A program made the position numbers and the translations under genes. From a virus, in IMG/VR virus record IMGVR_UViG_3300008107_000507, positions 1 to 31,278 of that record: a stretch of DNA of 31,278 nucleotides; one strand, given 5' to 3'. Positions 1-31,278 of the stretch are shown here, piece by piece. The stretch's first letter is position 1; each line of letters starts with the position of its first letter. The notes beneath the pieces were generated by a model. It was not told where the DNA came from, did no database searches, and was given only the letters and a program-made list of their open reading frames with translations.

Positions 1-405
1 AGTTGGGACGCAGTAAAGACAGAAAATTCGGAATGTTAGACCAGCAAAAGTAATGTCGATGTAAAGCCTGCGCTTGCGAACTCCACCTGAAGTAATGTCA
101 TCAATGATCTGCGGGTTGAATGGCCCGTTTCCAGCAGCAGTAGGATCAAATTGCGCGAAGGCTCCACTCCATAACGCTGCGGAGTTAGCAACCAGATCTG
201 AATTGTCAATATTTTTCCAATTATTATCTTTCCTGAAACCATACGCTCCAGCAATTAAAGATGAATTGGGGATGGTATAGCCATTTCCGTCTGGGCAATA
301 AATAATTTCTCCGTTATCAGCTGAAATTGGAAGTCGATCAGCCGCATATTGATTGATGTCTGATACAACTGGAGAAAGTGAAGAGGTTCCGATTTTAATT
401 GGCAT
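1..405 (-). CDS. Partial tail/structural protein of unknown function (C-terminus beyond left edge)
   Basis: An open frame reads leftward from an ATG at 403-405 to the window edge without a stop, giving 135 codons. It begins MPIKIGTSSLSPVV and contains NGEIIYCPDGNGYTIPNSS. I do not recognise a family. It starts 25 bases after the stop of the BspA-repeat tail gene, in the same direction, with no terminator between, so it probably belongs to the same tail-fibre or baseplate transcript. The composition (many Ser, Asn, Gly and Ile, no hydrophobic segment) suits a phage surface or tail component, but that is inference from context. The start is the first ATG after the upstream stop and no clear Shine-Dalgarno precedes it. 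Confidence 0.7.
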   Translation of the reverse strand, partial: MPIKIGTSSLSPVVSDINQYAADRLPISADNGEIIYCPDGNGYTIPNSSLIAGAYGFRKDNNWKNIDNSDLVANSAALWSGAFAQFDPTAAGNGPFNPQIIDDITSGGVRKRRLYIDITFAGLTFRIFCLYCVPT

Positions 406-430
406 CACTTTAATTTTTTCTTACATAAAA

Positions 431-1750
431 TTAAACGGTCACAGTCCATCCTTTAGCAGTTGCAATAGTTGTAGTATGTGTTGCTGTTCCAAAATTACCT
501 GTAACTGTAATTGTTTTTCCAGCTCCAGACGAAGAAAGACCTGTATAGATAGCATTAAGTTGTGTACCGGAAAGCATGCAATTTAAAAAACTCGTCGAGT
601 TATTAATTCCTATAAATCCAGCAGATTTTAGAGACGAGGCATTCGCGCAGAGACTAGTAACTGTTGCTGTTGACGGAACATTTATAGTTCCGATCAATTG
701 AAGGCTATAGCAATTCTCAAACATTTGATTCATGTTTGTTGCAGCAGGAAGAGATAGAGTTATAATATTTAAATCGCGCAGATTCCAGCATCCAGAAAAC
801 ATTCCAGAAAAATTCGAACAATTCGTAAGGATCCAATTGCCAATTGAAAGTTTTGGTAGTGCTAGACAACTATTAAAAGCATTTGCCAGCGTTGTCACAT
901 TGTTCATAGACCAATTACTAACATCTATGCTGTAAAGTGAGGAGCAACCAAGTGCAAAATTTGACATGTTTTGTAGTGATCCAGTATTCCAACCAGCACA
1001 CTTAAGCTCGACTAGCGCAGAACAACTGCGAATCATTGCACTAAATGATGTCACTAATGAAGTGTTCCACGTACTTGCATCGATTGTTTGAATTGAAAAG
1101 CACTCAAAGAACATCGTATTCATATCTGTAATTGCTGATGTATTCCATTGTGCCGAGTTTATTTCACGCAATCCTGTGCATCCATAAAACATAGAACTGG
1201 CGTTAGTGATCGCTCCCCATGAAGTAATATTTACTCGTTCAAGTAAAGAATGTCTTATTGAACTTCCACCAATTAATAGTCTTTGGCCAGAAATCAAATT
1301 TGGGAGGTTAATATTCATATCTAGCCAACCAGAAGAATATCGTGTGCCTGACGGGATTGTGACTCCAGATGAATATTTATCACTGAAGTTAGCGTAGCTG
1401 AATGTTGCTCCAGACGGAGGAGTGATAGTTACAAGTGCTTGACGATATCCGCCAGAGGTAATCGTTGCGGAAGAAACATTGTCCCACGCATAATTGTGCT
1501 GCATTACCGTATTACTTGCAGCGGACTCGACAATGCCATCACCCCAATCAATCGTATAAGCCGCACTATTCGATGTCTGCATGCGGATTGTGGCGAAATT
1601 CGTTGTATTGTTAAACACCGCATGCAGTCCTCTAACTGTGTTGGCTCCTGCAGTCGGCAAATTCAGCCAATCTGAAGGACGAGTCCATGTTAATGCATCA
1701 ACCTGGAACAAAGGGCTTGAGCCTAAGTATGCTTTTACATATGTAGCCAT
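431..1750 (-). CDS. Tail-fibre-like protein with BspA-type leucine-rich repeats
   Basis: A 439-residue protein that probably forms a distal tail appendage for host binding. Residues 170-380 hold a repeat whose conserved Trp residues lie at 178, 202, 228, 254, 280 and 306: one step of 24 and four of exactly 26. Each unit reads roughly W-N-T-s-x-v-t-x-m-x-x-m-F-x-x-C-x-s-L-x-x-i-d, the signature of the BspA-like/DUF285 surface repeat family. A TIDWGDG motif near residue 70 recalls PKD-like domains, and the C-terminus (GKTITVTGN, then ATAKGWTV) matches a tail end seen in many surface and phage fibre proteins. It follows another fibre-type gene by one base. BspA repeats are best known from bacterial and protist surface adhesins; use here as a phage receptor-binding module is inference. 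Confidence 0.8.
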   Translation of the reverse strand: MATYVKAYLGSSPLFQVDALTWTRPSDWLNLPTAGANTVRGLHAVFNNTTNFATIRMQTSNSAAYTIDWGDGIVESAASNTVMQHNYAWDNVSSATITSGGYRQALVTITPPSGATFSYANFSDKYSSGVTIPSGTRYSSGWLDMNINLPNLISGQRLLIGGSSIRHSLLERVNITSWGAITNASSMFYGCTGLREINSAQWNTSAITDMNTMFFECFSIQTIDASTWNTSLVTSFSAMIRSCSALVELKCAGWNTGSLQNMSNFALGCSSLYSIDVSNWSMNNVTTLANAFNSCLALPKLSIGNWILTNCSNFSGMFSGCWNLRDLNIITLSLPAATNMNQMFENCYSLQLIGTINVPSTATVTSLCANASSLKSAGFIGINNSTSFLNCMLSGTQLNAIYTGLSSSGAGKTITVTGNFGTATHTTTIATAKGWTVTV

Positions 1751-1751
1751 T

Positions 1752-2153
1752 TTATTTTATAAAATAGATCGTAAAATTGTCTTTTACAGGAATAGCGTCG
1801 TAAGCAGTTTGCGTTAAAGCACGGATTGTATTTACTGGAGTCGCATCTGTCGTATTTTTCAGAACAACATCCGGCTTATTGAGAATTTGAGATAAACCAG
1901 TCGAAGAATTCCAGTTTGAATTGACTTGTGCCGCTGGAATTGTTAGAGAAACAGATCCGGTTTGAAGACCTCCGCCGTTTACACGTATTGAAGAAACTCC
2001 GGCGGTTCCTCCTCCAGAAGAAGCATTATTTATCGCAACGATAAGTAATCTTCGCCATTCGGCAGTATCGAGAATCGGAGGGATTTCAGACGGATCGATT
2101 CCTGCAGCAAGTAGTGTAAGTTTACGGAATTCCGCAGTATCGATATCGCTCAT
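1752..2153 (-). CDS. Tail-fibre-associated protein
   Basis: About 133 residues starting MSDIDTAEFRKLTLLAAG. The middle carries VNSNWNSSTGLSQILNKP, a motif pattern (N-x-D/N-W-x-x-x-x-G-x-x-x-I-L-N-K-P) that recurs in tail-fibre and baseplate proteins of many phages. That pattern and the BspA-repeat gene immediately downstream suggest a fibre or fibre-adaptor role. An in-frame GTG at 2172-2174 would add seven residues, but it lies inside the stem of the capsid-gene terminator, so I prefer the ATG at 2151-2153. Because that terminator stands directly in front, expression probably depends on readthrough, and the product should be made in smaller amounts than the capsid protein. Confidence 0.75.
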   Translation of the reverse strand: MSDIDTAEFRKLTLLAAGIDPSEIPPILDTAEWRRLLIVAINNASSGGGTAGVSSIRVNGGGLQTGSVSLTIPAAQVNSNWNSSTGLSQILNKPDVVLKNTTDATPVNTIRALTQTAYDAIPVKDNFTIYFIK

Positions 2154-2167
2154 TTTGTATAAAAATT

Positions 2168-2200
2168 TAGCCACAGGGAGATTGTAACTCCCTGTGGCTA
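2168..2200 (-). terminator. Rho-independent terminator after the major capsid gene
   Basis: A perfect 13-bp inverted repeat (2168-2180 and 2188-2200, core CCACAGGGAG/CTCCCTGTGG) encloses a 7-base loop. Read on the minus strand it is followed within two bases by a TTTTT run (AATTTTTATA). It lies 12 bases beyond the capsid stop codon. This is a textbook intrinsic terminator, placed to end the abundant capsid transcript and reduce readthrough into the tail-fibre genes. Confidence 0.9.
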
Positions 2201-2212
2201 TTTTAGTTTAAC

Positions 2213-3424
2213 TTACAGACCCGTTGAAGAACTTCCAACGCAGGTTTCAAGACCTGTATTGAAAGTGCAACGCTTGTAAGCAAACGGGACAACCGCGTGG
2301 GGACGGAGCGGCTGATAAGCACGCGAGATTTGATAGATGTGCTGTCCGTAATCAAGGAACAAGTTGCAATCGTTATCGCGTTGAGCAACCCACTCGAGTT
2401 CACCCATGGCGAGCTGAGGAGCAAACTTGAAAGTTCCCTCACCAGAATAACGCTCAGGAGTCAAACGCGAGAAACTCTCGCCACCGACAACGAAACCGAT
2501 TTCGTAGTTAGCGTTGATCCACGCAGGGTTGCGTCGGGCTCCACGACCATTCGAAACGGTAACGCCAATTTCAGGTTCAATAAGAACCGGGCGACCTTGA
2601 CTGTCAAAGGTATTAAAACGGAGAGGTTGGGAATCGACACCGAAAGCGAAACCGCGATAACCTTGGAACTGGTAACCCGTCAAAGAATCGTTGCCGAGTT
2701 TAAACGAACCTGCAGTCACGTAGTTAAGATCTTCTTTGACGTCCGCGTCATTACGGAAGGCCTCGATTTGGTCAATTGAAGCGATTACCATAAAGTAATC
2801 TCCATTTGCCGTACCAAAAGGTTCAACGAGAAGATCTTCACGCAGAAGCGATCCAAGCTTATAGAGGGTTTTGAAATTCATCTGCGCGTCAGGGAGCGCA
2901 TTATAGAATTTCGTATCAATAGCTTGGGACTCGCCAGTGACAAGGGTATCAAAGGAAAGTCCTTTTTTGGCCAAGAATTTTACACCGGAACGATTCAAAA
3001 GAGTCGCGCGGATGTCAGAATTCATGATTTGGAGGATGCCTTTTTCCAAAGCCATTTGGGCTTGGAGATAAGCACCTTTAAAAGCCGTGCGAGAAGTCTT
3101 GACGCAAACGCGAGGACCGCGACCACGCAGAGACTGCAGTTGGTAGGTGTACTCGGTAGAGCCAACTTCGTCGGCATCGGCGCCAGTTCCGCAAAGCGTT
3201 ACGTCATCGCTGAATGTCGGATTCGCTAAACTGGACTGAAGAACTGCGCGTTCTTGGACAACAGAGCGGACGACATCCGAAACGTTCGGAATAGTTCCAC
3301 CCTTGAGGATGTTCATATAGGGAGATTTACGGGCAAGAACCTTGCCAATCTGACCTACAATACGGTTTTTGTCTTTTGCGGCGAAATCTTGAACCGCCGA
3401 CAAGTCAATACAATCGTTTGCCAT
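2213..3424 (-). CDS. Putative major capsid protein
   Basis: A 403-residue protein starting MANDCIDLSAVQDF. It has no signal peptide or membrane segment and reads as a soluble mixed alpha/beta protein, with an N-terminal stretch (KNRIVGQIGKVLARKSPYMN) and central IDQIEAFRNDADVKEDLNYV like those in large-phage capsid subunits. Length is typical for an HK97-fold major capsid protein. The best support is context: it lies downstream of terminase, portal and a scaffold-like gene, and it has its own strong terminator, as expected for the most abundant virion protein. I see no catalytic motifs. A hairpin sits just upstream. Fold assignment is inference and mass spectrometry of virions would settle it. 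Confidence 0.75.
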   Translation of the reverse strand: MANDCIDLSAVQDFAAKDKNRIVGQIGKVLARKSPYMNILKGGTIPNVSDVVRSVVQERAVLQSSLANPTFSDDVTLCGTGADADEVGSTEYTYQLQSLRGRGPRVCVKTSRTAFKGAYLQAQMALEKGILQIMNSDIRATLLNRSGVKFLAKKGLSFDTLVTGESQAIDTKFYNALPDAQMNFKTLYKLGSLLREDLLVEPFGTANGDYFMVIASIDQIEAFRNDADVKEDLNYVTAGSFKLGNDSLTGYQFQGYRGFAFGVDSQPLRFNTFDSQGRPVLIEPEIGVTVSNGRGARRNPAWINANYEIGFVVGGESFSRLTPERYSGEGTFKFAPQLAMGELEWVAQRDNDCNLFLDYGQHIYQISRAYQPLRPHAVVPFAYKRCTFNTGLETCVGSSSTGL

Positions 3425-3453
3425 AATAGTATATTTTAGTTGTTGTGCTTTGT

Positions 3454-3469
3454 GATGTCATTAGACATC
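3454..3469 (-). other. Hairpin between the small ORF and the capsid gene
   Basis: GATGTC-ATTA-GACATC is a 6-bp perfect stem with a 4-base loop, 30 bases upstream of the capsid start. It overlaps the stop codon of the 48-residue ORF. No T-run follows on the minus strand, so it is not an intrinsic terminator. It might stabilise or mark the 5' end of a processed capsid mRNA, but that is speculation. Confidence 0.4.
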
Positions 3470-3607
3470 GTTGAGGTTGAATTTCGGTGGCGTAATTGCC
3501 ATCGCTATTTTTCGTCCTCGGCACGCTAGGACTTTGTTGCGGCCAGTCTGCAGCAGTAGGTCTGATGCTCCCCAATTGCTATCGGCAATCGCTCGTGAGA
3601 AATCCAT
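3461..3607 (-). CDS. Small protein of 48 residues, unknown function
   Basis: An ATG at 3605-3607 opens a 48-codon frame (MDFSRAIADSNWGASDLLLQ onward, ending FNLNDV) that stops at 3461. It fills the 220-base gap between the glycosyltransferase block and the capsid gene, and it has a mixed soluble composition with an Arg/Lys-rich middle (RNKVLACRGRK). I recognise no family. Small head-associated proteins such as decoration or cementing proteins are often encoded beside the capsid gene, so that role is possible but unproven. It is also possible that this is a chance frame in a leader region. Confidence 0.5.
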   Translation of the reverse strand: MDFSRAIADSNWGASDLLLQTGRNKVLACRGRKIAMAITPPKFNLNDV

Positions 3608-3645
3608 ACGACTAAACTATTTTTTTAGACAACTAAATTTACTAC

Positions 3646-4356
3646 TTAGGTTATAATTTTATTCTTAACTAAATTTATAGCCGTGTCGTCTTTTACCCCG
3701 TGCAACCAAACGCAACCGGACTTTACGAGATGGTCAAATTCTTTTTCGGAAAGTTCTTTTTTGCGATAAAGATTTTGAATGGCTTTGGATTTTTTCCAAC
3801 CTAGTTTTTCAAACTCGTCGGCAAACCACGTATCCCAAGCCCGATTTTCTGAGCATCCAATAAATTTACTATGCATTCTAGAAATCATTGGGTGAAACAT
3901 AGCGTTACCATTAATATGCCCAACCTCATGCTCTCCGTTATTGTGCCAGCAACCCACGACCGCGTATTCCTTATCCCATTCGGCGATTAACTTTTCTTGC
4001 CAATCTTTAGCAATCGGCAAGGCATCGACTTCCGTAGTTAAAACAAATTTGTAATTCCATTTTTTCTTCGAGTGTTGATTCGCTACGTGGTCGACAAGAT
4101 CGCACCAAACTCCGTTAGACCCACCAGGAAAGCCAACCTCACGACGTGAAGACCTATGAATGTGCACTGTTTCAAAACTTTCTGCGAGTATGTTTTCTAA
4201 CTTTTTACTTTCTGGGCAATCTCGACGGTAAACGACACAGCAATCCGCATGATCGAAGTGCTGATCTCCTGCCATGTCAGCAAGCAATCTCGCTATCTTT
4301 ATGGCTTGTGGTATTTCTTCATTGTAAACTTGCAGTGCGTATAGGAATGTTTTCAT
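3646..4356 (-). CDS. GT-A-type glycosyltransferase-like protein
   Basis: A 236-residue soluble protein starting MKTFLYALQVYNEE. The N-terminus looks like a Rossmann-like nucleotide-sugar half. A strand followed by TTEVDALPI (residues 107-115) sits where GT-A enzymes carry the DxD-type metal site, here E109-x-D111. A downstream segment (EHEVGHINGNAMFHP) resembles the acceptor-side GH-x-NGNA motif seen in phage and viral glycosyltransferases. It overlaps the upstream glycosyltransferase by four bases (ATGA). It is the last of four consecutive sugar/methyl-transferase genes placed directly before the capsid gene. The acceptor (capsid, tail or DNA) cannot be told from sequence. Confidence 0.6.
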   Translation of the reverse strand: MKTFLYALQVYNEEIPQAIKIARLLADMAGDQHFDHADCCVVYRRDCPESKKLENILAESFETVHIHRSSRREVGFPGGSNGVWCDLVDHVANQHSKKKWNYKFVLTTEVDALPIAKDWQEKLIAEWDKEYAVVGCWHNNGEHEVGHINGNAMFHPMISRMHSKFIGCSENRAWDTWFADEFEKLGWKKSKAIQNLYRKKELSEKEFDHLVKSGCVWLHGVKDDTAINLVKNKIIT

Positions 4357-5078
4357 TTTAGTATTTGTTCTATTTTTTGCATGTGTTGTTCAACTCCGCC
4401 CCACGACCAATGCTGTGTTGCGCATGTTTCTTTTTCTCCTGATTTTAGCCATGTGAATTTGTCGTTGTGGAATCTGTTTGCCCATTGGCCAAGTGTATTG
4501 AATTCGCTGAACTGCCTGTATGGTTGAGCACATATCCATGTTTCCAGATCGTGCTTTTGAACTTGTTGAACGAATTTTCTAAACTCAGGATAAATCCAAC
4601 GAGGATAAATTATTGGAAGTCTCCGCATGTATTCTTTTTCATCAAACCAACCAAGAGTTAGTTTTGCAATTTCTGGCCAAGGAGTCGGTCTTATTGTCGA
4701 ATAAATTGGGCAGACCGCCATCACATTTTCGTCGTATAGAACTATAGGTTTTTCGTGCTCGAAAAAATCTTCAGGATGTGTTTCTTTAAAAAATATACAA
4801 TCGCTGTCGACGTGCAAGATATAATCCGCATTGCAGAAATTATCTGCATACATCTTTGTCACTTGTTGAGCTAAATACCCTTCGCACTTATCACAAACTC
4901 CATGGGCAATTTCTCCGTCTAAAAAATCCAATGCAGAAACGTCTTCATTTGGCACTGCAACATGGACATCATTAAATCCTTTGCAGAATTTCTTTATGCT
5001 TCTTAAACAATATTTTAACCACTCAAAGTCATTTTTGTATGAACGGATAAAGATGTCAACTTTTACAGAGGATGTCAT
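4353..5078 (-). CDS. Glycosyltransferase (GT-A fold, DSD motif)
   Basis: A 241-residue protein with an N-terminal strand (VDIFIRSYKNDFEWLKYCLR) typical of GT2/DUF6492-like enzymes. ADYILHVDSDCIFF at about residues 84-97 contains the DxD metal-binding motif (D91, D93). The C-terminal half is rich in Trp and aromatic residues (W-Q-H-W-S-W-G), as in acceptor-binding regions. It overlaps the FkbM gene by 23 bases and the next glycosyltransferase by four, so the block is one transcript. It likely transfers a sugar from a nucleotide-sugar donor. The substrate is unknown. Confidence 0.7.
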   Translation of the reverse strand: MTSSVKVDIFIRSYKNDFEWLKYCLRSIKKFCKGFNDVHVAVPNEDVSALDFLDGEIAHGVCDKCEGYLAQQVTKMYADNFCNADYILHVDSDCIFFKETHPEDFFEHEKPIVLYDENVMAVCPIYSTIRPTPWPEIAKLTLGWFDEKEYMRRLPIIYPRWIYPEFRKFVQQVQKHDLETWICAQPYRQFSEFNTLGQWANRFHNDKFTWLKSGEKETCATQHWSWGGVEQHMQKIEQILK

Positions 5079-5700
5079 ATTGCTCGCCTTTTTCTGGAAA
5101 CGGTGTTATTTTATAGCCTAGTTTTTCTAAAAAACTTTCGACTTCGTATGGACTTGTACCGTTAGCTTCAAGCGCGCCTCGGTTTATTTCAATCCACATA
5201 GTTGGTTTAAACTCTTGGACTGTTTTTAGCGCGCCGCGTAAAGCATTCAACTCAAATCCTTCGACATCGATTTTTATAAACTTGACGTTTTGGATTTTCA
5301 GTGAATCTAACAATACGGTTTGAATTTTTGTTTTTCCCGATAACTTTATTCTACTAGCGCCGGCATTTGGGTTAGTTTCGTAGGATAACGTTTCTTCTTT
5401 GTCAGATATACCGGCGTTAAATACGAGCGCGCCAGGACAATTGTGGCATAAACAATCAAATGCCTCTTTGTTAGGTTCGAATGCGTAAACATGGCCAGTT
5501 TTTCCAACTCTATTCAAATACGCAATCGTGTGGTCGCCAATAAAAGCGCCTGCATCAATAACGGTATCGCCAGGTTTTATATGCTCAAGAATTATCGGCA
5601 ATGCGTACTGATCATGGTCAAGTCGTCCAGATTCCTCAACCCATTTTGAGATGTGCGTGTCGCCGTCTATGACGGCAACATTACCGTGAATAATTTTCAC
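5056..5700 (-). CDS. FkbM-family SAM-dependent methyltransferase
   Basis: A 214-residue protein with the full set of class I methyltransferase signatures in order: VIDAGAFIGDHT (47-58, SAM-binding loop), VYAFEPN (71-77, acidic ribose-binding Glu75) and FIKIDVEGFELNALRG (141-156), the hallmark of the FkbM family. FkbM enzymes commonly O-methylate sugars or polyketides. Start is GTG at 5698-5700, overlapping the upstream stop as GTGA. Lying between glycosyltransferases, it most likely methylates a sugar that they attach, capping a glycan. The target of the glycan is not evident. Confidence 0.85.
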   Translation of the reverse strand: MKIIHGNVAVIDGDTHISKWVEESGRLDHDQYALPIILEHIKPGDTVIDAGAFIGDHTIAYLNRVGKTGHVYAFEPNKEAFDCLCHNCPGALVFNAGISDKEETLSYETNPNAGASRIKLSGKTKIQTVLLDSLKIQNVKFIKIDVEGFELNALRGALKTVQEFKPTMWIEINRGALEANGTSPYEVESFLEKLGYKITPFPEKGEQYDILCKS

Positions 5701-6470
5701 AGTATCTTACTCAAGTTTGACGTGTGAACGCCGTATGTTCCGTAACCTACGTGGATAGCCTGTAGTTTTGTATCAACGTACGGTTGGAAACCGCACTCGC
5801 GAGCTCTGCGGCAAAACGCAATATCCTCTCCTGCGCCGTCAGTATCGGGTTGAAAAAAGTTCCACGGCAATTCGTCATTTCCAGGTGCTAAATCAGGAAA
5901 CTGAATCATCATCGTCTCAAAAACTTCGCGCTTTATAAGCATGCACCCAGTTCCTAACCAGTTGCATGGCATGACAGAATCCGTGAAAGAATTTACGCGC
6001 TCTCGGTATTCGGAATCATTATGCAAACTATTTATAGCACGGCCATCCTTGTGGCGGCCAAAATATGTAGCACCGACAATTGGCTTATCGTGCCCTATCA
6101 ATCTATGGATTGTATCAAGTGCTAGTGCTGAATCAGGATAATCGTTTGGCAATCTGCACATCTGGCGCATGAATTGTGGACGGCCAATTGGCAATATCAT
6201 ATCATCGTCAATAAACAAAAGCCATTTTGCTTCTGTCTTGAGGAACTTTGCGGCAAGATTATTACGCGCATGATAAATCATCGCATCGCCAATTTCCATG
6301 TCGAAACGAATTTTATCTTTGCCGATATCAAGAGCCATTGCCAATAAACACCAAGCCGTTACCGGATTAGTTTGCTTATAGCAAGGAAACCCGACAAATA
6401 AGTCGCGGCCAAGCCATTCAGCGGAGCAACTTTCTACAAGTTGTTCTTTCTTTTTTCTAGGTTGTCTCAT
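5697..6470 (-). CDS. Glycosyltransferase family 2-like protein (DDD motif)
   Basis: A 257-residue protein. LFVGFPCYKQ (residues 24-33) resembles the first strand of GT2 proteins. AMIYHARNNLAAKFL (63-77) and WLLFIDDDMIL (83-93) carry the donor and metal-binding DDD motif. NWLGTGCMLIKREVFE and GAGEDIAFCRRARECG are typical of later GT2 elements, where the Glu-Asp pair is the catalytic base region. The first ~20 residues are basic (RQPRKKKEQ). The start has the best Shine-Dalgarno in the window (AAGGAG, 4 bases upstream) and overlaps the scaffold stop by one base (TAATG). It is first of the glycan block. Confidence 0.8.
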   Translation of the reverse strand: MRQPRKKKEQLVESCSAEWLGRDLFVGFPCYKQTNPVTAWCLLAMALDIGKDKIRFDMEIGDAMIYHARNNLAAKFLKTEAKWLLFIDDDMILPIGRPQFMRQMCRLPNDYPDSALALDTIHRLIGHDKPIVGATYFGRHKDGRAINSLHNDSEYRERVNSFTDSVMPCNWLGTGCMLIKREVFETMMIQFPDLAPGNDELPWNFFQPDTDGAGEDIAFCRRARECGFQPYVDTKLQAIHVGYGTYGVHTSNLSKIL

Positions 6471-7735
6471 TAAACTCCTTCAGCGGCTAAAAGACCTTGT
6501 TCGATAGCATCTTCGTCGGATAGTTTCATCGGATCAAATACGTCGCTAGCTTTACGCATGCCGTTTCTTGGAGCGGGAGCGCGGCCTGCTGCTCGAATGG
6601 CTTCAAGTTCTTTAGCAAATTTAGCGGATTGACTAGTTGCTGTTTGGAGTTGAGATTGAAGATGCTCGATTTCTTTCGCGAAGTAAATACTTGCTACCGC
6701 GGCCATGGCAACTTCAGTCCGAGCTTGCGGATCGCGCGCATTTAAAGCTTCTTGAAAATGATTTTCCATTTCTGCCACGGTATTGTTGTGGTTCTGTATC
6801 TGCGCAACTTGATCTGGAGTTGCATTTCTTGGAATTTCCATGTAGCGAGCTTGCGGAAGCTCTTTAGTCATTTCATCAAGATGCGTGTGGATTGTATTCT
6901 GTTCTTGCTCGTAGAACTGCTGCATTTTCTGCTGTTGTTCGGCAAAAAATTCTTCTTTACGTGAACTGAACTTTTCTATTTCTTTGTGCTTGGCGTCGAC
7001 GACATCCGCGCGCTCGGCAAGTTTTTTCTGGACGCGTTCGCGTTCTAAGAAATTTAATTTTGGAAGTATGCTTTCTTCCCACCACGACGCCGGAATTTTA
7101 TCTAAACCAAGAGATTTGAGTTTATTCTCAGTCTCTTCAGGCAATCCATTCTTTTTAAGGATACCGAGAACATCCGAATCTAACGTAGTAATGCGCTCGT
7201 TAAACTGCTTTTGGAATTCAGGATCGTTTTCGGCATCGAAAATTTTGCGGAATCGGCGATGATCTTCTAGTTCGGCTAATAACTCTTGCGGAGGTTGCGA
7301 AACTTGGTTTTTAAGATGCTCGATGTATTGCTCGTATTTCGGGATTGCTTCCGCTTGTTCTTTATAATGCTTAGCGACTTCGCGTAGCTTATTAAAGTTG
7401 ACAAGATTCCTTGGACTAATATCGGCAGGCGGCTGGATTTTATCGAGATCGAGATTCGACGGATCTTCAGTTTTCTGACTGTCTTTTTGGTCCGCAGGTT
7501 GTCCATCTGCCGGTTGGTTGTCAGGAGTCGCTTGACTTTCATCGGGTTGCGCAGGATCTTCGGGCTGTGTCGGCGTGGTTTCATCTGCGGTAGGTTGAAC
7601 TGAGTCATCTTGATTAAAAACGCCTGCTGCGTCTAGCGCTTTATCCAAGCTATTTAAATCTTCGGTGCTAGGGGTTTCAACATTACCAAGGTCGAGTTCA
7701 CTGGGAACTCCTTCGTCAGTTACTGATTTTTCCAT
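6470..7735 (-). CDS. Putative head scaffolding protein
   Basis: A 421-residue, highly charged protein without recognisable enzymatic motifs. The first ~110 residues are low-complexity and acidic, rich in Asp, Glu, Gln, Pro and Thr (for example QPEDPAQPDESQATPDNQP). From about 110 to 390 it is predicted by eye to be almost wholly helical, with coiled-coil-like Glu/Lys/Gln heptads. A short conserved-looking tail (GMRKASDVFDPMKLSDEDA) ends the protein. An acidic, helical, extended protein encoded between portal and capsid is the usual profile of a scaffold, and the basic or amphipathic C-terminus would contact the capsid protein. The intervening glycan genes are unusual. Confidence 0.7.
   Translation of the reverse strand: MEKSVTDEGVPSELDLGNVETPSTEDLNSLDKALDAAGVFNQDDSVQPTADETTPTQPEDPAQPDESQATPDNQPADGQPADQKDSQKTEDPSNLDLDKIQPPADISPRNLVNFNKLREVAKHYKEQAEAIPKYEQYIEHLKNQVSQPPQELLAELEDHRRFRKIFDAENDPEFQKQFNERITTLDSDVLGILKKNGLPEETENKLKSLGLDKIPASWWEESILPKLNFLERERVQKKLAERADVVDAKHKEIEKFSSRKEEFFAEQQQKMQQFYEQEQNTIHTHLDEMTKELPQARYMEIPRNATPDQVAQIQNHNNTVAEMENHFQEALNARDPQARTEVAMAAVASIYFAKEIEHLQSQLQTATSQSAKFAKELEAIRAAGRAPAPRNGMRKASDVFDPMKLSDEDAIEQGLLAAEGV
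6475..6480 (-). promoter_or_regulatory. Strong Shine-Dalgarno for the GT2 gene
   Basis: Minus-strand AAGGAG lies 4 bases before the ATG at 6468-6470, inside the 3' end of the upstream gene. It is notable because few other starts in the window have a recognisable Shine-Dalgarno. It fixes this start and argues that the host uses conventional anti-SD initiation. Confidence 0.7.
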
Positions 7736-7767
7736 ATTATTTTATTTTACTGGTTTTATTTTGGCTA

Positions 7768-8028
7768 CTACGACATGTCGCGGTAACCGGCTTCTTGCTG
7801 ATTCTTACGGTTGACACTCGCCAACCCAAGAAATGCTTTTACGCATCCAGTCCACCCGGCTTGCATTGCCGCGGCGCGGGCGATAGCTTCGGCATCATTA
7901 TTGAGAATAATGTCGGACGTAATTTTTGCCGGACACATTTCATTTAAAATATTCTCGATTTTTTGTGCCGGTACGCGAACAAAGAATTCTCTAAGCGCTA
8001 CCCCGTCTTCATTTTCCCAGTTTATCAT
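7768..8028 (-). CDS. Small conserved-looking head-cluster protein, unknown function
   Basis: 86 residues starting MINWENEDGVALREFFVRVP and ending NRKNQQEAGYRDMS. Soluble, mainly helical, with a Gly-Trp-x-x-Cys segment (QAGWTGCVKAFLGLASV) in the middle. It overlaps the portal gene by four bases (ATGA) and precedes the scaffold-like gene by 32 bases, so it is part of the head operon. I do not recognise the family. A head-completion or scaffold accessory role is possible by position only. Confidence 0.65.
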   Translation of the reverse strand: MINWENEDGVALREFFVRVPAQKIENILNEMCPAKITSDIILNNDAEAIARAAAMQAGWTGCVKAFLGLASVNRKNQQEAGYRDMS

Positions 8029-10295
8029 AAATTGCGTGGAGGTTGCGGACGAGTTGGATTAGCAACAGATCCTATAATTGTTTGCGGAGTCGCCGCAGCA
8101 TTGACCGTATCTACAGCTAATTCCGTTGCGGGAATAGCTCCTCCTGAAATTGCGGGTTGCGCCGCTTGCATAGCCGCAGATTCTAACGTCGGTTGTTGGA
8201 CCATTTGCATAGCTTGTGCAATCATATCTTGAAATTGTTTAAGATCGCCAGGTTTAACCCCTTTTTGAGTAGCCGACTGAATATGCTGTTGGGCATGCGT
8301 AAGCGCGCCAGTCATGAAACCTTGACTCAGTTCGTAAGGAATTTGTCCGGCTTGTAAGAACGGCGCCATTCGATCCATGATTGTTTTGAGATGGATCATA
8401 TCGTCGTCTGATACGTCGATAGGGACTTCTTGGCCGTCCATTATCGAAGATAGTTCAAGAATTTGTTGGCGCTGTTGTTTGACTTGAGACATCGGGCTAA
8501 GGTCGACGTTCATCAAGCGATTTGCGGCATCTGCACCTAGTTTTGAAGAAATATCACGCCGTTTGAGTTCGACAGTGTCGATAATCGGGTCAGCGCCATA
8601 GCGGGCGATTACGTTGTCGATTAATCCAGATTGAGACGCAATAGCATCATCCACGTTTGAACGGGATTTGGAATTTGCTAGAATTACAATCTGAGAAGGA
8701 GTTAATCCTTCGTTGGTCATTTTAAGGACGCAATCAAAAGCATCGGATTCAATGTACTCGGGCAATTCAATGTACACGAAATCTTGGTCGATGCCCAGCG
8801 ACGTCATTTGATTAAATAAATCTAGGTCATAAATCGGCACTTTGCCCATGTTTTTAATTTGCTCTGCTACCGTCGCAGCGTACTCGACGGTCTCAGGATT
8901 GCAAATGCGGCGCTGGATTTGGTCAATTAACTCAAACATCTGATCGGCAAAACGAGCTAATACCCCAGCGCGGATCTGCGCGTCAATACTGGCAACATAA
9001 TTAACTTCTGATGCTGTACGAGTTTGGCCACCACCTTGTGCATTGGCTAATTGTCCGGGCATGAATGCGCCAACTTGAACTTCCGCAAGGCCTGTTGCGT
9101 GTCGATCAAGAGCGAAGAAAGCATCGGCGTCGATTTCAAAGCGTACTTTTTCAAGTACCTCGAATCCTTCTCCGACAACCGCAAACGGATGCATAACCGT
9201 TAAACCCGGCGTTTCAAGCACTCCCGCGCCGACCTTTGTTGTCCGCTTCATCAGCAACAAACCGTTTAAGTGCAGCGCATCTTGAATTAAGTTACGCGCC
9301 TGCTCAACCGAGACGTGCGTATTGTATAATGCTCGGCCCGCTCCACGGCTGCCGTGTAATGTGCGGTCGCCAATTTCTGCGCTGAACAGCGTTAAACATT
9401 CGGTCATTTTTGAATAGCGGGCTCGGCGAAAGAAAAGCGCCGTGCCGTCGTCGCGGTCGAAAATATAATGGTCAATACCGCCAGCGGGGTTTAAAGCAAA
9501 AATATGCCCGGCTTTGACGACGCGGATACTGGATGTGAACGAACTAGCGAGGTTGTTCTCACGAATCAGATCTTCGTAGACTCGGCTATTAGCTTCATCA
9601 GCGCGGTCATCGAACTGCTTTCCTGCGGTGTTTAGTTTCTTAATGAGGTTGTCGACTCTCCAACCGGCTGATTGAGCGGCTTCTATGTTTTGTAAAATGG
9701 CGGTAATCTCGTCGACAAAGTAATCTTGTTTGAGTCCCCATATTTTTACTTTTTCGGCTTGTTGCGGACAACCTACGTAAAACATAGCCTCATCGGAGCG
9801 ATGAAGCTTTGGCTTCCAACTAAACTCGTCTTCACGGCCGACAGCCGCATAACCGTAGCCGATATCCTCGTCAATCAACTGCGTCACAAAATCAGACCAA
9901 CCAGACCAATTACGGATACAATCGGTGATGCTTTTGCGGAAGATGTCTTGTTGAGCTTCGGACCCAAGAGACTTTTCAGGGAAACGACTATACGTCAACA
10001 ACGGCAATTGGTCAACCATTTGTTTATATGGCGGCGTCAGTCGCTTCATCAGCGACGACATAAAGCCAGTCGGCCGATTGCTGCGCCATGCTTGGCCAGA
10101 AGCTTTAAGTTTTTTCGGACTCCACGGTTGTTCACCGTTAAGTTTCCTAGCAATAGCCGAATTTTTAGAATTACGTTCGCGATTATCGCTAACGAAATTC
10201 TTATACGTTTGATAGGCTTGCTGAAATGTTATTGTTGCCGGAACCACTTCACCACTTGAAGGGTCCACGATGTCATTCATTGTTGCGTCATTCAT
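8025..10295 (-). CDS. Putative portal protein
   Basis: A 756-residue protein, in the size range of the large portal proteins of podovirus-like phages. The N-terminal third has typical portal-type segments (RPTGFMSSLMKRLTPPYKQM, then GWSDFVTQLIDEDIGYGYAA). The centre includes a wing or clip-like region with NAQGGGQTRTASEVNYV, close to the T-A-x-E/V motif after which the stem helix of many portals follows. The C-terminal ~150 residues are Gln/Ala-rich and helical, like a portal barrel. It would form the dodecameric ring through which DNA is packaged. Position downstream of terminase and upstream of the scaffold and capsid supports this. An alternative start at 10280 (MNDIVDP) is equally possible. 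Confidence 0.85.
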   Translation of the reverse strand: MNDATMNDIVDPSSGEVVPATITFQQAYQTYKNFVSDNRERNSKNSAIARKLNGEQPWSPKKLKASGQAWRSNRPTGFMSSLMKRLTPPYKQMVDQLPLLTYSRFPEKSLGSEAQQDIFRKSITDCIRNWSGWSDFVTQLIDEDIGYGYAAVGREDEFSWKPKLHRSDEAMFYVGCPQQAEKVKIWGLKQDYFVDEITAILQNIEAAQSAGWRVDNLIKKLNTAGKQFDDRADEANSRVYEDLIRENNLASSFTSSIRVVKAGHIFALNPAGGIDHYIFDRDDGTALFFRRARYSKMTECLTLFSAEIGDRTLHGSRGAGRALYNTHVSVEQARNLIQDALHLNGLLLMKRTTKVGAGVLETPGLTVMHPFAVVGEGFEVLEKVRFEIDADAFFALDRHATGLAEVQVGAFMPGQLANAQGGGQTRTASEVNYVASIDAQIRAGVLARFADQMFELIDQIQRRICNPETVEYAATVAEQIKNMGKVPIYDLDLFNQMTSLGIDQDFVYIELPEYIESDAFDCVLKMTNEGLTPSQIVILANSKSRSNVDDAIASQSGLIDNVIARYGADPIIDTVELKRRDISSKLGADAANRLMNVDLSPMSQVKQQRQQILELSSIMDGQEVPIDVSDDDMIHLKTIMDRMAPFLQAGQIPYELSQGFMTGALTHAQQHIQSATQKGVKPGDLKQFQDMIAQAMQMVQQPTLESAAMQAAQPAISGGAIPATELAVDTVNAAATPQTIIGSVANPTRPQPPRNL

Positions 10296-10535
10296 TTACC
10301 ATTTTCCTTTCGGACAATTTTCTGTAGCGAGAATTGCTTTTGCTATAACTAAACACTCGCAAATATTACACTGATTAGTAACATTGTGCTCGCATACTTC
10401 GCAAATGTCTAGTCTTTTGCGTTTTATCGAAGAGTCTACAAGTACTGGATCCCGATTGATCGTTGCGGAGGCAACTCTGCCTACGGCGCCGACAAAGTTA
10501 GATATGCCGTGTTTGGTCAGTTTCATTTTGCCCAA
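10296..10535 (-). CDS. Small Cys-rich zinc-ribbon-like protein
   Basis: 79 residues with six cysteines grouped as C45-x2-C48, C56-x2-C59-x-C61 and C74, the last within NCPKGKW. The spacing suggests one or two structural Zn sites. It is adjacent to the portal start (TAA then ATG) and overlaps the preceding 200-residue gene by 13 bases. The preceding gene carries a related arrangement (RADICLDC versus RLDICEVC), so the two may have arisen by duplication and fusion. Role unknown; perhaps a DNA-packaging or head accessory factor. Confidence 0.7.
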   Translation of the reverse strand: MGKMKLTKHGISNFVGAVGRVASATINRDPVLVDSSIKRKRLDICEVCEHNVTNQCNICECLVIAKAILATENCPKGKW

Positions 10536-11125
10536 CAGTGAGACGGGACGTCGTTACTCCTCATTATTTTTTCTTTTTTAAGCCATACTGCAGATCGATT
10601 TTCGTGCTTAAGGATTTGACAAGCTTTTAGTTTGTGGCCGCGCGGAACATCATTACCAAGTCTTAACACATTGCTCATGCGACTTACGGCTTCTGAACAA
10701 GAACCACAATTTGAATTCCACTTAGTATTGTAACGGCAATCAAGACAAATGTCTGCTCGTCGTTTGGCTTCGGTGTTGATCTCGAGATTCTCGATCGAGT
10801 GGTGATCGATTGACCGATTAAGCCACTGAATCATGTGATCGGTTAATGTTTTGATCTCGTTTGAGTTATTATCCACGTAGACTTCAACCGTATATGGCAA
10901 CTCAGGATGGCACATGTGCGGAAAGTTTGCGCAAATATACTCATCAACATCGGCTTTGACGTCGCCAATCGGGATAACATTGTCAGCGCGGAACTTGATT
11001 ACAGCTTCAATTAATTGCCGATAGGTGTCGGCTCGTATAGGCGCTGGCATGTCCATGCCGGCTCGGTTCTTTTCGGGTTTGTGCCAACCTCCTGGCATTA
11101 CGACTGATTCAATTACTTCTCTCAT
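10523..11125 (-). CDS. Phage protein with C-terminal Cys cluster, unknown function
   Basis: 200 residues. The N-terminal part (residues 1-115) has a recognisable phrase GGWHKPEK followed by a helix-rich region. The C-terminal part holds C127-x2-C130, C140-x2-C143, C169 and C197, consistent with zinc binding. It begins with an ATGA overlap with the terminase stop, which makes it translationally coupled to TerL. I recognise the general look of a conserved phage protein found next to terminase genes but can give it no function. Confidence 0.65.
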   Translation of the reverse strand: MREVIESVVMPGGWHKPEKNRAGMDMPAPIRADTYRQLIEAVIKFRADNVIPIGDVKADVDEYICANFPHMCHPELPYTVEVYVDNNSNEIKTLTDHMIQWLNRSIDHHSIENLEINTEAKRRADICLDCRYNTKWNSNCGSCSEAVSRMSNVLRLGNDVPRGHKLKACQILKHENRSAVWLKKEKIMRSNDVPSHCWAK

Positions 11126-13053
11126 GTTGACATATCCAAGAATTCCAGCACATCAACGACGCCGTGTTGTTGTTTATGCGCGGGTTGTTTTGTTTGCGCC
11201 GGGTTTTCTACCATTAATCCCGACATGCCGGCGTTCATACGCACTCCATGAACGGCTATGATCAGGGAGTCGAACCTATCGGGCGAATTGTTTGAGTTGC
11301 GTTTCTTGAAGTCTTTTTTACTCTCGATGCGCAGAATACCACGACCTTGTTGAGAATACCGGCGAGGAACCGTTTCCTTTTCTAGTTGGTTCCAACTGAT
11401 ACCAGGGTTCAGTTTAATTAAGTCGGTTTCCATGAATCTACGCACCGCGAATGCCATTTCCGTAACGATGTCGTGATAGATCTCGGAGCATTGATGCGAG
11501 TCGTCGTCTAAGATGCGGGTATCCGTTGCAGCCCAACCAAACATAATGCCAAACACTTCTGGACCAAACATTGAGCATAGCGCATCATGAACTCCAGTGC
11601 CGTTACCCGTACGATCCGTTGATAACCATTGAGGTTTGACGAATAACTCATTGCTTAACTTCATGATGGCTTTAGATTGCTCGATTGTATCGCATTTGCC
11701 GAGCACAAACTGTTGCTCAACTTGAATTACTCGGCGTTCTGTTTTGAACTTATGGAATTCGCCTCGTATGTCGGTCCATCCGATTGCCGAGCCGTGACGC
11801 AATAGCGTATAGATCACGCTATCATTGCCGTCAAAAGCCATGTCTACTCCGGCGGCGGCTACAGTCGGTCCGCTAAATGTGTACAGTCCTTTTGAGTTGG
11901 AAAATAGTTGTTCATTGACGATGACGACTTGAGCCGATGACTCTGGGAACCAACCTCTCGCCATGGTGAAATACTCGGGATTGTCGGTACCGAGTTTTAG
12001 TAACCTCTCGAAACCTTCCCATGTTTGCAACCCAGGAAAGACAATCTTCTTTTGCTCGACGTTTTCGCACCTAGCTCCATCAAGACGGACAACATTCCAA
12101 CCTTTAGCCGAGGTCCAGGTTTCGTGTTCGTCAATGTCAATCGAAGACCAACCGTTCTTGGGTTCGGCTAAGATACCGAATTTGCTGTTACGATCTTTAG
12201 GGTTAGTAGCGGCAAAGACTTTAACTCGATCGCCTTGAGATTCTTCAGTTAGCAGGATGTTGTTGACATCTTCCCACACGCCTTCAGGTATTTCCTCGGC
12301 TTCATCAAGGATTAAGGAGATGCGACTCAACTTGCCGAATTGCGGATGCTCTTCAGGTCTGGGTACAGGATGGAAACCTCGTAACCGACCTTTGCCGTCA
12401 TCGCCTTGAGGGATCGATGTCAGATGAATCCCTTGCTTATCGTCGTTGTTGACGCGGATTGAATCTGATTTAAGGATTAAGTTCGGAATTGGGACGATTG
12501 TACTCTGCAACAAGTTCTTTAGATGGGCGAAAACGTTCGTGACCGCGTGTTGCCGAGTTACCGATAGAACTTTAACGCATGTCCATTCGGGGTCTCGCAT
12601 GTAATCGAGGCCAAAGAATACGGCGCCCGAGTACGACTTTGACAATGAACCGCCGCCTTGAATCAAGTTTTTAGCGTGTGTTCGTAGGCTTTCCCAAACA
12701 AGCTGCGTACAATGCGGTTCTGGAGTAAACAGATCAGGACCCCAAGACACAATAGCCGCGGCTTTGTACTGCTCTAGCGAAAGCAATCTTTGGATAAATC
12801 GCCAGATTAAAAACTCGCAGTCTTGGACTCCTAAAGTTAACGAGTCGTCTATTTTTGTTTTGACGCAATTCCGTAGAAGATATTCGGCAGGACCGAATAG
12901 GTCGTCCGTTCGCTTATGGACTTCGCGTAATGCATACGCGTGGTCTAGGTACTCGGCTTCCGAGATTGCCGATGGAGATTCAATGTGTTCTGATTTTGAC
13001 TTTTTGCGTACGCCCGACTTATGATAAGACATCTTCGCGCCTTTTTTTACCAT
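11122..13053 (-). CDS. terL: Terminase large subunit (packaging ATPase/nuclease)
   Basis: 643 residues with the two expected domains. The ATPase has a P-loop-like segment GGGSLSKSYSG (133-143, a departure from the classical GxxxxGKT), a Walker B strand LILDEAEE (247-254) and a coupling-type segment KVFAATNP (279-286). The RNase H-fold nuclease follows with AAGVDMAFDGN (400-410, D404), WLSTDRTGNGTG (477-488, D480) and a third acidic cluster in SPDRFDSLIIA near residue 610. It would cut concatemers and drive DNA into the prohead. The first 30 residues are basic and may be extended; an internal ATG at 13030-13032 (MSYHKSG) is an alternative start. It is 2 bases after the small subunit gene. Confidence 0.92.
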   Translation of the reverse strand: MVKKGAKMSYHKSGVRKKSKSEHIESPSAISEAEYLDHAYALREVHKRTDDLFGPAEYLLRNCVKTKIDDSLTLGVQDCEFLIWRFIQRLLSLEQYKAAAIVSWGPDLFTPEPHCTQLVWESLRTHAKNLIQGGGSLSKSYSGAVFFGLDYMRDPEWTCVKVLSVTRQHAVTNVFAHLKNLLQSTIVPIPNLILKSDSIRVNNDDKQGIHLTSIPQGDDGKGRLRGFHPVPRPEEHPQFGKLSRISLILDEAEEIPEGVWEDVNNILLTEESQGDRVKVFAATNPKDRNSKFGILAEPKNGWSSIDIDEHETWTSAKGWNVVRLDGARCENVEQKKIVFPGLQTWEGFERLLKLGTDNPEYFTMARGWFPESSAQVVIVNEQLFSNSKGLYTFSGPTVAAAGVDMAFDGNDSVIYTLLRHGSAIGWTDIRGEFHKFKTERRVIQVEQQFVLGKCDTIEQSKAIMKLSNELFVKPQWLSTDRTGNGTGVHDALCSMFGPEVFGIMFGWAATDTRILDDDSHQCSEIYHDIVTEMAFAVRRFMETDLIKLNPGISWNQLEKETVPRRYSQQGRGILRIESKKDFKKRNSNNSPDRFDSLIIAVHGVRMNAGMSGLMVENPAQTKQPAHKQQHGVVDVLEFLDMST

Positions 13054-13055
13054 AG

Positions 13056-13553
13056 TCAGATGAAACTTTTGCTGAACTCTAAAACTTTCTCGGAGACTTC
13101 AAGTTGAACTGAATCTTTGAACTCTCCCATCAACCGTGAATCAATTTCGAGTGCTTGTAGTTTTGAGGGTAATTTTACCGTTGTAGTTCCATCCGAGTTA
13201 ACTTTAAACTCTTGAACCACGGCATCGGTACCATCGACGATTCCGGCTTTAGCCCTGACAACATCGGCTAAAAAGGCCCGCTTTTCATCGAATGACAGAA
13301 ACCTTTTTTGTAAAGCTCGATCAGCGAGTTTGGCTTTTAGTTCGTCGATATACGCTATGGAGGCCGGTTTATCTAAAACTGACCGACCTAATCTGGCTAG
13401 CGAAGTCGGCACAGGAACTTGACCGCGTGTGGTGATGAAGAACCTGCGGTAGGCCTTTTCGTATGCGCGATAGATAGGCAAGCCATCAATCACGTGGAGT
13501 TCAAGGAACTCACGTTCTTGTGGTGAAAGTCGCAGTGCCGCTTCGCTAGCCAT
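13056..13553 (-). CDS. terS: Putative terminase small subunit
   Basis: 165 residues directly upstream of the large subunit. The N-terminus (LSPQEREFLELHVIDGLPIY, then RAYEKAYRRF) reads like the helix-turn-helix DNA-binding domain of small terminase proteins. A second part (LSFDEKRAFLADVVRAKAG, then LPSKLQALEIDSRLMGEFKD) matches the pattern of a common small-terminase class, with a K-L-x-A-L-E-x-D-x-R-L-x-G motif. It would recognise the packaging site and oligomerise. Confidence 0.82.
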   Translation of the reverse strand: MASEAALRLSPQEREFLELHVIDGLPIYRAYEKAYRRFFITTRGQVPVPTSLARLGRSVLDKPASIAYIDELKAKLADRALQKRFLSFDEKRAFLADVVRAKAGIVDGTDAVVQEFKVNSDGTTTVKLPSKLQALEIDSRLMGEFKDSVQLEVSEKVLEFSKSFI

Positions 13554-13599
13554 TCAAAACGTATTAGCTTGTGCCGCGTAGTCCGGACATTAAAAATCA

Positions 13600-14079
13600 C
13601 TAAGTACTTTTAGAAGCGGACCGTAAAAACCCGAACTTACCGATCAACGGCGCGTCAGCTTTCTGCAGAGTCCATTTGCGATTCGGCCACGTTTGTCGTG
13701 TAAGCTCTAACAATTGACGCTTTCTTTCAGTTCTGTCACGACTACGCTCATTCGCTGGAATGGCGGCGTTCATCCATAAGACAGGACCTAACTCGTGTAG
13801 TTTAGGCCCTCGATACATCCTAACGGCTCCGCATATAAACTTGTAGTTCCCATAGAGTACCGCCATGAAAGCGGCAGATCTATTTTCACCAGCAAATTTA
13901 GGAATGGCTTCAATAAAAACATGCTCAACTTGTGAGCACCAATCAATCAACAAATCTACTAAGAGTTGTTCATCTTCAGGCATGTTTTGGCAATCGATAA
14001 CGTTGAACTCAGATCCGACTATTTCAATTAAAGCCAGACTGCCGTGTTTTCCTGGATCAATTCCGATTATGCGCATCAA
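13600..14079 (-). CDS. RuvC-like Holliday junction resolvase
   Basis: 159 residues with an RNase H-fold nuclease core: IIGIDPGKHGSLALI (residues 4-18, catalytic D8), HVFIEAIPKF (53-62, E57) and QKADAPLIGKFGF (139-151, D142). These match the D, E and D positions of crossover-resolving RuvC-family enzymes used by phages to debranch DNA before packaging. Position next to the terminase genes fits this. The C-terminus is short. The start may be M1 or M2, both ATG. No sign of disruption. Confidence 0.85.
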   Translation of the reverse strand: MMRIIGIDPGKHGSLALIEIVGSEFNVIDCQNMPEDEQLLVDLLIDWCSQVEHVFIEAIPKFAGENRSAAFMAVLYGNYKFICGAVRMYRGPKLHELGPVLWMNAAIPANERSRDRTERKRQLLELTRQTWPNRKWTLQKADAPLIGKFGFLRSASKST

Positions 14080-14211
14080 TTATTTTCGTACAAATGGCCG
14101 AAGACTTAAACACTTTTAAACTACGGCGGATTTATGCTGCACTATCCTGCACTATCCTGCACTACTATCCTGCACTAATTATATTCTTCTTTTCTAATAC
14201 TTTATATTAAA

Positions 14212-14341
14212 TAGTGCAGCTTGTGCAGCTTCTTTTTGTATTTTCCCGTGGGGACCTAGCTCATCTTCTTCCTTATTTAAAGAGGAAGATATATTATCCC
14301 GGTAGGGGATTTCGCGGAAAGTTCCTGCACAAGCTGCACTA
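14212..14341. repeat. 17-bp inverted repeat enclosing three short hairpins
   Basis: TAGTGCAGCTTGTGCAG at 14212-14228 and its exact reverse complement at 14325-14341 can pair to form a 17-bp stem. The 96 bases between contain TCCC-GTG-GGGA (14244-14254), TCTTCCT with AGGAAGA around a 9-base loop (14267-14289) and ATCCC with GGGAT (14296-14310). On ssDNA or RNA this would make a multibranched, cloverleaf-like structure. Each arm of the long stem is made of two CTGCAC units. Confidence 0.85.
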
Positions 14342-14389
14342 CGCAGCTTAAGTTGTACGGCATCAACACTCTATCGAGTGCAGGAACTT
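14319..14389. repeat. 12-bp inverted repeat overlapping the iterons
   Basis: AAGTTCCTGCAC at 14319-14330 is the exact reverse complement of GTGCAGGAACTT at 14378-14389. It shares its left arm with the right arm of the 17-bp repeat, so the two pairings exclude each other. This would allow two alternative folds of the region. Confidence 0.8.
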
Positions 14390-14405
14390 ATTTTTCGATC
14401 CTGCA

Positions 14406-14705
14406 CTAAGCTGCACTTCCTGCACTAATGCCAAATTTGGCCCTGGCTTCTTCGCACAATGCCGAACCTGACTCAAACTTACGGCAAGCTTGCGGCCTAT
14501 CCGTATAAACCGAACATGAGACACACTCGCCAACCTCTCCTTGCAACGCCACGCATCTTCCTGCGCTAGACGTTTTGAGCAGTGGATAATCTGTCCTCTG
14601 CATGGCCATAGGAATATTGGTGGCGTCAGACCGATCTCTTTTTAGCACAGGCCAAGACCACTTAAAAGAACAACACGCCCCGCATTGTTGGCAATCGTAT
14701 TTCAA
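14406..14705 (-). CDS. YkgJ-family cysteine cluster protein
   Basis: 99 residues with nine cysteines: C5-x2-C8-x2-C11-C12, then C51, C61-x2-C64, C74 and C84. CQQCGACC at the N-terminus and SVYTDRPQACRKF (65-77) are the signatures of the YkgJ/UPF0153 zinc- or iron-chelating family. The family's biochemical role is not settled. The start is TTG at 14703-14705, coupled to the upstream small gene by a TTGA overlap. The stop and the last codons (ISAGSAA) are made from CTGCAC iteron copies, so the array has invaded or co-evolved with the 3' end of the gene. Confidence 0.8.
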   Translation of the reverse strand: MKYDCQQCGACCSFKWSWPVLKRDRSDATNIPMAMQRTDYPLLKTSSAGRCVALQGEVGECVSCSVYTDRPQACRKFESGSALCEEARAKFGISAGSAA

Positions 14706-14821
14706 CGGTTCTTTTTTAAGGCTTTTAACAAGGCTAATTCTTTGCGTTCAATTTCACGCAATCGCTTCTTAGAAATAGCCGACGTTTTATTACAGTTTTT
14801 ACAAGGAATTTTTTTATTCAC
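14702..14821 (-). CDS. 39-residue CxxC small basic protein
   Basis: A GTG at 14819-14821 opens a 39-codon frame reading MNKKIPCKNC, then a Lys/Arg-rich helix (KKRLREIERKELALLKALKK). C7-x2-C10 suggests half of a zinc knuckle. It is coupled to the YkgJ-like gene by the TTGA overlap and fills the gap up to the divergent gene, which supports it as real. Possible DNA or RNA binding, but the evidence is only charge. Confidence 0.5.
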   Translation of the reverse strand: MNKKIPCKNCNKTSAISKKRLREIERKELALLKALKKNR

Positions 14822-14829
14822 TACGTAGT
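14820..14829. promoter_or_regulatory. 10-bp palindrome between the divergent start codons
   Basis: ACTACGTAGT is a perfect palindrome placed between the GTG start of the minus arm (14821) and the ATG start of the plus arm (14838). Only 16 bases separate the two start codons, too little for two promoters, so promoters must lie inside the flanking genes. The palindrome could be an operator acting on both arms. Confidence 0.35.
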
Positions 14830-14837
14830 ATTTTTAT

Positions 14838-15236
14838 ATGTTCAAATGGTTAGCTGCTTGTTTCAATGCGTCCTGTATGCGCCAACCTTTTCATTTCTTG
14901 CCTGTTCCAGAAAGTCACGAAGCTGTATTGCTTCCTGACGGTTCACTTCCGCTTGAATATATTGATTCAGCATGGCAGTTATTAGTCTGCTGCGGAGCAA
15001 ATCCTCCTGAATATATTTTCACTAATGGTAAGGGACTTCATCGAAACTGGGAATCTTCGTATCTTTACCATTACGGACATTCTATCACACCGATCGGGGC
15101 TTTAAAAATTGTTTGTCCTGATATGAAAAATCTTGCCGTCAAAATCCTCGACTACGGGGAATCGGCAAAACTTGGAGCAAAACTGTCGAGCAAGTCCTCC
15201 AAGAAAACCAATGCTCGTGAAACTACACTACAATGA
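14838..15236 (+). CDS. First gene of the right arm, unknown function
   Basis: 132 residues starting MFKWLAACFNASCMRQPFHF. The first part is moderately hydrophobic, the middle has LLPDGSLPLEYIDSAWQLLV and YIFTNGKGLHRNWESSYLYH, and the tail is Ser/Lys-rich. It overlaps the next gene by ATGA, supporting its reality. I do not recognise it. Position at the head of the plus-strand arm suggests early expression. Confidence 0.6.
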   Translation: MFKWLAACFNASCMRQPFHFLPVPESHEAVLLPDGSLPLEYIDSAWQLLVCCGANPPEYIFTNGKGLHRNWESSYLYHYGHSITPIGALKIVCPDMKNLAVKILDYGESAKLGAKLSSKSSKKTNARETTLQ

Positions 15237-15541
15237 GCAGTCCTATAGTGGCGAATATCGCCAAACCAAAACGTACACCGCAAATAGACAAAGTCAATAC
15301 CGAGATCGCCACTCGAGTAGCGTCTTCAACTCGGGATATTTTGAAACCAGATTACAACTTCCGCTTACGCAGTTTAAGCCGGGCAATTGTCGATTCAGTT
15401 CCAGACACTGAGAAGAAAAACTTGCGTAAAGATCTCAAAGAAGTTTTTGAGTACGCGGCTCTCCGCCGTAAAGCTCTTCTCGTCATGTCAGAAGCCGATT
15501 GGGAAAAACTTCTAGAAAACTGGTTCGACAACGGAAAATGA
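15233..15541 (+). CDS. Small helical protein, unknown function
   Basis: 102 residues starting MSSPIVANIAKPKRTPQIDK. The body is charged and mostly helical (for example TEKKNLRKDLKEVFEYAALR), ending ADWEKLLENWFDNGK. It overlaps both neighbours by ATGA. No family recognised. Confidence 0.65.
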   Translation: MSSPIVANIAKPKRTPQIDKVNTEIATRVASSTRDILKPDYNFRLRSLSRAIVDSVPDTEKKNLRKDLKEVFEYAALRRKALLVMSEADWEKLLENWFDNGK

Positions 15542-15759
15542 AATCTAAGAAAGAACGCTTGAAAGAAATCTCTCGGCTTAGAGAGATGCTGAAGCACGGC
15601 AAATGGACGGTAAAAGAAATCGCCCAAATACGTGGCCGCATTGGCGGACTTTCCGGCGCGGATCATCCTGGCAAACGTGAGGCGGGTCTTAAAGGCTCAG
15701 CCGCGCGTTGGAAAAACCACAAACCTAAAGTCAAACCTAAAACTAAAAAGACTAAATGA
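15538..15759 (+). CDS. Small basic protein, unknown function
   Basis: 73 residues starting MKSKKERLKEISRLREMLKH, using the ATG that overlaps the upstream TGA. A central IRGRIGGLSGADHPGKREAG and a Lys-rich tail (KPKVKPKTKKTK) give it a strongly positive charge, so nucleic-acid binding is plausible. It ends 7 bases before the tRNA gene. An upstream ATG at 15499 would overlap the previous gene and is less likely. Confidence 0.6.
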   Translation: MKSKKERLKEISRLREMLKHGKWTVKEIAQIRGRIGGLSGADHPGKREAGLKGSAARWKNHKPKVKPKTKKTK

Positions 15760-15766
15760 ACTTAGC

Positions 15767-15852
15767 GCTCAAGTGGCGAAATGGCAGACGCAAGGGACTT
15801 AAAATCCCTTTTCGCGAACAGCGAAGTGCGGGTTCGAGTCCCGCCTTGAGTA
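15767..15852 (+). tRNA. tRNA-Leu (anticodon UAA)
   Basis: An 86-base type II tRNA. The acceptor is GCTCAAG paired with CTTGAGT (one G-T wobble at the end pair), followed by discriminator A. The D-arm region contains TGGCGAAATGGCAGAC. The anticodon stem-loop is AGGGA-CTTAAAA-TCCCT with anticodon TAA. A long variable arm (TTCGC/GCGAA) and T-arm GCGGG-TTCGAGT-CCCGC follow. The long variable arm and the UAA anticodon identify leucine. No CCA is encoded. It would read UUA and UUG, both of which are common in this sequence. Confidence 0.95.
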
Positions 15853-15884
15853 AGCTTTTCTAACTCCCATAACAAACCAAGCCC

Positions 15885-16067
15885 ATGCAAATACCACAAA
15901 CTGTATTCGACGAACTCGAAACGCTCGCGCTTTGCGCGCAAGATCAAGGCCATTCAGACGCGGTAGCCTTACGCGACGAGGATGGATACTATGTCATCAC
16001 AATTTCTGGCATACCCAGACTTTTTGTTGACTACAAGCAAGCATTAAAATACGTCGTGAGTTTATGA
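15885..16067 (+). CDS. Small protein of 60 residues, unknown function
   Basis: Starts MQIPQTVFDELETLALCAQD and contains DAVALRDEDGYYVITISGIP, which reads as a short beta-hairpin and helix. It overlaps the next small gene by ATGA. No family recognised. Possibly a small early host-takeover protein, by position only. Confidence 0.55.
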   Translation: MQIPQTVFDELETLALCAQDQGHSDAVALRDEDGYYVITISGIPRLFVDYKQALKYVVSL

Positions 16068-16186
16068 TCGACTTATCTGACCCAGCGGCAATTTGCCGGT
16101 CAATAAACTACTTCATTGAATTCCTAGTCAAGATCGGTCCTGCGGCGCTACTTTGCGTATTCGCGTTATGGGTTTTCAAGAAATAA
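16064..16186 (+). CDS. 40-residue single-pass membrane protein
   Basis: An ATG overlapping the previous stop (ATGA) opens a 40-codon frame: a short polar N-terminus (MIDLSDPAAICRSIN), then a hydrophobic segment FIEFLVKIGPAALLCVFALW, ending with VFKK. This is the pattern of a single transmembrane helix with a positive C-terminal end. The ATGA coupling supports it as real. Function unknown. It is far from any lysis gene, so I do not call it a holin. Confidence 0.6.
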   Translation: MIDLSDPAAICRSINYFIEFLVKIGPAALLCVFALWVFKK

Positions 16187-16536
16187 GCCAGAACCAAAAA
16201 CTGCCGTGTCCTCATGGCAGAATTTATTGGTGCGAAAAATGCAACGCGGTTGTTAATCCAAACACTATGCCTAAATCCACAAAATACATATCCAACGTCG
16301 AAATTGACGTCGATAACGCTTGGGAAGATTTTCGTGAAAACTGTTTAGAGGGCATCGACAACGACTTTGTTTTGAAGTTGTGTCGCATTGCCTTCATATC
16401 AGGAATGATGAATATCAGCCATGTCAACGCCGGGTTTGCTATCTCTATGTCAGAGTATTTGCGTGTAGTTGCTCGGCAAAATATTTCTTCAGAAGAAAAC
16501 TTTGAGCATGAAGATGAAGATGAAGATGAAAACTAA
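16168..16536 (+). CDS. Small protein with N-terminal C-x-H/CxxC zinc motif and acidic tail
   Basis: 122 residues from the ATG at 16168. KLPCPHGRIYWCEKC (residues 11-25) places C14, H16, C22 and C25 as a likely zinc site. The body is soluble and helical (FVLKLCRIAFISGMMNIS), and the last residues HEDEDEDEN are acidic and come from a 6-base tandem repeat. It overlaps the preceding membrane-protein gene by 19 bases. An ATG at 16153 would overlap more and lacks support. Confidence 0.65.
   Translation: MGFQEISQNQKLPCPHGRIYWCEKCNAVVNPNTMPKSTKYISNVEIDVDNAWEDFRENCLEGIDNDFVLKLCRIAFISGMMNISHVNAGFAISMSEYLRVVARQNISSEENFEHEDEDEDEN
16508..16531 (+). repeat. Four-copy ATGAAG hexamer repeat read in two frames
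   Basis: ATGAAG repeats at 16508, 16514 and 16520 with a final ATGAAA at 16526. In the frame of the upstream gene it encodes part of the acidic tail (E-D-E-D-E-D-E-N). In the next gene's frame it gives Met-Lys repeats and hence four consecutive possible start codons. Confidence 0.9.
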
Positions 16537-16705
16537 ACCTACGTCAAAACCCGACAAACTATTGGGTCATGCCACAGATTATTTTGGAGATCGGCCGTTA
16601 GTATCCCCGGAAATCTACATACGACTATTCACGGCAGAAAAGCATCCTAAAACCAAACTTCAACAATTTTCAGACTTACTTAAGAAAATTTTCGGACTCT
16701 CTTAA
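16508..16705 (+). CDS. Small protein of about 60-65 residues, unknown function
   Basis: Begins at one of four ATGs spaced six bases apart within the hexamer repeat (MKMKMKMKTKPTSKPDKLLG) and continues YFGDRPLVSPEIYIRLFTAE, ending QQFSDLLKKIFGLS. It overlaps the acidic tail of the previous gene in another frame and stops one base before the helicase ATG. Basic N-terminus, amphipathic C-terminal helix. No family recognised. The exact start cannot be fixed. Confidence 0.5.
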   Translation: MKMKMKMKTKPTSKPDKLLGHATDYFGDRPLVSPEIYIRLFTAEKHPKTKLQQFSDLLKKIFGLS

Positions 16706-16706
16706 A

Positions 16707-18053
16707 ATGCGAATCGAATTACGCCAGTATCAAAAGAACGCAGCCTCAGATTTAGCTGAAATCTTATCCGAAAAGAAGTTTGCGTTAGACGGTTCAGATA
16801 CCGGCATTGGAAAGACGTTTACTGCTATAGGCACTTGCTTGCGCTTTAACAATCCGGTGGCCGTTATATGCAAAGCCAGAACCTTGACCAAATGGAAAGA
16901 AGCTCTAGCACAATTTGGAATTGAACCTATATTCTTGTTGAGCTGGGAAAAGGCACGTAATGGCAAGAATGGATTCTTTCTTCCGCTCAATTCAAAAGGC
17001 CGTGTTTCTGGCTTCAATTTGCAGCTTAAAGAACCAACGGTCGTTATCATTGACGAGATTCATTGTGGCGGTGCGCTCAAGAGTTTAAACGCAGAACTTG
17101 TCATTGCATGCAAGCGATGCCCAAATGCGTACACTCTTGGGCTTAGCGCTACCGTCGCCGACTCGCCTCTTAAAATGCGGGCGATTGGATTTTGTTGCAA
17201 TCTGCACTCATTAGGTAACGACTTCTGGAATTGGTGTCGGAAGAATGGTTGCGGCAAGTCTCCATTCGGCGGTTTGTATTTCCGACAAAAAGATCGTGAA
17301 CGCGTACTCAAGACACTTCATCAATATCTATTCGGTAAAGATGCCAAATGGGGAATCCGTTTACGTAAGAAAGAACTCATGGAGGAAGGCAGTTTTCCTG
17401 AGTCCGAAGTTTATGTGGAATTGTGGGATCCGCCGAACTCTTTGCCAGCTTGGGCACAAGCTTCTATAGCTGAGATTGATCAACGTGAACAAGCCGACAT
17501 GGAAAAATACGACGGCAATCCGCATGGTGGAATTCTGCACATGCGTAGTCGTCAGCGGACAGAAATCCAAAAATTACCGTCTCTCATTGATGAAATCGAA
17601 GACCGGTTGGCCGAAGGAGAGTCTGTTATTGTGTTCGTCCAATTCACCAGAACCATCCAGGTCTTGGCGAAACAATTGGAGCATATTCCTCATGCCATTA
17701 TTTCTGGTGTTACGGCTAATAACCGCGTTGGTAGAGACGGCATTGAATACTTCCAGCGCAATCAAATCAAACTTATCATTTGCCAAGTAGACGCTGCCGC
17801 CGAAGGTATCGACTTACATGACGTTCATGGAGATTGCCCGCGACATGTTATCGTATTCCCAACTTACAAAGCGATTACGCTGATCCAGGTTTTAGGCCGA
17901 GCAGTGCGCGCTAATGCCAAAAGTCCCGTGGTTCAACGCATTGTCTATTCTTCAGAAGGCATTGAGGAAAAGATCGCCCGTACCGTGGAAAAGAAACTTG
18001 AGAACTTGTCAATGTTATCCGACGGCGAACTCAATGCTGGAGGTATGTTGTGA
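16707..18053 (+). CDS. SF2 DEAD/DEAH-type helicase
   Basis: 448 residues with the helicase motifs in order: Q-type region RQYQKNAASDL (6-16), Walker A DTGIGKT (31-37), motif II VVIIDEIHC (112-120), motif III LGLSATVAD (144-152), and in domain 2 VIVFVQF, IISGVTANN and motif VI LIQVLGRAVRANAKS near residues 393-407. This is an SNF2/DEAD-like two-domain ATPase, likely remodelling replication or recombination intermediates. The next gene starts with a GTGA overlap. Length is that of a minimal helicase with no extra domain. Confidence 0.9.
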   Translation: MRIELRQYQKNAASDLAEILSEKKFALDGSDTGIGKTFTAIGTCLRFNNPVAVICKARTLTKWKEALAQFGIEPIFLLSWEKARNGKNGFFLPLNSKGRVSGFNLQLKEPTVVIIDEIHCGGALKSLNAELVIACKRCPNAYTLGLSATVADSPLKMRAIGFCCNLHSLGNDFWNWCRKNGCGKSPFGGLYFRQKDRERVLKTLHQYLFGKDAKWGIRLRKKELMEEGSFPESEVYVELWDPPNSLPAWAQASIAEIDQREQADMEKYDGNPHGGILHMRSRQRTEIQKLPSLIDEIEDRLAEGESVIVFVQFTRTIQVLAKQLEHIPHAIISGVTANNRVGRDGIEYFQRNQIKLIICQVDAAAEGIDLHDVHGDCPRHVIVFPTYKAITLIQVLGRAVRANAKSPVVQRIVYSSEGIEEKIARTVEKKLENLSMLSDGELNAGGML

Positions 18054-18919
18054 AGACCGCTTTCGCTGGAATCCTAAACAACCCGGCAAATAGTCTTAAC
18101 AGTCATTCTGCGGGTTGGAACCGATTAGTCCGTTCTCTCGTTGATCCTAAAGCCGTATTTGTCGGTGAAGACTGCGACTGGTCTGCATTTGACCGTATCA
18201 TCATCAATCATGGACCGAACTTTAAACCCGGCTCGTTTAACATTATTGGCGGTATCGGTGACGCGGTACTCATGCGTTTAGAAAAGTTAGCTGCGGCTTT
18301 TGATACGGCAGAAGTTTATCAAATGGATGGATTCAATCTTGGCGACTTCTTGCAAAAGCGTTTACCTGGGCGATACGACTTTGAAGGCGAGATTCCATTT
18401 ATGCCTTTGCCACAGCGCGACAAATTGGTACTGGGTGATAGTCATTCTATCTCGGTTTGGCCAGGACCTGAATATACGATTGAGCGGCGAGATGGCCAAA
18501 CGTTATGGGGATTCATGAGAGATCCCAAACCCGCGGACTTCCTATATCTGGGCAATATCGATATACGCTTCCATCTTTGCCGCCAAGAGGATCCGTTAAA
18601 ATCCATGCATTCTCTTCTTGACCGATACTTACAATTTGCAGCGGACTGTAAGGCAAAAGTTAGTTGTTTACTCCCGGTAGAATCCGAAACTCGTAAAATT
18701 CCCGGCACCGGTCTTTACAAAGGTCAACCTTTCTATGGGTCACAAGCCGACCGCGCGCTTCTCGTTAATGAATTCAACTCTAGACTCATTGAGTCTGGAT
18801 TAGACGTCTATTGCTGGCCAAAAACCTGGTATGAAAACGTCGAGCAATACGAGAATGAAGTCATGGAACCCCGTCAATCTGTACATATACGCCCAAAACA
18901 CTATGCAAGTCAAATCTGA
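18050..18919 (+). CDS. SGNH/GDSL-hydrolase-like protein
   Basis: 289 residues, GTG start. Residues 1-115 contain DRIIINHGPNFKPGSFNIIG, which I have the impression of having seen in phage proteins but cannot name. A second part has KLVLGDSHSISVW (about 125-137) resembling SGNH block I with the nucleophile Ser, FLYLGNIDIRFHL resembling block III (G-x-N-D type), and near the end EPRQSVHIRPKHYA resembling block V with its catalytic His. If these are right it is an esterase, lipase or acyltransferase of the SGNH fold. The next gene starts 16 bases before its end. Its partnership with the helical and PLP-type proteins suggests an acyl or other group transfer step, which is inference. Confidence 0.55.
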   Translation: MKTAFAGILNNPANSLNSHSAGWNRLVRSLVDPKAVFVGEDCDWSAFDRIIINHGPNFKPGSFNIIGGIGDAVLMRLEKLAAAFDTAEVYQMDGFNLGDFLQKRLPGRYDFEGEIPFMPLPQRDKLVLGDSHSISVWPGPEYTIERRDGQTLWGFMRDPKPADFLYLGNIDIRFHLCRQEDPLKSMHSLLDRYLQFAADCKAKVSCLLPVESETRKIPGTGLYKGQPFYGSQADRALLVNEFNSRLIESGLDVYCWPKTWYENVEQYENEVMEPRQSVHIRPKHYASQI

Positions 18920-19868
18920 AATTCTTGAAGCCTTAGACGACTATCACTATAAAAGTCTACGAATGCAGCGTTATTTCCTCGACAAACAAACCCGAGGTCT
19001 TTCGCTTGAAGAAATCGAGTTAGAAATCAATGATGACTTAATCTTCCGCGTGCCGATTTACGACATGTTAGACCGACGCTATGCGGCTTTCTGTTCTTTC
19101 CTGGAAGCTCTTGACAAACGAGAAGACGACCCAAAAGGACATGGCCTTCGATTCAAGGACCACCAGGTCGCGCGTAGAATCGACAAACTCATGCTTTATT
19201 ATCTTTTCCGTTTATGCGGTTCTGGGATCAATTACGTGCCAACAACGCATGGATTCGGGAACTTCTGGATCGTTAAAAGTATCCTGGACGGAAGATACCG
19301 CTATGAAGAATGGCTTCAAGACTTGCCGGACGCCAAGTTCAGTGACAACAAAGGCTATCTTCTTCCGCAATTCTCAATCGGTCTTAAGACATTCATTCTT
19401 GAACACGCTTACGGCCTTGTGAAGTTTATCGAATCCGAAATTGTGGATTCACTCCAAGACATCAAAGAGATTGTGGACAAAGGCAATATCTATCTGAAAG
19501 AAAACGGCTTCAAGCGCCAAACGTTTGTGCTCTCTGCTTTTGCCGCGGATATTGCCGAGTATTATCCTGATTATGTGAACCCCCATAGCATGATTTACGC
19601 CGGTACAAACGCTCAGAAGTGCATCAAGGCTATATTCGGCCGTTGTAATCCGGATGAAGCGATTTCGTTCTTAACCGAACGGTACAATTCCGTACCTTAT
19701 TCCATTGAAGACTCAAGACTCTGCGATCCAGTACGGTACTTTCTGGAATATCAGTCAAAAGACCATATCCGCGCTAATGGCGGAAAAACTTACAAGAACA
19801 ATTCAACCCTCAAAAAATTGTGGACCGAACAAGAATACCAAAATTTTCAGCAACAACTTCAGAAGTAA
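18903..19868 (+). CDS. All-helical protein resembling the alpha-glutamyl/putrescinyl-thymine pyrophosphorylase families (DNA hypermodification)
   Basis: 321 residues from the ATG at 18903; an upstream ATG at 18831 would overlap too deeply. The protein is almost entirely helical. A conserved-looking core reads YLFRLCGSGINYV (100-112), HGFGNFWIV (116-124), DIAEYYPDY and a C-terminal SRLCDPVRYFLEYQSKDH. The R-x-x-GSG-x-x-x and HGFGN pair recalls enzymes of the so-called aGPT-PPlase group, linked by comparative genomics and biochemistry of other phages to amino-acid or polyamine adducts on 5-hydroxymethyluracil in DNA. That resemblance is from memory. The gene pair with a PLP-type enzyme is the main contextual support. 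An unrelated HhH-type DNA-binding protein is the main alternative. Confidence 0.4.
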   Translation: MQVKSEILEALDDYHYKSLRMQRYFLDKQTRGLSLEEIELEINDDLIFRVPIYDMLDRRYAAFCSFLEALDKREDDPKGHGLRFKDHQVARRIDKLMLYYLFRLCGSGINYVPTTHGFGNFWIVKSILDGRYRYEEWLQDLPDAKFSDNKGYLLPQFSIGLKTFILEHAYGLVKFIESEIVDSLQDIKEIVDKGNIYLKENGFKRQTFVLSAFAADIAEYYPDYVNPHSMIYAGTNAQKCIKAIFGRCNPDEAISFLTERYNSVPYSIEDSRLCDPVRYFLEYQSKDHIRANGGKTYKNNSTLKKLWTEQEYQNFQQQLQK

Positions 19869-20629
19869 ATCAGGACGCTATCTATACTCGAGACCAGTAT
19901 CTCGAAATGATAGGCGACTTCAAGAGTTCTTTTCCTACTCCGGTTATCGAGACGCATGAAGGTCGGTACGTTGTGCGTGAAGATTTACTCGAAGTAGGCA
20001 CGAAATCCCGAGCTGGAGAATTCCTTATCGCGACTTGCCCTTATGATACGATCGTTTACGTTCAACCTCGTTGCGGTTTTGCCGGAATTTCGTTGACCAA
20101 ACTCTGTAAAATGTACGGCAAAAAACTGGTCTTGTTTATGCCTTCGTCAAAAGAAGTCTCGAATCATCAAGCTTGGTGCATTGAACACGGCTGCGAATAT
20201 CATTTCCATAGGATTGCGGCTATGCCCAATTTGAATTTGATTGCGGCTAAATGGGCTGAAGAAAACGGAGCATTTTTCGTTCCTCTTGGTTTGCACCATA
20301 AATTGGTCACGGCCATGCTTGTCAAAGTCGCCTATGAACTATGCGAACCGGATTGCTTTTGGACGGCATTTTCAACGGGTGTTCTTAACCGCGCTCTTCA
20401 AATTGCTTGGCCCGAGGCTGAAGCAAATGGCGTAGCGGTGGCCCGCAATATCCATGAAGGGGAAAAAGGTCGTGCCAGGATCGTGGGCCATTATAGATCC
20501 TTTACTCAAGATAGTCTAATATTGCCGCCATTTCCTTCTGCACCAAATTATGACGCCAAAGTCTGGGAATTCACAGAACCTGGAGATTTATTTTGGAACG
20601 TAGCCGGAGAAGTCAAAAGCATTGCTTAA
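19820..20629 (+). CDS. PLP-dependent-enzyme-like protein (ACC deaminase/cysteine-desulfhydrase fold type)
   Basis: Up to 269 residues. VVREDLLEVGTKSRAGEFLI (51-70) matches the signature around the Schiff-base lysine of fold-type II PLP enzymes (K-R-D-D-L..G-G-x-K-x-R-K-x-E), with K62 as candidate. QPRCGFAGISLTKLCKMYGK and VLFMPSSKE fit the following Rossmann-like half, and PPFPSAPNYDAKVWEFT followed by LFWNVAGE reads like the conserved end of a phage-borne family. Smaller than ACC deaminase (about 330), so the second domain is reduced. The start is either GTG at 19820 (overlapping by 49 bases) or ATG at 19907, giving 240 residues. In thymine-hypermodifying phages PLP enzymes act on amino-acid adducts of DNA bases; the same role here is inference. 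Confidence 0.6.
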   Translation: MDRTRIPKFSATTSEVNQDAIYTRDQYLEMIGDFKSSFPTPVIETHEGRYVVREDLLEVGTKSRAGEFLIATCPYDTIVYVQPRCGFAGISLTKLCKMYGKKLVLFMPSSKEVSNHQAWCIEHGCEYHFHRIAAMPNLNLIAAKWAEENGAFFVPLGLHHKLVTAMLVKVAYELCEPDCFWTAFSTGVLNRALQIAWPEAEANGVAVARNIHEGEKGRARIVGHYRSFTQDSLILPPFPSAPNYDAKVWEFTEPGDLFWNVAGEVKSIA

Positions 20630-21231
20630 ACGCGTCAATTCCTCAGCATCTTTATGGCTATGTAAACCGTCTTTTTTTGACGGGGTATGACCCAGAAGAA
20701 GAACTTAATTACGAACCGTGCGTCATTTTTGGCGTGACGTCGATTCCTTCGCGCGCGTTGCATTTTTCAATTTTATGCGAAAGCGGGGCGCAGTGGGCAA
20801 GAGTCCCATTGCACATGTTACGCTGGGAAATTCCGGCAATAGACAAAGCGCCAGAGCATTCACTCTCCGAGTTGCAAATGTGGGATTCTCATGGCTGGGA
20901 TTTTAGCGTTTGTCGTTACGAGTATTTGCGCGAACTCGGTTGCCAATACCGCAAACGCGACGGCGCATTATTGCCCGCGTCGTATTGGTTCACCCTCGAT
21001 CACACGGACAACGGATATAGTCAATATCCACCTGAACATAAGTGCTACCATTTGCTTTTGATTGAAGATGGATCTGGACAAATTGCGGCGCAACCGAATA
21101 ACCGTATCGTATGGCGCGATGATAGTTTTGTCAAGCCAGGACATAGTCTGAACTACAAAGTCGTAACGCGTGAAACTTATCACGCTGAGATTGGACGCAA
21201 TCCCCAAGATACCGCTTTTACAACTGAGTAA
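20593..21231 (+). CDS. Conserved phage protein, unknown function
   Basis: About 212 residues from a TTG start at 20593 that overlaps the PLP-type gene by 37 bases. The start is uncertain because the only in-frame alternative nearby is another TTG. The sequence has a strong signature, LYGYVNRLFLTGYDPEEELN, then EPCVIFGVTSIPSRALHF, DSHGWDFSVCRYEYLREL, FTLDHTDNGYS and QPNNRIVWRDDSFV. It looks like a widely distributed phage protein of beta-rich fold, but I cannot name a function. It completes the run of four overlapping genes after the helicase. Confidence 0.6.
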   Translation: MERSRRSQKHCLNASIPQHLYGYVNRLFLTGYDPEEELNYEPCVIFGVTSIPSRALHFSILCESGAQWARVPLHMLRWEIPAIDKAPEHSLSELQMWDSHGWDFSVCRYEYLRELGCQYRKRDGALLPASYWFTLDHTDNGYSQYPPEHKCYHLLLIEDGSGQIAAQPNNRIVWRDDSFVKPGHSLNYKVVTRETYHAEIGRNPQDTAFTTE

Positions 21232-21286
21232 ATTTTTAAAAAAAAATGTTTACTTAGCAGCTGGCCATATTAAAACCAACATTGTC

Positions 21287-21718
21287 ATGAGTACAACAAG
21301 CCCAAAACCCAATCTCGTCATTAGACGTGATGCTAAGAAAGAAATCGTCGAAGCTTTGCAAGCAGTTTGCGATTCCCTTAAAGGATCCAATTCGCTGCTT
21401 CTTCGTCAATGTCAGTCAGCCTTGAAGAAAGCTCTTGCGCTATCATTTGCGGTATCGCTAAGCGCATGCTCTTCGATGGTCAAAGAGACCTACACTGAGA
21501 CACGCGAATTCAACTACCCGAAAGGTGTCACCCCGCACCTCAAGGATATGTATATGCACAAGTCGCCGCCACCGCAAGCTTCCAATAACGACGTAGTCGA
21601 CTTTGCTCAACCAGTCGCGGAATTACAAGATGAACTACCGCGTAGTCTTGAAGAGATCAAAGCCGAAAACCGCCTTCTAGCGGCAATGCACGTTAACAAA
21701 ATGCTACGCGAACAATGA
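21287..21718 (+). CDS. Lipoprotein-like protein with possible internal start
   Basis: 143 residues from the ATG at 21287. Residues 46-61 (KKALALSFAVSLSACS region) form a perfect lipoprotein signal peptide: Lys-Lys, a hydrophobic core, and a lipobox L-S-A-C at C61. In the long form 45 residues precede it, which is unusual. An in-frame TTG at 21422 would start exactly at the signal peptide (M-K-K-A-L-A-L-S). The mature part (SSMVKETYTETREF onward) is hydrophilic, with Pro-rich KSPPPQAS and a helical C-terminus. An outer-membrane or periplasmic role, such as a superinfection-exclusion or spanin-like factor, is possible. The following gene overlaps by ATGA. Confidence 0.6.
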   Translation: MSTTSPKPNLVIRRDAKKEIVEALQAVCDSLKGSNSLLLRQCQSALKKALALSFAVSLSACSSMVKETYTETREFNYPKGVTPHLKDMYMHKSPPPQASNNDVVDFAQPVAELQDELPRSLEEIKAENRLLAAMHVNKMLREQ

Positions 21719-22179
21719 AACGTTTATCGATCGAAGACTATGCAATGGCTATTGCTTTTGCTGCGTCCATGCGCAGCGAAGATCCATCCAGGAAAGTTGG
21801 CGCAGTGGCGCTAGACTGGGAAAACCGGGTCATAGCCACAAGTTATAACGGGCTACCGAAAGGGTTCCAAGAATCGGATTCTTTCTGGGAAGACCACGAC
21901 AAACGTCGTAAGTTTGTGGTACATGCCGAGACTAATCTTTGTTCATTGACGGTGCGCGGTCAAGTTCTCACAGTAGCAGTGACAACGATGCCTTGCGCAG
22001 CTTGCGCTATAAACCTTGTAGCGCATGGAGTCAAAAAAGTTATCTACGGCGAAGACTATCCGCGCGATCCCGTAGGACGAGAAATCCTTGAGCATTACTG
22101 CGTAGAATTAATTCACGTTCCACGCAATGCATTAACCCGCATTAATTTTCCAATTCAAACAAGTCAACAATCATTATGA
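21715..22179 (+). CDS. dCMP deaminase
   Basis: 154 residues of the zinc-dependent cytidine/dCMP deaminase family. The Zn site is VVHAETN (68-74, H70 with catalytic E72) and TMPCAAC (91-97, C94 and C97). SRKVGAVALD and TSYNGLPKGF are the usual substrate-binding phrases of dCMP deaminases. It would convert dCMP to dUMP, feeding dTMP synthesis. Present together with the hydroxymethylase-like gene, as in T4, where both coexist. ATGA overlaps on both sides. Confidence 0.9.
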   Translation: MKRLSIEDYAMAIAFAASMRSEDPSRKVGAVALDWENRVIATSYNGLPKGFQESDSFWEDHDKRRKFVVHAETNLCSLTVRGQVLTVAVTTMPCAACAINLVAHGVKKVIYGEDYPRDPVGREILEHYCVELIHVPRNALTRINFPIQTSQQSL

Positions 22180-23336
22180 GTACATTAAACCATAGCGAAC
22201 GCGAGCATTCGCGTATATCCCCATCAGGACTAAAGTCCTTGCAGGTTTGCCCGGGTTATCAATCCGATGGCAAAGAAAACGCAGCTTCTAAACGCGGCAC
22301 TAGTTTGCATGAAATCATGGAACTCGGCAAGATTCCGGATAATTGCACGCTACCTCCTGAAGACATTGCCGTGGCAAATCAAGTTTTAGAATTGCTAAAA
22401 GAGATTGACGCTCAAAGCGAGTATGAACCTATTGTGGAAATACTCGTACGTTACGATGCCTTAGAACTCAAAGACTTTGAACAAGGCCATATCGATCGAG
22501 TTTTAGTTCTCGACACGAATCCTGAAGGCGAACCTACTAAGTTAGAATTAGTTGACTTTAAGTTTGGGCAATGGGAGGTTGATTCACTCCACGAAAACAT
22601 CCAGTTCAGGGCTTATGCCTTGGGTCTTTTCTTGCAATTTCCGGCAGTACAAACTATTCGATTACGACTCGTTCAACCAGCGTTGAATATCAACACTACA
22701 TACGATCTAACTCGCTCAAAAGACTACGAGTTGATTGTCACGCAAATTAAGTCAATTGTCAAACGCAAGCATCACTACGATGAAACTAAAGATGCAAGCA
22801 TGCTCAAACCCGAATCGCAATGCGCATTCTGCGCGGCTCAAGCGACTTGCAAAAAATGGCAAGAGCACATGGTTCGAGTGGCCAACGAGAGTAACTTTCT
22901 CGGCACGCAAGTCGTACCGATCGAAAAAGTAGATGATCCATACTCGGCCGAACCGAATGAAGTCGTTAGAATCTTCCGCTGGATCAAACCCATGGAAGAT
23001 TACTTGAAAAAAGTCAAAAAATTGGCTTTGGCTTGTTATGACAATGGTAGATTTTCGGACGAGTTCACGCTTATCGAAAAGTCAGGCGACGTGACAGTCG
23101 TCGACCCGATCCTTGCCCGCGACTTATTACAGCAGCACTACGGCATTGATCCGATGGAATACTTGGCATCTTGTGAGATTTCTTTAACCAAAATACGCGA
23201 GTTAGTTGGCGCAAAAGCTTCTCAAGGCAATAAAGGAAAAGATCAAGAAGAAGCCATTAAACTTCTCTCTGATAACGGGATCATACAATATGGCCCTGAA
23301 ATCCGATATGTCCAGTTATCGCGTAAACGCAAATGA
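22176..23336 (+). CDS. PD-(D/E)XK nuclease (Cas4/AddB-like with possible Fe-S cysteines)
   Basis: 386 residues. ISPSGLKSLQVCPGY (14-28) is the N-terminal signature of RecB/Cas4-type nucleases, followed by KRGTSLHEIMELGK. The active site is GHIDRVLVL (D108) and LELVDFKFG (D127-x-K129), with the QFRAYALGL helix after it. C25, C216, C219 and C225 (the last three in QCAFCAAQATCKKW) match the one-plus-three cysteine layout that holds a 4Fe-4S cluster in Cas4 and AddB. The gene is of the type often paired with an ssDNA-binding protein and a phage polymerase (DUF2800-like), as here. Likely role: end processing in replication or recombination. Confidence 0.82.
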   Translation: MSTLNHSEREHSRISPSGLKSLQVCPGYQSDGKENAASKRGTSLHEIMELGKIPDNCTLPPEDIAVANQVLELLKEIDAQSEYEPIVEILVRYDALELKDFEQGHIDRVLVLDTNPEGEPTKLELVDFKFGQWEVDSLHENIQFRAYALGLFLQFPAVQTIRLRLVQPALNINTTYDLTRSKDYELIVTQIKSIVKRKHHYDETKDASMLKPESQCAFCAAQATCKKWQEHMVRVANESNFLGTQVVPIEKVDDPYSAEPNEVVRIFRWIKPMEDYLKKVKKLALACYDNGRFSDEFTLIEKSGDVTVVDPILARDLLQQHYGIDPMEYLASCEISLTKIRELVGAKASQGNKGKDQEEAIKLLSDNGIIQYGPEIRYVQLSRKRK

Positions 23337-23575
23337 CGCTAACTAACTTTCAAAAGATGCTAGCCGACGAGGATTTACTCCCGGCGTGCATCGTAGACCA
23401 TGAAACAACTTTCGCACAAATGAAGTTCACTGACTTGGATGTCGTGCAACTCGTCTTTGCGACTAGAGAATTTAGCCCGGATTTCGACGTGGAATTCGGG
23501 TCAGCTGACGAAATGTCGGTTGGCCAATGGCTAAAACTGGCTGAATGCCAGGAAACCAACAAACAAACAAAATAA
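23333..23575 (+). CDS. Small acyl-carrier-protein-like protein lacking the attachment serine
   Basis: 80 residues. TFAQMKFTDLDVVQLVFATREFSPDF fits the helix II region of acyl carrier proteins (L-G-x-D-S-L-D-x-V-E-L), but the phosphopantetheine serine position is Asp (D34). The following segment DEMSVGQWLKL aligns with the final ACP helix. The resemblance is by eye over a short, acidic protein, so it could be convergence. If real, it is a degenerate ACP unable to carry a 4'-phosphopantetheine arm. Overlaps the nuclease gene by ATGA. Confidence 0.55.
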   Translation: MTLTNFQKMLADEDLLPACIVDHETTFAQMKFTDLDVVQLVFATREFSPDFDVEFGSADEMSVGQWLKLAECQETNKQTK

Positions 23576-23589
23576 CATACACACATAAT

Positions 23590-24558
23590 ATGGCAGTTGT
23601 ACCAATGAAGTTGTCGCTGAAAAAGAAAACAGCAGACGTGACACCCGCACAAAACGCAGTTCAAGAAGAACCTGTAGCTCCAAAAAGGCTTACTAAGAAA
23701 GTTGAAGAAGAGCAAATGGAATTATTTGAAGACGCTCCGGCCAAACCCGTAGTTCAAGTCGACTCTGAACCTGTAGAAGAAACTCCTAAATTGAAAAAAG
23801 TCGCAATTGTTGAAAAAACTCTGGCGCCTAAAGTTGAAGAAGTTGACGAGGAACTTGAAATCATTAGCGCCGATCCGGCAGATCGTGCTTTGGCCAATTT
23901 CTCGCCAATGGCAATGGGAACAATCGATGGTGCAATCACAGAGCGCGATCTTTTGCGCCCGCGTATCACCATGGTTCAAGCCAATTCGTCAGATTTGGAA
24001 GAACGAGGATATACCGTTGGCCAAATCGTTCTGAATGGACAGGTGTTGATCTGGGACAAAGGTTTTGATCCTCTTAATTTAGTCCTCGTAACTGGCCGTA
24101 AAAAGTTTATTCAAAAACTTAGCGACGAGGAATACAAAGAAGGAGTTATTCCGATGATCTTTGAAAATCCTAAGGACGCAGAAGCCGCTGGATTTACTAC
24201 CGAGTGGGAAAATAATGAACCTCCAACCGTTGACCCGGCGTTGTTCTGCTTGTTCCTCTTGCAACAACCGGATTACATCGAACCAGATCCGATTTTCAGC
24301 ATGGAGTTTGACGGTAAAGCATACACGCTTGCAGAAATGCGTTTTTCAGGCGTTAACTTCCGTAGTTCCAGCGCGGGCCGTTGGCTAATGACGCAAACGC
24401 GCACATCGCTTGCGCCCGATAGTCGGCATTTTTCAATCGGTATGACATGCTCTCGTGAAAAACAGAAATCCGGGAATATTGTTACGGTTGCTTCATTCCG
24501 CAATCAAGGGCGCCACAAAAATCCACGATTCATAGAGTGGGTTATGTCGCTCGCATAA
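23590..24558 (+). CDS. Putative ssDNA-binding or replication accessory protein
   Basis: 322 residues from the ATG at 23590. The first ~95 residues are disordered and Lys/Glu/Pro/Val-rich (KKTADVTPAQNAVQEEPVAP and similar). The globular part has LLRPRITMVQANSSDLEERG, IVLNGQVLIWDKG, LNLVLVTGRKKFIQKL and a C-terminal HFSIGMTCSREKQKSGNIV, which resembles the beta-rich organisation of phage proteins encoded between a DUF2800-type nuclease and the polymerase. Those are often ssDNA-binding proteins (for example DUF2815), although the acidic tail normally sits at the other end. Function is inferred from position. A structured leader and terminator follow. Confidence 0.5.
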   Translation: MAVVPMKLSLKKKTADVTPAQNAVQEEPVAPKRLTKKVEEEQMELFEDAPAKPVVQVDSEPVEETPKLKKVAIVEKTLAPKVEEVDEELEIISADPADRALANFSPMAMGTIDGAITERDLLRPRITMVQANSSDLEERGYTVGQIVLNGQVLIWDKGFDPLNLVLVTGRKKFIQKLSDEEYKEGVIPMIFENPKDAEAAGFTTEWENNEPPTVDPALFCLFLLQQPDYIEPDPIFSMEFDGKAYTLAEMRFSGVNFRSSSAGRWLMTQTRTSLAPDSRHFSIGMTCSREKQKSGNIVTVASFRNQGRHKNPRFIEWVMSLA

Positions 24559-24564
24559 TTTGGG

Positions 24565-24594
24565 CGCTAGTTCCCTAGGGCTTCGGGACTAGCG
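24565..24594 (+). other. Stem-loop downstream of the ssDNA-binding-like gene
   Basis: CGCTAGTTCCC (24565-24575) pairs with GGGACTAGCG (24585-24594) with one bulged T and a 9-base loop. The loop and 3' side of the left arm form a second CCCTAGGG self-complement. It is GC-rich and lies 6 bases after the stop. No T-run follows, so it is not an intrinsic terminator by itself. Confidence 0.7.
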
Positions 24595-24605
24595 GCTCAT
24601 GACAC

Positions 24606-24640
24606 CCGAGCTGGCAGACCTCGGTCAAAAGCTGTCTGCC
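24606..24640 (+). other. H-type pseudoknot candidate in the leader of the polymerase operon
   Basis: CCGAG (24606-24610) pairs with CTCGG (24620-24624), and GGCAGAC (24613-24619) within that loop pairs with GTCTGCC (24634-24640). This gives stem 1 of 5 bp and stem 2 of 7 bp, a 2-base first loop, no spacer between the stems (so they can stack coaxially) and a 9-base, A-containing last loop. That is the geometry of a classical H-type pseudoknot. Confidence 0.6.
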
Positions 24641-24647
24641 TATTTTT
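24613..24647 (+). terminator. Intrinsic terminator abutting the next start codon
   Basis: GGCAGAC and GTCTGCC form a 7-bp stem immediately followed by TATTTTTA. The T-run ends one base before the ATG of the next gene at 24648. Readthrough is needed for the polymerase genes, so this is a likely attenuation point. Confidence 0.6.
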
Positions 24648-25289
24648 ATGAACCAACCCGCAATTTACCGATTTAGAATTCCAGATTTTCCAGGTCACGA
24701 AGACAGCGTTACCGGTTTTCATTTTTCATTTTTGGCAAACCTGACTGACATAGCCACACTCCCTAATCTTCCTTGGACGACTATCTTTGTGGATTCTCCA
24801 GAAGAAGCCGGCGAACCTTTGGCCTGGCGAATGAATGCCACAGACCAATCTACATTCGTGGAGTTGGAAACAATTTCAGATGCCGGTATGTCTACTATGT
24901 TAGACGAAGCTCGGAAAGCTTGGCAAAATTTAATCGCTACAACGTTTAAGAATGCTCGCTACATGTCATTGTTAGGAGCGCACCGCGAAGTCATTGATAG
25001 AGTCCAAGAACCGATTAAAAAGCGGCACGTTAAAGTCTACACGCTGCAAGATGATTTTTTAGCTAAAATGTATGCCGTAGGATCCGCGGATATCGTTCGT
25101 ATAGCGGGTGTCCTCTCAAGGAAAGACAGCGAAGATGAGGCCGATCATTTTATCGGGGCTATAAAACTTGAACATTTTTTGTGGGGACTAAACGAAACTC
25201 GTCTTGAAGAATGGCAACAACAGCGTTACGATAAGGCCATTGCCGGGGATTACAGTTTATTTATCAGTAAATACGCTCCACAAGAATGA
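24648..25289 (+). CDS. Protein of unknown function at the head of the polymerase operon
   Basis: 213 residues starting MNQPAIYRFRIPDFPGHEDS. No signal peptide or membrane segment. The C-terminal half is helical (EARKAWQNLIATTF, then EEWQQQRYDKAIAGDYSLF). No motif recognised. It ends with an ATGA overlap with the DNA polymerase, suggesting a replication role. Its ATG follows directly on a terminator-like T-run. Confidence 0.6.
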   Translation: MNQPAIYRFRIPDFPGHEDSVTGFHFSFLANLTDIATLPNLPWTTIFVDSPEEAGEPLAWRMNATDQSTFVELETISDAGMSTMLDEARKAWQNLIATTFKNARYMSLLGAHREVIDRVQEPIKKRHVKVYTLQDDFLAKMYAVGSADIVRIAGVLSRKDSEDEADHFIGAIKLEHFLWGLNETRLEEWQQQRYDKAIAGDYSLFISKYAPQE

Positions 25290-27073
25290 AAAAACCATTT
25301 GTAGCCATCGACTTTGAAACTTCCTTCTTCCCTAAACGGAAGATCGGGTTAAAGACCATGGGCGTTGACCAATATCTTTGGCACCCAGAAGTTGAAATTT
25401 ATCTAGTCTCGGTTTATTCCGACATTTTAGAGCCTTTTGTAGGCCATCCGTACGATATGGATTGGAGTCTTATCAAAGACTTTGATTGGGTCAGTCATAA
25501 TGCCGGATTTGACCGCCGTGTTTTCCGTAGACTTTGCCACTTAAGACCGGAAATTGCTGAAGGCGAAACAAAGTATTGGCAATGTACGGCAAACTTGTCT
25601 ACGTGGTTTGGCCATCCAAGAGACTTAAAGAAAGCGTGTGCCGCAGTGTTTAACAGCGACATTAGCAAAGACGCTCGGAAAAAGATGGAAAACAAAACCT
25701 ATACCGAGTTAAAGCACTCAAATGACTGGAATGAAATTTTAGATTACGCCGCTCGCGATGCCTATTGGTGTTGGCGTCTTTGGGATGAACTCGCCGACGC
25801 ATGGCCTCAAATCGAGAAAGACATATCAGATATGACGACTCGGCAAGTCATGCGCGGTTTACCTTGCGACAAAGAGTATCTCGATCGCTCGATCAAAAAA
25901 CTCGAGCGCGAATGTTGGGAAGCAAAGAATAATATTCCATGGGCTAGTAACTCCAACGACAAAGCCGTATTAAGTCCTATTGCTTTGGCCGAAGAATGCC
26001 GCAAGATTAATGTGGCTCCGCCTAAGTCAATGGCTGAAGACAATCCTGAAACGCAACAATGGGAACTAGACAATTTGTCCATTCCATGGGTCAAAGAAAT
26101 GCGTCGATATCGGAAAGCAAATTTGTTGCTGACAAAACTAAGTACGATGAAAAACCGTCTTCGGCCGTATGATGGCCGTTTTGACTTCAGCCAAAAATAC
26201 TGCGGAGCCCATACAAAGCGCACTTCCGGCGACCAAGGATTCAATGTTCAAGGTTTTCAGCGTGATCCATACATGTGCAGCGATAACGAGCGCGTGGATA
26301 TGCGCCGGGTCATCCATTCCATGAATGGCGGCAAACTCATTATCGCCGATCTTGCGCAAATCGAACCTAGGACGTTAGCTTGGATCACCGACGACCGAGC
26401 TAAAATTGACCTAATCAACAAAGGCGTTTCGGTCTACGAAGTTCACGCGATTCAAACGTTGGGTTGGTCCGGCGGAAATCTTAAAAAGGAAGACCCTAAA
26501 ACGTATGCGCTTTGCAAAATGCGCGTCCTTGGACTTAGTTATGGCTGCGGATGGCAAAGATTCATTGACTATTGCTTCAACCAGTTCGGATACGAGCTTA
26601 GCGATCGTGATTCAAAGATGCAAGTCAACGATTTTCGCCGTAAAGAACGGTTGATTGTCGGTTTATGGAATCAACTACAAAGCAAGCTTGAAAATTCAGC
26701 CGGCCAAGATTTAGAAATTGAATTGCCTTCTTGGAATACTCTAAAGTATCGCGATGTACGCAAAGTTGCCGGTCAGATTACGGCCACTCTTGCGACTGGA
26801 CGCGTCAACAAAATTTGGGGCAGTCTAGCTGTTGAGAATATTATTCAATCTACGGCGAGAGATTGTTTTTACGAGAAGCTCATACAAATCGAAAATGCCG
26901 GAATTCCAACGTTGTTTAGCGTGCACGATGAAGTCATTACGGATGAAATTCCGGAAGATCAACAAAAAGACGCGCTAGAAACCGTCGAAAGTATTATGCG
27001 CGGCGAATGCGCGTGGATGCCTGGAATTGCCTTAGACTCAGAAATCACCGTTAGTCCCTTCTATTTAAAATGA
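25286..27073 (+). CDS. Family A DNA polymerase with 3'-5' exonuclease domain
   Basis: 595 residues. Exonuclease motifs: FVAIDFETSFF (5-15, D9 and E11), SHNAGFDRR (70-78, N72 and D76) and YAARDAYW (154-161, Y154 and D158). Polymerase motifs: A, IIADLAQIEPRTLAW (352-366, D355; the common DYSQIELR is here DLAQIEPR); B, KMRVLGLSYG (411-420); and C, FSVHDEV (544-550, H547-D548-E549). The residue equivalent to E. coli Pol I Phe762 is Leu (L415). No 5'-3' exonuclease domain. It would be the replicative polymerase of the phage. Confidence 0.95.
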   Translation: MKKPFVAIDFETSFFPKRKIGLKTMGVDQYLWHPEVEIYLVSVYSDILEPFVGHPYDMDWSLIKDFDWVSHNAGFDRRVFRRLCHLRPEIAEGETKYWQCTANLSTWFGHPRDLKKACAAVFNSDISKDARKKMENKTYTELKHSNDWNEILDYAARDAYWCWRLWDELADAWPQIEKDISDMTTRQVMRGLPCDKEYLDRSIKKLERECWEAKNNIPWASNSNDKAVLSPIALAEECRKINVAPPKSMAEDNPETQQWELDNLSIPWVKEMRRYRKANLLLTKLSTMKNRLRPYDGRFDFSQKYCGAHTKRTSGDQGFNVQGFQRDPYMCSDNERVDMRRVIHSMNGGKLIIADLAQIEPRTLAWITDDRAKIDLINKGVSVYEVHAIQTLGWSGGNLKKEDPKTYALCKMRVLGLSYGCGWQRFIDYCFNQFGYELSDRDSKMQVNDFRRKERLIVGLWNQLQSKLENSAGQDLEIELPSWNTLKYRDVRKVAGQITATLATGRVNKIWGSLAVENIIQSTARDCFYEKLIQIENAGIPTLFSVHDEVITDEIPEDQQKDALETVESIMRGECAWMPGIALDSEITVSPFYLK

Positions 27074-27573
27074 ACAAACCAACACCAAAATCCCTGCCAC
27101 AACCACTACCACACTTCACGGTTTCCGTGATTCCTTTGGATCCAGAAAACTTGACTACGGCGTTACTCTACCGAGGCGAAGGAGTGCGCTCTGCTAAAAA
27201 TTGTCTGGCCATTCCATCCGGACTTTTAGAACACGGCGAATCTTTTAAAGAGTCTATCGTGCGAGAACTAGAAGAAGAACTCGGCATACCCGCGGATGCT
27301 TGCGGATTCCTTAAATTTCACTCACTTTACCGGAATATTTTACCAGACGGTTTTGATTGGGTAATCGGAATTTGGAGTATAGAAGTTTCTAACTTGGCGG
27401 ATCTCGCGAAAAACTGTGAACCCGACAAACACGATTACGTGAAAGTCGTGAAACTTTATGAACTTTGGGATTGGCTTAATAATGAAAAGTCTCTTGAATT
27501 TGCGCCTAATTTAGCAGAAAACTTAAAACCCGTTGTCCGCGAAATTCTAATAAATGCTCCAATCGGAAAATGA
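27070..27573 (+). CDS. NUDIX hydrolase
   Basis: 167 residues. The NUDIX box is perfect at 51-73: G-x5-E-x7-R-E-L-x-E-E-x-G-I (G51, E57, R65, E66, E69, E70, G72). The preceding strand FTVSVIPLD and AIPSGLLEHG fit the fold. It overlaps both neighbours by ATGA. NUDIX enzymes hydrolyse nucleoside diphosphate derivatives. Next to a kinase and a hydroxymethylase, it may remove an unmodified dNTP or sanitise the pool, but substrate cannot be read from sequence. Confidence 0.92.
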   Translation: MNKPTPKSLPQPLPHFTVSVIPLDPENLTTALLYRGEGVRSAKNCLAIPSGLLEHGESFKESIVRELEEELGIPADACGFLKFHSLYRNILPDGFDWVIGIWSIEVSNLADLAKNCEPDKHDYVKVVKLYELWDWLNNEKSLEFAPNLAENLKPVVREILINAPIGK

Positions 27574-28262
27574 ACCCAATCATCATCATTGAAGGTCCGG
27601 ATGGTTGCGGTAAAACAACATGGTGCAAACACTATCAAGCCATGTTCGGCGGAAAGTATATGCATCTCGGATTGCATAAAAATTTATACGCATATCAGAC
27701 TATGAGTTTAGTTCGCGCGGTGTACTGGGCAAAAAAAGTCCCGGTGCTTATCGATAGGCATTGGCCTTCTGAACAAATCTACGGGTCTGTTTACCGCGGG
27801 GCATGTTTGCGCAAAGAAGCCGCTCGGCTAGAAAAGTTTTGCGAGGATCTCGGTATTTTTTATGTTGTGGCCATTGGTGATGATGCCGAGTCTATGGCAA
27901 ATTGGCATCAAGAAACTTCGGCTCAGCGTCCCGAAATGTACTCGCCTGACTCGAACTACCGAAAAGTACTAAATGGCTATCTTGATTGGTGGTCAGGTAA
28001 AAGTACTTGCGCCGTGAATATCGGCCATTGTGCTGAAACTAAGCCTATGTGCTCTAAATTTTTTTCGGCCATCCAGTATAACCGCGAAGGATTTAAAGGT
28101 CAAACCGGTATTAACAACCATATTCATATTACTCAGGTTTTAGCTACAAACTGGCGTAATTTTCGACTTTCGTTAAAAGACAGCAACACCCTCACTAAAA
28201 ACCAACTCATCAAAGAATGCGGATATGAAGCCCCAAAAAACAGCAACCAATGCATGGCTTGA
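27570..28262 (+). CDS. P-loop deoxynucleoside monophosphate kinase (thymidylate-kinase-like)
   Basis: 230 residues. IIIIEGPDGCGKTTWC (4-19) is a Walker A of the TMPK/dNK type, and VPVLIDRHWPSEQIYG (57-72) is the equivalent of the D-R-Y/H motif of thymidylate kinases. The C-terminal third (from about residue 150) shows no family motif. It could phosphorylate dTMP or a modified dNMP such as hydroxymethyl-dCMP. The next gene starts 38 bases before its end. In T4-like phages a monophosphate kinase plays the equivalent role for hmdCMP. Confidence 0.8.
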   Translation: MNPIIIIEGPDGCGKTTWCKHYQAMFGGKYMHLGLHKNLYAYQTMSLVRAVYWAKKVPVLIDRHWPSEQIYGSVYRGACLRKEAARLEKFCEDLGIFYVVAIGDDAESMANWHQETSAQRPEMYSPDSNYRKVLNGYLDWWSGKSTCAVNIGHCAETKPMCSKFFSAIQYNREGFKGQTGINNHIHITQVLATNWRNFRLSLKDSNTLTKNQLIKECGYEAPKNSNQCMA

Positions 28263-29046
28263 CCTAATAGCAAAAATTACTGCTTCAGGTCAAATTCACA
28301 AACCTAGAAACCTCCCTATTCGGGAAATCGTCGGAAATCAAGTCAAATTTGACATGAAGTATCCGATCGTCTTAACTAAAGCTAGAAATCTTAACTACAA
28401 GTTTATGGCCGCCGAAGCTTGGTGGATGCTTAGCGGCCGAAACGATACCGCGTCTATCGGAGAATACTGTAAAGCAATTCTAAAGTTCTCAGATGATGGC
28501 AAAACTTTTTTTGGTGCTTACGGTCCCAAAATTTCGTCTCAGATTGACTATGTGGTTAGCAAATTGAAGCAAGATCACGAAAGTCGACAAGCCGTCATAA
28601 ACATCTGGAGAGAAAATCCACCTGAAACTAAAGATACGCCTTGCACAATTTCTGCGCAGTGGTTGATTAGAAATGGCGAGTTACACTGCATCGACACTAT
28701 GCGTTCAAATGACGCGTGGCTAGGTTTTCCTTACGACGTATTCAACTTCTCGATGTTATCTTGGCATATTGTTAATGAACTCCAAAAAGACGGGTTTAAT
28801 GATCTTAAACTTGGCACTTTCACGCTGAATGCCGGATCGCATCATCTTTACGAGCCGGATTGCGAAAAGATCCGCGTCCTATCGCCGATAGAGTGGTCTG
28901 ACAGCATAGACTTCAATATTTGCGCCGGCGGCGAATCCTGGCCAATCCTGGATCAACTGGCGTGGGTTTTAGGTAAAACTGAAAATCCAGAAGGCTCAAA
29001 AAGCGCATTTTTCACGGAGTTCAAATCGAAACTTGTCTCCAAATGA
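28225..29046 (+). CDS. Thymidylate-synthase-family enzyme, likely dCMP hydroxymethylase
   Basis: 273 residues. The fold is that of thymidylate synthase: FMAAEAWWMLSGRNDT (60-75, with E64), SRQAVI (120-125), TPCTISAQWLIR (138-149, nucleophile C140), TMRSNDAWLGFPYDVFNF (158-175) and LNAGSHHLYE (201-210). The residue matching the E. coli Asn177 that selects uracil is Asp (D171). T4 gp42 dCMP hydroxymethylase has Asp at this place and shares the surrounding C-T, Q-x-L-I-R, M-R-S-N-D, G-F and N-x-G-S-x-H-x-Y pattern. This argues for dCMP, and for hydroxymethylation rather than methylation, but enzyme assay is needed. ATGA overlap with the primase. Confidence 0.75.
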   Translation: MKPQKTATNAWLDLIAKITASGQIHKPRNLPIREIVGNQVKFDMKYPIVLTKARNLNYKFMAAEAWWMLSGRNDTASIGEYCKAILKFSDDGKTFFGAYGPKISSQIDYVVSKLKQDHESRQAVINIWRENPPETKDTPCTISAQWLIRNGELHCIDTMRSNDAWLGFPYDVFNFSMLSWHIVNELQKDGFNDLKLGTFTLNAGSHHLYEPDCEKIRVLSPIEWSDSIDFNICAGGESWPILDQLAWVLGKTENPEGSKSAFFTEFKSKLVSK

Positions 29047-31154
29047 AATTAGCCACCATCCAGAATCTGCAATGCCAGGACGTTTCGTTTGACCATCCGT
29101 GGACGTTCGAACCGAAAGTTCCGACTTTCAAAAATAAAAAAGCTTACAAAGAGTGGCTCGGCCAAGAAAACACGGAGCACATGCTCTACAGCGGTTTTAC
29201 CGGACTCATAGCGTCCCTTAGAATCCACAAAGATGCTAATGCCATACACTCGATGCAAGCTTTGGTGGCGGATTATGACGCCGAGATAAGCTTATCAGAT
29301 ATCGAATCGATGCTTTCGCGGTGTGAGGCTACTGCCCCAAATTGGGTTCACAAAACTCCTTCGGGAGGAGCCCGACTCGTTTGGTTAATCGAACGCCCGG
29401 TCTTGGTGGCTTCAATGCCAATATTAAACAAGGCCCTGAAAATGGCGGCGAAACAACTCGACTTAAAAGGACTTTTGCCAGGTTTTGACTATCAAAACGC
29501 GTTCTTAAATCCATCCATCTACTATGACGTCGGCAAGGACTGGATGGTTGTGGAAGGATCCGAGCCGCTTAAAGCCGCGCTAGCTGAAGGTTGGATGCTT
29601 AAATCTTCAGACAATATCGAATGGCATGGAGAAACTATCCCGTTGGATGTTGTCGAGAAAAAAGTCCATGAGATGTTTCCAAATCGGTGGAACGGTCCGT
29701 TTTCTGAAGGTTCTAGAGGTTGTCGCTTTTGGGATCCAATGGCGGATAACCCTTCTTCGGCAATTGTGCGTCCTACTGGAATGCAATGTTTCACCGGTCC
29801 GTCAGGTTTTGTGCCATGGTCAAAGATTTTCGGCTCTAAGTTTGTCGATCAATATACCGTCGAGAGACTCGGCGATATAGTCGATGGGATTTGGTATGAC
29901 GGCTCATCCTATTGGTACGAGTCGGCGGACGGAAAATGGGAAGCTCGGTCTGAACGCGAAATGTCACGCTGGCTTAAAGTAGAACAAGGACTTTCGGGCG
30001 AAAAGGAGAAGAACGCGACGTTTTCCGAAGTCGACCACGCGCTATTCACAATCGATCAACATAAACGCGTTATCGGCGCGGCCCCTTTTGTCTACCTTCC
30101 AGCAGGCATGATCGAGTTCATGAAAAAGCGCGTATTGAATACGGCTAGGGTCAAGCCATTGCCTCCAGCTCCGCCCGTTGACGACTGGGCGCATGGTTTT
30201 CCGTGGCTCGCGTCTTTCCTAGAAAAGTTCTTTTCTTGCGAAGACCAGTTAATGCACTTTTTGAGTTGGCTAAAACGGTTCTATGTTTCCGCCCTCGAAG
30301 GAGCCCCGAAGCAGGGACAAGCGTTGTTTATCGCCGGTGAACCAGGTCAAGGAAAAACCTTACTCTCAAACCGCATCATTTCGGGTTTAGTCGGCGGGCA
30401 TCAAGATGCGACTCAGTTTTTACTAGGGGCTTCTAATTTTAACAAAGAACTTTTCCATCACGGTCTGTGGACAGTCGACGACGCAACTCCAGGTGACAAT
30501 GCCGCGGACCATAAAAAGTTTTCCAGTCTGTTAAAAAAAGTCACCGCAAATACCACATTCGAGTATCACGCCAAATTCCAGGATTCGGTAATGGTCGAAT
30601 GGACAGGCCGCGTAATCATTACTGGCAATTTGGACGCCGAGTCACTAAGGATCTTGCCAGATTTAGACACCTCGATCCTCGACAAGATTATGCTTTTCAA
30701 AGCCGCGACTATCGATAAAAAATTTCCTGACCGCCATGAGTTGCAAAATACGATCAACCGCGAGTTGCCTTACTTAGGCGCTTGGTTAACCGAATACCAA
30801 ATTCCCGAAGAGTACTTCGGAGAGACGCAGCGTTACGGCGTGAAAAGTTATCACCATCCAGAATTACGGCATGCGGCAGGCGAATCCACGGACGCCGCGG
30901 TGCTCGACGAAATATTGGATTCGTTTTTAGAGCAGCGAAAAAAGAATCGCGAACCTATTCCTTGGAGTGGTACTGCCACGCAACTCATGCAAGACATTTT
31001 TGTCGACGACATTTTAAAAGGTATTGTTGGCCGCAATTCAGCGCGATGGTTCGGAATCAATCTTGGAAAACTTGAAGCTCAAGGCAGAGGCGTAGAATCG
31101 AAGCGTTCCAATGGCAAAAAAATTTATATCGTAGGCCTAGAGAAAAAAAGTTGA
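29043..31154 (+). CDS. Primase/SF3-type helicase fusion
   Basis: 703 residues. The N-terminal part resembles an archaeo-eukaryotic-type primase: ALVADYDAEI (73-82, D77 and D79) and PSGGARLVWLIERPV (106-120). The C-terminal part is a superfamily 3 helicase: Walker A AGEPGQGKTLLSNR (431-444), Walker B LWTVDDATPGD (475-485) and motif C GRVIITGNLD (522-531). This arrangement is common in phages and plasmids and suggests a single protein that primes and unwinds. It follows the hydroxymethylase-like gene and ends the operon as seen. Confidence 0.85.
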   Translation: MKLATIQNLQCQDVSFDHPWTFEPKVPTFKNKKAYKEWLGQENTEHMLYSGFTGLIASLRIHKDANAIHSMQALVADYDAEISLSDIESMLSRCEATAPNWVHKTPSGGARLVWLIERPVLVASMPILNKALKMAAKQLDLKGLLPGFDYQNAFLNPSIYYDVGKDWMVVEGSEPLKAALAEGWMLKSSDNIEWHGETIPLDVVEKKVHEMFPNRWNGPFSEGSRGCRFWDPMADNPSSAIVRPTGMQCFTGPSGFVPWSKIFGSKFVDQYTVERLGDIVDGIWYDGSSYWYESADGKWEARSEREMSRWLKVEQGLSGEKEKNATFSEVDHALFTIDQHKRVIGAAPFVYLPAGMIEFMKKRVLNTARVKPLPPAPPVDDWAHGFPWLASFLEKFFSCEDQLMHFLSWLKRFYVSALEGAPKQGQALFIAGEPGQGKTLLSNRIISGLVGGHQDATQFLLGASNFNKELFHHGLWTVDDATPGDNAADHKKFSSLLKKVTANTTFEYHAKFQDSVMVEWTGRVIITGNLDAESLRILPDLDTSILDKIMLFKAATIDKKFPDRHELQNTINRELPYLGAWLTEYQIPEEYFGETQRYGVKSYHHPELRHAAGESTDAAVLDEILDSFLEQRKKNREPIPWSGTATQLMQDIFVDDILKGIVGRNSARWFGINLGKLEAQGRGVESKRSNGKKIYIVGLEKKS

Positions 31155-31201
31155 AAAAAAGTATGTACGATAGCTAGCAGCCTGATAGCATAGCTCTCGT
31201 C

Positions 31202-31278
31202 ATGAGCATACCAGACATACAAATCGGTTCACCTGTCACCGTCAAGGTCCAAGGTGAAGTAGTCAACGCCACCTACCA
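31202..31278 (+). CDS. Partial CDS at right edge, unknown function
   Basis: An ATG at 31202 opens a frame to the window edge reading MSIPDIQIGSPVTVKVQGEV. Only 25 codons are visible. It is in the same direction as the replication genes, 47 bases after the primase/helicase stop. The strand pattern looks beta-rich. No function can be given. Confidence 0.5.
   Translation, partial: MSIPDIQIGSPVTVKVQGEVVNATY

Follow-up and report, generated by a model that had tools for sequence, protein, structure and literature searches.

Do three overlapping genes, encoding an SGNH-fold protein, an all-helical HGFGN protein and a PLP enzyme (18050–20629; together, the trio), modify the DNA of the virus that carries them, and, if so, at which base? 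The genes lie in the window (the whole 31,278-nucleotide stretch of viral DNA analyzed), for which a sequence-only reading had proposed DNA base hypermodification with a helical transferase. The cassette of phages M6 (Pseudomonas) and SN1 (Sphaerotilus) consists of a 5-hmdU DNA kinase, ADDT, a PLP enzyme, a radical SAM enzyme and a pyrimidine hydroxymethylase, and its pathway remodels amino acids bound to DNA. In thymidine pathways, the 5-hydroxymethyl group is phosphorylated in DNA. Amino-acid-type hypermodification is so far known on thymine only, and 5-hydroxymethylcytosine (5hmC) is known to be glycosylated or carbamoylated.

The proposal of a hypermodification block is supported by the fold of the HGFGN protein (matched by Foldseek), homology of the PLP enzyme to that of M6/SN1, the SGNH fold and a linked hydroxymethylase. 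We put at about 0.7 the probability that the trio and this hydroxymethylase form a cytosine hypermodification cassette acting on 5hmC in DNA. The trio probably puts an amino-acid-derived group on viral cytosines, hiding the DNA from host defences. Joining amino-acid chemistry with 5hmC, as this widespread cassette appears to do, would extend the range of DNA chemistry, and the cassette's enzymes could become new tools for 5hmC labelling.

Gene Organization and Linkage

The open reading frames (ORFs) of the trio and the gene that follows are all present as first described, each overlapping the next head to tail (Table 1). The start of the HGFGN gene, which lies inside a longer ORF (18831–19868), was taken from homologues as the ATG at 18903. 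Relative to contig L001, to which the rest is 99.98–100% identical, the window is missing 60 bp near 20620, a loss that truncates the PLP gene at its 3′ end and removes the beginning of the gene after it.

Table 1. Features of the trio locus and of associated nucleotide genes in the window.
Feature	Coordinates	Strand	Basis or remark
SGNH-fold protein, 289 aa	18050..18919	+	GDSH/N169/H279; AlphaFold model
HGFGN all-helical protein, 321 aa	18903..19868	+	AlphaFold and Foldseek
PLP enzyme, fold type II, 269 aa in window	19820..20629	+	PALP, K62, hhalign
Unknown protein, phrog_3704 family	20593..21231	+	Excluded from module
dCMP deaminase	21715..22179	+	Pfam dCMP_cyt_deam_1, E 1.6e-13
P-loop nucleotide kinase	27570..28262	+	phrog_761 thymidylate kinase, E 1.2e-9
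Pyrimidine 5-hydroxymethylase, cytosine type (predicted), TS-like	28225..29046	+	Asp at E. coli position 177, Thr at 147

Relatives of the HGFGN protein occur on at least 165 IMG/VR contigs of uncultivated viruses, and linkage was counted in the best 80 of these relatives (down to 46% identity). The SGNH gene is found in 75 and the PLP gene in 78 of these 80 loci, almost always adjacent, and the gene-neighbourhood search thereby bears out the grouping of the three genes, which are real and conserved far beyond chance. A TS-like hydroxymethylase gene follows the trio in 42 of the 44 loci having more than 5 kb downstream, consistent with the earlier claim that the window encodes a base hydroxymethylase. 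The trio and the hydroxymethylase are co-inherited (Mantel r 0.64–0.84, p ≤ 0.001) and are linked even in viruses whose flanking genes differ considerably. The dCMP deaminase family is present in 44 of the 80 loci, and dUTPase also accompanies the trio in related loci.

The block had originally been drawn with four genes. The three overlapping genes are conserved together, but the fourth (20593–21231) adjoins the trio in three loci only, those of the window's closest relatives, and is therefore placed outside the unit. Its product has homologues in 107 phage records, mostly from cyanophages. A 227-aa gene located between the HGFGN and PLP genes in 16 loci was also rejected as a pathway member because its product has a lipoprotein-like start and no family match.

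The Linked Hydroxymethylase and the Modified Base

All 63 readable trio-linked hydroxymethylases (the window's and 62 relatives) have Asp at the position corresponding to E. coli 177, whereas Asn occupies this position in the enzymes of the thymine-hypermodifying phages SN1 and ViI (the latter read by hand from an ungapped motif). The change from Asn177 to Asp is a mark of cytosine-modified phages, and dCMP/CMP 5-hydroxymethylases are recognized by a TS fold in which position 177 is Asp and position 147 is not His (PMC8670742); the window enzyme, with Asp177 and Thr147, falls within this class. Its best PDB match is the CMP 5-hydroxymethylase MilA (E 1.2e-20), the other best PDB match of trio-linked hydroxymethylases being T4 dCMP hydroxymethylase (E 4.5e-33). 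These features suggest that the window enzyme converts dCMP to 5hmdCMP. Because every readable trio-linked hydroxymethylase has Asp177, the modified base is probably cytosine rather than thymine, contrary to the thymidine pathway first envisaged. Among cultured phages, AXL3 has one of the hydroxymethylases closest to the window's, also with Asp177; AXL3 DNA is resistant to each of the 35 enzymes tested whose sites contain G/C, and only two A/T-only enzymes cut it (PMC7504290). The dCMP deaminase and dUTPase of the cassette are compatible with a dUMP pathway too.

Neither PF18748 (HMUDK-type P-loop kinase) nor PF18724 (ADDT) has a match in the window or in 23 records of related viruses; both were detected in SN1 and in an M6-like record. 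PF18723 (HMUDK helical domain) was not found in the window or the related records searched, nor was the radical-SAM family in related records. Because these records are mostly fragments, the missing DNA kinase is not proof of absence. The P-loop kinase of the window is probably a hydroxymethyl-dCMP kinase; its assignment as a 5-hmdU DNA kinase was rejected, a PF18748 match being absent from the whole record. No nucleoside chemistry was found for any virus carrying the trio.

The Trio Proteins

The HGFGNFW and EDSRxCD motifs are invariant in 40 aligned HGFGN sequences. The AlphaFold model (pLDDT 87.6) matches an amino acid:DNA transferase domain-containing protein (Foldseek E 2.7e-11, TM 0.75/0.64) and bears a weak structural likeness to PF18723-type proteins (phiW-14, E 0.05; aGPT-Pplase1, E 0.08). 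In Pfam searches, the 40 members have no match to PF18723, PF18724 or PF18746, and hhalign scores against HMUDK_hel and ADDT equal those of reversed or unrelated decoys, these two known families likewise missing each other. The link of the HGFGN protein to the three families, with the resemblance to the aGPT-PPlase/HMUDK group noted in the sequence-only reading, is structural, not by sequence. Structural relatives of the HGFGN protein are thought to present 5-hydroxymethyluracil in DNA, and the protein itself is proposed to be a 5hmC-directed amino acid:DNA transferase or base-presenting domain. Its profile has no match in the genomes of hypermodification phages, and no occurrence in bacterial genomes was confirmed; tblastn found none in named phages, a distant member as query giving a chance-level match only.

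In the SGNH protein, the signature residues Gly129, Asp130, Ser131 and His132, together with Asn169 and His279, are invariant in 49 homologues; Gln replaces Asp of the usual DxxH, and an invariant Glu273 is close by. The AlphaFold model (pLDDT 94.6) matches several GDSL/SGNH esterase structures over part of the chain (Foldseek probability 0.96–1.00, E about 1e-3), in agreement with the earlier description of this protein as SGNH-like. Its proposed target in DNA is the cytosine 5-hydroxymethyl group, modified by acyl transfer or activation, and the protein may replace the thymidine-pathway kinase, because no DNA kinase of the known family was found and an SGNH–helical fusion exists (see below). 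To our knowledge, SGNH action on DNA is without biochemical precedent.

The third protein had been recognized as a fold-type II PLP enzyme by its lysine motif. The Schiff-base Lys62 of GTKSRAGE is invariant in 37 homologues, and the protein matches Pfam PALP (E 2.9e-5, below Pfam's cut-off), PHROG threonine dehydratase (1.4e-32) and the SN1_023 family, the PALP enzyme of the M6/SN1 thymidine cassette (hhalign 97.1%, E 7e-11). By analogy, it is proposed to process an amino-acid adduct. Matches in Erythrobacter and Microcystis phages occur in a different context, in or beside genes annotated as DNA methylase or ParB/sulfiredoxin.

Proposed Pathway and Alternative Explanations

The linkage, folds, families and cytosine-type hydroxymethylase described above are observed; the order of steps and the chemical product are a proposal. 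As indicated by its family and active-site residues, the TS-like enzyme would convert dCMP to 5-hydroxymethyl-dCMP; the P-loop kinase and other enzymes, judging from their families, would raise this to the triphosphate, and the polymerase would incorporate 5hmC. In the finished DNA, the HGFGN protein may, given its fold, bind and present the 5hmC base, and the SGNH protein would act on the 5-CH2-OH group, most likely yielding an acyl ester or an activated intermediate in place of phosphorylation. The HGFGN protein would install an amino acid, which the PLP enzyme, as its M6/SN1 homology suggests, would remodel, e.g., by decarboxylation. The full scheme, in which 5hmC is the handle, an SGNH acyltransferase stands instead of a kinase, the helical protein is a new branch of the ADDT superfamily and PLP-dependent remodelling gives amino-acid-derived cytosines, is tentative.

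Thymidine hypermodification of the M6/ViI kind, with the hydroxymethylase making 5-hmdUMP and the trio working on 5-hydroxymethyluracil in DNA, would accommodate the kinship of the PLP enzyme and helical fold to thymidine-cassette proteins, as well as the dCMP deaminase and dUTPase alongside the trio; it is improbable in view of Asp177 in all readable trio-linked hydroxymethylases against Asn in SN1 and ViI, and of the lack of PF18748, PF18723, PF18724 and radical SAM in the related records searched. It is also unlikely that 5hmC is merely acylated or esterified, with the SGNH protein as main modifier, partnered by the helical protein for DNA binding, and the PLP enzyme supplying a donor amino acid. 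Phage 44RR, which has an SGNH–helical-type fusion and a gp42-type hydroxymethylase without a detectable PF00291 gene, fits such a reaction, but the PLP gene belongs to the trio at 78 of 80 loci and its product is closest to that of a cassette remodelling DNA-bound amino acids. SGNH enzymes often deacetylate glycans, and the activities of all three trio proteins are predicted, so that an auxiliary metabolic or glycan-modifying cluster lying beside nucleotide genes by chance was also considered; the hydroxymethylase linkage (42 of 44 loci) despite differing flanking genes, and the structural match of the HGFGN protein to amino acid:DNA transferases, make this very improbable.

Relationship to Known Systems

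With the M6/SN1 cassette, the locus shares a TS-like hydroxymethylase, a helical transferase fold, a homologous fold-II PLP enzyme, compact gene clustering and a dCMP deaminase in the genome; it differs in the cytosine type of its hydroxymethylase and the additional SGNH protein, and HMUDK kinase, HMUDK_hel, ADDT (by Pfam) and radical SAM are undetected for the trio. The T4 5hmC pathway likewise has a dCMP hydroxymethylase with Asp177, and dUTPase/MazG-type enzymes occur in trio-related loci, but the SGNH, helical and PLP proteins stand where T4 has glucosyltransferase. The 5hmC carbamoyltransferase cassettes found by MetaGPA are similar in their environmental phage origin, Asp177 hydroxymethylase and dCMP deaminase neighbours, whereas the conserved gene set of the trio contains other modifying enzymes and no carbamoyltransferase (PMC8670742).

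Aeromonas T4-like phages carry the same SGNH family in genomes with a gp42-type hydroxymethylase. Homologues in 44RR and 25 (ORF233c and relatives) show 28–31% identity over more than 90% of the length, and phage 31 has one as well. Phages 44RR, 31 and 25 make 5hmC but lack T4 glucosyltransferases, any further modification being reported as unknown (PMC2993671), an old question that the cassette makes testable. Each of these phages encodes the SGNH homologue, a direct candidate for such a modification. In 44RR, it is fused to an HMUDK_hel-like domain (a weak match to PF18723, E 9e-4, over its C-terminal part), with no PF00291 match detected in that phage. In 25 and IME13, the SGNH homologue is located beside UDP-galactopyranose mutase.

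Distribution and Gene Neighborhood of the Trio

The SGNH, HGFGN and PLP genes of the window are best read as a cytosine hypermodification cassette (probability about 0.7). Relatives of the helical HGFGN protein are encoded in at least 165 stretches of IMG/VR contigs; none was found in named phages by tblastn, and none was confirmed in bacteria or archaea in a one-genome-per-species collection. The usual gene order, DUF6378-SGNH-HGFGN-PLP-(MazG or dUTPase)-(dCMP deaminase)-hydroxymethylase, is kept amid very dissimilar flanking genes, for example in contigs with GroES/GroEL, and the hydroxymethylase is present in 42 of the 44 loci whose downstream sequence exceeds 5 kb. The distances of the four proteins are correlated (Mantel r 0.64–0.84, p ≤ 0.001; 36 non-redundant loci).

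Features in the window and compared records; counts are for the best 80 of at least 165 HGFGN stretches (identity down to 46%)
Feature	Location	HGFGN loci
SGNH gene	18050-18919 (+)	75/80
HGFGN helical gene	18903-19868 (+)	
PLP gene	19820-20629 (+)	78/80
Fourth ORF (phrog_3704)	20593-21231 (+)	
TS-like gene (hydroxymethylase)	28225-29046 (+)	63/80
DUF6378		66/80
dCMP deaminase		44/80
dUTPase		36/80
MazG		35/80
44RR ORF233c	L160:8001-10388	
UDP-galactopyranose mutase and 358-aa unknown protein, just upstream of SGNH gene	L177:776-2957 (Aeromonas phage 25)	
The same pair, just upstream of SGNH gene	L179:270-2452 (Stenotrophomonas phage IME13)	
AXL3 gene 28	L161:4980-5789	
PLP homologues, Microcystis and Erythrobacter phages	L082:7408-9726, L083, L084	

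The four ORFs proposed by the sequence-only reading for this 31,278-base IMG/VR virus record are confirmed, with head-to-tail overlaps, and homologue comparison places the start of the HGFGN protein at 18903. The near-identical contig L001 has 60 additional bases near 20620, and their loss from the window cuts the PLP gene short at its 3′ end and takes away the start of the ORF that follows; the difference is either a variant or an assembly fault. The fourth ORF had been counted as part of the block, from which it is now excluded, as only the window and its nearest relatives have it beside the trio. Homologues of its product occur in 107 phage records, chiefly of cyanophages, with annotations that disagree (ferredoxin, PurM, phosphoribosylaminoimidazole synthetase). 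Elsewhere, most minus-strand genes have no match; the exceptions (431-1750, 5056-6470) encode a DUF285-repeat protein, a methyltransferase of the FkbM type and a protein that matches the Anp1 glycosyltransferase family very weakly.

The Hydroxymethylase and the Target Base

An alignment of the TS-like proteins with E. coli ThyA was read at positions 177 and 147, the top markers of cytosine-modified phages in the MetaGPA study (PMC8670742). Asp177 is found in the window hydroxymethylase, in all 62 trio-linked homologues covering the position and in 44RR gp42; Asn is found in SN1, a close relative of the thymidine-modifying phage M6, and in ViI, where it was read by eye from an ungapped motif at which the automatic alignment put a gap. 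Position 147 is Thr or Asn, never His, in trio-linked proteins, and is not discriminating alone because SN1 likewise has Asn. The best solved relative of the window enzyme is the CMP 5-hydroxymethylase MilA, and that of its relatives' hydroxymethylases is T4 dCMP hydroxymethylase. Since the window enzyme belongs to a separate subfamily, with about 30% identity to other trio-linked ones, hydroxymethylases from more than one cytosine-type subfamily accompany the trio.

The relatives in AXL3, PW916 and ctUtU524 (44–49% identity to the window protein) also have Asp177. AXL3 gene 28, annotated as a thymidylate synthase, carries this residue and more likely encodes a dCMP hydroxymethylase; such an enzyme would account for the published restriction resistance at G/C-containing sites: two of 37 tested enzymes cut AXL3 DNA, both with A/T-only sites (PMC7504290).

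The Helical HGFGN Protein

No relevant Pfam family was found in 40 members. The AlphaFold model (pLDDT 87.6) aligns structurally with viral proteins that carry the name amino acid:DNA transferase (E 2.7e-11, TM 0.75; a second, E 3.4e-4), and resembles 5-hmdU kinase helical and aGPT-Pplase1 proteins more weakly; solved structures gave weak HhH DNA glycosylase matches and nothing stronger. Sequence-profile comparison with known families gave no link and is uninformative as a test. Because the fold match comes without a Pfam or profile link, the modeled protein is a predicted structural relative, not a member, of the amino acid:DNA transferase family.

The SGNH Protein and the Thymidine-Pathway Families

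Searches for the HMUDK kinase, HMUDK helical and ADDT families, positive in SN1 and an M6-like record, found none in the window and 23 related records (some of 162 and 136 kb), which are fragments in which a divergent kinase could escape the search. Since these families were not found, the SGNH protein is proposed to act in the kinase's place. A search for radical SAM enzymes was positive in SN1 and found none in the window or in 22 related records.

Catalytic residues of the SGNH type are conserved apart from DxxH, where Gln stands in place of the usual Asp, and the model matches SGNH esterases across part of its length. The nearest named-phage relatives are in T4-like Aeromonas phages and a few others. 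In 44RR, ORF233c is a 795-aa homologue whose C-terminal part weakly matches the 5-hmdU kinase helical domain (E 9e-4); the homologue stands alone in phages 25 and IME13, where the UDP-galactopyranose mutase and the 358-aa protein beside it suggest a sugar-based modification. All three phages have a gp42-type hydroxymethylase. Petrov and colleagues reported gene 42 and no glucosyltransferases in 44RR, 31 and 25, other modifications in such phages being not known then (PMC2993671); the ORF233c fusion is a candidate for the unknown 5hmC modifier.

The PLP Enzyme

The PLP enzyme is of fold type II, with K62 invariant. It and the PLP enzyme of the SN1 cassette are homologous (hhalign 97%, E 7e-11) and have a C-terminal PFP..YD.K.W...FWN motif in common. 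The ViI PALP-like protein has a similar C-terminal stretch, at a comparison that is not significant. In Microcystis and Erythrobacter phages, PLP homologues lie within or beside annotated DNA methylase or ParB/sulfiredoxin genes, possibly another PLP-linked DNA modification setting.
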